Assembly: GCF_003063245.1 (NCBI RefSeq)
Contig: NZ_MUXE01000013.1
Location: 1-64,000, forward strand
Direction: 5' to 3'
Length of the DNA stretch: 64,000 nt
From: Arcobacter caeni
Lineage (GTDB): Bacteria; Campylobacterota; Campylobacteria; Campylobacterales; Arcobacteraceae
The notes under the pieces were generated by a model. It was given only the letters and a program-made list of their open reading frames with translations. It did no database searches and had not been told where the DNA came from. Below are positions 1 through 64,000 of the stretch, one piece after another; the first letter of the stretch is position 1, and each line of letters begins with the position of its first letter. A program made the position numbers and the translations under genes.

Positions 1-114
1 AGTTTGTATAACTTCTTTGAGTATATTTTTAAACTCATTTGTTATCTCATCTAGAGAAGTTAATTCTCCAGATTTTAATTGTCTTATTAGCTCTTCGTGG
101 TTTATTAAACTCAT
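1..114 (-). CDS. N-terminus of probable IS256-family transposase (partial)
   Basis: The frame is open for 38 codons from an ATG at 112-114 to the window edge, with AAAGG seven bases upstream of the start. The peptide begins MSLINHEELIRQLKSGEL and contains a helix ending in FKNILKEVIQT. This resembles the segment that precedes the catalytic domain in IS256 (mutator-type) transposases. No catalytic residue lies in the window, so the family call rests on this short N-terminus and on the terminal-repeat-like sequence just upstream. A small unrelated host protein is the alternative. Confidence 0.45.
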   Translation of the reverse strand, partial: MSLINHEELIRQLKSGELTSLDEITNEFKNILKEVIQT

Positions 115-170
115 GTAAATCCTTTACAATTATTTACTTGATTATATATCAAATAAATCTATTTTTTTAG

Positions 171-196
171 GTTTACACAGTTATTTTTACACTCTC
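171..196 (-). mobile_element. Probable left terminal inverted repeat of the insertion sequence
   Basis: Read on the minus strand, this stretch has two GTGTAAA blocks nine bases apart, a pattern common at the ends of IS256-type elements. It lies 57 bases upstream of the partial transposase start and eight bases beyond the stop codon of the chemoreceptor gene. The matching right end and any target duplication are outside the window, so the exact boundary is inferred. Confidence 0.45.
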
Positions 197-204
197 AAAA
201 GCTG

Positions 205-2562
205 TTAAGCTTTTCCATCAAAGTTGTTTTCATTTACATTTTTAACAATATCATTTGCTATTTCATTTGTTTCTTTTGCAATGTTATTTGTTTTATCAGC
301 AATTGCTGCATTTTCCTGTGTAAATTTATCTAATTGATTAACAGCATCACTGATTTGATTCATACCTATATTTTGTTCTCTAGCGGCATTTGCAACATCA
401 TTAATTAAATGATTTGTATTAATGATTTTTTCTTCTAGTTCACCAAATCCTTCAATCATCGTTGTACTAACTTTTTTTCCTTCATTAGCTTTTACTGTTG
501 CTAATTCAACTAGATTTTTAATTTCTTTTGCAGCTTCGGCTGATCTACTTGCAAGGTTTCTAACTTCAGCAGCAACAACAGCAAATCCTTTTCCTACTTC
601 TCCAGCAGTTGCTGCTTCTACGGCTGCATTTAAAGAAAGGATATTTGTTTGGAATGCAATTTGATCAATAACTGTAATTGCTTCATTAATTGCAATTACT
701 GTATTGTTTATATCTTCCATTGAATTAGCAGTTTTACTCGCAAGCTCTTTTCCTACATGTGCAGATTCTTGAGTTGTAGTAGATATTAAAAGCATTTCTT
801 GCGCTTTTTCACTTGTTTGTCTAATATTTCCAGTAATTTCTTCGATTGAAGCAGCTGTTTCTTCTAATGAAGCTGCTTGTCTTGTAGCATTTTCATTTAA
901 TATTCTTACATTTAATGTAAGTTCATTTGATCTACCTTGTAAACTAATACCATCTTTTTGATTGTCTTGTAAAATTTTTGTAATCATTTTATTCATATTA
1001 ATAATATCAGTTCCAATTTTACCACTATTTGAAGAGTCTATTTTTTCTAAGAAATTTCTATTTGCATATTCTTCTAAAACATTACTCAATGAATTTATAT
1101 TTGTACCTACAAGTTCTTGAATATTATCAAGCATATTATTAAGTAATAACTTTAATTCTTCTAATGATTCATTATTCGTAGAATGAGAGATTCTCTTATC
1201 TAAATAACCTTTACTAACATGATTTACAATCTCTTTTACATCATGAATTAAAATATTATCTTGTTCTAATATAGCTTTTGTTTTTATTATATTATCATTA
1301 ATTAAAGAAGCCATAATTCCTATTTCATCATTTGAAGTAATTTCTAAGGCTTTAATATCTTTTTCTTCTTTATTTACATATTTAAAAAAGTGTAATAAAC
1401 CATCTTGAAATTTATTAAGAGGTTTAATAATAACACTATTCATAACAAAAATTGCAAGTAAAGACATAAGAATTATAATAACAGCTATTGTGATAATTGA
1501 TATAATAATTTCTTTATTAATAGTTTCATCAACCTCTTTTTTCATATTATTCATTTGGTCATCAATATCAACTACATAAACTCCAGTACCAACAATTAAA
1601 TCCCAAGGTTCAAATTTTTTTACATAAGATATTTTTTTAAAATCACCTTTTTTATCAGGAATTGTCCAATAATAATTTACTACTCCACCCTCTTTATTGG
1701 CATTAGCAGTTTTTACTATTTCTCTATAAAGATATGTTCCTTTTAAATCTTTTACATCTGTCATATCTTTACCAACTAAAGATGGATTTGCTCCATGAAC
1801 TTTAACAACTTGATTAGAATCATTTATCCAAAAGTAACCATTTACTCCATATTTCATTTTTTCAATTGCATCTAAGGCATCTTGTTTCATTTGAGATGAT
1901 ATATCATCAATGTAAGCACCTGTTCCTAAAATCCAATTATAAGGTTTGAATACTTTTACCATAGAAGATTTATAAACTGTACTTTGACTACTAGGATTAA
2001 AAAATGAGTATTCAATAAAACCTACATTATTTTTTGTTTTATTTAATTCTGCAATTCCTAGTTCTACGAAAGGAACATCAGGTGTATTTTTAAAAATTTG
2101 TCCTGTAAGTTCTTTTTTTATTGGATGCATTACCATTTTATAATTAAAATCATTAATCCAAAAGTATCCAGATTTTCCATATCTTGTTGCTTCTACAATA
2201 GCTTTTATTCTTGATTTTAATTCTTCTTCACTCATTGTATTTTTATTTTTTTCATATTCAGAATTTATAATAGAAAAAAGATAATCTGTTTGTTCAGTTA
2301 AATATTCTTCAACAGAAGCTTTTATTTTTTCTTTTGAAGTTTTTGCATAATAACCTTCTATCGTTTTATATGCTAAAGAAACATAATTTTTAACTTCATC
2401 TTCTTTTGCTTTATATATAAGATTTTCACTATTAGAAATCATAAAATTCGATTCTTTTTTTAAAGAATTGATTGCACCTATTTCGATAACCAATGCAACT
2501 ATTAAAATAGCACCTATTACAGTTGTAAGTAATTTCATTTTAATTGATAATTGTTTAAACAT
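205..2562 (-). CDS. Methyl-accepting chemotaxis protein with double Cache sensor
   Basis: This is a 785-residue transmembrane chemoreceptor that would signal to CheA/CheW. It has TM1 at about residues 10-30. The periplasmic region contains two Cache modules, each with a GYFWIND motif (near 132 and 243). TM2 is at about 347-373, followed by a HAMP-type linker and a cytoplasmic signalling domain whose hairpin tip starts near residue 635 ([17 protein letters not shown]). The tip reads [14 protein letters not shown] where most receptors have [14 protein letters not shown]. Start: ATG with AGGAG eight bases upstream. The ligand is unknown; double Cache domains often bind small carboxylates or amino acids. 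The stop lies only nine bases from the probable insertion-sequence end, so the last residues may have been altered. Confidence 0.93.
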
Positions 2563-2635
2563 ATTTGCTCCTATTTTTACCCATTTTACTATAAATTTTA
2601 TCTATTTTATTAGACCAATATCAAGTTTTCTTAAA

Positions 2636-3100
2636 TTATTTAAAGTCTTTAAAATTTTGTCGTAAAGCTTCATAAGCTACAATTGAAACAGAGTTTGCGA
2701 TATTTAAACTTCTTGCTTCATTTGTCATAGGAATTGTAATACAAGTTTTTTGGCTTTTGTCTAGGATAGATTGAGGAAGACCTGCATCTTCTCTTCCAAA
2801 ATAAAAATAATCTCCTACTTCAAAAGAAGCATCAAAATAAATTTGTTTTGTTTTTGTAGTAGCTAAAAAATGTCTATCATTAAATGGATTTTTTACCCAA
2901 AAATCTTCTATATTTTCATACTCTCTTACATCTAATTCAAACCAATAATCAAGCCCTGCTCTTCTTACTTCTTTCTCCGTAATCTCACCAAAACCATAAG
3001 GTTTGATTAGATGCAAAGTACAATTCAAAGCAAAAGCTAATCTTCCAATAGTTCCCACATTTCCAGGAATTCTGGGTTCTAATAAAACTATATTAAACAT
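2636..3100 (-). CDS. trmL: tRNA (cytidine(34)-2'-O)-methyltransferase TrmL
   Basis: This is a 154-residue SPOUT-class methyltransferase, the usual TrmL length. It 2'-O-methylates the wobble nucleotide of certain tRNA-Leu species using SAM. The SPOUT motifs are visible: NVGTIGRL near residue 14, FGREDAGLP near 100, and IPMTNEARSLNIANS near 124, which together form the trefoil knot. The start codon overlaps the purU stop by one base (TAATG), indicating translational coupling. The same window encodes tRNA-Leu(CAA), a plausible substrate. Confidence 0.9.
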   Translation of the reverse strand: MFNIVLLEPRIPGNVGTIGRLAFALNCTLHLIKPYGFGEITEKEVRRAGLDYWFELDVREYENIEDFWVKNPFNDRHFLATTKTKQIYFDASFEVGDYFYFGREDAGLPQSILDKSQKTCITIPMTNEARSLNIANSVSIVAYEALRQNFKDFK

Positions 3101-3933
3101 TATAAAATCACCGTTTTATTTCCATGAACAAAAACTCTATCATTTAATAACATTTCAAAAGCATTTGAAAGTACGATTTTTTCTACATTTCTTCCTGCAT
3201 TTCTCATATCTTCCCAAGAATAACTATGATCAACTCTTACAACATCTTGGAATATAATCGGACCTTCATCCAAATCATTTGTAACATAATGAGCAGTTGC
3301 TCCAATAATCTTAACACCTCTTTCGTGTGCTTGTTTATATGGATTTGCTCCAATGAATGCTGGTAAAAATGAATGGTGAATATTTAAAACTTTTTTAGGA
3401 AAAACATCTACAAATTTTGGAGTTAAAATTCTCATATATTTTGCTAAAACAATTAATTCAGGTTCATATTCAGAGATTTTTTTTATCATTTTATCTTCAT
3501 GTTCTTCACGACTTAATCCATCTGCACTAATACAAGTAAAAGGAATATTGAACTTTTCTACTAAATCTTTTAAATGGTCATGATTTGCAATAACAGCTTT
3601 GATATTTGCGTTTAATTCCCCTGCAATATAACGAATCAACAAATCTCCTAAAACATGAAACTCTTTAGTTGCTAAAATAACAACATCTTTTTTTTCTTTT
3701 TTGTTTAGTTTAATTGAAGCACCTGATGGTAAAACTTCTGTTAATTCTTTTAATAAGATATTTTTAGAAACTTTTCCAGAAACGATACTTCTCATAAAAA
3801 ATTTCTTTGTATCAGGGTCTACATATTCGGCATTTTGTTCTATATTTAGATTATTCGCGAAAAGAACTTTTGAGATGTTATAAACAAGTCCTTTTGAATC
3901 TTCTGTGTCAATTAAAAGTATATACTCTTCCAT
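3100..3933 (-). CDS. purU: Formyltetrahydrofolate deformylase PurU
   Basis: Hydrolyses 10-formyl-THF to formate and THF, balancing one-carbon pools and feeding formate to purine synthesis. An N-terminal ACT domain (about residues 1-75, beginning MEEYILLIDTEDSKGLVYN) precedes a formyltransferase-like catalytic domain with NIHHSFLPAF and the Asp of NDLDEGPII. I place the start at the ATG at 3931-3933, which has AGGATAAAA directly upstream, and not at an in-frame TTG at 3957, which has no ribosome site. The protein is then 277 residues. It is coupled to trmL downstream. A strong inverted repeat lies just upstream of the ribosome binding site. Confidence 0.92.
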   Translation of the reverse strand: MEEYILLIDTEDSKGLVYNISKVLFANNLNIEQNAEYVDPDTKKFFMRSIVSGKVSKNILLKELTEVLPSGASIKLNKKEKKDVVILATKEFHVLGDLLIRYIAGELNANIKAVIANHDHLKDLVEKFNIPFTCISADGLSREEHEDKMIKKISEYEPELIVLAKYMRILTPKFVDVFPKKVLNIHHSFLPAFIGANPYKQAHERGVKIIGATAHYVTNDLDEGPIIFQDVVRVDHSYSWEDMRNAGRNVEKIVLSNAFEMLLNDRVFVHGNKTVIL

Positions 3934-3947
3934 TTTTATCCTATAAT

Positions 3948-3985
3948 TATTATTCAAGCTTAAAATTTTAAAAACTTGAATAATA
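3948..3985. repeat. 11-bp inverted repeat upstream of purU
   Basis: Perfect arms TATTATTCAAG and CTTGAATAATA are separated by 16 bases that are themselves partly palindromic (AAAATTTT). The hairpin would form in the leader of the purU transcript, six bases before its AGGA ribosome site, or at the end of the maeB transcript. It has no U-run, so an intrinsic terminator is not clear. A processing site or translational control element is possible. Confidence 0.45.
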
Positions 3986-4015
3986 TCATTTTATTGATTA
4001 ATAGCTAGTTTGAGC

Positions 4016-5275
4016 TTATATCATAGAAGCTAGTTTTTCTCTATATTTTCCTAAATCAAAATCTTTAACTCTAGCAACGCCTGTTTCAACAGCTCCAAAT
4101 GCCACAGCAGATGAAACTTCAACCATCAATCTTTTATCAAAAGGAATTGGAATAATATATTCTCTTCCATAAGTTAAATTACCAAATGAAGCTCTTAATT
4201 CCTCAGTAATTGGCTCTTTTGCTAGGTTAGCAATAGCAGATGCAGCAGCTTTTTTCATATGCATATTTATAGTTCTAGCTTGAACATCTAAAGCACCTCT
4301 AAATATAAAAGGGAAACCTAATACATTATTTACTTGATTTGGATAATCTGATCTTCCAGTTCCTATAATTGCTTTTGGTTTTACAGCTTTTATCTCTTCA
4401 GGAAATAGTTCAGGTGTTGGATTTGCTAAAGTAAATACAATTGGTTCTTCACTCATAAGTTTTATATGTTCAACAGTAAAAGTTCCTGGTTTTGATAAAC
4501 CTAAAACCATATCAGCATCTTTAAATGCTTCATTCATAGTTGTTATATCATTTTTATTAATGAACTCTTTTTTGTATTTATTTAAATCAGTTCTTCCTTT
4601 ATGAATAACACCTTTAGAGTCACACATAATTAAGTTTTTAACTCCAAGCTCTTTATACATAGTTGAACAAGCAATTGCAGATGCACCTGCACCTACAACT
4701 ACTACTTTCATATCAGATATATTTTTACCCATCATTTCAGCAGCATTCATTAATGCAGCACTTGTAATAATAGCAGTTCCATGTTGGTCATCGTGCATAA
4801 CAGGAATTTCTAACTCTTCAACTAATCTTCTTTCAATTTCAAAACACTCAGGTGCTTTTATATCTTCAAGATTTATTCCACCAAATGTTGGAGAAATAGC
4901 TTTTACAATTTCACAAAATTTATCAATATCAGTTTCATCAACTTCAATATCAAAAGAATCAACAGCTGCAAATTTTTTAAATAATACAGATTTTCCTTCC
5001 ATTACAGGTTTTGAAGCAAGAGCGCCAATATTTCCAAGACCTAAAACAGCAGTTCCATTTGAGATAACTGCAACTAAATTTCTTTTTGAAGTATATTCAT
5101 ACGCTAATTCTGGATTTTTTTGAATCTCTTCACAAGGATATGCAACACCTGGAGAATACGCTAGTGATAAATCTCTTTGAGTTTCCAATCTAGTTGTTGT
5201 GGCAATTGCAACTTTTCCTGGATTTGGAACTCTGTGATATTCTAATGCTTCTTCTTTTGTAACTTTAGTAGTCAT
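4016..5275 (-). CDS. maeB: Malic enzyme, short form
   Basis: Oxidatively decarboxylates malate to pyruvate with NAD(P) reduction, linking the TCA cycle to pyruvate. At 419 residues it has the malic domain and NAD-binding domain only; the C-terminal phosphotransacetylase-like extension of long MaeB proteins is absent. Visible motifs are the Tyr of LAYSPG (Y40), the EGKSVLFKKF segment with the catalytic Lys near 95, the metal-binding HDDQHGTA at 161-168 and the dinucleotide loop VVVVGAGASA at 191-200. Start: ATG with AAGGGA upstream. It stands apart from purU by about 80 bases and is probably its own unit. Confidence 0.93.
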   Translation of the reverse strand: MTTKVTKEEALEYHRVPNPGKVAIATTTRLETQRDLSLAYSPGVAYPCEEIQKNPELAYEYTSKRNLVAVISNGTAVLGLGNIGALASKPVMEGKSVLFKKFAAVDSFDIEVDETDIDKFCEIVKAISPTFGGINLEDIKAPECFEIERRLVEELEIPVMHDDQHGTAIITSAALMNAAEMMGKNISDMKVVVVGAGASAIACSTMYKELGVKNLIMCDSKGVIHKGRTDLNKYKKEFINKNDITTMNEAFKDADMVLGLSKPGTFTVEHIKLMSEEPIVFTLANPTPELFPEEIKAVKPKAIIGTGRSDYPNQVNNVLGFPFIFRGALDVQARTINMHMKKAAASAIANLAKEPITEELRASFGNLTYGREYIIPIPFDKRLMVEVSSAVAFGAVETGVARVKDFDLGKYREKLASMI

Positions 5276-5417
5276 TTCTTTTCCCTTTTGTTTATTATTT
5301 CATTATAAAATTCGCAAAATAGTAACGAAAAGAAACTTAAATAGATAAATTTTTACAAATTAATGTTCATATTTAAAAAATTTAAGCAAGTTATGTAAAA
5401 TTTATGTAAGTTTTTCA

Positions 5418-6089
5418 TCAACTAATACTTATTACACCTGCAAACCTACCAGTTTTAGGATTTTTTCTAAAAGAAAAAAATGGCTCATTTGAACATTTTG
5501 TACAAATATTTGAAACATTTATATGTCTAATTCCAACTTCTTCTAAAAGCTTAATATTAATCCCTTGTAAATCAATATTTTTTCCAATACAAAATTTCTT
5601 TCCAAAAGATGTTTTTACAATATTTAGTAATTCATCACTTACTTCATAACAACAAGAATGAATCGATGGTCCAAAAATTACTTTTATATTATTTGTATTA
5701 CATCCAAGTTCATTTATCATTTTATTTGCTGTAATTTGTGCAATTTTTAAAAAAGTTGAGTTTCTTCCTGCATGAACGGCTGCAATTACACCTTGTATTT
5801 CATCAAAAAATAAAATAGGAATACAATCAGCCACCATTACCATCAAAGGAAGATTTTTTTCTTTTGTAATAATTCCATCACAATTTTCTATAAGTTTTGG
5901 TGAATTAATATCAACTATTTGAACATTATTTCCATGAACTTGGTTCATATAAACTAAATCTTCATTTTTATATTCCATTATATTTGCTACTGTTTGTCTA
6001 TTTTTATCAACATTTTGTTTTAAATCATCTACTAAATATGATAAATTTCCATCTTCTGTTGTACTAAAATAGTATTTAACTTGATTCAT
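5418..6089 (-). CDS. pgeF: Peptidoglycan editing factor PgeF (laccase-domain / YfiH family)
   Basis: This 223-residue YfiH/DUF152 protein has the family's metal ligands His52 (in QVHGNN), Cys89 (in VADCIPILFF) and His106 (in VHAGRN), plus the GPSIHSCCYEV and FFSFRKNP segments. Members have been described as multicopper-type polyphenol oxidases, purine nucleoside phosphorylases/deaminases, and in E. coli as an editor of misincorporated muropeptides. The last name is used here without proof for this protein. It is divergent from the methyltransferase operon across a 68-base promoter region. Confidence 0.88.
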   Translation of the reverse strand: MNQVKYYFSTTEDGNLSYLVDDLKQNVDKNRQTVANIMEYKNEDLVYMNQVHGNNVQIVDINSPKLIENCDGIITKEKNLPLMVMVADCIPILFFDEIQGVIAAVHAGRNSTFLKIAQITANKMINELGCNTNNIKVIFGPSIHSCCYEVSDELLNIVKTSFGKKFCIGKNIDLQGINIKLLEEVGIRHINVSNICTKCSNEPFFSFRKNPKTGRFAGVISIS

Positions 6090-6091
6090 AA

Positions 6092-6119
6092 TTGCTCTTT
6101 TATTAGGTTTTGATATAAT
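6092..6119 (+). promoter_or_regulatory. Likely sigma70 promoter for the methyltransferase-aroE operon
   Basis: A consensus TATAAT -10 at 6114-6119 is preceded at 16-base spacing by TTGCTC as a weak -35. Transcription would start about 30 bases before the chosen methyltransferase start. Weak -35 elements are usual in Campylobacterota. Confidence 0.5.
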
Positions 6120-6157
6120 TTAGCAAAATTTTAATGATTTATTGTTTAAGGATAGGT

Positions 6158-6772
6158 ATGAATAGATTCGATAATGTGGCACACGACTGGGAAGCAAAAA
6201 CTTCAAGGGTACAAATAGCAAAATCAAGCGTTGATAATATAATAGAAATAGTAGATTTAAAACCTGATTTTAAAATCTTAGATTATGGTTGTGGAACAGG
6301 ACTCATAGGTTTTGGGCTTAGTAATGAAACAAATACCGTTCTTGGAATGGATTATTCAAGTGGAATGGTTGAAAAGTTTAATGAAAAAGCAAAAGAGCTA
6401 AATTTTACAAATATAAGTGCAATCAAACATGATATAAATAAAGAAGAATTACCACAAAAAGAGTTTGACTTAATTGCAATTTCAATGACACTTCATCATA
6501 TAAAAGATACAAATATGTTTATAAAAAAAGCAAGAAGTGCTTTAAAAGATGGTGGATATTTGTGTATAAATGACCTTGTAAGTGAAGATGGAACATTTCA
6601 TAGTGAACATAAAAATGATGGAGTTGAGCATTTTGGATATGATAAAGATGAACTTTGTAAGATTGTTGAAAATAATAACTTTGAAGTAATTGAGTATAAA
6701 ATAGTTTATACAGATGATAGAAACAATAGCCAATACCCGATATTTCAACTAATCGCAAAAGCTATTGCATAA
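6158..6772 (+). CDS. Class I SAM-dependent methyltransferase
   Basis: This is a 204-residue Rossmann-fold methyltransferase. The glycine-rich SAM loop ILDYGCGTGLIGF lies near residue 42, an acidic residue follows in LGMDYSSGMV, and post-motif segments include SMTLHHIKD and ALKDGGYLCIND. The substrate cannot be read from the sequence; the closest style is the Methyltransf_11/UbiE type acting on small molecules. I choose the ATG at 6158 because AAGGATAGGT precedes it; an in-frame ATG 24 bases upstream has no ribosome site. It heads a plus-strand set with a DUF3144 gene and aroE. Confidence 0.82.
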   Translation: MNRFDNVAHDWEAKTSRVQIAKSSVDNIIEIVDLKPDFKILDYGCGTGLIGFGLSNETNTVLGMDYSSGMVEKFNEKAKELNFTNISAIKHDINKEELPQKEFDLIAISMTLHHIKDTNMFIKKARSALKDGGYLCINDLVSEDGTFHSEHKNDGVEHFGYDKDELCKIVENNNFEVIEYKIVYTDDRNNSQYPIFQLIAKAIA

Positions 6773-6799
6773 AATAATATAAATATAAAAGGATATAAA

Positions 6800-7081
6800 A
6801 TGAAAGAAAATAACAACGGATTTTTAAAAAGAGCAGATGCATTTATAGCACTTGCAAACGAACAATTAAACCAAAACCTAACTCAAGGTGAAATAAGTGC
6901 ATCATTTATGTATGGATCAGCTAGATTTAGTGCATGGATGGCTGCATCTTCTTTTGAATCAGCTGAAGATATGAAAGCTGAAAAAGACAATATTGTAGAA
7001 TATTTTATGAATGAATATAAGTTAGCATTAGAAGAACACTTAGATAATCACATACAAAATTTTGATTTCTCTACAAAATAA
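6800..7081 (+). CDS. DUF3144 family protein
   Basis: This small cytoplasmic protein of 93 residues carries the family-typical central segment FMYGSARFSAWMAAS and a helical acidic C-terminus. The function of DUF3144 is unknown. It lies 27 bases after the methyltransferase and 18 bases before aroE, so it is probably cotranscribed with both. Start: ATG following AAAGGATATAAA. Confidence 0.8.
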   Translation: MKENNNGFLKRADAFIALANEQLNQNLTQGEISASFMYGSARFSAWMAASSFESAEDMKAEKDNIVEYFMNEYKLALEEHLDNHIQNFDFSTK

Positions 7082-7099
7082 ATTAAAATAAGGAAAGAA

Positions 7100-7903
7100 A
7101 TGTCTAATATAAAAAATCAATTTGTAATATTTGGAAATCCAGTTGAACACTCAAAATCTCCACAAATGCAAAATGCAGGATTAAAACATATAAATTTTGA
7201 TGGAAATTATAAAAAACATCATTTAGTTGATGGAAATACAATAAAAGATGTATTTTTACAAAATAACTATATGGGAGCAAATATCACAGTTCCACATAAA
7301 GAAGATGCTTTTGCAAATGCAGATGAAGTAAGAGGTTTGGCAAAAGAGATAAAAGCTGTAAATACTTATATAAATGAAAACGGAAAAGTAATCGCCTATA
7401 ACACAGACGCACCTGGATTTTTAAAAGCTATAGAAAGTTTTGAAAAAGTAAAGAATGTACTTCTTTTAGGAGCTGGTGGAACTTCTAAAGCAATCGCTCT
7501 TGCTTTAAAATCAAAGGATATTAAGGTAACTGTTTTAAATAGAAGTGAAGAAAAACTAGATTTTTTTAAACAACATCAAATTCCATGTTTTTTTTGGGAA
7601 AATTTCAAACCTGAAACTTATGATTTAGTAGTAAATTCAACAAGTGCTGGACTAAAAGATGAATATTTACCAGCACCAAAAGAAATGCTTGAACCAATAC
7701 TAAAAACTGCAAAATTTGCTTTTGATTGTGTATATGGAAAAATAACACCTTTTTTAGCCTTAGCAAAAGAGAATAACTGTAAAATAAAAGACGGTGAAGA
7801 TATGCTTTTGTTTCAAGGCTTACTTGCATTTGAATTGTTTACTAATACAAAAGCTAATATATCGTTAATTAAAGCTATGAGAAAAGGATTGAAAGCAGAA
7901 TAA
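7100..7903 (+). CDS. aroE: Shikimate dehydrogenase
   Basis: Reduces 3-dehydroshikimate to shikimate with NADPH in the aromatic amino acid pathway. At 267 residues it is the standard length. Substrate-binding motifs are GNPVEHSKSP (12-21), the catalytic Lys67 in ITVPHKE, and NTDAPGF with Asp103, where most family members have NTDGxGF. The NADP-binding loop is LLLGAGGTSKA (121-131), and the C-terminal DGEDMLLFQG segment is present. Start: ATG with AAGGAAAG upstream. A run of eight T sits inside the coding sequence near 7588; nothing indicates it is a switch. Confidence 0.94.
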   Translation: MSNIKNQFVIFGNPVEHSKSPQMQNAGLKHINFDGNYKKHHLVDGNTIKDVFLQNNYMGANITVPHKEDAFANADEVRGLAKEIKAVNTYINENGKVIAYNTDAPGFLKAIESFEKVKNVLLLGAGGTSKAIALALKSKDIKVTVLNRSEEKLDFFKQHQIPCFFWENFKPETYDLVVNSTSAGLKDEYLPAPKEMLEPILKTAKFAFDCVYGKITPFLALAKENNCKIKDGEDMLLFQGLLAFELFTNTKANISLIKAMRKGLKAE

Positions 7904-7982
7904 TTTTCTTCTTTTTATCTTTATTTTATTAAGAATTAAACTATAATTTCAATATAAATACTTAATACAAAAGAGGTTTAAA

Positions 7983-8153
7983 ATGAAAAAAATAATAAAA
8001 CTCTGTGGAACTAAGAAAAACTATATTATTTTACCTCAAAATGAAGAATTGACACAAAATCAAATCTTTATTTGTAATAAATGTAAAAGAATCACTAAAG
8101 AGAAAACTCTTGTGTGTTATCCTGAACTCAAAGATGAAAGAGATTTAAACTAA
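7983..8153 (+). CDS. Small CxxC protein (56 aa), zinc-ribbon-like
   Basis: This short reading frame is preceded by AGAGG and by a TATAAT box at 7942-7947. The product is 56 residues, very lysine-rich, with Cys8, a Cys31-Asn-Lys-Cys34 knuckle and Cys45. Such spacing suggests a small zinc-binding or nucleic-acid-binding protein. I do not recognise a family. It lies 20 bases upstream of the UPF0323 lipoprotein gene and may be cotranscribed with it. Confidence 0.6.
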   Translation: MKKIIKLCGTKKNYIILPQNEELTQNQIFICNKCKRITKEKTLVCYPELKDERDLN

Positions 8154-8173
8154 AAAAGAAAGGATTATTAATC

Positions 8174-8866
8174 TTGAAAAAAAGAAATCATATTAAAAAA
8201 ATATCAAATTATGCAATGGTTGGTGGATTAGGTTCACTTCTTATTGTAGGACTTGTTGGATGTGGTGATAGTTCAAATGATAAAAATCAACAACAAAATA
8301 AAGCTCAAAATGATGCTTTTACAAATGCAAGTCAAAAAGAAGGTGCTTTTGTAATTGTTGAAGAATCAGCAGATGGTAAATACAAAATTGCAGATGAATT
8401 TCCAGCAGCTAAAACAACTATAGTTTTACGAAAACCAGATGGTAGTGAGAAAATATTATCTCAACCAGAAATAGATAAACTAGTAAAAGATGAAGAAGTA
8501 AAAATTGATGCAGGAACTTCACCTCTTACAAATCCAAATGCAGAAGTAAGCAGTGGAGGAATGGGTCTTGGTGGAGTTTTATTATCTTCAATTGCAGGTG
8601 CAATGATTGGTTCTTGGATTGGAAATAAACTATTTAATAATCAAAATTTTCAAAATCAAAGACAAACTCAATACAAATCACCACAAACTTACAGTAAATC
8701 GCAAAGTTCGTTTTCAAAAACTCCAGCAACATCAGGAGCTAATAATTCTGGTGCTAAAAAAAGTGGTTATTTTGGTGGAAATAGTTCAACTCCAGCTGTA
8801 ACTTCAAATGCTACGAAATCTACACCATCGTCATCGTCATCATCATCTTCAAGTTTTGGGAGTTAA
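8174..8866 (+). CDS. UPF0323 family lipoprotein
   Basis: This is a 230-residue envelope lipoprotein. The basic N-terminus and hydrophobic segment end in a lipobox-like LVGC around residue 30, so the mature protein would be lipid-anchored. The middle part (KEGAFVIVEE, ILSQPEIDKLVKDEE) and the glycine-rich helix GAMIGSWIGNKLFNN match the UPF0323 family of Campylobacterota (C. jejuni Cj0371 type). The tail is low-complexity Ser/Thr/Gln and ends in a serine run encoded by TCA/TCG repeats. Start is probably TTG. It sits three bases before the glutathionylspermidine-synthase-like gene, the same pairing as Cj0371-Cj0372. Confidence 0.85.
   Translation: MKKRNHIKKISNYAMVGGLGSLLIVGLVGCGDSSNDKNQQQNKAQNDAFTNASQKEGAFVIVEESADGKYKIADEFPAAKTTIVLRKPDGSEKILSQPEIDKLVKDEEVKIDAGTSPLTNPNAEVSSGGMGLGGVLLSSIAGAMIGSWIGNKLFNNQNFQNQRQTQYKSPQTYSKSQSSFSKTPATSGANNSGAKKSGYFGGNSSTPAVTSNATKSTPSSSSSSSSSFGS
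8826..8853 (+). repeat. TCA/TCG trinucleotide repeat encoding polyserine
   Basis: About nine serine codons, mostly TCA and TCG, form an imperfect trinucleotide microsatellite at the 3' end of the UPF0323 gene. Changes in copy number would alter the serine tail length without shifting frame. Confidence 0.6.
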
Positions 8867-8869
8867 GTT

Positions 8870-10048
8870 ATGAAATTAGAAAAATTAAAACCATTAGATG
8901 ATGCTTATTTAGAGTCAATAGGTTTTGTATGGCATACAGATAGTGATAATTCATCTTATGTTAGCAATGAAATTGTTGTAATTAGTGAAGATGAAGCAAA
9001 TGCTTATTATGAAGCTTGTAATGAATTATATGAAATGTTCTCAGAAGCTGGGCAATATGTTATTGATAATGAATTATTTCACGATATAAATATTCCTTTT
9101 AATCTAGTAGAAATCATAAAAGAATCTTGGGAAAATGATGTTCATTGGCATTTATATTCAAGATTTGATTTAGCAGGTGGAATAGATAATAAACCTATTA
9201 AATTAATCGAATTTAACGCCGATACACCTACTTCACTTTTTGAAACAGCTATTATTCAATGGGCAATGTTAAAAGCAAATGGTTTAGATGAAGCTAGTCA
9301 ATTCAACAATCTTTATGAAGCGTTAAAAGATAACTTTAAAAGAATTATTACCCTTGATGCTGATATTGAAAAGTTTGAAGAATATTATTCTAATCTTGGT
9401 TGGAAAATATTATTTTCATCAATTTCAACTTCAAGTGAAGATATAAATACTACAAAACTTTTAGAACATATTGCCTCAGAAGCTGGTTTTAATACTGATT
9501 TTGAATTTATAGAAAATGTACAATTTAGTGATGATGGAATTTTTAAAGATGATGAACTTTTTGAATTTTGGTTTAAACTTATTCCTTGGGAAAATATTGC
9601 TATTGAAGAGAGTGAATTGGCTCTTACTTTAACTGAAATAATAAAAGAGAAAAAAGCAATTATTTTTAATCCTGCATATACCTTGATGTTCCAATCAAAA
9701 GGATTTATGAAGATTTTATGGGATTTATACCCAAATCATCCACTACTTTTAGAAACTTCGTTTGAACCTTTAATTGGTAAAAAACAAGTAGAAAAAAGAT
9801 GTTTTGGAAGAGAAGGAGCTAATACAAAAATCATAAATATTGATGGAAGTATTGATGAACAAACAAATGGAATTTATGAAGGTCATAAAGCAATTTTTCA
9901 AGAATATGTAGATTTTCCAAAAGATTCAAATGGAAATTGTTATCAAGCTGGTGTATTTTATGCCTATGAAGCTTGTGGATTAGGATTCAGACGAGGCGGA
10001 AAAATCTTAAATAATATGTCAAAATTTGTGGGACATATTATAAAATAA
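8870..10048 (+). CDS. Glutathionylspermidine synthase family ATP-grasp protein
   Basis: This 392-residue protein has the preATP/ATP-grasp architecture of the GSP_synth family (YgiC/YjfC group). The N-terminal half includes WHLYSRFDLAGG, and IEFNADTPTSLFET near residue 112 is a hallmark segment. The C-terminal half has FGREGANTKI and QEYVDF. The family forms amide bonds in an ATP-dependent way. Only true glutathionylspermidine synthase has an established substrate, so the product here is open. There is no amidase domain. It is preceded by GGGAG and coupled to the UPF0323 lipoprotein gene, suggesting an envelope-related job. Confidence 0.85.
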   Translation: MKLEKLKPLDDAYLESIGFVWHTDSDNSSYVSNEIVVISEDEANAYYEACNELYEMFSEAGQYVIDNELFHDINIPFNLVEIIKESWENDVHWHLYSRFDLAGGIDNKPIKLIEFNADTPTSLFETAIIQWAMLKANGLDEASQFNNLYEALKDNFKRIITLDADIEKFEEYYSNLGWKILFSSISTSSEDINTTKLLEHIASEAGFNTDFEFIENVQFSDDGIFKDDELFEFWFKLIPWENIAIEESELALTLTEIIKEKKAIIFNPAYTLMFQSKGFMKILWDLYPNHPLLLETSFEPLIGKKQVEKRCFGREGANTKIINIDGSIDEQTNGIYEGHKAIFQEYVDFPKDSNGNCYQAGVFYAYEACGLGFRRGGKILNNMSKFVGHIIK

Positions 10049-10056
10049 TAATAAAA

Positions 10057-10080
10057 GGCTTATTGTAATAGCAATAAGCC
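10057..10080. terminator. Stem-loop after the ATP-grasp gene
   Basis: Perfect 9-bp stem GGCTTATTG/CAATAAGCC with a six-base loop, nine bases after the stop. The T-rich tract (TTTTATTATTATTTTA) follows it on the minus strand, not on the plus strand, so on plus it may act as a 3' stabilising hairpin or a weak terminator. Confidence 0.5.
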
Positions 10081-10160
10081 AACTTACATATAAAAACCAT
10101 TACACAAAAAACATACAATTTATTGAAATAATATAAAAAATTTAAATTAAAAAGAGAATA

Positions 10161-10646
10161 ATGAAAATATTAATATTAATAAGTATCATTTGTGTAAGTT
10201 TATTTAGTTGGGATTTTAATTACAATGAACTTACAGAAAATGAAACAAAACTAACAGAAAAACTTATAAAAATTGGTGAACCACATGGATTAGGACTTGA
10301 ACTTGCTGCAATTGGAATAATTGAGACAAGATTAGGGAAATATGAATCAAATAATAACTATATTTGCGGAATACATCAAATTAATACAAAAATAGCCATG
10401 AAAAGAGTTGGAAGTAATGGAGATAAAAGTAAATTTTGTAATGAAATAAATACAAATAAAAATCTTAGCTCAATTCTTGCATTAAATGAATTAATTTATT
10501 GGAAAAAATACACAAGAAATAATATGAAAAAAATGATTATAAATTACAATTCAGGATTTGAAAAATCTAGCCATAGTGATGAATATTTAAGAAGATTTAT
10601 GATTGTTTATAAAGAGTTGAAAAAAGAAAAAGTATTACATGGATAA
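10161..10646 (+). CDS. Secreted lysozyme-fold / lytic transglycosylase-like protein
   Basis: This 161-residue protein has an N-terminal signal peptide (MKILILISIICVSLFS). The following domain shows a transglycosylase-like pattern: a putative catalytic Glu in GIIETRLGKYES, then ICGIHQINTK, and later INYNSG. This is the order seen in SLT-type muramidases (E, G-x-x-Q, Y/N). It would act on periplasmic peptidoglycan. The protein is short for a stand-alone transglycosylase, so the call is moderate. It ends shortly before a strong bidirectional terminator shared with rnpB. Confidence 0.6.
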   Translation: MKILILISIICVSLFSWDFNYNELTENETKLTEKLIKIGEPHGLGLELAAIGIIETRLGKYESNNNYICGIHQINTKIAMKRVGSNGDKSKFCNEINTNKNLSSILALNELIYWKKYTRNNMKKMIINYNSGFEKSSHSDEYLRRFMIVYKELKKEKVLHG

Positions 10647-10656
10647 TTTTTAAAAT

Positions 10657-10680
10657 AAAAAGAAGTCAATACTTCTTTTT
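10657..10680. terminator. Bidirectional terminator between the muramidase gene and rnpB
   Basis: Perfect 10-bp stem AAAAAGAAGT/ACTTCTTTTT with a four-base loop. The A- and T-rich arms supply U-runs on both strands, fitting termination of the plus-strand gene ending at 10646 and of the minus-strand RNase P RNA ending near 10681. Confidence 0.8.
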
Positions 10681-11004
10681 GTAGGTAAACCAATAAGCCG
10701 CGTTTTGTTTTTAAGACAATAATTTATCTAGCTACTAAATTACTTTAGTAGTCTTGCGAAGACCAAAAATGTGAAGTAAATACCTAGTCTTCTTGCTGCA
10801 GGTTGGGTTTACAAAGCACTTAAGATTACTCAAAAGTCTGGTAGGCTCTTACCCCACCGTTTCACCATCACCGAAAAAATCGGCTGTCTATTCTCTGTTG
10901 CACTATCCCTTAGGTTACCCCAGCCATTATTTAAATGGAACCATACTTCACAGCAGCCCGGACTTTCCTCTTGATTTTACTCAAGCTATTGTCTGGTTTA
11001 CCTA
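10681..11004 (-). ncRNA. rnpB: RNase P RNA (bacterial type A)
   Basis: This is the catalytic RNA that matures tRNA 5' ends. Read on the minus strand it has the conserved core elements: GAGGAAAGTCCGGGC near the 5' end, CCTAAGGGATAGTGCAACAG, ACAGAGAATAGACAGCC, and GGTGAAACGGTGGGGTAAGA. The two ends pair as P1 (AGGTAAACC at about 11003-10995 with GGTTTACCT at about 10691-10683). The length of about 324 bases is normal. It fills the only gene-free stretch over 300 bases. End positions are estimated from the P1 pairing. Confidence 0.95.
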
Positions 11005-11034
11005 AGGCGTATTATAGCTATATTTTCTTAAAAT

Positions 11035-11568
11035 CTATTTTCTAATAACATCATAGTTTTCTGGCACTATAAATTTGAAAATTTCATCTGATATTTCACC
11101 ATTTTGAACTACATTTGAAAACTTAATTTCAACATCATTTTCAAGCTTATCTTTATATTTAATATAATTAATTTTATCATCATTTTTTGAAGTTTTAATC
11201 AAATAATCTATATCTTCAATCTTTGTAATATAACTATTGTCATTCACTTTTTTTGAACTATTTAAAAGTTTAATAATATTTATTTCACTTTCTAATTGAG
11301 TAAAAATTGCTTGTTCAAGTTCTGGTTCATCAACAATTGCAAAATTATCGTTTATATATACATTTTTTACAACAGGCGTTTTATACTTCCATAAAATTTT
11401 TCCACTTTTTTTAATAAAAACTTCACCCTTATACTCAATCTTATTTTGAGAACTTGATGTGATTAATTGGGAAAAACTAGCTTTAAAACTGTCTAAATCT
11501 TTAATATCATTTGAAGCTATACAAGACAAACAAAATAGTGTTGTAACAATTATTAACTTATAAAACAT
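11035..11568 (-). CDS. lolA: Outer-membrane lipoprotein carrier protein LolA
   Basis: This 177-residue periplasmic chaperone ferries lipoproteins from the LolCDE complex to the outer membrane. It has a signal peptide (residues 1-18, ending SCIAS), then the LolA pattern: DSFKASFSQLI, GEVFIKKSGKILWKYKTP and the later VPENYDVI end. It is slightly shorter than E. coli LolA, which is typical for this phylum. Start: ATG with AAAGG upstream. It is divergent from secA, and a LolC/E-type permease follows secA, so lipoprotein trafficking and secretion genes cluster here. Confidence 0.88.
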   Translation of the reverse strand: MFYKLIIVTTLFCLSCIASNDIKDLDSFKASFSQLITSSSQNKIEYKGEVFIKKSGKILWKYKTPVVKNVYINDNFAIVDEPELEQAIFTQLESEINIIKLLNSSKKVNDNSYITKIEDIDYLIKTSKNDDKINYIKYKDKLENDVEIKFSNVVQNGEISDEIFKFIVPENYDVIRK

Positions 11569-11625
11569 ATTTTAACCTTTTTTTTTATATAATCTTAGCG
11601 ATTATAACGAAAAGGAACTAATTTT

Positions 11626-14244
11626 ATGTTAAATGTTTTTTCAAAAATTTTTGGTACAAGAAACGATAGAGAAGTAAAACAATATAGAAAAAAAGTTCAA
11701 GAGATAACTGCTCTTGAAAGTCAGTATGAAAATTTAAGTGATGAAGAGTTACAAAGTGAATTCAACAAGTTAAAAGAACTTGTACAAAAAGAAGAAAAAT
11801 CATTAAATGATGTATTAATGCAATCTTTTGCAATTACTAGAGAAGCTAGTAAAAGAGTTTTAAATATGAGACCTTATGATGTGCAACTAATTGGTGCAAT
11901 GGTTTTACATGAGGGAAGAATTGCTGAGATGAAAACAGGTGAAGGAAAAACACTTGTTGGTTCTTTAGCTGTGGCTTTAAACGCACTTAGCGGTAATGGT
12001 GTTCATGTTGTTACTGTAAATGATTATTTAGCTTCTAGAGATGCAAATGAATTAAAACCTTTATATAACTTTTTAGGATTTAGTGTAGGTGCTGTTGTTG
12101 GTGGATTAAAAAATGACCAAGAAAGACGAGAGCAATATGCTAGTGATATTACTTATGGAACTAATAATGAGTTTGGATTTGATTATCTAAGAGATAATAT
12201 GAACTATGATATTAGTGAAAAAGTTCAAAGAGGACATAATTTCGTTATCGTAGATGAAGTTGACTCTATTTTAATTGATGAAGCAAGAACTCCTTTAATT
12301 ATATCAGGACCAACAAATCATAAAAACTCAAACTATGTAAGAGCAAATGAAATTGCTTTAAAATTAGAAAGAGGTCAATTAATTGAACCTAAAAATGCTT
12401 CTGATAAACCAACTACAACTGGTGATTTTATTGTTGATGAAAAAAATAAAGCTGTACTTTTAACAGAACAAGGTCATGAAAATGCTGAAAATTTATTTGG
12501 AGTAGATAATCTTTATTCTATTGAAAATGCAATGCTTTCTCACAGTTTAGATCAAGCTTTAAAAGCAAACTTTATTTTTGAAAAAGATGTTGATTATGTT
12601 ATAAAAGATAATACAGTAATTATTGTTGATGAATTTACAGGAAGACTTAGTGAGGGAAGAAGATTTAGTGAAGGACTACACCAAGCTTTAGAAGCAAAAG
12701 AAGGGGTTGCAATTCAAGATGAATCACAAACTTTAGCTGATATTACATTCCAAAATTATTTTAGAATGTACAATAAATTAGCTGGTATGACAGGAACTGC
12801 TCAAACAGAAGCCACAGAGTTTGCAGAAATTTATAGATTAGATGTTGTATCAATTCCAACAAATGTTTCTGTTCAAAGAATAGACAAAAATGACTTAATT
12901 TATAAAAGTGAAAAAGAAAAATTTGAAGCTGTGTGTAATAGAATCAAACAATTACATGAAAAAGGTCAACCAGTTCTTGTAGGAACAGCATCTATTGAAA
13001 AATCAGAAAAATTACATGCTATTTTAGTTCATAAAAAAATTCCTCATACTGTTTTAAATGCAAAACAACATGAAAAAGAGGGAAAAATTATTGCGGATGC
13101 TGGACAAAAAGGTGCTGTTACAATTGCTACAAATATGGCAGGACGAGGAGTTGATATTAAATTAACTCAAGAAATACTTGATCTTGGTGGATTAGCAATT
13201 ATTGGAACAGAAAGACATGAAAGCAGAAGAATTGACAATCAGTTAAGAGGAAGAGCTGGACGACAAGGAGATGTTGGTGAATCACAATTTTATTTATCTT
13301 TAGAAGATAATCTTTTGAGAATATTTGGAAGTGATAAAATCAAAGGAATTATGGAAAGATTAGGTATTGAAGAAGGTGAACATATCGAATCTAGAATGGT
13401 TACAAGAGCTGTTGAAAATGCTCAGAAAAAAGTGGAACAAATGCACTTTGAATCAAGAAAACATCTACTTGAATATGATGATGTTGCAAATCAACAAAGA
13501 AAAGTAATTTATTCATTTAGAAATGATTTATTAAAACCTGATTTTGATATTGAATCAAAGCTTGATGAAAATATGCTTGAATATGTGCAAAACCTATTAT
13601 CAATTGCAAATATTATAAAAGGAATGCCAAGTGAAGATTTTGATTATGAATTTATAAAAATAAAATTTGAAGAAGAATTAAGATTACTTGTAGATATTGA
13701 AGATATGATAAGTAATTCATATGAAGATTTAGAAGCAAATTTAACTTCATTTTTAAAAGAAGTTTATAACAAAAAAATGTTAATGGCAGCAACTGAACAA
13801 AAAAATGAAATTGAAAGAATTCTTTATTTACAAATTTTAGATAATGCATGGAGAGAACATTTATATGCTATGGATACTCTAAAAACAGGAATTGGACTAA
13901 GAGGATATAACCAAAAAGATCCATTAGTTGAATATAAAAAAGAGTCTTATAATATGTTTATTGAATTAATTGCAAATATTAAAAATGAGATTATTAAAAT
14001 ACTATTTACGATTCAACTTCAAACTCATGAAGACAAGCAAAAAGAACAAGAAGCAATTGCTAGAATGAAAGAACAAATGGAAGAAGCAACTGAACACATT
14101 ACAACAAATGTTGCACAAGAAGCTGTAAGAAACAGTGATAAAAAGATTTCAAGAAATGAAACTTGTCCTTGTGGAAGTGGATTAAAGTTTAAACAATGTT
14201 GTGGGAAAAGTGGTCCTAAAATCGGTTTAGCTGCGGTAAATTAA
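11626..14244 (+). CDS. secA: Preprotein translocase ATPase SecA
   Basis: This is the motor of the Sec system and drives unfolded preproteins through SecYEG. The 872 residues are full length. The Walker A motif MKTGEGKT is at 102-109, the DEAD-type [20 protein letters not shown] follows near residue 208, and helicase motif [11 protein letters not shown] is present. The protein ends with the zinc-binding SecB/ribosome-contact tail (CPCGSG and KQCCGK). Start: ATG with AAGGAAC upstream, 57 bases from the divergent lolA. The permease gene starts one base after its stop. Confidence 0.98.
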
Positions 14245-14245
14245 T

Positions 14246-15451
14246 TTGAATAAGAAATTAGTAAATTTTATTGTAAAGAAATATCTGAGATTTGATAAAA
14301 AAAATCCTTTTATTTCTATAAGTGCTATTTTAGCATTTATAGGTGTTTGCATTGGTGTTATGGTTCTAATACTTTCTATGGCTATTATGAATGGAACAGC
14401 TAAAGAGTTTGAAAGAAAACTTTTTACGATGAATTATCCTTTAACTATTCATCCTAAATTTAGTACAATTTCTTTAGATCAGGAGTTATTAAATAGTCTT
14501 CAAAAAGAGTTTCCACATTTAAAATTTTCTCCATTTATTTCATCTCAAGCAATTATTCAAAGTGGTGAAACTATGAGTGGAGGTATGATTTTTGGAGTAA
14601 TTCCTCAAAAAGAAGCATTAATAAATCCCGTTTATAAAAAAGCTTTAGGTGATTTAAATCTTGATAAATTTGATATTATTACAGGTTCTGGAATCTCTGA
14701 TAAACTATTTTTAAATCCTGGAACTAAAACAACTTTATACTTTACAGAATTAAATCCAACTGGCTTCTCAATGATGCCAAAAATGAAAAGATTTACCTTT
14801 GCAAATTCTTTTACATCGGGGCTTAATGCTTATGATAAAGCTTATATGTATACTTCTATTGAAGCTTTACAAACTTTATTGAAAAAAGAAGAAGGTACAT
14901 TTGATGGTATTCATGTTCATTCAGATGATGCCTTTGCTGATATTGAAAAACTTAGAACTTATCTTGGAAATAAAGCATCTGTTGTAGGATGGTGGCAACA
15001 AAATGGTAATTTCTTTGCTGCTATGAAAATGGAAAAAACAGCTTTATTTATTGTATTAATGCTTATTATTCTTGTAGCTTCATTAAATATTATTTCTTCT
15101 TTATTAATGACTGTAATGAGTAGAAGAAAAGAAATTGCCCTACTCTTATCAATGGGAGCAACAAGTAAAGAGATAAAATCTATCTTTTTAAGAGTTGGGA
15201 CTATTATAGGATTTTCAGGAATTTTAACAGGAATTGCTTTAGGTTTTATTGGTTATTGGTTATTAGATAATTTTGATATTGTAACTCTTCCAGCTGATGT
15301 TTATGGAAGTGCTAAATTACCACTTGATCTGGCAATGAGTGATTTTATTTCTATTATTATTGGTGCTGTTATTATTGTACTTATCTCTTCTTATTATCCT
15401 GCTTCAAAAGCTACAAATATCGATGTAATTGATGTTTTAAGAAATGAATAA
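14246..15451 (+). CDS. LolC/LolE-type ABC transporter permease
   Basis: This 401-residue inner-membrane permease belongs to the FtsX/MacB_PCD-LolC/E family. It has TM1 at about 22-48 (ISAILAFIGVCIGVMVLIL), a large periplasmic domain, then three TM segments near 272-296, 318-345 and 368-390. It is followed by the family C-terminal YPASKATNIDVIDVLRNE. It would extract outer-membrane lipoproteins with a LolD ATPase encoded elsewhere, and the nearby lolA supports this role. The start is TTG one base after the secA stop, so it depends on coupling. The gene ends at a bidirectional terminator. Confidence 0.85.
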   Translation: MNKKLVNFIVKKYLRFDKKNPFISISAILAFIGVCIGVMVLILSMAIMNGTAKEFERKLFTMNYPLTIHPKFSTISLDQELLNSLQKEFPHLKFSPFISSQAIIQSGETMSGGMIFGVIPQKEALINPVYKKALGDLNLDKFDIITGSGISDKLFLNPGTKTTLYFTELNPTGFSMMPKMKRFTFANSFTSGLNAYDKAYMYTSIEALQTLLKKEEGTFDGIHVHSDDAFADIEKLRTYLGNKASVVGWWQQNGNFFAAMKMEKTALFIVLMLIILVASLNIISSLLMTVMSRRKEIALLLSMGATSKEIKSIFLRVGTIIGFSGILTGIALGFIGYWLLDNFDIVTLPADVYGSAKLPLDLAMSDFISIIIGAVIIVLISSYYPASKATNIDVIDVLRNE

Positions 15452-15479
15452 AATAAGCCTTTATTTTAAAGGCTTATTT
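15451..15479. terminator. Bidirectional terminator between the LolC/E and AsmA-like genes
   Basis: Perfect 12-bp stem AAATAAGCCTTT/AAAGGCTTATTT around a five-base AT loop. The convergent genes both end inside or at the edge of the hairpin (stops at 15451 and 15461). Confidence 0.75.
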
Positions 15480-18412
15480 ATTTGATTCTTTTTAACTTTT
15501 TCTTCTTCAAGTGTATCTTTTCCTCTTATAAAATCAAAAATTATTGATGGGAAATTTAATATCCTTTTACCAATATTCATAGGTACACTAATTGTATCTT
15601 TTGTAAGATTTGTTGATATTTCTGGATTATCTAAGTTACCAGTTAAATTAACTTCCGTCTCTACTCTATTATTATCACCCAATAACACATAGTTTATTAC
15701 AGGAATGATTCCAACAAATTTCGAATAATCTTTAAAAAATATAAGTTTTAGATTAGAATCTATTCTATAATTTTTCAAATCAACTGTTCCACTTCCGTCA
15801 AAATCAATACCATTTCCAATAGTAATTAATTTTTTAACATCTAAGAACTCTTTATCTTTATTATAATTAAATTCTATTGTTCCATCTACAATGTTATATG
15901 CTAAAAGATTAAACCCTGAATTTGTAGCAAGCCCAACAACCGCTGGAATAGCTAATAAAGGATTTATAAGTGCAGGTGAAGTTTGAATAAATAATAAAAG
16001 GTTATTTAGTATAGTTATTCCCTCAACATTACTATTTTCAATTATAAATTTTCCATTTAAATCATTCATATATCCACTTGCATAAAACATTAAATTTCCA
16101 CCACCAAAAATATGTTTACCTATGAGTGCATTTATAAACTCATCACTTACATTATTTGAAAAAATATCTATTTTTTTATTTTTTGATTCCCTAAAAGTAA
16201 TACTAGTTTGTTTATAATCTAAACTAATAAATTTACTATCTTCTCTAATTCTAAGAATAAAATCATCTGCTAAAAGTTTATTTGCTTCATCATAAAATAT
16301 GACTAGATTTTTACCTTTTATATCAATCTTTTTATATTTAATATTTTCAATTTTTTTGCTATCAGCACTTGAATAATGTAACTCATAACCATCTGCATAC
16401 AAAGAAACAGAATTTTTTTCTAACTGTAAAACTAAATCTTTATTTTTTGTTTCAATAGTAGTTATATCATTTTTTAAAGTTCCAACTAAACTTAATTTGT
16501 CAATTTTATTATTACTTTTTCTAATTGGTAAATTAAGGTCTTTTACATCTGCTTCAAAATCAATGCCAGAATTTTTTATAAAAATTTTTGCATTTTCTAA
16601 ACAATAAATATCTGTATCCATTTTTAATTTAGAATTTAGTAAATTTATCACTACTTCTTGTTTTAAATTACTTGTTTCTATTTTTTTATTTTCTAAAATT
16701 ACATCTAAATTTTGTAAATAAATATTTAATTTGTCATCTATTTCTATTTTTATATCTTCATCTTTTGAAGATATTTTTGTTTTTCCATCTTCTATTTTTC
16801 CATTGATTTCTAAAGAATCAATATTTTGTCCATTTTTTTGAAGTGGTAAATCTAATCCTTTTACCAAGGCTTCAAAACTAATATTTTTTTCATCTTTTAT
16901 TTGTAAAGCAATATTTCCTTCTTTAATAGAATTATCTTTTAAAAGTTTAGAATATGGATAAATTTTTGATAAATCGTCGATATTAACATATATTAAATCA
17001 GAGATTTTTATATTTGTTCCTAAATCTTTTAGTAAAATATTCACTTCATTATTAAAATCTAAATCAATAGCTGTATTTTTATCTTTTATTTCAACAATGC
17101 TTTCTTTATTTTCTTCTTTTATTAGAAAAGATTTTATGTTAGCTTCACCTTGTGATTTTAAAGTTTGTATATCAAGATTAAGATTGACCGTTGCATTAAT
17201 CATATCTTTATATTTAAAATCACCATTCTTAATTTTTATCAAAGAATCATCTAAAATAACTTCAGCATTTTTACTTTCAAATTCAAAATTATTTATAGCA
17301 ACTTTGGCATCATTTAGAAAAAATTCTCCATAAGTAGACATATTTTTTGCTGTATCATAGGGAAATTTCATAAGTAAAGAGGCTTGTGTATTTCCACTTT
17401 TTTGAAGAACAGGAAGAGTAATATGATAAGCTTTCAATATATCTAAAATATCTTTATCTAATTTACTATTAGTTTTTAAAAATACATCAACTTGTCCATT
17501 TTTTTCACTTGTTAAATTATTAATTACAACAAAACTTCCATCAAGTTTTTTACCTTTAAATATAGGTTCAATTAAATTAAAATGTAATTTATTATCTTTA
17601 AAATATATATCTAAACTTTTTGTATCTACAACATCAACATCTTTATGAAATCTAATTTTTGCATCTTTAATTTGTGCTTTACCTTGGATTGATTTTTCAA
17701 GTATTTGATTATTTACTAAATCATATTCTGCATACAATCCTTCAACTTTTATATCTCCTTTTACATTATCATACATCCATGACTCTGCAATATCAGGTAA
17801 ATGTAAAAAATTTTTTAGAAATTTTAAACTTTTAAAAGGTTCACTTACTAAATAAATTTTAGCTATTTTTTTAGTCATTTCTACATTTATACTACTTTGT
17901 AAATTTTCATAATAAAAATTCCCATAATAATCTATTTTTTCATTAAAATAATCTATTTTTACCTTACCATCAAATAATAAATTTAAATCTTTTAAATACA
18001 AAGAATATAACTCAAATACCACTTGATTCGATATCGTGTCAATTTTTGAAGCAATATTTATATATTTATTATCAAGATATAAAATCTCATCATCTAAGAT
18101 TATTTCAAATTCATTATCATTCACTTTTAACTTGTTTATTTTAATTTTTTGAAAAAATTTTAAAACCTTTGGAAGTATTTCTATGCTATTCTTCAGCTCT
18201 TCGAAAGAACTACTTGTTGTTGTTTTCTCTGATTTATATTCGATATTATCAATAGTTAAAATAAGTTTTTTATCCATTTTAATATAGAATTGCGAAACTA
18301 AAATATTTGAAAAAGAAAAAGAGTCTATTTTTATGCCTGTATACAAAAATGAAAAAAATGAAATTATTATTAAAAAAAGAAAGAGAAAAGTAGGTTTAAT
18401 CATCTTCAACAT
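15461..18412 (-). CDS. Large AsmA/YhdP-like envelope protein (DUF3971 / AsmA-like C-terminal)
   Basis: This 983-residue protein has an N-terminal membrane anchor (residues 5-27) and a long repetitive beta-rich periplasmic body built from repeating VNLNLDIQTLK-like strands. The C-terminal region (GGGNLMFYASGYMNDLNGKF, ILNNLLLFIQTSPAL, GNGIDFDGSGTVDLKNYRI) matches AsmA-like C-terminal domains. Relatives (AsmA, YhdP, TamB) are thought to bridge the envelope and move phospholipids. That is family knowledge and is untested for this protein. The start lies inside mltG: the first 80 bases of the two genes overlap head to head. Confidence 0.78.
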   Translation of the reverse strand: MLKMIKPTFLFLFLIIISFFSFLYTGIKIDSFSFSNILVSQFYIKMDKKLILTIDNIEYKSEKTTTSSSFEELKNSIEILPKVLKFFQKIKINKLKVNDNEFEIILDDEILYLDNKYINIASKIDTISNQVVFELYSLYLKDLNLLFDGKVKIDYFNEKIDYYGNFYYENLQSSINVEMTKKIAKIYLVSEPFKSLKFLKNFLHLPDIAESWMYDNVKGDIKVEGLYAEYDLVNNQILEKSIQGKAQIKDAKIRFHKDVDVVDTKSLDIYFKDNKLHFNLIEPIFKGKKLDGSFVVINNLTSEKNGQVDVFLKTNSKLDKDILDILKAYHITLPVLQKSGNTQASLLMKFPYDTAKNMSTYGEFFLNDAKVAINNFEFESKNAEVILDDSLIKIKNGDFKYKDMINATVNLNLDIQTLKSQGEANIKSFLIKEENKESIVEIKDKNTAIDLDFNNEVNILLKDLGTNIKISDLIYVNIDDLSKIYPYSKLLKDNSIKEGNIALQIKDEKNISFEALVKGLDLPLQKNGQNIDSLEINGKIEDGKTKISSKDEDIKIEIDDKLNIYLQNLDVILENKKIETSNLKQEVVINLLNSKLKMDTDIYCLENAKIFIKNSGIDFEADVKDLNLPIRKSNNKIDKLSLVGTLKNDITTIETKNKDLVLQLEKNSVSLYADGYELHYSSADSKKIENIKYKKIDIKGKNLVIFYDEANKLLADDFILRIREDSKFISLDYKQTSITFRESKNKKIDIFSNNVSDEFINALIGKHIFGGGNLMFYASGYMNDLNGKFIIENSNVEGITILNNLLLFIQTSPALINPLLAIPAVVGLATNSGFNLLAYNIVDGTIEFNYNKDKEFLDVKKLITIGNGIDFDGSGTVDLKNYRIDSNLKLIFFKDYSKFVGIIPVINYVLLGDNNRVETEVNLTGNLDNPEISTNLTKDTISVPMNIGKRILNFPSIIFDFIRGKDTLEEEKVKKNQINKPLK

Positions 18413-19454
18413 TATTGATTTTGTCCTTGTATGTTTAATTGCAGTATTATTTTATGTGACGATGCCTATTACTTCTACCAAAATATTATTCATCCCTAAA
18501 GGCAGTACTAGTTATATTATATCATACTTAAATAAAAATGGTTTTGAGATGGGTGTTGTTGATGAATTAGTTATAAAATCATTAGGTTATGTTCAAAGTG
18601 GTTGGATAGATATTAATCAAAATAAATTAACAAGAATGGATTTTATTTATAAATTGATTACTTCAAAAGCTGCGATTAAAAACATTACTTTAATTCCAGG
18701 TGAAACTTATTATATCTTTTTAAAAAAATTAGCATTAGAATTTAATTTATCAGAAGAAAAATTAATCGAATTGTATAATCAATATGCATATAAAGCAGAT
18801 GGAAATATTTTAGCAGAGACTTATTCTTTACCTCTTGGAATGAGAGAAGATTATATGATTTTTTATCTATTTTCTCAAACAAATAAGAAATATGAAGAGT
18901 TCTCTAAAAAAATCTTTGGATACTATGATAAAAGAAAATGGTTTAATTACTTAAGTTTAGCTTCTGTAATACAAAAAGAAGCAGCAATAACAAATGAAAT
19001 GCCGATCGTTTCAAGTGTTATTTACAATAGACTTAAAAAAGGTATGAAACTTCAAATGGATGGAACTTTGAATTATGGAGAGTTTTCAAATACGATAGTT
19101 ACTGCTGATAGAATAAGAGATGATAACACTACTTATAATACTTATAAATTTACAGGTCTTCCAAAAGATCCTGTTTGTGCTGTAAGTTTAGAAGCTATTA
19201 AAGCGGCAATTTTTCCTGTAAAAAGTGATTATTTATATTTTGTAAGAGAAAATAAAACAGGTCTTCATAAATTTGCCGTAACTTTTGAAGCACATCAAGC
19301 TAATATAAATGCCAATGTAGGTGTTGCAAAAACATATACAAAAGTTAAAGCAGATGAAACTTTAATTGATGCTGAAGCTGAAACTATTATGAAAACAGAT
19401 GTTTCAAAACAAAAACCTGTATCTATCAAAGATTTATTTAATAATGTAAATTAA
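18333..19454 (+). CDS. mltG: Endolytic murein transglycosylase MltG
   Basis: Cleaves nascent glycan strands at the inner membrane and so sets their length. The 373 residues comprise a basic cytoplasmic tail, TM at about 20-43, a LysM-like region and the YceG catalytic domain. The catalytic Glu216 sits in SVIQKEAAI, followed by SSVIYNRL, LQMDGTLNYG and YNTYKFTGLPKDPVCAVS. The ATG at 18333 is the only start that keeps the membrane anchor. Its first 80 bases overlap the 5' end of the minus-strand AsmA-like gene. A perfect hairpin follows the stop. Confidence 0.92.
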   Translation: MPVYKNEKNEIIIKKRKRKVGLIIFNIIDFVLVCLIAVLFYVTMPITSTKILFIPKGSTSYIISYLNKNGFEMGVVDELVIKSLGYVQSGWIDINQNKLTRMDFIYKLITSKAAIKNITLIPGETYYIFLKKLALEFNLSEEKLIELYNQYAYKADGNILAETYSLPLGMREDYMIFYLFSQTNKKYEEFSKKIFGYYDKRKWFNYLSLASVIQKEAAITNEMPIVSSVIYNRLKKGMKLQMDGTLNYGEFSNTIVTADRIRDDNTTYNTYKFTGLPKDPVCAVSLEAIKAAIFPVKSDYLYFVRENKTGLHKFAVTFEAHQANINANVGVAKTYTKVKADETLIDAEAETIMKTDVSKQKPVSIKDLFNNVN

Positions 19455-19461
19455 CAAACTT

Positions 19462-21769
<2,308 letters not shown>

Positions 21770-21781
21770 TAACTTCAAATT

Positions 21782-21816
21782 GTAAAAGAGAAGATTTTTC
21801 TTCTCTTTTACTTTTC
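21782..21816 (+). terminator. Rho-independent terminator of icd
   Basis: Perfect 12-bp stem GTAAAAGAGAAG/CTTCTCTTTTAC with a six-base loop, followed by TTTTCCT, 12 bases after the icd stop. Confidence 0.85.
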
Positions 21817-21919
21817 CTAACTAACTTTTTTTCTAATATTTAAAACTTTTTCCCAATTAAAAATAAAAGCTAAGAGCTAAACTGTTATAATTTCTAATAA
21901 AAAATTTAAAGGTTCTATT

Positions 21920-22870
21920 TTGAATAAAAAAAGAGTAGGAATTGTGGGAGTTGGAAATGTTGGAGCAACATTAGCCTTTACTCTTGCAACAAAAGATATA
22001 TGTTCTTCGATTCTTTTAAAAGATAAAAGAGAAAATATAACTCAAGCTATGGCTCTTGATATTTCACAAGCAACAAATGCAGCAAATTCTAAAACAGTTA
22101 TTCATGCTTGTTTAAATGATGAAGAATTTAAAGATTGTGATGTTATTGTAATAACAGCTGGATTGCCAAGAAAACCTGGAATGAGTAGAGATGATTTACT
22201 TCTTACAAATGCAAAAATTATGATTTCTGTTATAAAAAGTATTATTCCACATAATCCCAATGCTATAATAATAATTGTTTCAAATCCTCTTGATGCGATG
22301 GTTTATACAGCCTTAAAAGCATCTAATTGGTCAAGAAATAGAATTATTGGAATGGCTGGAATTTTAGATAGTGCAAGAATGGCTCATTTTATTTTTGAAA
22401 AACTAGGATACGGGCAAGGACAAATTGAAGCTTCTGTTATGGGTGGGCATGGTGATGATATGGTTCCTCTTACTAATTTTTCAACAGTTGCTGGAGTTAG
22501 TTTAAATGAAGTTTTGTCAAAAGAAGATATTGAAGATATTGTAAATAAAACAAAAAATGGTGGAGCTCAAATTGTAAAATTATTAGAAACAGGTTCAGCA
22601 TATTATGCACCTGCTTATTCTACTATTTTGATGATTGAAGCTATTTTAAGTAATAAAAAGAAAATTTATCCTTGTGCTATTATGTTAGAAGGTGAATTTG
22701 GGTTTAAAGATATAGTTTCAGGAGTTCCTATAATGTTAGGAAGTAATGGAGCTGAAAAAATTATTGAATTAAACCTAAAAGAGGAGCAAAAAATACAATT
22801 TTCAAAATCTATTTCTTCTGTTAAAAGTTTGATAACTACTTTAGAAGAAAAAATATTTAATACAAAATAA
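21920..22870 (+). CDS. mdh: Malate dehydrogenase (LDH-like type)
   Basis: Interconverts malate and oxaloacetate with NAD. The 316-residue Rossmann protein begins with the dinucleotide loop GIVGVGNVGAT. The substrate-loop AGLPRKPGMSRDDLL has the Arg that selects malate over lactate, and the catalytic His sits in GGHGDDMVPL. It belongs to the LDH-like MDH class. The start is TTG preceded by AAAGG; no better ATG precedes the Rossmann strand. It is 12 bases upstream of a metal-binding-domain gene. Confidence 0.93.
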   Translation: MNKKRVGIVGVGNVGATLAFTLATKDICSSILLKDKRENITQAMALDISQATNAANSKTVIHACLNDEEFKDCDVIVITAGLPRKPGMSRDDLLLTNAKIMISVIKSIIPHNPNAIIIIVSNPLDAMVYTALKASNWSRNRIIGMAGILDSARMAHFIFEKLGYGQGQIEASVMGGHGDDMVPLTNFSTVAGVSLNEVLSKEDIEDIVNKTKNGGAQIVKLLETGSAYYAPAYSTILMIEAILSNKKKIYPCAIMLEGEFGFKDIVSGVPIMLGSNGAEKIIELNLKEEQKIQFSKSISSVKSLITTLEEKIFNTK

Positions 22871-22881
22871 AAGGAAAAAAT

Positions 22882-23160
22882 ATGAAACAAACATTAGAAG
22901 TTTTAAATGTAAAATGTAGTGGTTGTGCTAGTACATTAATAAAATCATTAAAAGATGAATTTGGTGAAGTTGAAGTAAATCTTGAAGTAATGCCAAGACA
23001 AATTACACTTAATGTTGAGGATGATAAAAAAGAAGTTTTAAAACAAAAATTGAGAAGTTTAGGTTATCCTTTGACTACAGATGAATTAAGTGGTTTAGAA
23101 AAAGCAACAACAACTGCAAAAAGTTTTGTTTCTTGTGCTATTGGAAAGTTTAATAGCTAA
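22882..23160 (+). CDS. Small heavy-metal-associated (HMA) domain protein
   Basis: This 92-residue cytoplasmic protein has a ferredoxin-like HMA fold in the first 65 residues. VKCSGCAST (residues 10-18) supplies the CxxC metal site, corresponding to GMTCxxC in copper chaperones. A further Cys lies near the C-terminus in SFVSCAIGKF. It could be a copper or zinc chaperone, but no transporter partner is adjacent. Start: ATG with AAGGAAAAAAT upstream, cotranscribed with mdh. Confidence 0.75.
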   Translation: MKQTLEVLNVKCSGCASTLIKSLKDEFGEVEVNLEVMPRQITLNVEDDKKEVLKQKLRSLGYPLTTDELSGLEKATTTAKSFVSCAIGKFNS

Positions 23161-23183
23161 TAATTTCAATATAAATAAATTTA

Positions 23184-23219
23184 TTTAAGAGTGAAAATAA
23201 TTTTTCACTCTTAAATTTT
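23184..23219. terminator. Bidirectional terminator between the HMA and acyltransferase genes
   Basis: Perfect 14-bp stem with TTTAAGAGTGAAAA as the left arm and a four-base loop, followed by TTTTA on plus. It lies between the convergent stops at 23160 and 23227. Confidence 0.85.
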
Positions 23220-23226
23220 AGCTTGA

Positions 23227-24375
23227 TTAATGTTTTACTAAACGACTATCAATCCATGCACCAATTGGTGTAGTTATTTTTTGTAATAACCAACTAACTA
23301 CGATAAATGTAACTAACCAAGCAATTACAGCAGCCCATGAAGGTAAATAATCAAAGAATATATCATAACGACCAATTAATGGCCAGTGAATTAAATATAC
23401 TTCAAATGAATAAAGTCCATATATTGATAAAAACTTATTATCAAATTTTTTAAGTGAAAAAATGACAATAAATGCAAACATTAAAATTATAGAAGTAAGT
23501 TGATCAACAAAATACCCTTTTCCTAAAATTGCTGTTAATGTAGGCCAATGATTAGCTGTTGTATGTAAAGACATATAAACTACAACTCCAAGCATTAAAG
23601 CAATAACGACATAAGGCATAAATTTAGCTTTATTTCTAAATTCTTTTAAATGCACAACAAATTTATTCTCTTTATCTTTTGTCTCAAATAAAACCCATGC
23701 AAATACAATACCTAATGAAAAAGCTACTGTATGTAATCTATGAAGCCAATTATCACCCATATTTAAAGGATTATAAACTCCAATTAATGTTGCAATTACA
23801 GCTAAGATAATTGCACTTAACCATGGTCTTTTTGTGCTAAACACTAAAGGAAAAAGTACATAAAACATCATCATCCAAGTTATATACCAAAATGGTGAGT
23901 TAACATCATCAAATCCTTCAGCAGTTGGAAACCAACCAAGTAAAGATTGAATCATGTAAGGAACAGTGTAATGAATATCTAAAAATATTGCATTTGCAGC
24001 AAAGATAAGAATAAGTGCTACCCAAAATGGAATAAAGATTTTTATTACTCTTCTTTTATAAAACTCAAAAATTGGAAGTGGTTTTTTCAACATTCCAACA
24101 GTTAAGCCATATCCTGACATGAAAAGAAATAAATCAACCCCAACTCCAGCAATAATAGAAAGAGGAAAAAGAAAATCAGCATTTGTAACTAGCATGTAAG
24201 CAAAATGTGCAAAAACAACTGTTAAAATACCTAACCCTTTTAACTCTTGAGTAACTGAAATAGGAAATAAATCTGTATGTTTTGCTCTTTTAAAAGTAAA
24301 AAGAACAACTGCAATTAAAACTGCAATAACAATAAGATTTGATTGATAAATATCGTCGGTAATAGTAATAGGCAT
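23227..24375 (-). CDS. Acyltransferase 3 family membrane protein
   Basis: This 382-residue integral membrane protein has about ten TM segments. It shows the acyltransferase-3 pattern: the conserved His in VVFAHFAYM near residue 57, GVGVDLFLFMSGYGLT, FYKRRVIKIFIPFW, and SPFWYITWMMMFYVLFPL. Family members O-acylate glycans or lipids at the inner membrane; the acceptor is unknown. The start is the ATG at 24375, with GGGAG eight bases upstream, in place of the in-frame TTG at 24387 that overlaps that ribosome site. It stands alone between two terminated units. Confidence 0.85.
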   Translation of the reverse strand: MPITITDDIYQSNLIVIAVLIAVVLFTFKRAKHTDLFPISVTQELKGLGILTVVFAHFAYMLVTNADFLFPLSIIAGVGVDLFLFMSGYGLTVGMLKKPLPIFEFYKRRVIKIFIPFWVALILIFAANAIFLDIHYTVPYMIQSLLGWFPTAEGFDDVNSPFWYITWMMMFYVLFPLVFSTKRPWLSAIILAVIATLIGVYNPLNMGDNWLHRLHTVAFSLGIVFAWVLFETKDKENKFVVHLKEFRNKAKFMPYVVIALMLGVVVYMSLHTTANHWPTLTAILGKGYFVDQLTSIILMFAFIVIFSLKKFDNKFLSIYGLYSFEVYLIHWPLIGRYDIFFDYLPSWAAVIAWLVTFIVVSWLLQKITTPIGAWIDSRLVKH

Positions 24376-24478
24376 ATATGCTCCCAAGTTTTTTTGATAG
24401 TTTTTTGAAAACTTGAATTTTTACAAGTTACAATAAACGCATAGTATAATTATAACTACTTATAAATAAAAAACGAAA

Positions 24479-25447
24479 TTATTTAAGAAATACTTTAATA
24501 TTATCTATATTTTTTGCATCAGCAAACTTATCTAATAATGAAGCTAATTGAATTACTTCATTATTTTTCATTCTAATACAACCACTTGATTCATTTGTTC
24601 CAATTGTATTTTCACTTAAAGTTCCATGTATTCTAAAAGTATTTTTGCCATCTACAATATGAGTAAGATTAATTTTAGCAGCACCCATATAATTATATTT
24701 ATTCCCAGGAGGCACAACTTTTGGTAAATCTATTCCTCTTTTTTTAAAAGTATCAATAGTATCTTGTGTTGGATACCAAAAAGGTCTTAAAGTAATAGAA
24801 GTTACACTACCCTCACCTGTTGGCTTTTTTATTTCATCTTTTCCTGTTGAAACAACATAAGTTTGAATATTTTTAGTTTTATTATTAACTTTTCCTTTTA
24901 AAACCATAAGATTTTTTGATGAATCAACTTCAATTATTAATTGTTCATATAAAGTTATATTAAGAGTTGGATCACTTTTTAAAATACTATTATTTATCGC
25001 TTTATTTTTTATTTCACTATTTTTCTCAAATTTATATTTTTTAATTTCATCAAAATAATTCATTCCAAGAAAGTTTTCATTTAAAATATTTGATTTCTCA
25101 TTTTTTGAATTTAAATCTATAAAAAGAGGATTATTATCATTAATTTGCTCTAAATTATAAGATAATTCTTTCACAAATGATTTTTCTGTTTTTATAAAAC
25201 TAGAAACTTTTTTGATTGTATTATTAGCTTCATCAATAGTTTTAAATGAGCCATAATAAGTTTTAAATTTTTTATCTTTATCTTTTACAATAAAAACTTC
25301 TAAATTATTATCTTTTACAATCTTTCTTTTACAATTCATTGCTCCATCAAAATTCAAAGTTGTACAAACAGCAATTGTATAGGTTTTAATATTTGTACAA
25401 TTAAGTACTAATTGAAAAAATAATATAAAAAAAATAACTCTTTTCAT
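24479..25447 (-). CDS. L,D-transpeptidase (YkuD) with N-terminal SPOR-like domain
   Basis: This secreted 322-residue peptidoglycan enzyme has a signal peptide at 1-20. A SPOR-like module follows at about 22-100 (YTIAVCTTLN, then KTYYGSFKTIDEA), which would bind denuded glycan. The C-terminal YkuD domain has catalytic His274 and Cys290 in the pattern IHG-x14-SGCIRM. It would form 3-3 crosslinks, attach lipoproteins or trim tetrapeptides. H. pylori Csd6 and C. jejuni Pgp2 are shape-determining YkuD relatives with a different domain order. It follows the preceding gene by seven bases as the last gene of a four-gene operon. Confidence 0.85.
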   Translation of the reverse strand: MKRVIFFILFFQLVLNCTNIKTYTIAVCTTLNFDGAMNCKRKIVKDNNLEVFIVKDKDKKFKTYYGSFKTIDEANNTIKKVSSFIKTEKSFVKELSYNLEQINDNNPLFIDLNSKNEKSNILNENFLGMNYFDEIKKYKFEKNSEIKNKAINNSILKSDPTLNITLYEQLIIEVDSSKNLMVLKGKVNNKTKNIQTYVVSTGKDEIKKPTGEGSVTSITLRPFWYPTQDTIDTFKKRGIDLPKVVPPGNKYNYMGAAKINLTHIVDGKNTFRIHGTLSENTIGTNESSGCIRMKNNEVIQLASLLDKFADAKNIDNIKVFLK

Positions 25448-25454
25448 CTATAAC

Positions 25455-26033
25455 TTATAATGACTTAACTATTTGTTCTAAGCTAATTTTAGAATTTTCT
25501 TCAGAAATTCCTTTTTCTAAACTATTTAATTCAACTAAACCTTCATCTGTTTTAATAATAGTTCCATCACTATTTAGCTTATAAATGAAATATTTATTTT
25601 GTGTATTATCTTTTAAATCTAAACTATTCATAAAAAAACCATTTGAATCATTTATCAAAGGAATTTTTGAATTTTTATACATTTCTTCTAATTTTCCATT
25701 TACTGCTAATTGTTTTATTAACCAAGGAGTATTTGAAATATTCGCTATTAAAACTATATTTTTATCTGTATATTTGTATAAATCTTTAAATAAAACCAAA
25801 CTATCATGATTTAAAACTATTATATATTTTTCAACACCTTTTTTAAAAAGTGTTTCAGCTTTTGTATAAGGATTATTTGATACAAGGTCAAAATGTCCTG
25901 GAATAAAATCTATATTTAGAACCTTTTTATTTTGGTCTATCTCATTTTTATTTGGATTTTTTGGCGCTGTTAAATAAGCCAAAAGACCAAATCCTATTAT
26001 TCCTAAAAATACTATTTTAAATATATTTTTCAT
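25455..26033 (-). CDS. Membrane-anchored periplasmic protein of unknown function
   Basis: This 192-residue protein has one N-terminal TM (residues 4-21, FKIVFLGIIGFGLLAYL). The periplasmic part has alternating strand/helix patterns (YIIVLNHDSLVLFKDLYKY, NIVLIANISNTPWLIKQL) reminiscent of a thioredoxin-like fold but with no cysteine. I recognise no family. The start is the ATG at 26033, with AGGAAAAAA upstream and a four-base ATGA overlap with the preceding gene; a further 13 codons are open upstream. The neighbours suggest an envelope role with the L,D-transpeptidase. Confidence 0.6.
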   Translation of the reverse strand: MKNIFKIVFLGIIGFGLLAYLTAPKNPNKNEIDQNKKVLNIDFIPGHFDLVSNNPYTKAETLFKKGVEKYIIVLNHDSLVLFKDLYKYTDKNIVLIANISNTPWLIKQLAVNGKLEEMYKNSKIPLINDSNGFFMNSLDLKDNTQNKYFIYKLNSDGTIIKTDEGLVELNSLEKGISEENSKISLEQIVKSL

Positions 26034-27220
26034 TTTTTTCCTATTACTTTGTTTTTTTGTTTTTTTGCCCATCTTTTAAATAATCGATAAGTTGTCAAAT
26101 TATCTTTTATTTCTTTATTATTAATTATATGTTCTACTAATTCGTTTGCCAAATAAGGTGATAAAACAAATCCTCGTCCACCTACTCCATTTATTACATA
26201 TAAATTATTTATAGTTTCTAACATAGAGTTTTTAATATGAGTTCCATTTAATAAATGAGGATATTTTTCAATACTTTTTTTAGAATCAACTAAAGCTCCA
26301 AGCATTGGAAAATAATCATTGCTAGAAGCTCTTGCTCCTATTTTTACATCAATTACTTCCACATTTTCAAGCTTAATAATATCATTTGCTAAAGCTATTA
26401 GTTTTAAAGAATCACTATTAATAATAGAATCATTATAACATCTACTACAAGCATTTATATTCGCCGTTTCTATGCAATAATTACATATATTTTTATCACA
26501 ATTAAACTTATGATGAGTCGCACCTATTGATACTTTAAAAAGCTTCGTATTTTCTATTTTAGAAGCTTTTGAAACGGAACACTCTTTGTGATAATTTATT
26601 TTAGTTTCAGTGCTAGTAATAACATCAATTTTTTGTCCCCAAACGCCTCTTATATCAAAATACTCTTCTTTTATGTGTTTAACATCAGCTCCCGTTGTTA
26701 AAATAATATTTTCAGCATAAATTTCATCATTTATTATCCAAATAAAATTCTCATTTTGCTCTAACTTTATAACATTATATGAAAGCTTTTTTTCAATGTT
26801 TTCTGTTAGTTTTTCACAAATTAAAGAAGGAGTTATTTGAGATCCTATTTCAAAGAAATATCCATCATTCATTTGCTTATATTCAAAATCCATATATGGT
26901 TTATAAGAGTCAAACTTATCTGCATCTTCTTGATTTTTTGGAATTCTGCATACTCCACAATTATTTATTAATTCTTGTCCTAAATTTTTATAAAAATTTG
27001 TAGAAAAAATCAAAGATTTTGTAATTAAATCTTTAAAATCATTTGGTTTACCCAAAAGTGGAGATAAAAATGCACCAGCTGCGCCACTTGCTCCAAATGC
27101 AACAGCACTATTTCTATCTATTAATAATATTGATTTTGAATATTTAGATAAAAAATGAGCCATTGAACATCCAGCAATTCCAGCTCCTACAATTACATAA
27201 TCAAACTCTTTTTTATTCAT
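26030..27220 (-). CDS. MnmC-like FAD-dependent oxidoreductase
   Basis: This 396-residue DAO-family flavoprotein opens with an FAD loop YVIVGAGIAGCSMAHFL (residues 7-23). It then has GASGAAGAFLSPLLGKPN, typical of the MnmC oxidoreductase half that removes carboxymethyl from cmnm5(s2)U34 of tRNA. The C-terminal VINGVGGRGFVLSPYLANELV completes the FAD site. The methyltransferase half of bifunctional MnmC is absent. A cysteine-rich insertion lies near residues 241-261. The start at 27220 has GAAGAT upstream and overlaps the rhodanese stop by eight bases; an upstream in-frame extension into that gene is unlikely. Confidence 0.75.
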   Translation of the reverse strand: MNKKEFDYVIVGAGIAGCSMAHFLSKYSKSILLIDRNSAVAFGASGAAGAFLSPLLGKPNDFKDLITKSLIFSTNFYKNLGQELINNCGVCRIPKNQEDADKFDSYKPYMDFEYKQMNDGYFFEIGSQITPSLICEKLTENIEKKLSYNVIKLEQNENFIWIINDEIYAENIILTTGADVKHIKEEYFDIRGVWGQKIDVITSTETKINYHKECSVSKASKIENTKLFKVSIGATHHKFNCDKNICNYCIETANINACSRCYNDSIINSDSLKLIALANDIIKLENVEVIDVKIGARASSNDYFPMLGALVDSKKSIEKYPHLLNGTHIKNSMLETINNLYVINGVGGRGFVLSPYLANELVEHIINNKEIKDNLTTYRLFKRWAKKQKNKVIGKK

Positions 27221-27542
27221 TTTTATCTTCTTCTTTCTCAAAAAGTTGAAGATTTGGTCTGAAATAACCTCTTCCACCTTTTAAACTAATACATTTATGA
27301 TTTGGAAACTTTTTTTTATAATATTCAAGTCTTTCTTTTGTTGTTTTTCCAGTATCACAATAAAAAACAAAAACGGAATTTTCAGGAAATTGTTGCATTA
27401 AAGGTGGATTATAGATCATAGTTTCAATATTTGCAATAGGCTTTAAAATTGTATCTATTAAGATTACTTTGATATTTTTTGATTCAAGATCTCTCTTGTT
27501 TTTTAAAAATTCTTGTTGAGTCCATTCATCTTTAGAAAACAT
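27213..27542 (-). CDS. Rhodanese-like sulfurtransferase domain protein
   Basis: This 109-residue single-domain protein has the rhodanese active-site loop with Cys in FYCDTGKTTKERL (about residues 60-72), followed by ISLKGGRGYFRP. It could carry a persulfide and donate sulfur. It is the first gene of the operon and overlaps the MnmC-like gene. A tRNA-modification link is attractive, since MnmC substrates often carry 2-thiouridine. This is inference. Confidence 0.75.
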   Translation of the reverse strand: MFSKDEWTQQEFLKNKRDLESKNIKVILIDTILKPIANIETMIYNPPLMQQFPENSVFVFYCDTGKTTKERLEYYKKKFPNHKCISLKGGRGYFRPNLQLFEKEEDKNE

Positions 27543-27658
27543 AAATAATTATTCCCTTTGCTTTAAAGCAGAATATTAGTATATTCCCTATTAAAAAAAA
27601 GTAATTTTTATAAGATTTTAGATAAAATGACTCTTCAATTGAATATTAGGAATGATTT

Positions 27659-28030
27659 ATGAAGATTTTGGTTACTGATGATTCTAAAATGGCAAGAAAA
27701 ATGGTTATAAAGATATTAAATGATGTATTAAATGAAAATGTTGAAATTTTTGAAGGTCAAAATGGGCAAGAAGCTTTGGATTTATATAAAGAACATTTAC
27801 CAAAAATAGTTTTTCTTGATTTAACTATGCCTGTTATGGATGGATTTGAAGCTCTAGCAAAAATTAAAGAGTTTGATAAAAATGCAAAAGTCGTGATTAT
27901 TTCAGCAGATATTCAAAAATTATCTATGGATAAAGCTCTACAATTAGGGGCATTTAATTTTATTAAAAAACCTATTGATTTAGAAAAAATGCAACAAATT
28001 CTTAGTAAAATCAATGAATTGGATAAATAA
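27659..28030 (+). CDS. Single-domain response regulator (CheY-like)
   Basis: This 123-residue receiver domain has no output domain. It has the acidic pair Asp7-Asp8, phospho-acceptor Asp54 in VFLDLTMPVMDG, a Ser in VVIISAD and Lys104 in FIKKPI. Its stop overlaps the start of the CheC-type gene (TAATGA), and a histidine kinase gene follows. It is therefore probably the phosphorylated partner in a three-gene module. Confidence 0.92.
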   Translation: MKILVTDDSKMARKMVIKILNDVLNENVEIFEGQNGQEALDLYKEHLPKIVFLDLTMPVMDGFEALAKIKEFDKNAKVVIISADIQKLSMDKALQLGAFNFIKKPIDLEKMQQILSKINELDK

Positions 28031-28647
28031 TGAAATCTGATATAACTTTAACGGAAGATGAAAAAGATTGCTTACAAGAACTTATGAATGTGGCTTACGG
28101 AAGTGCAACAGCTGCAATTACTGAAATTCTTGATGCTTTTGCAAAACTATCTATTCCAAAAATTCAAATTATAAATTCGAGTGAATTAAAAACTTATTTA
28201 TCAAAAGAATTAAACCTTGAAGTTGAACATTTAGTATCTTTACAACAAATAAATGGAACTCTTTGTGGTGAAAATATGTTTGTAATTGATAAACAATCAG
28301 CAAAAAATATAGCTTATAAATTTGGTCTTGAAGAAGATGAAGTGAATGATGAAGAAATAGCTGATGTTGTTTTAGAAATAACAAATATCCTATCATCATC
28401 AACTATTAGTAAATTAGCTGAAGATATTGATACAAATGTATCTTTTTCAGCACCAACAATAAAAACCTTAAATTCAATAGATCAACTAAAAAATTTATTT
28501 ATTTCAAAATATGAAAAAGTAATTATTATATCAACTCAACTGAAATTTGAAGATTTAGATATAAATGCGGAATTATTTATTTTTACAACTGATAATTCTA
28601 TTTTATATATAAAAGAAAAACTAAAAAAAATATTAGATGAGCTTTAA
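28030..28647 (+). CDS. CheC-family CheY-P phosphatase
   Basis: This 205-residue protein has two complete CheC/CheX/FliY active-site signatures of the form D/S-x3-E-x2-N-x22-P: Asp13, Glu17, Asn20, Pro43 and Asp112, Glu116, Asn119, Pro142. Both are intact, as in enzymes that hydrolyse the aspartyl phosphate of receivers. It sits between a CheY-like gene and a kinase gene with one-base overlap and two-base spacing. Its target is thus very probably the adjacent regulator. It has no FliY C-terminal domain. Confidence 0.88.
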   Translation: MKSDITLTEDEKDCLQELMNVAYGSATAAITEILDAFAKLSIPKIQIINSSELKTYLSKELNLEVEHLVSLQQINGTLCGENMFVIDKQSAKNIAYKFGLEEDEVNDEEIADVVLEITNILSSSTISKLAEDIDTNVSFSAPTIKTLNSIDQLKNLFISKYEKVIIISTQLKFEDLDINAELFIFTTDNSILYIKEKLKKILDEL

Positions 28648-28649
28648 TT

Positions 28650-30131
28650 GTGAATACAAATAAATTTGATGTAATTTGTAATACTGTTGATAATGGAATA
28701 ATTCTTATTAACAAAAATCTAGAAGTAAAGTTTTGGAATCGTTGGCTTGAAATTAGAACAGGAATTAACTCAAAAGAGATTATAAATAAAAATTTAAAAG
28801 ATTTTTATCCACAAATGGATGATAAAAAATTAATTAGAAAAATAACTACTGCTCTAAAATTAAATTCTTCTACTTTTTATACACCACAAATTAGTAAATT
28901 TTTATTAAATATCGAATTATCAAAAGTTGCGGATAAAGTTTTTGATGAAATGCAACAAAGTATTACAATTACACCTTATGATATTGAAAATGAATTAGCC
29001 ATTGTTTATATCTATGATACAACTATTTTATCTGAAATTAATTATAAGTTAAAAGAAGTAAAAGAAGAAATAGAAGAGAGAAATGAAGAGTTAAAACTTC
29101 TATTTGATACAACAATGGAAGCTATTATTGTTTTTAAAGATGACAAAATTAAAGATTGTAATCAAATTGCATTAGATTTATTAAATTATAAATCAAAAGA
29201 GGCTCTTTTAAAAAAAGATATTAATGATTTAAACATAAATATTTTAGAAAAAAATCATAAAAAACCAATCGAAATAACTATTACAAGAGAAGATAAAAGC
29301 TCTTTTAAAGCCCTTGTAAATATTAAAAATGCAACAATAAAATCTCAAAGTTTAAGAATACTTACAATCATTGATATAACAGATATAAAAAGAAAAGAAA
29401 ACCTTTTATCCGAGCAAACAAAACTAGCAGCTATGGGTGAAATGCTTGGAAATATTGCTCATCAATGGAGACAACCTCTAAATATAATATCAATTACAGC
29501 ATCTAGTACAAAATTAAAAAAAGAGATTGATTTATTAACAGATAAAATGTTAACTGATGCGTTAAAATTAATTTCTGAAACAACAGAACATTTATCAAAT
29601 ACGATTGATGTTTTTAAAGACTTTTTAAAAGAGGATAAAGAAAAATCTTTATTTAACTTATCTCAAAATATGAATAATAATATCTCATTAATAGAAACTA
29701 TATTAAATGAAAATCGAATAAAAGTAGATTTAGATTTAGACAATGATATTTATCTTTACAATTTTTCAAATGAGTTTAGTCAAGCTTTTATAAATATCTT
29801 ACATAACGCAAGTGATGCTCTTGCTTTAAAAGTAAATGAAAATGAATTAAGACTTATAAAAATCTCAACTAAAAAAATAGATGATTGTGTAATTATTGAG
29901 ATTTTAGATAATGCAGGTGGTATAAATAAAGATATTATAAATAAAATCTTTGAACCATATTTTACAACTAAACATCAATATCAAGGCACGGGATTGGGAT
30001 TATATATGACTCATAAAATAATACAGTCAAGTATGAAAGGTAAAATATCTGTTAAAAATGATAAATTTATTTTTGAAGATAAAGAGTATAAAGGTGCTCA
30101 TTTTAAAATAATACTAAAAAGCGATACTTGA
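28650..30131 (+). CDS. Cytosolic PAS sensor histidine kinase
   Basis: This 493-residue kinase has no TM segment. It has two PAS-like domains (about 1-120 and 147-248) joined by a coiled coil (LKEVKEEIEERNEELKL). The phospho-acceptor His271 is in GNIAHQWRQPLN, and the HATPase domain shows an N box (ILHNASDAL), G1 (EILDNAGGI) and G2 (GTGLGLYMTHKI). The start is GTG two bases after the CheC-type stop. It has no receiver of its own and probably phosphorylates the receiver two genes upstream. The signal would be intracellular. Its last codons overlap the HAIR element of cbpA. Confidence 0.9.
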   Translation: MNTNKFDVICNTVDNGIILINKNLEVKFWNRWLEIRTGINSKEIINKNLKDFYPQMDDKKLIRKITTALKLNSSTFYTPQISKFLLNIELSKVADKVFDEMQQSITITPYDIENELAIVYIYDTTILSEINYKLKEVKEEIEERNEELKLLFDTTMEAIIVFKDDKIKDCNQIALDLLNYKSKEALLKKDINDLNINILEKNHKKPIEITITREDKSSFKALVNIKNATIKSQSLRILTIIDITDIKRKENLLSEQTKLAAMGEMLGNIAHQWRQPLNIISITASSTKLKKEIDLLTDKMLTDALKLISETTEHLSNTIDVFKDFLKEDKEKSLFNLSQNMNNNISLIETILNENRIKVDLDLDNDIYLYNFSNEFSQAFINILHNASDALALKVNENELRLIKISTKKIDDCVIIEILDNAGGINKDIINKIFEPYFTTKHQYQGTGLGLYMTHKIIQSSMKGKISVKNDKFIFEDKEYKGAHFKIILKSDT

Positions 30132-30160
30132 TTGACATTCACTCAACCTTTTGATATAAT
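30127..30160 (+). promoter_or_regulatory. HAIR-type HspR operator over a consensus sigma70 promoter of cbpA-hspR
   Basis: CTTGATT-N7-ACTCAAC at 30127-30147 matches the HAIR inverted repeat (CTTGAGT-N7-ACTCAAG) bound by HspR. Inside it lies a perfect TTGACA -35 (30132-30137), followed at 17 bases by a perfect TATAAT -10 (30155-30160). Repressor binding would hide the -35. hspR is the second gene of the operon, giving autoregulation. The site overlaps the stop codon of the upstream kinase gene. Confidence 0.85.
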
Positions 30161-30208
30161 AAATTTTTAAATAATTAAAATATATTATTCAAATTTATAG
30201 GATTGAAA

Positions 30209-31069
30209 ATGGCAAAAAGTTTATATGAAACACTAGAAATTAACGAAAAAGCAACACCTGATGAAATAAAAAAAGCTTATAGAAAACTAGCTAGAAAATA
30301 TCATCCAGATGTTAATAAAGACCCTCAAGCTGAAGATAAATTTAAAGAAATCAACGCTGCATACGAAGTTTTAAGTAACCCAGAAAAAAAACAACAATAT
30401 GACCAACATGGTGACTCAATGTTTGGTGGACAAAATTTCCATGACTTTGCAAGAGGTCAAGGTTCAAATGTTGATTTAGATGAAATTTTAAGACAAATGT
30501 TTGGTGGTGGAGGTGGATTTGGAAGATCTGGATTCTCACAAGGAGGATTTGGAGGGTTTAGTGAACCTGACTTAGATACAAATGCTCAAATAACTATTCC
30601 TTTTGATGTAGCAGTTCTTGGTGGAAAACAATTTATAAATTTAAACAATGATTCTTTTGATGTAAAAATTCCAGAAGGAATTGAAGATGGACAAAAAATA
30701 AGAGCAAAAGGAAAAGGAAAATCATACCAAGGACAAAAAGGTGATTTAATATTAAAAATAAATATTACTCCAAATCCTGAATATGAAAGAAATGCTGATA
30801 CTCTAATAAAATCTTTTGATTTACCATTAAAAACTGCTTTATTTGGTGGAAAAATTGAAGTAAAAACAATTCATAAAGATATAACTTTAAAAGTTCCTCA
30901 AAATACAAAACAAAACCAAAGATTTAGGGTTAAAGAACTTGGAGTTTTAAATAGAAAAGCAGGAGTTAGAGGAGATTTATACCTAAAGGCAAATATAGTT
31001 TTACCAAAACTTGAAGATTTAGATGAGGATTTAGTAAAAATTTTAGAAGAAAAACTTCCTTCAAATTAA
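30209..31069 (+). CDS. cbpA: DnaJ-class co-chaperone CbpA
   Basis: This 286-residue J-domain protein has the HPD tripeptide in KYHPDVNKDP (about residue 33). A G/F-rich linker follows (about 75-115), then two C-terminal substrate-binding domains with no zinc finger. That makes it the CbpA type and separates it from the zinc-finger DnaJ encoded at 32010. It would stimulate DnaK. The start is the ATG at 30209, preceded by AGGATTGAAA. It is 11 bases upstream of hspR under a HAIR-covered promoter, so it is probably heat-inducible. Confidence 0.92.
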   Translation: MAKSLYETLEINEKATPDEIKKAYRKLARKYHPDVNKDPQAEDKFKEINAAYEVLSNPEKKQQYDQHGDSMFGGQNFHDFARGQGSNVDLDEILRQMFGGGGGFGRSGFSQGGFGGFSEPDLDTNAQITIPFDVAVLGGKQFINLNNDSFDVKIPEGIEDGQKIRAKGKGKSYQGQKGDLILKINITPNPEYERNADTLIKSFDLPLKTALFGGKIEVKTIHKDITLKVPQNTKQNQRFRVKELGVLNRKAGVRGDLYLKANIVLPKLEDLDEDLVKILEEKLPSN

Positions 31070-31080
31070 AAGGTTTATTT

Positions 31081-31467
31081 ATGGAAACAAACAGCTATAT
31101 TGAACCTGTTTATTTAATCTCAGCAGTTGCTGAAATTTTAAATATTCATCCTCAAACACTAAGGCAATATGAAAGAGAGGGCTTAATAAAGCCCTCAAGA
31201 ACAAATGGAAAAATAAGACTTTATTCACAAAAAGATATAGACCATATAAAATATGTTTTGACACTTACAAGAGAATTAGGTGTTAATTTAGCAGGGGTTG
31301 TTCTAATTTTACAATTAAATCAGAAAATTGAGATTTTAGAAAATGATATTCACATTTATAAAACAAAAATAAAAAGTATTAATAATTTATCTGTTGTTCC
31401 AGATACAAAAGCTTTAGTTGTGCAAAATACATCATTTGAAATGGTTATTATTGAAAAAAATAATTAA
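31081..31467 (+). CDS. hspR: Heat-shock repressor HspR (MerR family)
   Basis: This 128-residue regulator has an N-terminal winged helix-turn-helix (VAEILNIHPQTLRQYEREGL, residues 16-35), then RLYSQKDIDHIKYVLTLTRELGVNLAG, which is characteristic of HspR. A short coiled coil follows. It binds HAIR elements in front of chaperone operons, usually with DnaK as co-repressor, and the cbpA-hspR operon here carries such a site. Start: ATG with AAAGG upstream. Confidence 0.92.
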   Translation: METNSYIEPVYLISAVAEILNIHPQTLRQYEREGLIKPSRTNGKIRLYSQKDIDHIKYVLTLTRELGVNLAGVVLILQLNQKIEILENDIHIYKTKIKSINNLSVVPDTKALVVQNTSFEMVIIEKNN

Positions 31468-31506
31468 AATTACATATTTTTTTACTAATTTAGATACAAT
31501 TTTAAA

Positions 31507-31848
31507 ATGAAAAATAAACTATATAAAATTATTCCATTAATCTTAATTGTATTATTATATTCTTCTTTAGTAAGTTTTGGAAAAGAAGATTTTAATAAAA
31601 AGAACAATGATATAAAAATAGAACAATTACAAGTAAAACAAATAGCTTCACAAGAAATTTTAAAAAAAATTGCACAACATGAAATAGAAATAAGTTGGAT
31701 TAATTCTTCAATAATTTCAGTTGAAAAAGACACTTCAAATACTCTATGGGTTATTGTTTTTAAAAATAATGAGAATAATCTAAAAGATAAAAAACTTAAT
31801 ATTTCTATTAATTTAAATGGTAATATTGTTGAAAGTAAACTTATTTAA
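31507..31848 (+). CDS. Small secreted protein, DUF6488-like
   Basis: This 113-residue protein has a signal peptide (residues 1-24). The mature part, with helix IASQEILKKIAQHEIEISW and later strands TLWVIVFKNNE and LNISINLNGNIV, resembles DUF6488/PepSY-like small periplasmic proteins. The assignment is by pattern only. No strong ribosome site precedes the start. It lies 40 bases after hspR and may be its own unit. Confidence 0.55.
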   Translation: MKNKLYKIIPLILIVLLYSSLVSFGKEDFNKKNNDIKIEQLQVKQIASQEILKKIAQHEIEISWINSSIISVEKDTSNTLWVIVFKNNENNLKDKKLNISINLNGNIVESKLI

Positions 31849-32009
31849 AAGATTTATAATTCGTCAAATACAAAACTAATTCAAATATGCTCAAATACTA
31901 ATTTTTAAACTATTACTTCTTTTATTTTTACTAATTTTAATCAAATTTTATTAACCTTTAGATAAAATCGCGACTTAACATAATTCAAATATTTTTTAAG
32001 GGGATAAAA

Positions 32010-33134
32010 TTGACTGAAATAGATTATTATGAACTGTTAGAAGTTACAAGAGGTTCAGATAAAAGTACAATCAAAAAAGCTTATAGACAAATGGCTATGA
32101 AATATCATCCTGATAAAAATCCAGGTGATAATGAAGCTGAAGAAAAATTCAAAGCTATTAATGAAGCTTATCAAGTATTAAGTGATGAAGAAAAAAGAGC
32201 TATTTATGATAGACATGGAAAAGCTGGACTTGAGGGTCATGGTCAAAGAGGTGGTGGATTCTCAGGTGGTTTTGACGATTTAGGTTCTGTTTTTGAAGAG
32301 ATGTTTGGAAGTGCTTTTGGTGGTGGTTCAAGAGGAAGAAAACAAAGAAAAACTTATAACTACAATCTTGATGTTACCGTTGAAGTTAAACTTGAATTTA
32401 ATGAAGCTGTTTTTGGATGTAAAAAAGAGATAAATTATAAATACAAAACAGCTTGTAAATCTTGTAGTGGAACAGGTGCAAAAGATGGAAAGTTAGCAAC
32501 TTGTACAACTTGTAATGGTCATGGTCAAGTTCATGCAAGACAAGGATTTATGACATTTGCTCAAACTTGTCCAAAATGTGGAGGATCTGGTCAAGCAGCT
32601 GCCTCTTCTTGTAAATCATGTGGTGGAAGTGGTTACGATGAAGTTAAAGAATCATTCAAAGTTGATATTCCTGAGGGTGTTAATGATGGAATGAGAATTC
32701 GAGTTTCTCATAAAGGAAATATCGCACCTGATGGCTCAAGAGGAGATTTATATTTACAAGTAAAAGTAAAAGAAGATTCTCATTTTGTAAGACATGATGA
32801 TGATATTTATTTTGAAGCTCCAATATTTTTCACAAAAATAGCACTTGGTGGAAAAATCACAGTTCCAACTTTAAGGGGTGAAATTGAACTTGAGATTCCA
32901 AAAGGTGCAAAAGACCAACAACAATTTACTTTTAAAGGTGAAGGTGTAAAATCTGTTCAAGGTTATGGAAAAGGTAATTTAGTTGTACAAATAAAAATCG
33001 AATATCCAAAATCTATAAATGATGAACAAAAAGAACTTTTAGAAAAACTTCAAGAAAGTTTTGGAATTGAAAGTAAACCTCACGAAAAAAGTTTTGAAAA
33101 TATGTTTGACAAAGTTAAAAAGTGGTTTTCGTAA
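32010..33134 (+). CDS. dnaJ: Chaperone protein DnaJ
   Basis: This 374-residue DnaK co-chaperone has the canonical order: J domain with HPD ([10 protein letters not shown]), G/F region (about 75-110), and four CxxCxGxG zinc repeats from CKSCSGTG to CKSCGGSG (about 148-211). Two beta-sandwich domains follow. The start is TTG with AAGGGG eight bases upstream. No HAIR element precedes it, unlike cbpA, so its control seems separate. trpB follows 30 bases downstream. Confidence 0.96.
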
Positions 33135-33164
33135 AAATTAAAATAAACTAAAAAAGGAAGATAA

Positions 33165-34382
33165 ATGAACAAATCATATTTAGAAACAATGCCTGATGAA
33201 AATGGTTTCTTTGGAAAATTTGGAGGTTCATTTATTCCTCCTATTTTAGAAAAACCCTTTACTGATATTACAAAAGCTTATCTTGAATTAAAAAATTCTC
33301 CTGCATTTATAGAAGAGCTAAAATATGTAAGAAAACACTATCAAGGACGACCTACTCCTATTTCATTTGCTAAAAATTTAACAGAATTTTGTGGTGGTGC
33401 GAAAATCTATCTAAAAAGAGAAGATTTAAATCACACGGGAGCGCATAAACTAAATCACTGTATGGCTGAAGTAATTCTTGCTAAATATCTTGGAAAGAAA
33501 AAAGTAATTGCTGAAACAGGAGCTGGACAACATGGTGTTGCATTAGCAACTGCAGCTGCTTATTTTGGTTTAGAGTGTGAAATTCATATGGGTGAAGTTG
33601 ATATTGCTAAAGAACATCCAAATGTAGCAAGAATGAAGATTTTAGGAGCAAAATTAGTTCCTGTAAGTCATGGTCTTAAAACTTTAAAAGAAGCAGTTGA
33701 TTCAGCCTTTGAAGCGTATTTAAAAGATACTGAAAACTCTATTTATTGTATTGGTTCTGTTGTTGGTCCTCATCCATTTCCTATGATGGTAAGAGACTTT
33801 CAAAGTGTAATTGGATTTGAATCAAAAGAACAATTTTTTGAACATGAAAATAAACTTCCTGATAATATTGTAGCTTGTGTTGGTGGTGGAAGTAATGCTA
33901 TGGGGATTTTTTCTGGTTTTATTGATGATAAAGAAGTAGCTCTTTATGGTGTTGAACCTATGGGAAAAGGTAAAAATATTGGAGAACATAGTGCCTCTTT
34001 AACTTATGGTGAAGAGGGAATAATGCATGGATTTAACTCAATTATGTTAAAGGATATTGATGGAAATCCTGCTCCTGTTTATTCTATTGGAAGTGGAATT
34101 GATTATCCATCAGTTGGACCAGAACATGCCTATTTGAAAGAATCAGGAAGAAGTAAAGTTGGACTTTGTGATGATAATGAAGCTGTTGATGCTTTTTACA
34201 AATTATCTCAACTTGAAGGAATTATTCCAGCACTTGAATCAGCACATGCGGTTGCTTTTGCTATGAAATTAGCAAAAACATTACCAAAAGATAAAACTAT
34301 ATTAGTAAGTTTAAGTGGTCGTGGAGATAAAGATATTGATTTTGTAATAGAAAATTATCCTATTCCAAACACTAAATTTTAA
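33165..34382 (+). CDS. trpB: Tryptophan synthase beta chain (divergent, solitary)
   Basis: This PLP enzyme joins indole and serine. The 405 residues retain the Schiff-base Lys95 in HTGAHKLNH, the catalytic Glu117 in AETGAGQHG, the phosphate-binding [10 protein letters not shown] and the C-terminal SGRGDKD. It departs from standard TrpB at several family-constant spots (KLNHCMAE in place of [31 protein letters not shown]). No trpA or other trp gene is near; dnaJ is upstream and an unknown gene downstream. It may be a second TrpB copy or act with free indole. Start: ATG with AAAGGAAG upstream. Confidence 0.85.
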
Positions 34383-34399
34383 ATAAAAAAAGGATTGAG

Positions 34400-34993
34400 A
34401 TGAAATTAGAATATGCAGGATTAAAACCAGTTATCAATGAACATGGTATTTCATTTAAAGATGGGAAAGAAGACAAATTTATTTATTTACCATTTGCCGT
34501 TGATATTTTAAATGCTATTGACCACACTTATGAACAAAAAAAGAAGTATTCTCACCAATTAAATACTACTGCTTTATCTCCTAATGAGATATTAGATGTT
34601 CTTTTAAAATTCCATCCCGATTTAGAAACTGTTATGAATAAAGAAATTGAGTCATACACAAAACATTTGGATAGTGAAGAAGAAGCTGTTAATAATAAAA
34701 CTATCTTATCACAAATAGAAAAAGATACTTTTATTGCTAATTTAAAATTAATGAGAAAATATAAAACGCAAAGAGCAAAAAATAAGATATTTTATTTTCA
34801 CTGTATTGAAACTATTGTTGAAGTAATACTAAAATATAAAATAAAAGAGTTAGACACACCTTTTAATGAAAGATTTTGGCATATATTTCAAACAATTGAG
34901 GGAAATTTATCAACTCATAAAATAGCTTCAGATTTAAAAATGACAGAAGAAAATGATGTTTTAAAAGCTATGCTTCAAATCAATATTTTCTAA
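34400..34993 (+). CDS. Conserved cytoplasmic protein of unknown function
   Basis: This 197-residue, mostly helical, charged protein has no TM segment, signal or metal motif. The opening MKLEYAGLKPVINEHGISFK and the C-terminal WHIFQTIEGNLSTHKIASDL look conserved, but I cannot name a family. Start: ATG with AGGATTGAG, 17 bases after trpB, so it is probably cotranscribed. Its stop overlaps the convergent gene's stop by four bases. Confidence 0.6.
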   Translation: MKLEYAGLKPVINEHGISFKDGKEDKFIYLPFAVDILNAIDHTYEQKKKYSHQLNTTALSPNEILDVLLKFHPDLETVMNKEIESYTKHLDSEEEAVNNKTILSQIEKDTFIANLKLMRKYKTQRAKNKIFYFHCIETIVEVILKYKIKELDTPFNERFWHIFQTIEGNLSTHKIASDLKMTEENDVLKAMLQINIF

Positions 34994-35655
34994 AATTGTT
35001 TAATTAGAGTTTTGTTTATATTTTCAAGTTCTTGATATTTATAAACTAACTCTTGATATTTTAAATTATAGTCATTATATAAAAACGAATAATCATTTTT
35101 TTTATCCTTATATTTATCATAAGCTTTTTTTGAGGTATTTGATAAAGCACTAATAAAATCAAACGAGTTAACTTTTGTTAAAATTTCATCTAATTTATCT
35201 TGAGAAATAACATCTGCCGAATTTGGATTATCAATTTTTTGACTTATTGCTTCATGAAGTAAATCAGCTAAACTACTCTTATTTGAAGATAAAAACATAT
35301 TTTTATCCCCATAAGAACTACTTAAATATGAAAATCCAATATTAAAAGGTTGCCCTAAAACCGTATTAAACAAAGCTTTTGATAAATTATCATCACTTGA
35401 AAAAAGAGTAGCTAATCTAAGATTTTTCACCATATTTTTATCATCTTCATTTGTAAATAAAGTATCAATTTCTTCTAAACTTATACCTTTTATATTTTCA
35501 TAACTTAAAGAATCTGTTTTAGTAGTTGTTTGTGAAGAAGTTGAAGTTGCATTATTAACTAAAGTATTCAAAAATGAACTTGAATTTTTTGTAATATTAG
35601 AATTATTAGAACTTGAAACCTGTGCCATTATCGAATCTATATTTGAAGTTATCAT
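34990..35655 (-). CDS. Ser/Asn-rich unknown protein, possibly flagellum-associated
   Basis: This 221-residue protein has an N-terminal low-complexity Ser/Asn/Thr segment (residues 10-45), a helical middle and a C-terminal coiled coil (LKYQELVYKYQELENINK). It lacks a signal peptide and cysteines. This composition is reminiscent of flagellar hook, rod or export substrates, but no motif proves it. The start is the ATG at 35655, with AGAGGA nine bases upstream; the TTG at 35664 abuts that site and is rejected. It overlaps the DUF455 stop by one base (TAATG). Confidence 0.5.
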   Translation of the reverse strand: MITSNIDSIMAQVSSSNNSNITKNSSSFLNTLVNNATSTSSQTTTKTDSLSYENIKGISLEEIDTLFTNEDDKNMVKNLRLATLFSSDDNLSKALFNTVLGQPFNIGFSYLSSSYGDKNMFLSSNKSSLADLLHEAISQKIDNPNSADVISQDKLDEILTKVNSFDFISALSNTSKKAYDKYKDKKNDYSFLYNDYNLKYQELVYKYQELENINKTLIKQF

Positions 35656-36473
35656 TAGTTGCAATCCTCTTTTTTTGATAGAAATTTCAATTCATTACAA
35701 GAAAAACCTGCCTCTTTTCTAGCAGAAAAATTCAAATCCATTTTTCTTTTTGTACTTCCAGGAAATACTTCTTCAATTATTTGTAAATATGTTGATTCAG
35801 GCTCTATTTTTAACCTTTCACACTCATATTTAAACCAATAATCACCTTTTTTTACATGGTCAACTTCTTCATCTAAAATAATTTGTAAAACCTTTAAAAA
35901 CTTCTTATTAAATTCATCTCTATTAGAATTTAATTTTTCCATAATTTTTGGATTTTGATCAAGTCCATTTGCCTCAAGATACCTTGGAACTGCTGCCATT
36001 CTTCTCAAAAATTCAGGTGTTTGCTCCATTGCTTCAAAAAGATTTTTATGAACAGGAAAATCTCCGTAAATTCCTCCAAGTTCACTTAATAACTCCTCTA
36101 ACATTAAAAAATGTCTTATTTCATCAGAAGCCACTTCTAGCCAATCTTCATAATATTTTTTTGGCATATTTTTAAATCTAAGTGCTGCATCTAAAGCTAA
36201 ATCAATGGCTGAATATTCAATATGTAAAATCGTATGAACTAAATATTTTTTTCCTTCAATAGATTTAAAGTTTTTTATTGGAGGTAAAGATGTTGGATTA
36301 GTTATTTCTAGGAAAGTATGATATGACGGTTCAGTAAAATCACAAGGAATATAAGCTTTATTCATAATATAATTATCACTTAAAAAGTTATTATAAAAAA
36401 ATTTGAATTTTTCAATTTTATCTTTTGGTTTACTTGTTTTTAAAATATCCTCTAAAAATAAAAAATAATCCAT
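35655..36473 (-). CDS. DUF455 family ferritin-like protein
   Basis: This 272-residue helical protein has the DUF455 pattern of metal-ligand helices: HIEYSAIDLALDAALRF (near 83), DEIRHFLMLEELL (near 117) and EEVDHVKKGDYW (near 202). They supply Glu/His pairs for a di-iron ferritin-like site. Relatives include MiaE-like hydroxylases, but DUF455 itself has no established reaction. Start: ATG with AGAGG upstream. It is coupled to the downstream unknown gene and divergent from the metallo-hydrolase. Confidence 0.82.
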   Translation of the reverse strand: MDYFLFLEDILKTSKPKDKIEKFKFFYNNFLSDNYIMNKAYIPCDFTEPSYHTFLEITNPTSLPPIKNFKSIEGKKYLVHTILHIEYSAIDLALDAALRFKNMPKKYYEDWLEVASDEIRHFLMLEELLSELGGIYGDFPVHKNLFEAMEQTPEFLRRMAAVPRYLEANGLDQNPKIMEKLNSNRDEFNKKFLKVLQIILDEEVDHVKKGDYWFKYECERLKIEPESTYLQIIEEVFPGSTKRKMDLNFSARKEAGFSCNELKFLSKKEDCN

Positions 36474-36527
36474 AAATAACCTCTTTTTTGATATAATCTA
36501 TAGAATTTTAGCAAAGTAAGGTTAAAA

Positions 36528-37121
36528 ATGGATATAAAAATTCAACCAATGGGTGATTATCAAACAAATTGTTATATTGTTACAATAAATGATAAAGATT
36601 TAATTATAGATCCCGGAGTAAATGCTTTTTCATGGATAAAAGGAAATGTTAAAAATCCTATTGCTATTTTGAACACTCATGGACATTTTGATCATGTTTG
36701 GTCAAATCAAGAGATAAAAGATAACTATAATATAAAATTATATATTCCAAAAGATGATGAATTTATGTTAACTTTAGACCCTTATAATCTTGGAATGCCT
36801 CCTTCTTATGCAGATATTTTAGTAAATCCAGATGAAGAATTAGATATTGAAGGAATAAAAATAAAATTTCATCATTTCCCTGGTCATACTCCTGGATGTA
36901 GTGCTATACAAATTGATAAACATCTTTTTTCAGGTGATTTTATTTTTAGAGGGACAATTGGAAGATTTGATTTTCCAAATTCAGATGCTAAATTAATGAA
37001 GCAAAGTTTAAATAAAATATTAAAATGGAATGAAGATTTTCATATTTATCCTGGACATGGCGATAAAACAACTTTAAGAAGTGAAATTCAAACACTAAAA
37101 CAATGGGAAAAACATATTTAA
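36528..37121 (+). CDS. MBL-fold metallo-hydrolase (glyoxalase II-like)
   Basis: This 197-residue cytoplasmic hydrolase has the metallo-beta-lactamase signature THGHFDH at 50-56. It also has a further His in HHFPGHTPG, the bridging Asp in SGDFIFRG and the final His in YPGHGDKT. These are glyoxalase II-type ligands for two metals. The length is that of short glyoxalase II-like thioester hydrolases; the substrate is uncertain. Start: ATG with AAGG upstream. The GGDEF pair follows 16 bases later. Confidence 0.88.
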   Translation: MDIKIQPMGDYQTNCYIVTINDKDLIIDPGVNAFSWIKGNVKNPIAILNTHGHFDHVWSNQEIKDNYNIKLYIPKDDEFMLTLDPYNLGMPPSYADILVNPDEELDIEGIKIKFHHFPGHTPGCSAIQIDKHLFSGDFIFRGTIGRFDFPNSDAKLMKQSLNKILKWNEDFHIYPGHGDKTTLRSEIQTLKQWEKHI

Positions 37122-37136
37122 ACAAAGGCCTAGTTC

Positions 37137-38039
37137 ATGAATTTTTCGTGTGAGACAATTATAAATGAGAATGAAAAATTAAAATTAACAGATTTAGATA
37201 AAAGTTGTTTAAATATATTTGATTATTTAAAATTGCACCATCATATTAATTTTTTACAAATTGATATAAAAAAGAATAGTTATACTCAAAATCTTTTTTT
37301 ATGCACAAATAATGATGAAGAACATTTAATTAATACCTTAGAATTCCAACAAAACTGTGATACTACGATTATTTTTCATTTTCTTTCAGTAGATTTAGAA
37401 GATTTTGAATCAGTAAAAAGTCATTTAAGTGCAATCCAAATGTCATTATTAATATTTTCTCAATCTTTATTTAACAAATATATGGAAAGAACTTTAAATG
37501 AGATGTCTTTAATAGATCATCTAACAGGTTCTTATAATAGATGTTATTTGGATAATTATGCAACTAATTTACTAAGCCTTTCAAATAGAGAACAAAAGAA
37601 AATTGCTTTTGTTAAAGTAGGAATTGACCAATTTAAAGCTGTTATTGATGAATTTGATTATGAAGTTGGAGATAAAGTTTTAAAAGCATTAGCAAAAACT
37701 TTAAAAGAAAGTGTAAGAGAATCAGATTTAGTTATTAAAATTTCTAATGATGAATTTTTGGTTATTTTATTAAATATAATTAATGAAAACAATGCTATAA
37801 TCATATCTCAAAAACTTATTAATAACTTTAGCAAAGAAAAAGTTATAATAAATGAGCAAACAAAACAAACACTTATGAAAACTATTTGTAGTGGAGTTTC
37901 GATATATCCAGATAATGCTACAACAATAGATGAGATAATAAAAAAATCTGACATTGCTTTATATGAAGCTAGAAATAGAGGAAGAAGTCAGGTTTTTATG
38001 TTTAGTGAAGAAGATACAAATAAAATAGATTTCTTTTAG
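37137..38039 (+). CDS. Degenerate GGDEF protein with intact inhibitory site
   Basis: This 300-residue cytoplasmic protein has an uncharacterised N-terminal half and a GGDEF domain (about 125-295). The signature is SNDEF at 203-207. The metal-binding Asp of the DxD-x-FK motif is Gly162 (VGIDQFK), and the guanine-binding Asn is Asp171. RESD at 194-197 is five residues before the signature and fits the RxxD inhibitory site. It is therefore more likely a c-di-GMP receptor than a cyclase. It is the first of a tandem pair with 38047-39021, seven bases apart. Confidence 0.8.
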   Translation: MNFSCETIINENEKLKLTDLDKSCLNIFDYLKLHHHINFLQIDIKKNSYTQNLFLCTNNDEEHLINTLEFQQNCDTTIIFHFLSVDLEDFESVKSHLSAIQMSLLIFSQSLFNKYMERTLNEMSLIDHLTGSYNRCYLDNYATNLLSLSNREQKKIAFVKVGIDQFKAVIDEFDYEVGDKVLKALAKTLKESVRESDLVIKISNDEFLVILLNIINENNAIIISQKLINNFSKEKVIINEQTKQTLMKTICSGVSIYPDNATTIDEIIKKSDIALYEARNRGRSQVFMFSEEDTNKIDFF

Positions 38040-38046
38040 GTGTTAA

Positions 38047-39021
38047 ATGAAAAATAAGATTTTAGAGTTAATTAAATCCTCAGCAACAAATGAAAATGAT
38101 TATAAAGCACTAGTAAGTATTTTTAATCTTCATGAGCAACTACAATATGCTACAAATATTAAACAAATGGGTGAAGATATATTTACCTGGTTAAATAAAG
38201 AATTTAATATAGATAATGTTACTTTTTCATTATTTGATGTAAATAAAAATTATAAAGAAATAATTTTAATAAAAGGTCAAGAATTCTATTTAGATGATGA
38301 TTTATCTTACTTTTTTATTATAAATACTCATACAAGTCTAAATGCAACCGTTTCTTTTAGTGCTACTTCAAAAGTACATTTTAAAATTTTAGAAACAAAA
38401 TACGATATTATTGAAGCTGCATTTTTTCAAGTTTCTCCAATAATTCAAAGTGGTATTCTAAAAAAGAATTTTATAGAATCATCATCTTTGGATTCTGTAA
38501 CAAATGTATATAATCGAAATTATTTAATTGAAAATTTGACCACTCATTTAAGATTATCAAATAACAAACAAAATGAAATTTATTTTTTAATGATTGGAAT
38601 TGATCATTTTAAAGCTGTAATTGATGAATTTGATTATGATATTGCAGATAAAGTTTTAATAGAACTTGCAAAAGTAATTCATACAAATATAAATGAATTT
38701 GATATGGTTGGAAGACTAAATGGAGATGAATTTTTAGTTTCTATTTTAAATAATACAAGTGAATATCAAGCTGAAGAATTAGCAAAAAGAATAATTTCTG
38801 ACTTTGCAGAAATTAGTATTTTAGTTAATGAAGAAAAAAAACAATCATTGAAAAAAACTGTTTGTGTTGGATTTGAAGTTTATAGACTACATTCAGATAT
38901 TACGATAACAGACTGTATTAAAAATGCTGATATTGCACTTTATGAAGCAAAAAACAAAGGAAGAAGTCAGTTGTTTAAATTTAGTGATTTAAGTGCCGAA
39001 GATACTATAGATTTATTTTAA
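38047..39021 (+). CDS. Degenerate GGDEF protein, tandem paralogue
   Basis: This 324-residue protein has an N-terminal region of GAF-like pattern (about 25-130) and a GGDEF domain with signature NGDEF at 225-229. The first metal-binding Asp is Gly184 (IGIDHFK), and the guanine-binding Asn is Asp193. The inhibitory-site position reads NEFD, so the RxxD site is lost. It shares with the preceding protein the segment FKAVIDEFDY and the ending EAxNxGRSQ. The two genes therefore arose by tandem duplication. Catalytic activity is doubtful. Confidence 0.8.
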   Translation: MKNKILELIKSSATNENDYKALVSIFNLHEQLQYATNIKQMGEDIFTWLNKEFNIDNVTFSLFDVNKNYKEIILIKGQEFYLDDDLSYFFIINTHTSLNATVSFSATSKVHFKILETKYDIIEAAFFQVSPIIQSGILKKNFIESSSLDSVTNVYNRNYLIENLTTHLRLSNNKQNEIYFLMIGIDHFKAVIDEFDYDIADKVLIELAKVIHTNINEFDMVGRLNGDEFLVSILNNTSEYQAEELAKRIISDFAEISILVNEEKKQSLKKTVCVGFEVYRLHSDITITDCIKNADIALYEAKNKGRSQLFKFSDLSAEDTIDLF

Positions 39022-39058
39022 TCTTTAGTATCTTTTTATATTCTCATCTCTTCTTATT

Positions 39059-39973
39059 TTATAAAACTTTTCTAGCTTTCATATAAACTCTTTTAGGAGC
39101 TGGATAACCCTCAACTGTTTTTGTTTTATCATTAGGAGCTAAGAAATCTTCTAAGCTTTGATCAAAAGACCATTCAGTTTTTCTTTGTTCTTCTGATGTA
39201 GTTACAGTTGTTGCAATTACCTCAATATCTTCAAACCCTGCTCTTTCAAGCCAATTCTTAAGTGCTGGGATTGTTGGTATAAAATAGATATTTGGGATTT
39301 TTGAATATCTTTTATTTGGAGTTAAACATAACTCTTCTTCTCCATCTATCATAAAAGTGTCTATTAAAATCTCACCTTTACTATTTAACCCCTTTGCTAA
39401 AGATTTTAAAGTTCCAACAGGATCAGCTCGATGATATAAAACACCTAACATAAAAATAAAATCAAATTTATGGTTATAAAATTCTAAATGTTCAACACCC
39501 AACATTTCATAAACAATATCTGATTTTACAAAATGATTTATAAATTCGAATTGGTGTAAAGTTAAAGGAGATGGATCAAATCCTACTAATTTTTTTGGTT
39601 TATCTTCAAGCATTCTAAACATATAATAACCATTATTACATCCAATATCAGCCACAACTTTATCTTTTAAATCAAAAAAAGGTCGTATTAAATTGTATTT
39701 TATGTTACTTTGCCATTCACTATCTATTTCTAAATCAAAGATTTTAAAAGGACCTTTTCTCCAAGGGATTAGTGATTTTGCAGTTTGAAGAATAATTTCT
39801 TGTTCTTGAACACTTAAATTCTCTTTTTTGCCAACACTAAACCAATCACCATAATCTATAGATAAATTTTCTTTTTTTATTTTAGAGGCAATTTCTAATT
39901 GTAAATACCAAGGTTCAACATTTTTCCAAGTTCTACATTCACTTTTTTTATTTTGTAATATTTCTAAATTCAT
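39059..39973 (-). CDS. cmoB: tRNA U34 carboxymethyltransferase CmoB
   Basis: Uses carboxy-SAM to convert 5-hydroxyuridine at the wobble position into cmo5U. The 304 residues show the CmoB-specific KGPFKIFDLEIDSEWQS segment near residue 94, the SAM loop VADIGCNNGYYMFRML near 127, and FMLGVLYHRADP near 191. No cmoA (carboxy-SAM synthase) is in the window, though the unassigned methyltransferase at 6158 does not look like it. The gene is isolated and convergent with the GGDEF pair. Confidence 0.9.
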   Translation of the reverse strand: MNLEILQNKKSECRTWKNVEPWYLQLEIASKIKKENLSIDYGDWFSVGKKENLSVQEQEIILQTAKSLIPWRKGPFKIFDLEIDSEWQSNIKYNLIRPFFDLKDKVVADIGCNNGYYMFRMLEDKPKKLVGFDPSPLTLHQFEFINHFVKSDIVYEMLGVEHLEFYNHKFDFIFMLGVLYHRADPVGTLKSLAKGLNSKGEILIDTFMIDGEEELCLTPNKRYSKIPNIYFIPTIPALKNWLERAGFEDIEVIATTVTTSEEQRKTEWSFDQSLEDFLAPNDKTKTVEGYPAPKRVYMKARKVL

Positions 39974-40106
39974 GTTGCAATTATAGATATTTAAGTTAAA
40001 ATTCCATCTTAAATTATATATAATTTACAAGAAAATACTAATTCATTAACTAGGGATTAACTTCTAATGAATATAATTAGAAAAATAAAAAATTAAAGGA
40101 TATTTT

Positions 40107-42866
40107 TTGAATCTTTCAAATGTCTTATTCTCTTTTAGGACAACATTAATCTTACTTGCACTTTTAGCAATTGGAGCTGGATATGCTACTTTCATAGAAA
40201 ATGATTTTGGTACATCAACGGCTAGAGTTTTAGTTTATAATAATCTTTGGTATGAAACAATACTTGTACTAACTACAATAAATCTAACAGGTATTATTTT
40301 CAAATATAAAATGTGGAAAAATAAAGCAAGGTTTATTTTTCATAGTTCATTCGTTATTATTTTAATAGGTGCAGCAATAACAAGATATGCAGGATATGAA
40401 GGTATTATGCAAATACCTGAAGGTCAAACTGAAAATAGAATGTTATCGCTAGAACCATATTTACAAGTTACAATAAAAGATGGTGATCAAGTTTATTACC
40501 AAGAATATCAAAAAGAATTTACTACATTATTTAAAAATATGAATAATTTTTCATATATAATACCTTTTGGTGATAAAAAACTCAATCTAACTTATAAAGA
40601 TTTCTTATTTGCAAAAAAAGAGTCTTCTAAAATGGGTCTATTAACAGTAGAAGCCACAATAAATGGAAAATCTCAAGATATTAAACTTCCAGGGTTAAGA
40701 AGTCAAAAAGGTCTTGAAAGAGAACTTATGTTTGATGATATTTCTGTTAAACTTGAGTATGGTTCAAAAATCGTTGAACTTCCTTTTTCTATTAAACTAA
40801 ATGATTTCCAACTTGATAGATACCCAGGAAGTATGTCTCCTTCGTCATATGCTTCTGAAGTTACAGTATTAAAAGAAAATGGGGAAACTTATGATTATAG
40901 AATTTTTATGAATAGAACTATGCATGAAGGTAACTTCTTATTTTTCCAGAGTTCGTACTTTCCAGATGAAACAGGAACTGTATTATCAGTTAATAATGAC
41001 CCAGGAAAATGGCCTACTTATTTAGGATATTTTTTATTAACACTTGGTTTATTATTAAATTTCTTTGATAAAAAATCAAGATTTTGGAAATTAACTAAAT
41101 TTGTTAGTTCAAGAAACTTAGCTTCAATTGCAATTGTCTGTACATTTTTATTTTCAACAAATTCACTTTTTGCAAACGAAGAAGCAGCTAATCCATCAAA
41201 TATAAATGAATTAGCTCAAACTAATCAAATATTAGAATATTTAAATAAATTTAAAGATGAATCAAAATATACATCAGAAAATTTTGCAAAACTTGTTACA
41301 CAAAGTAGTGGTGGAAGAATGAAACCCTTATCTTCACTTAATATGGAAATTATTCAAAAATTAAGTGGAAAAGCTACACTATTTGGAATGAATTCTGATC
41401 AATTAGTTTTAGGAATGCTTACTCGTCCTGATATTTGGAGTGATTTAAAAGTAATAAAAATTAAAACTCCTAAATTAAAAAAATTCTTAGGTGTTGATGA
41501 AAATGAAAAATATATTGCATTTTCAGAAGTATTTAAAGATGGAAAATATTTACTTTCAAGTGAGGCAGAAGCTGCTTTACAAGTTAAACCTATGGATAGA
41601 GGAACTTACGAAAAAGACATTATTCAATTAGATGAAAGATTAAATATCATTTATGCAGTATTTAATGGAAGTTTATTCAATATTTTCCCTAGAGTTCAAG
41701 ATGGAACAGATTACAAAGATAATAACAAATGGTACAATCCACTTGATGCTATGCAAAACTTCAAAAATCAAAATCAAGTAGCTGTTGAAACAATGACTAG
41801 AGGATTTATAAACTCTATTGTTGATAATAACTGGGAAGAAGCTAATAAGTTTTTATCTATGATAACTATTTATGAACAAAAAGCCGGAGCTAGCGTTATT
41901 CCATCTGAAAGTAAAATAAATAATGAAATTATATTTAATAAATTAGATATTTTCTTCAAAGTTACATTAGCTTACTTAGTACTTGGATTTATTATGTTGA
42001 TTGTTGCATTTTTTGTGGTATTTAATCCAAAAATCAAACCAAAGAAAACAACAACTATATTTTTTATTATATTAAGTTTATTATTTGCTGCTCATACATT
42101 TGGAATGGGTTATAGATGGTTTATTTCAGGACATGCACCATGGTCTGATACTTATGAATCATTATTATATATCTCTTGGTCAGCTGTTTTTGCAGGTGTT
42201 TTATTCTTTAGAAAATCACTTTTGGCATTAAGTGCTGCAGTTATTGTTGCAAGTATTTTTATGTTTACAGCACATTTAACAGGAATTGACCCACAAATTA
42301 CAAATCTTGTTCCTGTTTTAAAATCATATTGGTTAACAATCCATGTTTCAATTTTAACAGCATCTTATGGATTCTTTGGACTTGCAGCAATCTTAGGATT
42401 TATGACTTTAATTATGTTTATTTTTAGAAAAAATAGACCTCATATTGATGAAACAATTAAAACAATAACTGCAATAAATGAAATTGCCTTAATCATTGGA
42501 CTTTCTGCTATTACAATTGGAAATTTCCTTGGTGGAGTTTGGGCAAATGAATCATGGGGAAGATATTGGGGCTGGGATCCAAAAGAAACTTGGGCTTATG
42601 TTTCAATCGTAGTTTATGCAATAGTTTTACATTTAAGATTTATAAAAGCTTTATCAACACCATTTGTATTAGCAACTGCTTCATTATTAGCTTTTTCTTC
42701 AATATTAATGACATATTTTGGAGTAAACTTCTACCTATCAGGAATGCACTCATATGCAACAGGAGACCCTGTTCCAATTCCTTCATGGGTTTATTATGTA
42801 TTAACTATTGTTATTGTAACTATTGCACTAGCATTTAGAAATAGAAACTTAAAAGAAACTCTATAA
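40107..42866 (+). CDS. ccsBA: Fused cytochrome c biogenesis protein CcsBA (ResB-CcsA)
   Basis: System II haem exporter and cytochrome c synthetase in one 919-residue chain. The N-terminal ResB/CcsB part has TM segments near 10-30, 50-67 and 78-95, a periplasmic domain and a further TM near 300. The C-terminal CcsA part has the haem-handling WWD motif (ESWGRYWGWDPKETW, about 815-829) and flanking periplasmic His residues in ISGHAPWSDTYES and SGMHSYATG. It would mature cytochromes such as the c-type protein at 48471. Start: TTG with AAAGGA upstream. It ends at a strong terminator. Confidence 0.95.
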   Translation: MNLSNVLFSFRTTLILLALLAIGAGYATFIENDFGTSTARVLVYNNLWYETILVLTTINLTGIIFKYKMWKNKARFIFHSSFVIILIGAAITRYAGYEGIMQIPEGQTENRMLSLEPYLQVTIKDGDQVYYQEYQKEFTTLFKNMNNFSYIIPFGDKKLNLTYKDFLFAKKESSKMGLLTVEATINGKSQDIKLPGLRSQKGLERELMFDDISVKLEYGSKIVELPFSIKLNDFQLDRYPGSMSPSSYASEVTVLKENGETYDYRIFMNRTMHEGNFLFFQSSYFPDETGTVLSVNNDPGKWPTYLGYFLLTLGLLLNFFDKKSRFWKLTKFVSSRNLASIAIVCTFLFSTNSLFANEEAANPSNINELAQTNQILEYLNKFKDESKYTSENFAKLVTQSSGGRMKPLSSLNMEIIQKLSGKATLFGMNSDQLVLGMLTRPDIWSDLKVIKIKTPKLKKFLGVDENEKYIAFSEVFKDGKYLLSSEAEAALQVKPMDRGTYEKDIIQLDERLNIIYAVFNGSLFNIFPRVQDGTDYKDNNKWYNPLDAMQNFKNQNQVAVETMTRGFINSIVDNNWEEANKFLSMITIYEQKAGASVIPSESKINNEIIFNKLDIFFKVTLAYLVLGFIMLIVAFFVVFNPKIKPKKTTTIFFIILSLLFAAHTFGMGYRWFISGHAPWSDTYESLLYISWSAVFAGVLFFRKSLLALSAAVIVASIFMFTAHLTGIDPQITNLVPVLKSYWLTIHVSILTASYGFFGLAAILGFMTLIMFIFRKNRPHIDETIKTITAINEIALIIGLSAITIGNFLGGVWANESWGRYWGWDPKETWAYVSIVVYAIVLHLRFIKALSTPFVLATASLLAFSSILMTYFGVNFYLSGMHSYATGDPVPIPSWVYYVLTIVIVTIALAFRNRNLKETL

Positions 42867-42871
42867 AATTT

Positions 42872-42911
42872 GAGGAACTAACTTAGTTTAGTTCCTCTTC
42901 TTCTTTTTTAC
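42872..42911 (+). terminator. Rho-independent terminator of ccsBA
   Basis: Perfect 10-bp stem GAGGAACTAA/TTAGTTCCTC with a six-base loop, followed by TTCTTCTTTTTTA. Confidence 0.88.
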
Positions 42912-42955
42912 TTAAAACTTAAATTTGCTATAATACAAAAAATCAAAGGAATTTT

Positions 42956-44248
42956 ATGAGTAATAATATAATTGAAATTTTTAAAAAAATAACTACAATA
43001 CCTAGATGTTCAGGAACTCACGAACCATTTATAAACCATATGAAAAACTTATCAAAAGAGTTCGGTTATTTATGTTTAGTTGATAAGACCAATAATATTT
43101 TATGTAAAAAAGAAAATTCAACAGCAAAACTAGCTTTTCAATCTCACTATGATATAGTTTGTTTAAGTGATAATTGTGTTCCACAAATCATTCAAAATGA
43201 TGATATTTTAACAGCCCTTGATTCAACTCTTGGAAGTGATAATGGAATTGGATGTTCATATATGATTGCATTAATGTCAGAGGGGTATGATGGAGAATTT
43301 TTATTTACAAGTGATGAAGAAATAGGACTTATTGGAGCAAATAATTTAGATTTACCTTTAAATGCTTCTTATATGCTAAATCTTGATAGTGAAGAAGAAG
43401 GTGAAATTTGCATTGGTTGTGCAGGTGGAGTTGATATTTTTGCAACAAATTCTAATAAAAAAATCATTCCAAATACGCAAAATCTTGATTTATATGAAAT
43501 AACTATTGGAAAACTTCAAGGTGGTCATAGTGGTGTAGATATTAATAAAAATATTCCAAATGCAATAAAATTAATGGCAATTACTATAAAAGAATGTGAG
43601 GGAAAACTCCTTGATATAAACGGTGGTGAAAGAATCAACTCTATTCCTGTAAATATAAAAGCAATAATTGCCAGTTCAACACACCCTATTTCTAGTCATG
43701 ATAATATGAAAATAGAAAAAATAAATACAAAATCTGAACATTTAAATATCCATGATGATGAAATTATAGATTTCATTTACAATTTTCAAAATGGTGTAAG
43801 AGCCATAAATAAAGAGTTAAATGTAGTTCAAACTTCTATAAATTTAGCAATCATAAAAACAGGAATAGATGAGATTAAATTAGAGATAAGTGGTCGTTCT
43901 ATGGATAACGAAGATTTGAAAAATCTAAAAAATGAAACTACTCAAATGTTAAAAGATTATAATTTTGAAGTAACAACGAATGGAAAATATCCAGCATGGA
44001 AACCTGATATTAACGAATTTACATCAAAAGTTTTAGAAATTTATAAAGAATTTAATCCAAATGCCTCACTTGAAGCAATTCACGCAGGACTTGAATGTGC
44101 AATTTTCAAAGATAAATATCCTTTTATAAAAGTTGCATCAATTGGACCTACAATAAACTTTCCTCACTCTAAAAAAGAACAAGTTTCTATAAAATCAGTA
44201 GAAAATGTGTATGAAATAGTAAAAAGAATAATTCGAGAGATAAAATAA
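42956..44248 (+). CDS. pepD: Aminoacyl-histidine dipeptidase (M20 family, PepD-like)
   Basis: This 430-residue metallopeptidase hydrolyses Xaa-His and other dipeptides in the cytoplasm. The M20 metal ligands are visible: SHYDIV, TLGSDNGIG, the catalytic Glu pair in TSDEEIGLIGA, and LNLDSEEEGE. IHAGLECAIF near the end supplies the last His/Glu. The length is somewhat below E. coli PepD (485). Start: ATG with AAAGGA upstream and a TATAAT at 42929-42934, so it has its own promoter after the ccsBA terminator. Confidence 0.88.
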   Translation: MSNNIIEIFKKITTIPRCSGTHEPFINHMKNLSKEFGYLCLVDKTNNILCKKENSTAKLAFQSHYDIVCLSDNCVPQIIQNDDILTALDSTLGSDNGIGCSYMIALMSEGYDGEFLFTSDEEIGLIGANNLDLPLNASYMLNLDSEEEGEICIGCAGGVDIFATNSNKKIIPNTQNLDLYEITIGKLQGGHSGVDINKNIPNAIKLMAITIKECEGKLLDINGGERINSIPVNIKAIIASSTHPISSHDNMKIEKINTKSEHLNIHDDEIIDFIYNFQNGVRAINKELNVVQTSINLAIIKTGIDEIKLEISGRSMDNEDLKNLKNETTQMLKDYNFEVTTNGKYPAWKPDINEFTSKVLEIYKEFNPNASLEAIHAGLECAIFKDKYPFIKVASIGPTINFPHSKKEQVSIKSVENVYEIVKRIIREIK

Positions 44249-44252
44249 GAGT

Positions 44253-44336
44253 GGTGCCCGTGGTCGGACTCGAACCGACAAGCCGTTAAGCGGTTGATTT
44301 TGAATCAACTGAGTTTACCAGTTTCTCCACACGGGC
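44253..44336 (-). tRNA. tRNA-Leu(CAA)
   Basis: The minus strand folds as a class II tRNA. The acceptor GCCCGTG pairs with CACGGGC, and the CCA is encoded. The anticodon stem GTTGA/TCAAC encloses TTCAAAA, giving anticodon CAA (decodes UUG). There is a variable arm with CCG/CGG and a T arm with GTTCGAGTC. It lies between pepD and the HU gene. The neighbouring trmL product is expected to methylate this tRNA class. Confidence 0.96.
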
Positions 44337-44342
44337 TTAAAG

Positions 44343-44371
44343 TTATAAAAGGCTAAAGAAGCCTTTTATAA
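44343..44371. terminator. Stem-loop between HU and tRNA-Leu
   Basis: 12-bp stem TTATAAAAGGCT/AGCCTTTTATAA with a five-base loop, just after the HU stop on the minus strand. It separates the HU transcript from the tRNA. Confidence 0.65.
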
Positions 44372-44375
44372 AAAA

Positions 44376-44654
44376 TTATTTACCAGATACCGCTTCTTTT
44401 AAAGCTTTACCAACTTTAAATTTAGCAACAGTTGTAGCTGCAACATTAACAGTTTTGTCAGTTCCAGGAACTTTAGCTGTTCTAGCTGCTCTATCAGCAG
44501 TTGTGAATGTTCCAAATCCAATAAAGCTTACAGATTCTTTTTTTACTAATGCCTCTGTAATTGTATCTAATACAGCGTCAACTGCACCCTTTGCATCTTT
44601 TTTAGATAAACCAGCTTTTGCAGCTACTGCGTCGATAAATTCTGCTTTGTTCAT
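44376..44654 (-). CDS. hup: DNA-binding protein HU
   Basis: This 92-residue histone-like dimer bends and compacts DNA. It begins MNKAEFIDAVAAKAGLSKKD, followed by the core SFIGFGTFTTADRAARTAKVP, which forms the base of the DNA-binding arm. The arm normally contains an RNP motif around residues 61-63; here PGTDKTVNVAATTVAKFK occupies that place. The strong AAGGAG ribosome site suggests high expression. Confidence 0.94.
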   Translation of the reverse strand: MNKAEFIDAVAAKAGLSKKDAKGAVDAVLDTITEALVKKESVSFIGFGTFTTADRAARTAKVPGTDKTVNVAATTVAKFKVGKALKEAVSGK

Positions 44655-44775
44655 GGATGAACTCCTTTTATAAAATTAAATTGTGAAAACTTTATAGTAT
44701 TTAAGCTTTGAAATAGCTAAAACTAGGGCATTTCATCAATAAATAAGCAAAAATATTTGTAAAAATATGATTTTT

Positions 44776-45354
44776 TTATTCAAAAGAGGTTTTTATACTC
44801 AAAAGACGGCAAGAATTTTCTAAAATAGCTATCTTTTTTACAAGCTCATGAATATCTCTATCATAAACATAAGTACCTATTCCTTTTATCACCATTATAT
44901 TATTATCCGACTCCTTTAGATATTTTGTAATTTCCAAAGCATTTCTTTTATACCATGTTGAAAAATCGCCTGGGTTATAAATTGAAATCTCTCCGAATGT
45001 CACTTTTCCAAAGAAATCTTCAAAAATAATTTTATCATGCTCAAAAGTATATGCTGTTGTATAAATAGGCATTCCAAACGCTATATATTTTGCTTCATGA
45101 ATATTTGCATAAATTGTCGCATGAATATGTGATTCCATACTTGCAATATTCCATCTATAATCTTGTTTACTAATATTTAAACTACAAAATGAGTTTTCAT
45201 CCATTTCATCAAAAATCGCATCACTTGTATTAATCATAAAATCATGTTGATCAATCTTTGCAGATATTGAACCATGATAAATACCAAAGAAATTTTTTCT
45301 AAACATTGTTAAAGATAAGTCAGCGAGTAATTTCACAGTAGATTTATCAACCAT
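44776..45354 (-). CDS. Class II aldolase/adducin domain protein
   Basis: This 192-residue protein has the aldolase II fold: FGIYHGSISAKI, INTSDAIFDEM, the metal-binding ESHIHATIYANIHEA region (near residue 74), and a later MVIKGIGTYVYDRDIHE. The HGxG of typical enzymes is IKGIGTY, so one zinc-ligand His is not in its usual place. It could be a sugar-phosphate aldolase or epimerase relative; the substrate is unknown. It is divergent from rsmH. Confidence 0.72.
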   Translation of the reverse strand: MVDKSTVKLLADLSLTMFRKNFFGIYHGSISAKIDQHDFMINTSDAIFDEMDENSFCSLNISKQDYRWNIASMESHIHATIYANIHEAKYIAFGMPIYTTAYTFEHDKIIFEDFFGKVTFGEISIYNPGDFSTWYKRNALEITKYLKESDNNIMVIKGIGTYVYDRDIHELVKKIAILENSCRLLSIKTSFE

Positions 45355-45414
45355 TTTAAAAGCCTTAAATATATTTTTAGATATTATATACTAATTTAAA
45401 TAAGGACCGTTTTA

Positions 45415-46317
45415 ATGAATATCCCACACATCCCTGTTTTGTATAAAGAAACATTAGAAGCCTTCATAAATATAAATGATGGATATATAATAGATTGTAC
45501 AACAGGATTTGCAGGTCATAGTAGTGGATTATTAACTTCTAATGAAAATGTAAAATTAATTTGTAATGATCAAGATGATGAAGCTTTAGAATTTAGTAAA
45601 AAAAGATTAGAACCATATATTCAAAGAGTTATTTTCAATAAAGGTAATTTTGAACATGTTATTGATACTTTTAAAGATTATGAAATTAAAGGAATTTTAG
45701 CAGATATTGGTGTTTCTTCTTTACAACTTGATAAATTAGATAGAGGTTTTGGTTTTGATAGTGATACTTTAGATATGAGAATGAATCAAAATCAAAGTCT
45801 AGATGCAGCAACAGTCGTAAATACATATTCTTTAGCTGAGCTTGAAAGAGTTTTCAAAGAATGTGGGGAAGTTCGAGAATATAAAAAGGTTGCATCATTA
45901 ATTTTAAATAATAGACCTTTTACAAGTGCAAAAGAGATTTCAGAACTTTTAAGCAAAAAAATGTCAAAAGGTAAAATTCATCCAGCAACTCTGCCTTTTC
46001 AAGGAATTAGAATAGAAGTAAATAATGAACTTGGAGTTTTAGAACGACTTTTTGATTCTTTAGAAAATGCAAAATTCAAAGATTGTATAGTGGCAATTAT
46101 TTCTTTTCACTCTTTAGAAGATAGAATTGTAAAAAATTATTTTAAAAAGTGGACAAAATCTTGTATTTGTCCAGATAATGTTTTTAGATGTGAATGTGGA
46201 AATAATCACGCTTTAGGAAAAATTTTAACAAAAAAACCTATAATTCCAACTGCACTTGAAATTAAACAAAATCCAAGAAGCAGAAGTTCAAAATTAAGGA
46301 TTTTTAAATTTGACTAA
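45415..46317 (+). CDS. rsmH: 16S rRNA (cytosine(1402)-N4)-methyltransferase RsmH
   Basis: This 300-residue SAM enzyme modifies C1402 of 16S rRNA. It has IPHIPVLYKETLEAF at the start, the SAM loop DCTTGFAGHSSGLL (near 23), ADIGVSSLQLDKLDRGFGF (near 95), LPFQGIRIEVNNEL and SFHSLEDRIVKNYF. All are RsmH signatures. Start: ATG with AAGGA upstream. As in many bacteria it begins a division-linked pair: the next gene starts eight bases before its stop and resembles FtsL. Confidence 0.95.
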   Translation: MNIPHIPVLYKETLEAFININDGYIIDCTTGFAGHSSGLLTSNENVKLICNDQDDEALEFSKKRLEPYIQRVIFNKGNFEHVIDTFKDYEIKGILADIGVSSLQLDKLDRGFGFDSDTLDMRMNQNQSLDAATVVNTYSLAELERVFKECGEVREYKKVASLILNNRPFTSAKEISELLSKKMSKGKIHPATLPFQGIRIEVNNELGVLERLFDSLENAKFKDCIVAIISFHSLEDRIVKNYFKKWTKSCICPDNVFRCECGNNHALGKILTKKPIIPTALEIKQNPRSRSSKLRIFKFD

Positions 46318-46570
46318 ATTAAATGCTAGCAACTCATTATTTATGGTTTTTGTACTATTGTTTGTTGCCCTATTTCTGTACTTTCCTAAAATATATTTAA
46401 GAAGTAATATTTATTATACAAGTAAAGATATAAACAGATTATATGCTCATTATATTTCATTACAAGAAGAAAATATTTTTTTATCACAACAACTTGAAGA
46501 TATGAAATTTAAAAATCAAATTATTGATTCTTTATTATTTAATCCTTTAGAACAAAATAAGCAAAAATAA
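46310..46570 (+). CDS. FtsL-like small membrane protein
   Basis: This 86-residue bitopic protein has a single TM at about 9-28 followed by a coiled coil (INRLYAHYISLQEENIFLSQQLEDM). Size, topology and position directly after rsmH match FtsL of the divisome. FtsL sequences are poorly conserved, so this is an inference from context. The TTG start overlaps rsmH by eight bases. Confidence 0.6.
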   Translation: MTKLNASNSLFMVFVLLFVALFLYFPKIYLRSNIYYTSKDINRLYAHYISLQEENIFLSQQLEDMKFKNQIIDSLLFNPLEQNKQK

Positions 46571-46581
46571 TAACTCTTTTC

Positions 46582-46613
46582 TTTATAAGCTTTAAAAATC
46601 TAAAGCTTATAAA
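46582..46613. terminator. Bidirectional stem-loop between the FtsL-like and NlpC/P60 genes
   Basis: 13-bp perfect stem TTTATAAGCTTTA/TAAAGCTTATAAA with a six-base loop, overlapping the stop of the minus-strand gene at 46607. Confidence 0.6.
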
Positions 46614-47884
46614 ATAACTATTCCTTGAATTCTATTTAATATATTTGTATCTTCATCAAAGTCTTTAATACCTTTTCCTGGTTCTAAAGTCGTAACCATG
46701 GCTTTTCCAATGATATGTCTATATTTTCTTCCATCACTATCTTTTAATCTTACACTCCACATATTATGTAAAACTAAAGGTTCATTTTCTTTAACTCCAA
46801 TATAGAGCATAATATGACCTTTTAAATATACTAAAGTTGAAAAAGGAACACCATTATTTTTTATAAACTCTTTTTTTTCATTGTTAGTTAATTTCGACAT
46901 ATCAAGATATTTCCCATTTGAAAGTTGCGCTTTTGAATTTCTATGTAAGAATTTTCCAAAAGTTGCAAAATAATCTTGAGTAAAACTAGAACAATCTCTA
47001 TTATTTAATAATCCACCCCAACCATAAGGTTCATCAATTAATTGTTTTGCAATTTTGATTCTATTTTCAGAATTAAATGCAAGTGGCATAGATTCAACTT
47101 CATCACTATTTAGGTCAATAAATGAAATATAAGCATTTTGATTATCATCTCTTTTGGCAATAATATATTTATTATTTTTTTTAGGAAAAATTGTAGCAAC
47201 TTTTATATATTCTCTAAATATTGGGTCATAAATTGGAAATTTTTCTTTTACAGAAACAAAATAATTTGAAGTTTTAAACTCTTGAATAAAATTATTATCA
47301 ACATAAGCAATAGTTCCTATTTCAACCCAACCACCTACTGTACTTGATTCTACATAAGCCCAAGCTCTATCTTTTGATAAATGAGAAACAATTAAAGGAG
47401 TATTGATTTTAAGTGAAGAGTTTTGATTATAATCAAATGGAAAACCTTCTCCTGGCTGCGTTGGGTCATAAAACATTGGTGAATTTGTAGGAATAACTCT
47501 AATATTTACATTTTTTAAAGTTATTGCTTTTTTAGCCAAAATATTATAATCATCAAAATTAGAATTTTCTATTTGTTTATCAAACCAAGAAGCTGTTGCT
47601 AATTGATGATTTTCTAAATATACTTTTTTATTTTTATAAGATTGTCCCCACATAGCTTCGATTTTAGAATAAGATACTTTTGTTGAATTCCAAGGTTTAA
47701 AATATTTATCAAAAAAATCTTTTGAAACAATCTCTGAATTAAAAGAGTTATCATTTGCTGTTGTTGCTAAAACTTCAATATCACTATTTTTTACTTGTAA
47801 AACTATGGGTTCTTTTATAGAACATGCATTAAATAATAAAGTTATAACTAAAATAAGTAATATTTGTTTATATGATTTACTCAT
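46607..47884 (-). CDS. SH3-domain NlpC/P60 lipoprotein peptidase
   Basis: This 425-residue lipoprotein would cleave peptidoglycan stem peptides. The signal peptide ends in lipobox LFNAC (near residue 20). An NlpC-associated N-terminal region follows, then two bacterial SH3-type modules (around 135-270, with WAYVESSTVGGWVE). The C40 peptidase domain has catalytic Cys in NNRDCSSFTQDYF and His in LKGHIMLYIG. The domain order resembles four-domain NlpC/P60 proteins of Desulfovibrio. The start is the ATG at 47884, with AAAGGATAA upstream; a longer frame to 47950 has no ribosome site. Confidence 0.85.
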   Translation of the reverse strand: MSKSYKQILLILVITLLFNACSIKEPIVLQVKNSDIEVLATTANDNSFNSEIVSKDFFDKYFKPWNSTKVSYSKIEAMWGQSYKNKKVYLENHQLATASWFDKQIENSNFDDYNILAKKAITLKNVNIRVIPTNSPMFYDPTQPGEGFPFDYNQNSSLKINTPLIVSHLSKDRAWAYVESSTVGGWVEIGTIAYVDNNFIQEFKTSNYFVSVKEKFPIYDPIFREYIKVATIFPKKNNKYIIAKRDDNQNAYISFIDLNSDEVESMPLAFNSENRIKIAKQLIDEPYGWGGLLNNRDCSSFTQDYFATFGKFLHRNSKAQLSNGKYLDMSKLTNNEKKEFIKNNGVPFSTLVYLKGHIMLYIGVKENEPLVLHNMWSVRLKDSDGRKYRHIIGKAMVTTLEPGKGIKDFDEDTNILNRIQGIVIL

Positions 47885-48043
47885 CTTTATCCTTTGTATA
47901 ATATGAATTTTTATTTCATTGTACCATTTTATGGTTAAAAATATTGTCAAATAATTTTTTCCTAAATTTTAAATTAAAATTTTATAGCTCTTTTTTTTTA
48001 GTAATTTATGGTTATAGTAAATAAAATTTCCTAGGAAAGAGAT

Positions 48044-48442
48044 ATGTATAAATTTTCAATAAATAAAGATTTATTTGATAATATTTTATTAAAAAAGATT
48101 AAAATCTTAGAAAAAGAAAATACAAATTATTGGAAGAAAGAATTACTTGAACCTATAATAATTGATGATAAATTAACATATAAAATTAAACAATTTGAGA
48201 AAATTATCCTAACAAATGGATTAGGAGAAGAGAAACCTCAAATGACAATTGAATGTTTAAGAGTTGATTATTCAGTAAAAAATACTTGTTTTGAGTTTTA
48301 TTTAGGGAAAATATTAGAACAAAAAAATACAACTATTAATGAAAATCAAAAAGATGTTTTAATTGAACAATTACTAAAAGAAAAAGAAGAATTGGAAAAT
48401 ATTTTAATAGAGATCAGAAATAGTAAAATCTTCAATAACTAG
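48044..48442 (+). CDS. Small unknown protein with C-terminal coiled coil
   Basis: This 132-residue cytoplasmic protein is rich in Lys, Glu and Ile. The C-terminal third is a coiled coil (DVLIEQLLKEKEELENIL). No family is recognised. Start: ATG with AGGAAAG upstream. A run of nine T lies about 45 bases upstream, in the likely promoter region. The stop codon is inside a perfect hairpin. Confidence 0.55.
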   Translation: MYKFSINKDLFDNILLKKIKILEKENTNYWKKELLEPIIIDDKLTYKIKQFEKIILTNGLGEEKPQMTIECLRVDYSVKNTCFEFYLGKILEQKNTTINENQKDVLIEQLLKEKEELENILIEIRNSKIFNN

Positions 48443-48462
48443 AAGTTATTCTAGTTATTGAA
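48431..48462. terminator. 14-bp stem-loop between convergent genes
   Basis: Perfect stem TTCAATAACTAGAA/TTCTAGTTATTGAA with a four-base loop. It contains the stop of the plus-strand gene and ends nine bases before the stop of the minus-strand cytochrome gene. Confidence 0.6.
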
Positions 48463-48470
48463 AGAATGGA

Positions 48471-48749
48471 TTATTTGATGATTGTGTCAGCAATTTCATT
48501 CATAGTAGCTTCAGTCATATCTTTTACTTGACCTACCATTAAACCTTTTTGAGCTCCACCATAAGTTCCAGCTTGGTAACCTTTAAGTGCAGAAACAAAA
48601 TCAGCTTTTGATAAATCTTTAATAATTTTAGATTTTCCTAAAGCAGCTTTTTCACCATTTGCACCATGACAAGCAGAACATTTAGCATAAGGGTTAGCAA
48701 AAGCAACACATGCAGTTAATAAAGATGCAGCAATAATAATTTTTTTCAT
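48471..48749 (-). CDS. Periplasmic class I cytochrome c (c553-like)
   Basis: This 92-residue small electron carrier has a signal peptide at about 1-18 (MKKIIIAASLLTACVAFA), then haem motif CSACH (about 23-27). The distal Met ligand is probably in GLMVGQVKDM. It would carry electrons in the periplasm after haem attachment by CcsBA. The start at 48749 has AAGGA upstream; a longer in-frame extension to 48815 lacks one. It follows the ligase gene by 62 bases and is probably a separate unit. Confidence 0.88.
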   Translation of the reverse strand: MKKIIIAASLLTACVAFANPYAKCSACHGANGEKAALGKSKIIKDLSKADFVSALKGYQAGTYGGAQKGLMVGQVKDMTEATMNEIADTIIK

Positions 48750-48811
48750 AGACAATCCTTTTTTATTTGTTATTATGATTATAATAGAATTTAGATTAGA
48801 CTTTATTGATT

Positions 48812-50392
48812 TCAATCAATAAATTTTAAAATAAACTCTTTTTTCAATTCATCTTTATTTATTTTATTTTTATCAGATGGAATTAAGGGTAAAGATTTTT
48901 TATAAATAATTTTTGATGGAATCATATAAGAAGCTAAATGTTTTTTTAATTCAAATAAAATTTCGCTTGAATTTAATTCATTTCTTCCTGTATACACTAA
49001 AACTATTTCTTCTTCAATTTCTTTGTTTTCTATTGAAAAAACTGCACATCTTTCAATCTCTTTAATTTCTCTTTCAACTACTGATTCTATTTCAAAAGGA
49101 CTTACTCTAAATCCTCTAGTTTTAATCATATCATCATGTCTTGATACAAAATAGAAATATCCCTCTTCATCTTTATAGACATAATCTCCTGTTTTTACAA
49201 CAATTTCATCAGTTAATTGCCCCTCAAGATTAATTACATTTTTTAAAATATCAATAGATTTAAATCTTTGTTCAGTTACTTCTTTAGCATTCCAAAAACC
49301 TTTGTAAATATATCCACCTCTATGAATTAGTTCACCTACAATTCTTGGCGCACACTCATTTGCATTTTCATCAATTACATAAAGTTCTACATCAGGAATT
49401 GCTTTTCCAATTGATTCAGGTCTTATTTTTAATTGAGCTGGATCTAGATAAGTTGATCTAAAGGCTTCTGTTAATCCATGCATTGAAAAGAATTTTGCAT
49501 TTGCAAAATATTTTTCAATATCAGCTATCATTTTTGCTGTTACATTCCCACCAGAAGATGTGATGATTCTTATGTTTTTTAATAGTTCAGTGCTTGGAAG
49601 CCTGTGAATATCTTCATCAAACATATCACTTATATTTATAGGCATTAAGGGTAAAACTGTAACTTTATCATTAATAATGTGATTAAAAAAATCATTTGGT
49701 AAAACAAATCTATGAAGTGCTAAAGTTGCTCTTTTATATAAAGAACAAAAGATTTGGTTTAATCCATAATCAAGATTAAAAATTAAAAGTCCTGAAATAA
49801 TATCATCTTCATTTAGGTGTAAATATTGAGAGACAACTCGTGCTGAATCTATTAAATTTCTATGAGAAATCACAATTCCATTTGGTTTTCCACTTAAACC
49901 AAAAGAGTAAGTAATAACAGCATTATCATGTCCATTTACATCACAAGTATATGGTTTATTGTAGTATTTATAAATTTCTTCAAAAGATGGTAAATCCTTA
50001 TGAGTTGTTTTATAAGAGATTATGTGACCGTCAAATTTGATTTCTTCAATTGATTCAAGTTTGATTTTATCTGTGATAATACATTTAATATCACAGTCAC
50101 TTATTATGTATTCAACTTGTTCTGGTTTAAGTAGTTTTGTTAGAGGAACTAAAACATAGTTTGTTGATAAAATTGCCAAAATTGCTACAACTTGGTCAAT
50201 TCCTTTATTTGAATAAACACCAATTCGACTACCTTTTGGCAAATCAAGCTCACTTAAATAATAAGCGATTTGATTTACCTTAGTAAAAAGTTCATTATAA
50301 GTTAATTTTTCATTTCCAAAAATTAACGCATTTTTATTTGGGTTTGATACATTTGCATCTTCTATTAATGTTCTAATACAATTTATTGACAT
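48812..50392 (-). CDS. AMP-dependent acyl/aminoacyl ligase linked to glutamate mutase
   Basis: This 526-residue ANL-superfamily adenylating enzyme keeps A5 (SMHGLTEAFRSTYLD), A7 (VVKTGDYVY), A8 (RHDDMIKTRGFRVSPFEIE) and the A10 catalytic Lys in LIPSDKNKINKDEL. The A3 phosphate loop is atypical: YSFGLSGKPNG at 162-172, where TSGSTGKPKG is usual. No carrier-protein or condensation domain is fused. It is the fourth gene of the glutamate mutase operon, ten bases after glmL with AAGGGG upstream. It may activate glutamate, 3-methylaspartate or a derivative as an adenylate or CoA ester. The substrate is inferred from context only. Confidence 0.82.
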   Translation of the reverse strand: MSINCIRTLIEDANVSNPNKNALIFGNEKLTYNELFTKVNQIAYYLSELDLPKGSRIGVYSNKGIDQVVAILAILSTNYVLVPLTKLLKPEQVEYIISDCDIKCIITDKIKLESIEEIKFDGHIISYKTTHKDLPSFEEIYKYYNKPYTCDVNGHDNAVITYSFGLSGKPNGIVISHRNLIDSARVVSQYLHLNEDDIISGLLIFNLDYGLNQIFCSLYKRATLALHRFVLPNDFFNHIINDKVTVLPLMPINISDMFDEDIHRLPSTELLKNIRIITSSGGNVTAKMIADIEKYFANAKFFSMHGLTEAFRSTYLDPAQLKIRPESIGKAIPDVELYVIDENANECAPRIVGELIHRGGYIYKGFWNAKEVTEQRFKSIDILKNVINLEGQLTDEIVVKTGDYVYKDEEGYFYFVSRHDDMIKTRGFRVSPFEIESVVEREIKEIERCAVFSIENKEIEEEIVLVYTGRNELNSSEILFELKKHLASYMIPSKIIYKKSLPLIPSDKNKINKDELKKEFILKFID

Positions 50393-50402
50393 TGTGTTCC
50401 CC

Positions 50403-51587
50403 TTATTGTTGAGTTATACCAAGAGTCCAAATATCGTAATTTGAATCGAGGATAATAGATGGATGAATATCTGAATTTAAAATCTTTTTATAGAAAAATG
50501 AAATAATATCCTCAGATTCTTCAAAACTAAGCACTTTTGTAATTCCACCTGTTAATACAATTGATTTTAATAAATTTAACTTTAATTTTATATACAAAGG
50601 ATGAGCTTCACTAACTTTATATAAAACTAAAAAAATTGCCAATTGCATTAAAATTCTCAAAGATTTAGGTGAATCTTCATTGAAAATATTTTCTGTTACT
50701 TTTAAATGAGCCAATAATTCATAAACAAATTCGTTGTTTTTAGCTGCAAATATTAAAGACTCTTTTGATTTAAAAACTCCAAGTTTTTTAAAAACTAATC
50801 TATCATATTCATTTTGGGTAACCATATTATCAGATGATAAATCTTTTGAGTAGTGAATATCAGTTGTAGCTCCTCCAATATCTATTAAAATAAATGGATT
50901 TACAACTGCAAATTTACTATCTATAAAAGGCAGAGTTTTATTTACAATATATGGCGTTGAAAAGATTTGATTTGAAGTTAAATCATATAAATGTTTTATG
51001 TCTTCTTTTCCTTCAATATCAGCTTGATAAAGGTTTGTTAAATAGTTTTTTAAAGGCTCTTCTACCACATGAAGTTTGTTATTTATGATATTTTCTACAA
51101 CAACTAAATTTTGAATATTATTTTTCAAATAATCAGCATCAAAGCTTGAACCTGCAAATACAATATTTGAAAATCTTAAATTTTCTAAATAGTTAAATAG
51201 TTTTTCATCAAATACATTATTTACACTATTAATTCCACCTACAACAATAACAACATCAATTAAATCACTTGGAATTGATGATGTTTGAATATCTTGGTAT
51301 AAAACTGTATTAATAATATTTATTCCAGAATTATAAGCAATATTTGTTGCAAATTTTAAAGAAAAAGAGTTAGTAATCCCAATAATTAAAGTTGTTAATC
51401 CACCATTTGCAGATGAGCAAATAAATACTTCTTCTTTTTTGAATTTAGAAATAGTTTCAGAACATTTTGATAATAAATCATCATAAATATCTTTATTAAA
51501 ATCCCTAAAATATTGTTCAACTTGATTGTTAGCACAAACTTTGAAATATGTACTTCCGACATCTATTAATAATTTATTTTGGCTCAT
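50403..51587 (-). CDS. glmL: Glutamate mutase reactivase GlmL (MutL, ASKHA ATPase)
   Basis: This 394-residue MutL-family protein belongs to the actin/Hsp70-like ATPase fold and is unrelated to mismatch-repair MutL. It has phosphate-1 LLIDVGSTYFKV (residues 6-17), phosphate-2 ILIDIGGATTDIHY (near 231) and ICSSANGGL. Such proteins exchange damaged cobalamin in glutamate mutase. It overlaps the glmE stop by four bases (ATGA), and AGGAATTATGCA precedes its start. Its presence argues that the mutase is functional. Confidence 0.88.
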   Translation of the reverse strand: MSQNKLLIDVGSTYFKVCANNQVEQYFRDFNKDIYDDLLSKCSETISKFKKEEVFICSSANGGLTTLIIGITNSFSLKFATNIAYNSGINIINTVLYQDIQTSSIPSDLIDVVIVVGGINSVNNVFDEKLFNYLENLRFSNIVFAGSSFDADYLKNNIQNLVVVENIINNKLHVVEEPLKNYLTNLYQADIEGKEDIKHLYDLTSNQIFSTPYIVNKTLPFIDSKFAVVNPFILIDIGGATTDIHYSKDLSSDNMVTQNEYDRLVFKKLGVFKSKESLIFAAKNNEFVYELLAHLKVTENIFNEDSPKSLRILMQLAIFLVLYKVSEAHPLYIKLKLNLLKSIVLTGGITKVLSFEESEDIISFFYKKILNSDIHPSIILDSNYDIWTLGITQQ

Positions 51588-52948
51588 TGCATAATTCCTA
51601 TATCATGGATAATATCATTTACTATTGATGAAGCATCTTTATTTAAGTCACATTGAGATTTTTCATATTCAAAACATCTATCACTAATTGGAAGGTTTCC
51701 TTTTTTGATGATTCTGATATTTTTATTTTTATCTCGCACAGTTACAACTTCATTGTGGTTAATAATATGTGGAGAATAAGGAACATCAATGATTCCTGAT
51801 TTTATGCAGTTAAATACTTTTCTCCATAAAGTGTCAGCTTTGTCATTAAATACAGCTTCCATGATACTTTTAACTTCACTTGTTACAATCTCTTCTTCTT
51901 GTTCATCCGTAATTACAGGAATTCCTTGAAGCATTCTTAGTGTGTATTGAGTATTTGCAACTGTTTTTGCATTTGATTCTCGAGTTGGAATACCAAAAGC
52001 TTCATCTCTTGTTTTTGTGATAATTTTATCAGCTCTAACCATTGAAGCAATTACCGTTGAAGTATTGATTAATGATTCACTAAAATCTTTATTTGATGGA
52101 AATGCTCCCATCCATTGATGATAAACAAGATTTATCATAGCATCACCACATCCAATTTGGTTTGCATAATGTTTTGCCATTTTTCTCAAAACATTTGCAG
52201 TTACAATATCTTGAATCATTGAACCTGTTTGTGAAAATGAAACTGAAAAAGATTTAACTCCCTCTTCAAGAGATAAAAGCATTTCACAAATTTGAATAAC
52301 AATAGTGATACAAGGAGGCACTAAAGTTGCAGTTAATGGACCAAAAGATTCTCTATTGATTGGTTCATTTAATTTTGAGTAGTTTGCGCAAATTCTTTCT
52401 ACATACTTCCAATACATAAATGCTTTATCAAGTGGAAAGTTTTTAGAGTATGGTAAAAGATAAGTAATCGGACCACCTTCAATCTCAAAAATACCAGAAG
52501 CAAGTGCTGTTTCTATTAAAAGTCTAGCATCAGGAGTTCCATGTCTTAATGAAATAGGTTTATCAAAGTGAGTCATCATTTTTCGGCTAGTTCTATAACC
52601 ATGATTTACAAGTGGATAACCATTTAACATATCAACTTCATTTTCTTCACTAAGTTTTAACATTTTGGCAGATGTTGCGTAGTCATTTAATCTTGTATTT
52701 GAATCAATTGTACAAGGTAATACATCAACATTTGCATCAACGAAAAATTCATAAAGTGAAAACATTTTTTTATAAGTAGGAAATCCACCTCTTGGTTGAA
52801 CTAACATTTTTTGTTTGTTCTTAAAGTGATGAGAAATAAATAGATTTTTTGAAGCGCCTTTTATAAACTCTTCAATTTCAGCAAAATCAAAATTATCTGC
52901 ATATTTATTTTGAACAATGATATTTCTTTCTTCTTGAAGTAAACTCAT
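51584..52948 (-). CDS. glmE: Glutamate mutase epsilon (catalytic) subunit
   Basis: Adenosylcobalamin-dependent isomerase that would turn L-glutamate into (2S,3S)-3-methylaspartate. The 454 residues form the TIM barrel. Substrate carboxylate-binding arginines known from Clostridium cochlearium GlmE (Arg66, Arg100, Arg149) correspond to Arg53 (QPRGG), Arg86 (NTRLND) and Arg135 (LRHGTPDARL). Glu171 and Tyr177 correspond to Glu157 and Tyr163. FGPLTATLVPP is also kept. Start: ATG with AAGGAG upstream and a four-base overlap with glmS. Confidence 0.92.
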   Translation of the reverse strand: MSLLQEERNIIVQNKYADNFDFAEIEEFIKGASKNLFISHHFKNKQKMLVQPRGGFPTYKKMFSLYEFFVDANVDVLPCTIDSNTRLNDYATSAKMLKLSEENEVDMLNGYPLVNHGYRTSRKMMTHFDKPISLRHGTPDARLLIETALASGIFEIEGGPITYLLPYSKNFPLDKAFMYWKYVERICANYSKLNEPINRESFGPLTATLVPPCITIVIQICEMLLSLEEGVKSFSVSFSQTGSMIQDIVTANVLRKMAKHYANQIGCGDAMINLVYHQWMGAFPSNKDFSESLINTSTVIASMVRADKIITKTRDEAFGIPTRESNAKTVANTQYTLRMLQGIPVITDEQEEEIVTSEVKSIMEAVFNDKADTLWRKVFNCIKSGIIDVPYSPHIINHNEVVTVRDKNKNIRIIKKGNLPISDRCFEYEKSQCDLNKDASSIVNDIIHDIGIMQ

Positions 52949-53352
52949 TTTCTCTCCTTCAAGTATTTTTCTAATTCATCAAGTCCAGTATTTAAATCTG
53001 TTTGGTGAAATACCAAATCAAATCCGTAGTTTTTAAATTTAGGAACAAGAACACTTGCATCACCTTCACCAACAGCTAAGTTTCCACCAATCATAAATAC
53101 AACATCTTTTAAATTTTTATATTTTGACTTTAAAATAGCAAGTTCTCTACACCAACCCTCAGCTTCACCATTTAATGAAGAAATAAGTAAAACATCAGCA
53201 TTTGTTTCAATTACTGCATCAATAAACTCTTCAAGGTATGTATTAACACCTAAATTAAATACTTCAAATCCTCTTGCTTGTAATGATATATCAATAAGTC
53301 TATTTGCAACTACATGTATATCGTTACCAACTACGCCTATAACTACTTTCAT
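52945..53352 (-). CDS. glmS: Glutamate mutase sigma (B12-binding) subunit
   Basis: This 135-residue flavodoxin-like cobalamin-binding subunit carries the lower-ligand His13 in GNDIHVVAN. The classical DxHxxG reads DIHVVA, with Ala16 for the Gly. SSL (58-60) and MIGGNLAVG (87-95) supply the rest of the nucleotide-tail pocket. It partners with GlmE. It is the first gene of the four-gene operon glmS-glmE-glmL-ligase, whose promoter must lie in the 65 bases before it. Confidence 0.9.
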   Translation of the reverse strand: MKVVIGVVGNDIHVVANRLIDISLQARGFEVFNLGVNTYLEEFIDAVIETNADVLLISSLNGEAEGWCRELAILKSKYKNLKDVVFMIGGNLAVGEGDASVLVPKFKNYGFDLVFHQTDLNTGLDELEKYLKERK

Positions 53353-53417
53353 ATTTTCTGCCTAATATTTTAATGTTTTTGCACATAAGTTTTATCTGAA
53401 TTTTAGTAAAAATAATT

Positions 53418-53765
53418 TTATTCTAGATTATTTTTTGCTTTTTGAATATCACAAGAATATTTGTAAACCATATAATCAAACATCTTTGCTTCTTGATTTT
53501 TTTGAAAGAAAAAATAGATTTCAATTATTCTATATCCCATTCTAAAGAATGCTGTAAAAGGCACTAAATAGCTAATAATTGTTGAATAAATCCTATTAGG
53601 ATAATATTTTTCCAACTCATCTTTTAACTCTTTTAAAGCTAAACTTTCTTCATACAATCTACTTTTATCTTGTGTTGAAATCGTTCTAATTGCAATTAAA
53701 AGATTAACAACAAACATTAAGGCATTTAAATTCCAACCAGTGATACAAATATCTAAATAACTCAT
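53418..53765 (-). CDS. Small unknown membrane protein
   Basis: This 115-residue protein has a hydrophobic N-terminal helix (ALMFVVNLLIAI, about 15-26) and a second hydrophobic stretch (IISYLVPFTAFF, about 63-74), joined by a charged helix. No family is recognised. It lies 65 bases upstream of glmS on the same strand, so cotranscription with the mutase operon is possible but not evident. Confidence 0.5.
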   Translation of the reverse strand: MSYLDICITGWNLNALMFVVNLLIAIRTISTQDKSRLYEESLALKELKDELEKYYPNRIYSTIISYLVPFTAFFRMGYRIIEIYFFFQKNQEAKMFDYMVYKYSCDIQKAKNNLE

Positions 53766-53864
53766 CTAAACTCTTTATTTTAATATTAAAGTATCGATTA
53801 TAACCTATTTATCTTTTATACTAAATCTATTAAGTATAATTGCTACAAAAACTTTTAATAATGA

Positions 53865-55817
<1,953 letters not shown>

Positions 55818-55892
55818 AAAAATAATTTTATTTTTAGAGCTAATTCAAGAAAATTTAAGTATAATATAAGCAATTATAAAAAGGAGTGAAAT

Positions 55893-56687
55893 ATGGATGT
55901 TAATAGTATAAGTAATAATATATCTACTCTTAATCCCTCGTCTTCTTTAAATCTTGAAAGAGTAAGTTCAAGTAAATCTGTAAATAAAATAAGTGAAGAT
56001 AGTACAAATCTTTATATAAATGAATACAACAAAAAAAGAGATGAATTATCTTTAAATGTTCAATCACTAAATGAAGGAATTGCTATTACTAAAATAGCTC
56101 AAAATTCTATTGGAAAACAACAAGAATATCTTGGTAATGTTCAAACAAAACTTGAAAATGCAAACTCTTATGAAGATAAAAATGATTTAAAGCAAAGCAT
56201 AAATGAAGATTTAAGAAATTTCAATCAAATTGCTTATGAAACAAAATTTAAAAGAGAAAATATTATTGCTACTGATTATTATGATGATAAAAAAAGTATT
56301 GATATAAATACAAAAAGTGCTAATTTTTCTATTGAAAAACCAAATACACCAACTTATGCTAATGAGATTTTTGAATTATCAAATAATAGTGATTTAAATA
56401 ATTCTACTGATTTAGAGCAAGTTACATCAAAAGTTAGAACTTCATCAAATCAATTACAAAATACTTATGATGACTTTACTGAATTTGGGAATAAACTTGA
56501 GTTTAGTGCAAAAGAGACTATAAAAGCACAAGTTGATTTATATAATGAAAATACAATAAACAAAGATAGAAACTTTGGAAAAGAATCAAATGATTTTTCA
56601 AAAACAAATGTTAACGCAAATATAGGATATTTAGCAGCTTCTCAAGCAAATATTATACAAGAACAAAGTGTAAGATTATTATCTTAA
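55893..56687 (+). CDS. Flagellin-like protein with D0/D1 ends
   Basis: This 264-residue protein's ends resemble flagellin. The N-terminal helix SLNVQSLNEGIAITKIAQNS recalls flagellin ND1, and the C-terminus FSKTNVNANIGYLAASQANI followed by QEQSVRLLS closely follows flagellin CD0. The middle is short and low complexity. It lacks cysteines and a signal peptide, as expected for flagellar export. It may be a minor filament or junction protein or a divergent flagellin. Strong AAGGAG ribosome site. Its stop overlaps the convergent ppx stop. Confidence 0.65.
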   Translation: MDVNSISNNISTLNPSSSLNLERVSSSKSVNKISEDSTNLYINEYNKKRDELSLNVQSLNEGIAITKIAQNSIGKQQEYLGNVQTKLENANSYEDKNDLKQSINEDLRNFNQIAYETKFKRENIIATDYYDDKKSIDINTKSANFSIEKPNTPTYANEIFELSNNSDLNNSTDLEQVTSKVRTSSNQLQNTYDDFTEFGNKLEFSAKETIKAQVDLYNENTINKDRNFGKESNDFSKTNVNANIGYLAASQANIIQEQSVRLLS

Positions 56688-57604
56688 TTTTTACACTTCG
56701 TTTCACAATAATTTATAGCAACACCTTCTCTTAAACCATCATCCAAAACTATTGATTCATCTTTTTCTAAAACTTCAAAAATCATTTTATAAATATAAAT
56801 ACCAACTTCAATAAAATCAACTCTTCCTCGACCAACAAGTTTTACAATATCTTCTTTTGAAGAATTTTTAAAAATATTTAAACAATTTATCATATCTTCA
56901 AGATTTACAATTGTTCCATTTACAATATTTCTATCATAAGAAAAAAAATCTTGTCCTAATTTTATAGCAGCTATTGTTGTAGGTGTTCCAGCGGTTGCTA
57001 CAAAACTATAATCTTTAAAATCTATATTTAAAGAATTTAAAAAAAGTTTTATCTCTAATTTCTTGTTTTCTAAATCATTTTTCAAATCATCATGATTTAA
57101 GAATCTCTGAGTCAAAGTAACAATACCAAAATCAAAACTATGAGCTTTATAGCTATTATTTGTATTTATTATTATTTCAGTAGAACCTCCACCAATATCC
57201 AATAAAACAAACTTATCTGAATTTATTTTTTCTCTTTTTAAAGCATATTTTACAGCCAATAAAGTAAGTCTTGCTTCTTCTTTTCCATCTATAATAGAAA
57301 AATTAGTTTTAACTTCTTGGCTTAGATATTTTAATATTTCTTCACTATTTGAAGCATTTCTCATAGCAGCAGTTGTTACACAAATTGCATCTTGCGGATT
57401 ATACTTAATAACTTCAATAGAGTGCAAAATTGCAACTATAACTCTTTGAATAGCTTCTTTTGAGATTAATCCAGTATCGACTAAACCATCAGCCATACCT
57501 ACAACTTCATTATATTCTGAAATAATTTTATGATTTTTACAATCATATTTTAAAACACGAAATGAATTTGATCCTAAATCAATAGTTACAATTTCCTGAT
57601 TCAT
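56684..57604 (-). CDS. ppx: Exopolyphosphatase / pppGpp phosphatase (Ppx/GppA)
   Basis: This 306-residue ASKHA hydrolase has phosphate-1 TIDLGSNSFRVL (residues 7-18), the conserved EEARL (near 110), and phosphate-2 VLLDIGGGSTEIII (near 137). It would degrade polyphosphate and/or convert pppGpp to ppGpp. It has only the two core domains, as usual in this phylum. It follows pssA by eight bases and is last in a three-gene minus-strand unit. Confidence 0.92.
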   Translation of the reverse strand: MNQEIVTIDLGSNSFRVLKYDCKNHKIISEYNEVVGMADGLVDTGLISKEAIQRVIVAILHSIEVIKYNPQDAICVTTAAMRNASNSEEILKYLSQEVKTNFSIIDGKEEARLTLLAVKYALKREKINSDKFVLLDIGGGSTEIIINTNNSYKAHSFDFGIVTLTQRFLNHDDLKNDLENKKLEIKLFLNSLNIDFKDYSFVATAGTPTTIAAIKLGQDFFSYDRNIVNGTIVNLEDMINCLNIFKNSSKEDIVKLVGRGRVDFIEVGIYIYKMIFEVLEKDESIVLDDGLREGVAINYCETKCKN

Positions 57605-57612
57605 CTATTTAC

Positions 57613-58170
57613 TTATAAATGAGGTATTTTTATTTTTGAATTTAATAAATAACCAATTAATATCATCATTAATAAAACAAAAGTTTCTGATATAAATCCT
57701 GTTAAAAAAATCAAATAAACAACCCACAATAAAATAGCTCCCAATGGAGTTGGAATACCAGTAAAAAATTTTTCTACTTTCCCCTCATCAGCATTTATAT
57801 TAAATTGAATTAATCTTCTAAGTCCTGAAATTACATAATAAACAAAAGCAAATACAACCAAAGGCATAAATAAAAATGGTTCTTTTGTATCTATTACTGC
57901 AAAAAAGATAAACATTGCTGGAACAATTACAAATGATAAAAAATCCGCATAAGAATCAAGTTGAATTCCAAATTGAGTAGATAAATTATATTTTCTTGCT
58001 ATTTTTCCATCAAAAATATCAAATCCACCTGCTAACCAAGCAAAAAGTGCTGCTGCAAAAAACTCATGATGAGTTAAAAAATAAATTGCAAAAACTCCAG
58101 ATGCAATATTAAAAAAAGTCACGATATTAGCTAAATTAAAATGATTATGTTTATTAAACAAAAAACTCAT
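57613..58170 (-). CDS. pssA: CDP-diacylglycerol-serine O-phosphatidyltransferase
   Basis: This 185-residue integral membrane CDP-alcohol phosphotransferase is the first step toward phosphatidylethanolamine. The catalytic signature D-G-x2-A-R-x8-G-x3-D-x3-D is in FDGKIARKYNLSTQFG and the following IQLDSYAD (about 52-75). NLANIVTFFNIASG near the N-terminus fits the PssA subclass. About five TM helices. Start: ATG with AAAGGG upstream, two bases after the GGDEF gene. Confidence 0.88.
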   Translation of the reverse strand: MSFLFNKHNHFNLANIVTFFNIASGVFAIYFLTHHEFFAAALFAWLAGGFDIFDGKIARKYNLSTQFGIQLDSYADFLSFVIVPAMFIFFAVIDTKEPFLFMPLVVFAFVYYVISGLRRLIQFNINADEGKVEKFFTGIPTPLGAILLWVVYLIFLTGFISETFVLLMMILIGYLLNSKIKIPHL

Positions 58171-58172
58171 TA

Positions 58173-59276
58173 TTACCCTTTATATATATGATATTGATTT
58201 CGACCATTCTCTTTTGATTTGTACAAACATTCATCTGCTTGTTTATAAAGTTTGTTTGCTGAAATATATGTATGTGGTTCATATATAATAGCTCCCATAG
58301 AAATTGAAACAATGTCAAGTATTTTACTATTTTTATGCTCAATTTCAAGTTCTAAAATCTTATAATTTATCTCTTTTAGGCAATTTTCAATGCTTTCTTC
58401 TGTAATATCAAATAAAACAACACCAAATTCTTCTCCACCTAATCGAAAAACAAATTCATATTTTTTATCAAAATATTCTTTTAAAGCTGAAGCAACTTTT
58501 TTTAATGCAATATCTCCCATATCATGACCATAAGTGTCATTATACTGTTTAAAATAATCAATATCAATCATAATAAATGCACATTTCCAATTATTAGCAT
58601 TTGCAATAAATGGCATATTATCAAAGATTGTATCAAAATATTTTCTATTATAAAGATTTGTCATAGAATCTGTAATAGAATCAATTTTATATTTTTTATT
58701 TAAAACTGTAAGCTGTTTATCTTTTTTTATAACTTGAAACATAATATAAACAATCACAATAAATGATAAAAAAAGAATTATAGCAATACTATAAAATAAG
58801 TAATTCTTCATATTTTGATAATCTTCAACAAATTTCTTTCTCTCTTTAAAAGCAACTTGTGTTTCATACTGAATTAAAAAATCAACTCTTGCTAATATAT
58901 TTTTAAATTTTTGTATATTATTTTCATTAAAACTTGCGTATATCTCTTCATTTATCGTATCTACAACCATTCTTTCTTCTTTGTTTTTAAAAGCTTGATT
59001 ATAATAATTCCATTCTTGAAGTATCGCTTTTTTTTCTTCATCAATTAAACACGGATGTTTATTATTCTTACAAAAAATTATTTTTTGATAGTTATCTAAA
59101 ATAATTTGAAGTTTTACAATAGGAATTAAATTCCCAAAATAGATATTATCAACCTGCTTTTTTAGGTTGTCTATTTGCGTATTAAATAGTAATGAAGAGA
59201 ATATTAATGTTATTAAAACTGTACAAACTAAAATTATTAATTTAAGGGTAGTTGACTTTAAAAAATTATTTATCAT
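58173..59276 (-). CDS. Membrane-bound diguanylate cyclase
   Basis: This 367-residue sensor cyclase has TM1 at about 10-32, a helical periplasmic sensor (four-helix-bundle pattern) and TM2 near 154-178. The GGDEF domain has canonical MIDIDYFKQYNDTYGHDMGD and GGEEF. All residues missing from the twin GGDEF proteins at 37137-39021 are present here, so this one should make c-di-GMP. No RxxD inhibitory site precedes GGEEF (KKYE). The ribosome site is weak. It is the first gene of a unit with pssA and ppx. Confidence 0.9.
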   Translation of the reverse strand: MINNFLKSTTLKLIILVCTVLITLIFSSLLFNTQIDNLKKQVDNIYFGNLIPIVKLQIILDNYQKIIFCKNNKHPCLIDEEKKAILQEWNYYNQAFKNKEERMVVDTINEEIYASFNENNIQKFKNILARVDFLIQYETQVAFKERKKFVEDYQNMKNYLFYSIAIILFLSFIVIVYIMFQVIKKDKQLTVLNKKYKIDSITDSMTNLYNRKYFDTIFDNMPFIANANNWKCAFIMIDIDYFKQYNDTYGHDMGDIALKKVASALKEYFDKKYEFVFRLGGEEFGVVLFDITEESIENCLKEINYKILELEIEHKNSKILDIVSISMGAIIYEPHTYISANKLYKQADECLYKSKENGRNQYHIYKG

Positions 59277-59436
59277 GCAATAATATTATCAAAATTCATA
59301 TTCAAAGCAAGTAAAATAGTTAATCTATTTTTCTATTGTTTTTAGTTACAATTTTAATATAAATAAAAAACTAGAAGAATGCACAAGAAGCTGAAGAATC
59401 AGCTTTTATTACAAACTTTAATGCAAGGAGTTAAAA

Positions 59437-59676
59437 ATGACTATTAATAATAATCTAAATGCAATGCTTGCTTCTGAACTTCAAATAGGTCAAATAGCTA
59501 CAAATTTAACTCAAATTTCAGATGTAATTGCTGATCCACAATTACAAGAAGTTACATCTGATTTAATAGATTCAATTGTTGGACAAATTCCAGAAGTAAT
59601 CTCATATGAAGCAAATGCTCAAAGTATAAAAACACAAAATGCAGTTTCGGATATGCTTTTAAATATCAAAGCTTAA
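59437..59676 (+). CDS. Small unknown protein, possibly motility-related
   Basis: This 79-residue protein has no cysteine, signal or TM segment. It is rich in Gln, Asn and Ile, with predicted helices MLASELQIGQIATNLTQISD and ANAQSIKTQNAVSDMLL. The C-terminal pattern recalls small YjfB-type motility proteins or rod-protein ends, but this is weak. The strong AAGGAG ribosome site suggests real expression. A 7-bp hairpin (AAGCTGA/TCAGCTT, 59388-59405) sits in its leader. Confidence 0.5.
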   Translation: MTINNNLNAMLASELQIGQIATNLTQISDVIADPQLQEVTSDLIDSIVGQIPEVISYEANAQSIKTQNAVSDMLLNIKA

Positions 59677-59711
59677 ATACATAAAAATTTAACTATTTGT
59701 TTTTATGTATT
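59676..59711. terminator. Stem-loop between the small protein gene and the DUF523 gene
   Basis: 12-bp stem AATACATAAAAA/TTTTTATGTATT separated by 12 bases, covering the convergent stops at 59676 and 59689. The A/T arms give U-runs on both strands. Confidence 0.6.
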
Positions 59712-60183
59712 TTACTAATTCTTGAAGTTGATCTTCATTAAAAATTTCTATTTCATTCTCTTTTAAAAGTTTTGCTGTTAAACCTTGAGAATCAATCAAA
59801 GTATTTGAAAATGTTCCATCATATATTTTTATATTTCCACAAGATGGCGAATTTGCTTTTAATAAAGCTACTTTTATATTCTCTTCTTTGCATAAATCAA
59901 GAGCTTTTTTTGCTCCTAAAAGAAAATTTATAGTTACATCTTCACCATTTTGATTTTGAACGATAAAAGGTTTATCTCTTTTAACAATTTCAGCAGGAAT
60001 TCTAGGAATTGATAAACCTCCACTTACTTCAGGGCAAAAAGAGTAAATATCATTATCACAAAGAATATCCATAAATAGCTCTTTTTGTGAAAATGAAAAC
60101 TTAGAATTAAGTGCTATAGATGAATTATTTCCATCATATCTAACATCTTCTCCTAATAAACATGAAGATATTAATATTTTCAT
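59689..60183 (-). CDS. DUF523 family protein
   Basis: This 164-residue cytoplasmic protein has DUF523 hallmarks: SSCLLGEDVRYDG (6-18), FCPEVSGGLSIPRIPAE (near 49) and LLKANSPSCG (near 107), with conserved cysteines at each. The Cys pattern suggests metal or cluster binding; no activity is established for the family. Its ATG overlaps the ttcA stop by four bases (ATGA), hinting at a link with thio-modification of RNA. Confidence 0.85.
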   Translation of the reverse strand: MKILISSCLLGEDVRYDGNNSSIALNSKFSFSQKELFMDILCDNDIYSFCPEVSGGLSIPRIPAEIVKRDKPFIVQNQNGEDVTINFLLGAKKALDLCKEENIKVALLKANSPSCGNIKIYDGTFSNTLIDSQGLTAKLLKENEIEIFNEDQLQELVKYIKTNS

Positions 60184-60938
60184 ATAATATCTTCTTCTTT
60201 TTTATTGAAAAAAGTTGATACTTGAATATTACTAAAAGCTGCTTTCATAGATACAAATATTTGTGGATTTTCTTCTTCTAATTTTGCAAGTAAATCTTTT
60301 GTAGTTGCTCTTGCATGTGGCATTTTCACATCAAACCGAAGTCCTGGACATGCTTCATCACCAATAACATTTATTTCATTTGTATCAGCAAATGCTCTTA
60401 GTTGTCTTTCTCTGCAAAAAATCAAAGGACGAATAACTTCTAAACCATTTTCAGCTGTGTAAATAGGTGGCATTGAGCGCATTGTTCCATTATAAAAAAA
60501 GTTCATAAAAAATGATTCCATTGCATCATCTAAATGATGTCCAAGAGCAACTTTATTGTATCCTTGTTCTTGTGCTGTTGAGTATAAATATCCTCTTCTC
60601 ATTCTTGAAAAGAACGAACAAAAAGATGAATTTTTTCTGATTTTTTCACCTGCAAGTTCAAATATTTGTGTATCAATAATTTCATGATCAATTCCATGCT
60701 CTTTACAATGGTTACTTAAAAATTCAACTTGTTCGCCCATTCCGTAAGTTACTGTTACTGCTTTAAATTCAAAATTGTATGGGGCAACTTTTTTTATTCT
60801 ATTTAAGGCATGAATTAGTGTTAATGAGTCTTTTCCACCTGAAAATCCGACTAAAATTCTATCACCTTCTTTTATTAATCCATATTCTGCGTTAGTTTTT
60901 CCAACTATTGTAGAAATCTTTTTACTTAATTCAACCAA
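60180..60938 (-). CDS. TtcA-like PP-loop tRNA thiolation protein (variant cysteine motif)
   Basis: This 252-residue PP-loop ATPase has VGFSGGKDSLTL (30-41), ALGHHLDDAMESFFMN (131-146) and RPLIFCRERQLRAFAD, all as in TtcA, which makes 2-thiocytidine at tRNA position 32. E. coli TtcA holds a 4Fe-4S cluster with a CxxC and a third Cys. Here the first motif is CSFF (Cys107, Phe110), and the later region is GDEACPGLR (Cys197), not CNLCG. The exact reaction is thus uncertain. Start: TTG with AGGAA upstream. Confidence 0.75.
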   Translation of the reverse strand: MVELSKKISTIVGKTNAEYGLIKEGDRILVGFSGGKDSLTLIHALNRIKKVAPYNFEFKAVTVTYGMGEQVEFLSNHCKEHGIDHEIIDTQIFELAGEKIRKNSSFCSFFSRMRRGYLYSTAQEQGYNKVALGHHLDDAMESFFMNFFYNGTMRSMPPIYTAENGLEVIRPLIFCRERQLRAFADTNEINVIGDEACPGLRFDVKMPHARATTKDLLAKLEEENPQIFVSMKAAFSNIQVSTFFNKKEEDII

Positions 60939-61088
60939 TATATTATTCCTATAAAAATTTTCGTGATTATATCAAAAAAGTTCTCAAAAGCTTTTTTAAT
61001 GTATAGTATAGAATATATAAATAATATTTTTTACCCTATTTTTAGATAAATCATATATAATTTCATAAATAATACATAAAGACTCAAA

Positions 61089-61292
61089 ATGACCCTATTA
61101 GAAGAAAAAGAGCTAAGACAAAAAATCACTGACACAATTCTGCCACTTGCTATGAATATGACCGAAGACAAAATCAGAACTATCATTTTAGCTGTTGAAA
61201 AAGATAATAAAGATCTTCAAGAAGGTTTTGGAGCAATGCTTTTTGAACAAATAATGGTTCAAAAAAACAATATCTTAAGAAGAAATATTTAA
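61089..61292 (+). CDS. Small unknown helical protein
   Basis: This 67-residue, fully helical, charged protein (TLLEEKELRQKITDTILPLA at the start) has no recognised family, TM segment or cysteine. It lies 30 bases upstream of moeA on the same strand, so it is probably cotranscribed. Its ribosome site is weak. Confidence 0.5.
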   Translation: MTLLEEKELRQKITDTILPLAMNMTEDKIRTIILAVEKDNKDLQEGFGAMLFEQIMVQKNNILRRNI

Positions 61293-61321
61293 CAACTATA
61301 TAAAAAAGAAAGGTACTTATA

Positions 61322-62542
61322 ATGAGAAACTTTATAAGTTATGATGAATCAATTAATATATTAAATAATTTAAATATATCAAAAATAACTACTGAAAAAC
61401 TTTTTATTACAAATGCAATTGGAAGAGTAATCGCAAATGATGTAATAGCAAATCATAATAATCCAGAATTTTTAACATCTGCAATGGATGGTTATGCAAT
61501 AAAATTTGAAGATATAAAAAATGAAAATATAAAAATAATTGCAAAAAATCCTGCTGGAACTGTTGTCGAAATGCAAGTTGAAACAAATACTTGTATTAAA
61601 ACTTTTACAGGTTCATTAATGCCCAAAGGAAGTGATACTTTAGTTCCTATTGAGAATGTTGAAGTTACTCTTGATAAAATCAAAATTATCAAAGAAGTAC
61701 CTTTTGGGTTTGCAGTTAGAAATATTGGTGAAGATTATAAAAAAGATGAAGTTTTAATTAAAAAAGGAACAATAATCGGGTTTGCAGAAATTGGAGTATT
61801 AGCTTCACTTAATATTTCACAAATTGAAGTAATTATAAATCCAATAATTTCAATTGCAAGTACAGGAAGTGAGATTTTAGATTTGGGAGAAACTCAAACA
61901 AATGACTCACAAATTAGAAGTTCAAATCATCTAACATTAGAAGCTTTATTTAAAAGTAATGGTGCAAATACTATTCAAATGGGTGTTGTAAAAGATGATA
62001 TGGATTCAATTACAAAACTACTTGAAACTGCTTTATTAAAATCTGATATTGTTGTTACAACAGGTGGTGTTTCTGTTGGAGATTATGATTTTGTTCAAGA
62101 TGTTATAAAAGATAAATTAAAAGCAAAAGTTTTATTTCATGGGGTTAATTTGAAACCAGGAATGCATATTTTATTAGCAATAAAAGATAATAAGATAATT
62201 GTTGCACTTCCTGGTTTTGCGTATTCTTCAACGGTTTGTGCAATGCTTTATGTTTTACCTTTGATTTATAAATTTAGAAATTCTAATGAAAAACTTCCTA
62301 TTGTAAAAGCTAAAATAAATCAAGATTTTCCTAGATTTCAAGCAAAAACAATTTTTACAGCTTGTAATGTTGAGTACAAAAATAGTGAATATCAAATAAA
62401 TTTTGATGGAAAAAAACAAGGTACAAGTGCAATATTGACAAATATGCTTGAAAGCCCTGCTTTATTAATACAAAAAGAAAATAGTGAAAATATTAAAGCA
62501 GGAGATTTAGTAGATATTTTACTATTAAACAATTTAAAATAA
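61322..62542 (+). CDS. moeA: Molybdopterin molybdenumtransferase MoeA
   Basis: Inserts molybdate into adenylylated molybdopterin to give Moco. The 406 residues include SAMDGYAI (near 58), the catalytic-domain VVTTGGVSVGDYDFVQDVI (near 243) and VNLKPGMHILLAI, followed by the C-terminal beta domain. It serves molybdoenzymes encoded elsewhere. Start: ATG with AAAGG upstream. The EamA transporter gene begins directly at its stop. Confidence 0.93.
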   Translation: MRNFISYDESINILNNLNISKITTEKLFITNAIGRVIANDVIANHNNPEFLTSAMDGYAIKFEDIKNENIKIIAKNPAGTVVEMQVETNTCIKTFTGSLMPKGSDTLVPIENVEVTLDKIKIIKEVPFGFAVRNIGEDYKKDEVLIKKGTIIGFAEIGVLASLNISQIEVIINPIISIASTGSEILDLGETQTNDSQIRSSNHLTLEALFKSNGANTIQMGVVKDDMDSITKLLETALLKSDIVVTTGGVSVGDYDFVQDVIKDKLKAKVLFHGVNLKPGMHILLAIKDNKIIVALPGFAYSSTVCAMLYVLPLIYKFRNSNEKLPIVKAKINQDFPRFQAKTIFTACNVEYKNSEYQINFDGKKQGTSAILTNMLESPALLIQKENSENIKAGDLVDILLLNNLK

Positions 62543-63433
62543 ATGAATAAAAACCTATTTTATATTCTTATGGTTTTGGCCATGATATTTTGGGGCGCTT
62601 CTTGGATTAGTACTAAAGTGCTTACAAATTATATAAATGAATATGAATTGGTTTTTTTACGAATGGGGATTTGTTTTATTACGATGTTTCCAATAATTTA
62701 TTTTTATAAACTCTCTTTTAAACTAGATATTAAATCTTTTTTCTTAATTTTAATAGCCTCACTTATTTTAACATCTTATAGTATTTCTATGTTCATTGGG
62801 CTAAAACATGGAAGTGGTGGATTTGGTGGAGCTTTTGTCACAACTTTAATTCCTATAAATACTTTTATTTTAGTTGCCATTTTAAATAAAAAAACTATTA
62901 GTTTAAAACACTCTTTTGCTTTAATTCTTGGAGCTTTTGGGGTTTTAAATATGCTAAATATTTGGAATTTTGATTTGAGTGAGATATTTTCAAAAGATAC
63001 TTTATATTTTTTATTAGCTTCTATTTTATGGCCAATTTTAACAATAATTACAGCAAAAGCCACAAAAATAAATGCTTTTGTTTTTACTTTTTATACTTAT
63101 ATAATTTCAAGTTTTGTTCTTTTTGTATTTTTTGTAGATACAAGCATATTTGAAAAAGTTGCAAATCTTGATTTTATTTTTTGGTTTAATTTGTTTGTAA
63201 TTACAATTTTAAGTACAACTTTTGCCACTTCTATTTATTTTATAGGAGCTTCAAAACTAGGAGCAAAAGAGGTTTCATCTTTTGTTTTTTTTGTTCCAGC
63301 AAGTGCACTTATAATTGGAGCAATATTTTTAGATGAAGAAATCACTTCTAATACTATAATTGGAACAATTTTTACGATAATTGCTATTTATATTTTAAAT
63401 AACTTAAATTTATTTAAGTTATTTAAAAAGTGA
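62543..63433 (+). CDS. EamA/DMT family transporter
   Basis: This 296-residue drug/metabolite transporter has ten TM helices in two EamA repeats. The first contains MIFWGASWISTKVLTNY and KHGSGGFGGAFVTTLIP; the second ends ASKLGAKEVSSFVFFVPASALIIGA. The substrate is unknown. The ATG follows the moeA stop with no gap. The last codons form a 17-bp inverted repeat. Confidence 0.88.
   Translation: MNKNLFYILMVLAMIFWGASWISTKVLTNYINEYELVFLRMGICFITMFPIIYFYKLSFKLDIKSFFLILIASLILTSYSISMFIGLKHGSGGFGGAFVTTLIPINTFILVAILNKKTISLKHSFALILGAFGVLNMLNIWNFDLSEIFSKDTLYFLLASILWPILTIITAKATKINAFVFTFYTYIISSFVLFVFFVDTSIFEKVANLDFIFWFNLFVITILSTTFATSIYFIGASKLGAKEVSSFVFFVPASALIIGAIFLDEEITSNTIIGTIFTIIAIYILNNLNLFKLFKK
63393..63428. 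terminator. AT-only 17-bp inverted repeat at the end of the EamA gene
   Basis: TTTTAAATAACTTAAAT and its complement are separated by two bases, lying within the last codons and just before the convergent permease stop at 63438. It is possibly a bidirectional terminator or 3' hairpin; all-AT stems are weak. Confidence 0.45.
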
Positions 63434-63437
63434 GAAT

Positions 63438-64000
63438 TTATTTAATAGTTTTTCTTTCTAAATAAGATTTCACTAAATTATATGAAATTAAAATAAGTAT
63501 TAACAAACTAGAAATTTGAGTATAAATTGAACTCTCTTCTGAATATGTACTAAACTTTAAAATATTTAATTCAGAAAAAAACATATCATACAAAAAACCA
63601 AATAAAAACGATAATATGGCTATTGTTAAAAGATAAATTATCAAAGAAGTTTTTCCTAAAAGTTTATAAACAACACTCATAGTAACAGCACTTGTTGCAG
63701 GTCCTGCTGTTAAGAATATAAATGCAGCGCCACCACTCATTCCACTTAACATAAAAGCAGCAGCCAAGGGCAATGATGCTGTTGCACAAACATATAAAGG
63801 CATTGAAAATAGAATAATTATAATATATGTTAAAAATTGATTCTCAAATAATAAAGAACTATATTCTTTTGGTACAAAAGTAGTAAAAATAGCGCCTAAA
63901 ACAAGTCCAATAAACAAAGGATTTACCATATCTTTGGCTAGGGTTATATAAGCATAACTAAAAACTGCTTTTATTGAAAAGGATTTTTTTTCTTCTTTTG
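63438..64000 (-). CDS. Permease (UPF0718/ArsP_1-type), C-terminal part
   Basis: The frame stays open past the Met at 63929 to the window end, so the true start lies outside. The visible 187 residues include AKDMVNPLFIGLVLGAIF, then MPLYVCATASLPLAAAFML and SGMSGGAAFIFLTAGPATSA, the core of the UPF0718/COG0701 permease family. Relatives export arsenic compounds, copper or zinc. At least five TM segments are visible. The metal specificity cannot be judged from this part. Confidence 0.8.
   Translation of the reverse strand, partial: KEEKKSFSIKAVFSYAYITLAKDMVNPLFIGLVLGAIFTTFVPKEYSSLLFENQFLTYIIIILFSMPLYVCATASLPLAAAFMLSGMSGGAAFIFLTAGPATSAVTMSVVYKLLGKTSLIIYLLTIAILSFLFGFLYDMFFSELNILKFSTYSEESSIYTQISSLLILILISYNLVKSYLERKTIK

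Follow-up and report, generated by a model that had tools for sequence, protein, structure and literature searches.

A conserved glutamate mutase operon of Arcobacter caeni and its relatives encodes an ANL protein with a putative 3-methylaspartate pocket and altered catalytic motifs

Glutamate mutase is known from fermentation, from the haloarchaeal carbon cycle and from a few antibiotic pathways. What does it serve in Arcobacter caeni, where its genes are followed by a gene for an ANL (adenylate-forming) protein? In the window (the whole 64,000-nucleotide stretch of A. caeni DNA that was analysed), glmS, glmE, glmL and the ANL gene lie head to tail on the minus strand and form one operon from 53352 to 48812. 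The preliminary description of the locus had listed this gene set in a single direction, with two 4-base overlaps followed by a 10-base gap, and the open reading frames were found exactly there. glmS (52945-53352, minus strand) encodes the cobalamin-binding S subunit of glutamate (methylaspartate) mutase, of 135 aa, and was assigned with PRK02261. The catalytic E subunit of 454 aa is encoded by glmE (51584-52948, minus strand; Pfam Met_asp_mut_E), and a 394-aa MutL-family actin-like ATPase, the glutamate mutase accessory protein, by glmL (50403-51587, minus strand; PF13941). The ANL gene (48812-50392, minus strand) encodes an ANL-fold (AMP-binding) protein of 526 aa, recognised by an AMP-binding match together with pocket and motif alignment.

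We examined the gene order in 80 loci found by scanning a single genome of each species and in 30 more from 150 related genomes, some genomes being present in both sets. The order glmS-glmE-glmL-ANL was unchanged in essentially every sufficiently long locus of Campylobacterota and marine Gammaproteobacteria, and the gene overlaps recur across the homologous loci. Because the same order recurs with the overlaps kept, the four-gene arrangement is not a matter of chance. A tree of the concatenated operon contains two separate clades, one campylobacterotal and one gammaproteobacterial, and the unit has therefore been inherited together. Thus, in both phyla the four genes have evolved as a single unit, which is the outcome of a comparison with relatives that the preliminary description had proposed. 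That description had also made its reading depend on co-occurrence of the ligase with glmE, and the pairing is near 1:1: among the 150 related genomes, an ANL ortholog is present in 56 of the 58 that bear glmE, compared to none of the 92 others (raw counts, in which kinship is ignored). The exceptions are a genome with only a glmE fragment (G076) and a draft of about 170 contigs (G058). Another relative, G041, retains just glmS and the tail of the ANL gene and represents a natural loss of the operon. Judged by its relatives, the host of the window itself probably falls with Aliarcobacter. Among Gammaproteobacteria, glmE is rare (4/369 genomes); three of these carry this cassette, and in the fourth a distant GlmE occurs and the ANL gene is missing. 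Our literature search found no papers on the four-gene operon and no described product.

GlmS scored 168.9 bits against the methylaspartate mutase S model PRK02261 (NCBIfam), above the cut-off of 110. Its motif D11-I-H13-V-V-A16 reads DxHxxA where DxHxxG is expected; the aligned GlmS of Clostridium cochlearium has DCHAVG where DIHVVA stands here. DIHVVA was found in 105/105 GlmS copies, and in two deep branches as well, with Asp and His kept and Gly replaced by Ala. GlmE matched Pfam Met_asp_mut_E with an E value of 1.2e-117 and is a divergent member of its family, since its 377 bits against TIGR01503 fall under the cut-off of 390. Most of the protein can be aligned with C. cochlearium GlmE, where R53, R86 and R135 match arginines of that protein. 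The fold and these three arginines for the substrate are present, as are the Glu, Tyr and Lys of the active site: R53, R86, R135, E157, Y163, Y167 and K312 are kept and are invariant in 95 homologues, in agreement with the earlier statement that the substrate-binding arginines are retained. GlmL scored 95 bits with PF13941 and under the cut-off of the GlmL-specific models, and belongs to the MutL family. From family membership and the conserved residues we infer that GlmES carries out the AdoCbl-dependent conversion of glutamate to 3-methylaspartate. The cobalamin adenosyltransferase families PF02572 and PF01923 were not found in the A. caeni genome in searches that included positive controls. 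PF02572 occurs in 6 of the 150 relatives, just one of which (G093) bears glmE, and PF01923, again with positive controls, in 0/150. The cells may import AdoCbl or make it with an unrecognised enzyme.

The ANL protein belongs to the AMP-binding family, and its best NCBIfam match, TIGR03098, scored 422 bits, below the cut-off of 592. A search with the ANL core placed VinN (3wvn) among the best structural matches, and as the best of the single-domain ones. VinN activates (2S,3S)-3-methylaspartate as a beta-amino acid in vicenistatin biosynthesis (PMC11284099), and its pocket contains D230, F231, S299 and R331 (PMC11253843). These residues align with D208, Y209, S280 and R312 of the ANL protein, Y209 being a conservative change, and the TE-x-x-R loop has the same length as that of VinN (a beta13-beta14 loop shorter by one residue). 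All four positions are invariant in 70 ANL sequences and are kept in two deep branches. Because the structure model of the ANL protein is poor (pLDDT 49.7, with 26 close homologues), the pocket was assigned by sequence alignment only. The protein likely recognises 3-methylaspartate or aspartate, and the link between ligase and 3-methylaspartate drawn in the preliminary description gains a VinN-like pocket by alignment.

The catalytic motifs have fared differently. The A3 phosphate loop of the A. caeni protein is Y162-S-F-G-L-S-G-K-P-N-G172, and the form Y-S-F-G-[LMIV]-[ST]-G-x-P-[KN]-G was found in 70/70 ANL sequences, where the canonical motif contains [TS]-S-G-[ST]-T. The candidate for the A10 lysine depends on the alignment: the first points to K510 (K in 26/70) and the second to K508 (K in 55/70). 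Since the two alignments place the lysine differently, we counted sequences lacking it at both candidate positions, and 13/71 have a lysine at neither K508 nor K510. In the A10 region, a deep ANL branch reads LHSQEIDK. The A10 lysine (K517 of GrsA) stabilises the adenylation step (PMC11253843, a review of A domains). Motifs A5, A7 and A8 are kept, and T308, E309, D403, R418 and R429 are invariant. ATP-dependent adenylation by the ANL protein is doubtful, because A3 is altered in every sequence and some sequences have no A10 lysine at either candidate position. Part of the ATP-using machinery thus appears to have been lost or weakened while the predicted 3-methylaspartate pocket was kept, which suggests strong selection on substrate recognition with ordinary adenylation in doubt. 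The earlier proposal that the operon would "make and activate" 3-methylaspartate therefore stands as to the type of pocket and is doubtful as to activation.

The preliminary description had named the stand-alone ligase as the only partner of the mutase. This was too narrow, because 57 of the 58 glmE-bearing genomes also have an RraA-like homologue, compared to 11 of the 92 others (E 1e-8 or better, paralogs included). This further partner is a protein of about 159 residues (PF03737), homologous to aldolases and oxaloacetate decarboxylases. In most loci its gene is divergent from glmS. Of the 74 loci whose upstream sequence is long enough, 54 have it in divergent orientation no more than 1.5 kb from glmE, and 9 others have it farther out in the fetched flank; in A. 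caeni it is unlinked, on contig C55 outside the window. R97 and D98 are invariant and correspond to the catalytic pair of HMG/CHA aldolase. Position 76, located 21 residues before the arginine, is E in 58/67 and D in 9/67 sequences, the known motif being D-X20-R-D. Most RraA/HMG-aldolase homologues carry a metal-binding and catalytic motif, and they are regarded as class II pyruvate aldolases, a class in which oxaloacetate decarboxylase activity occurs (PMC5065237). Beside the rraA-like gene, many gammaproteobacterial loci have an aminotransferase of the PRK09257 family, which was seen in gammaproteobacterial loci only. A link to ovothiol was considered and rejected: OvoA lies near rraA in Arcobacteraceae, but it is not tied to GlmE (87 genomes, with several glmE-bearing ones lacking OvoA). 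The RraA-like and ANL proteins together suggest no single obvious reaction sequence.

Which pathway, then, could the operon belong to? The absence of methylaspartate lyase noted earlier extends to the whole genome, as methylaspartate ammonia-lyase (PF07476) had no match in A. caeni or in most glmE-bearing relatives; two other glmE-bearing relatives gave weak partial matches. If the genes for the lyase and the mesaconate enzymes lay elsewhere, classical methylaspartate fermentation or the haloarchaeal methylaspartate cycle would account for GlmS, GlmE and GlmL, which both pathways have in common. With the lyase missing, and with ANL and RraA belonging to neither pathway, we consider this explanation very improbable. 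Nor was a VinO-type decarboxylase seen beyond a pair of PF02784 proteins that nearly every tested genome has, whether it bears glmE or not, and that we read by their size as diaminopimelate and arginine decarboxylase. The decarboxylase TIGR03099 was above cut-off in just 1 of 12 gammaproteobacterial genomes. The lack of a carrier, claimed for the locus alone, also holds at genome level: no dedicated carrier protein was found, and PF00550 is represented by a single protein in several glmE-bearing genomes. No polyketide synthase was seen in or near the cassette, and the carrier and decarboxylase family searches found no acceptor or downstream enzyme. Fermentation and vicenistatin-like loading therefore do not fit. 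Another route would lead from glutamate to 2-oxobutyrate, with 3-methylaspartate transaminated to 3-methyloxaloacetate, which the RraA-like protein would decarboxylate to feed isoleucine or propionyl-CoA formation. The decarboxylase activity of its aldolase family (PMC5065237), the invariant R97 and D98 and the neighbouring PRK09257 aminotransferase are consistent with this route. However, threonine deaminase is present in 88/92 relatives, including A. caeni, so isoleucine formation does not require the operon, and we rejected isoleucine or 2-oxobutyrate supply as its main role. The aminotransferase was seen in gammaproteobacterial loci alone, position 76 is mostly E instead of the D of the known motif, and the ANL protein is left without a role. 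We regard this route as unlikely.

Two other explanations concern the ANL protein itself. It may be a normal ATP-dependent ligase that tolerates its altered motifs and forms 3-methylaspartyl-CoA or loads AcpP at C4, much as VinN loads its own carrier; the picture drawn in the preliminary description would then be right throughout. The VinN-type pocket, the retained A5, A7 and A8 motifs with their invariant residues, and K508, which most sequences have and which one alignment matches to the A10 lysine, all speak for such a ligase. It is made tentative by A3, altered in every sequence, and by the imperfect conservation of a lysine with a stabilising role in GrsA, and we see it as a possible but not a favoured explanation. 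Alternatively, adenylation may have been lost and the ANL protein may be a product-binding, thiolation-only or regulatory partner that pulls an unfavourable equilibrium towards 3-methylaspartate. An invariant pocket alongside altered A3 and A10, the strict occurrence of ANL with GlmE and the lack of any acceptor, carrier or downstream partner in our searches would be expected of such a partner. However, the AMP-binding and thiolation motifs A5, A7 and A8 are invariant, and a mere binding protein would not need them. We know of no precedent for an ANL protein in this role beside a glutamate mutase, and we hold the proposal to be doubtful.

The best explanation, to which we give about an even chance of being correct, is a biosynthetic rather than fermentative 3-methylaspartate cassette with a VinN-type ANL pocket and an RraA-like partner. 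GlmS and GlmE, maintained by GlmL, would convert L-glutamate to (2S,3S)-3-methylaspartate. The ANL protein would bind 3-methylaspartate or aspartate as a beta-amino acid; by analogy with VinN and from their invariance, D208 would contact the amino group and S280 and R312 would hold the non-activated carboxylate. It would then commit the C4 carboxylate to the next step without a dedicated carrier protein, either by slow or altered adenylation with CoA, AcpP or an amine as the acceptor, or by capturing and transferring the product without adenylation. The altered A3 and the missing A10 lysine speak against ordinary adenylation. The RraA-like class II aldolase/decarboxylase homologue may act on a 2-oxo acid derived from the same pathway. 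We infer the substrate, the ANL chemistry, the RraA reaction and the direction of the pathway. The failure to find a known cobalamin adenosyltransferase in A. caeni counts against this biosynthetic explanation. Because the ANL protein keeps a predicted 3-methylaspartate pocket with its ATP-using machinery partly lost or weakened, the cassette probably feeds an undescribed pathway.

The cassette adds a further setting for glutamate mutase and is carried by many marine species, of which some can be cultured (Colwellia, Vibrio, Arcobacteraceae). With it, one could test directly whether an adenylate-forming enzyme is able to drift from adenylation and yet keep its substrate pocket. The cassette also raises the question of AdoCbl supply in genomes without a recognised adenosyltransferase. 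If the ANL protein is non-adenylating, VinN-type recognition would be joined to a reaction or mutase-accessory function new to the superfamily, the five-gene pathway with the RraA-like enzyme would make a new and widespread marine metabolite, and this would take place in Campylobacterota without a known cobalamin adenosyltransferase. We consider this combination speculative and rather improbable.

How does the cassette compare with known systems? It shares GlmS, GlmE and GlmL and the conserved substrate arginines with clostridial glutamate mutase and methylaspartate fermentation; unlike that system, it has no methylaspartate ammonia-lyase, its GlmS has DxHxxA and its GlmE falls under the TIGR01503 cut-off. 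The additional partner has the size and the catalytic R-D pair of the RraA and HMG/CHA aldolase family (PF03737), but differs from these proteins in its linkage to glutamate mutase and in having E or D 21 positions before R. The closest named ANL family is TIGR03098, the exosortase-A-associated ligase, which occurs with decarboxylase TIGR03099 and a carrier protein. A TIGR03098 copy in Pseudomaricurvus (L190) is 32% identical to the ANL protein, and DYG and LTEAFRSTYL stretches are common to both. That copy has canonical A3 (YTSGSTGKPKG) and A10 (NGKLDR) motifs and adjoins TIGR03099, whereas the ANL protein scores under the family cut-off and adjoins glutamate mutase without a decarboxylase or carrier partner. 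In the vicenistatin starter-unit pathway of Streptomyces halstedii, the glutamate mutase VinH/VinI is accompanied by the adenylation enzyme VinN, the carrier VinL and the decarboxylase VinO. Glutamate mutase with a stand-alone ANL enzyme and the same 3-methylaspartate pocket residues is found in both systems (PMC11284099, PMC11253843). The cassette differs in lacking a carrier, a VinO-type decarboxylase and a polyketide synthase, in its altered A3 and A10, and in having an RraA-like partner instead. In our reading, the cassette is related to the vicenistatin starter pathway but distinct from it.

Glutamate mutase requires AdoCbl. The cobalamin motif of GlmS (52945-53352, minus strand) reads DIHVVA, with Ala in place of Gly, in all 105 of the 105 copies of the glmS-glmE-glmL-ANL cassette. 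In contrast to this cofactor requirement, neither of two known cobalamin adenosyltransferase families, PF02572 and PF01923, was found in the A. caeni genome; among glmE-bearing Campylobacterota, PF02572 occurred only in G093 and PF01923 in none (whole genomes of A. caeni and 149 relatives).

The next gene after the operon in Arcobacteraceae encodes a small c-type cytochrome (48471-48815). Translation probably begins at the ATG near 48750, and the apparent overlap with the ANL gene would thus be an artefact of a mechanical TTG start. The RraA-like partner gene of Arcobacteraceae (locus L142, 4118-9499; contig C55 in A. caeni) is followed by a gene weakly similar to gamma-glutamylcyclotransferase, then by one for a large TPR-like protein and then by ovoA, the ovothiol synthase gene. 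In the relative G041, a cassette remnant (L150, 9869-10480; contig C1) consists of glmS plus a small fragment of the ANL gene; glmE and glmL have been lost, while the RraA gene is still intact.

Pseudomaricurvus (L190) carries, besides the glutamate mutase/ANL cassette, a distinct TIGR03098 exosortase-associated ligase with its TIGR03099 decarboxylase (7304-10140). The LTEAFRSTYL stretch, common to TIGR03098 and the cassette ANL protein, points to an aspartate-like beta-amino acid as a possible substrate of the exosortase-associated ligase as well.
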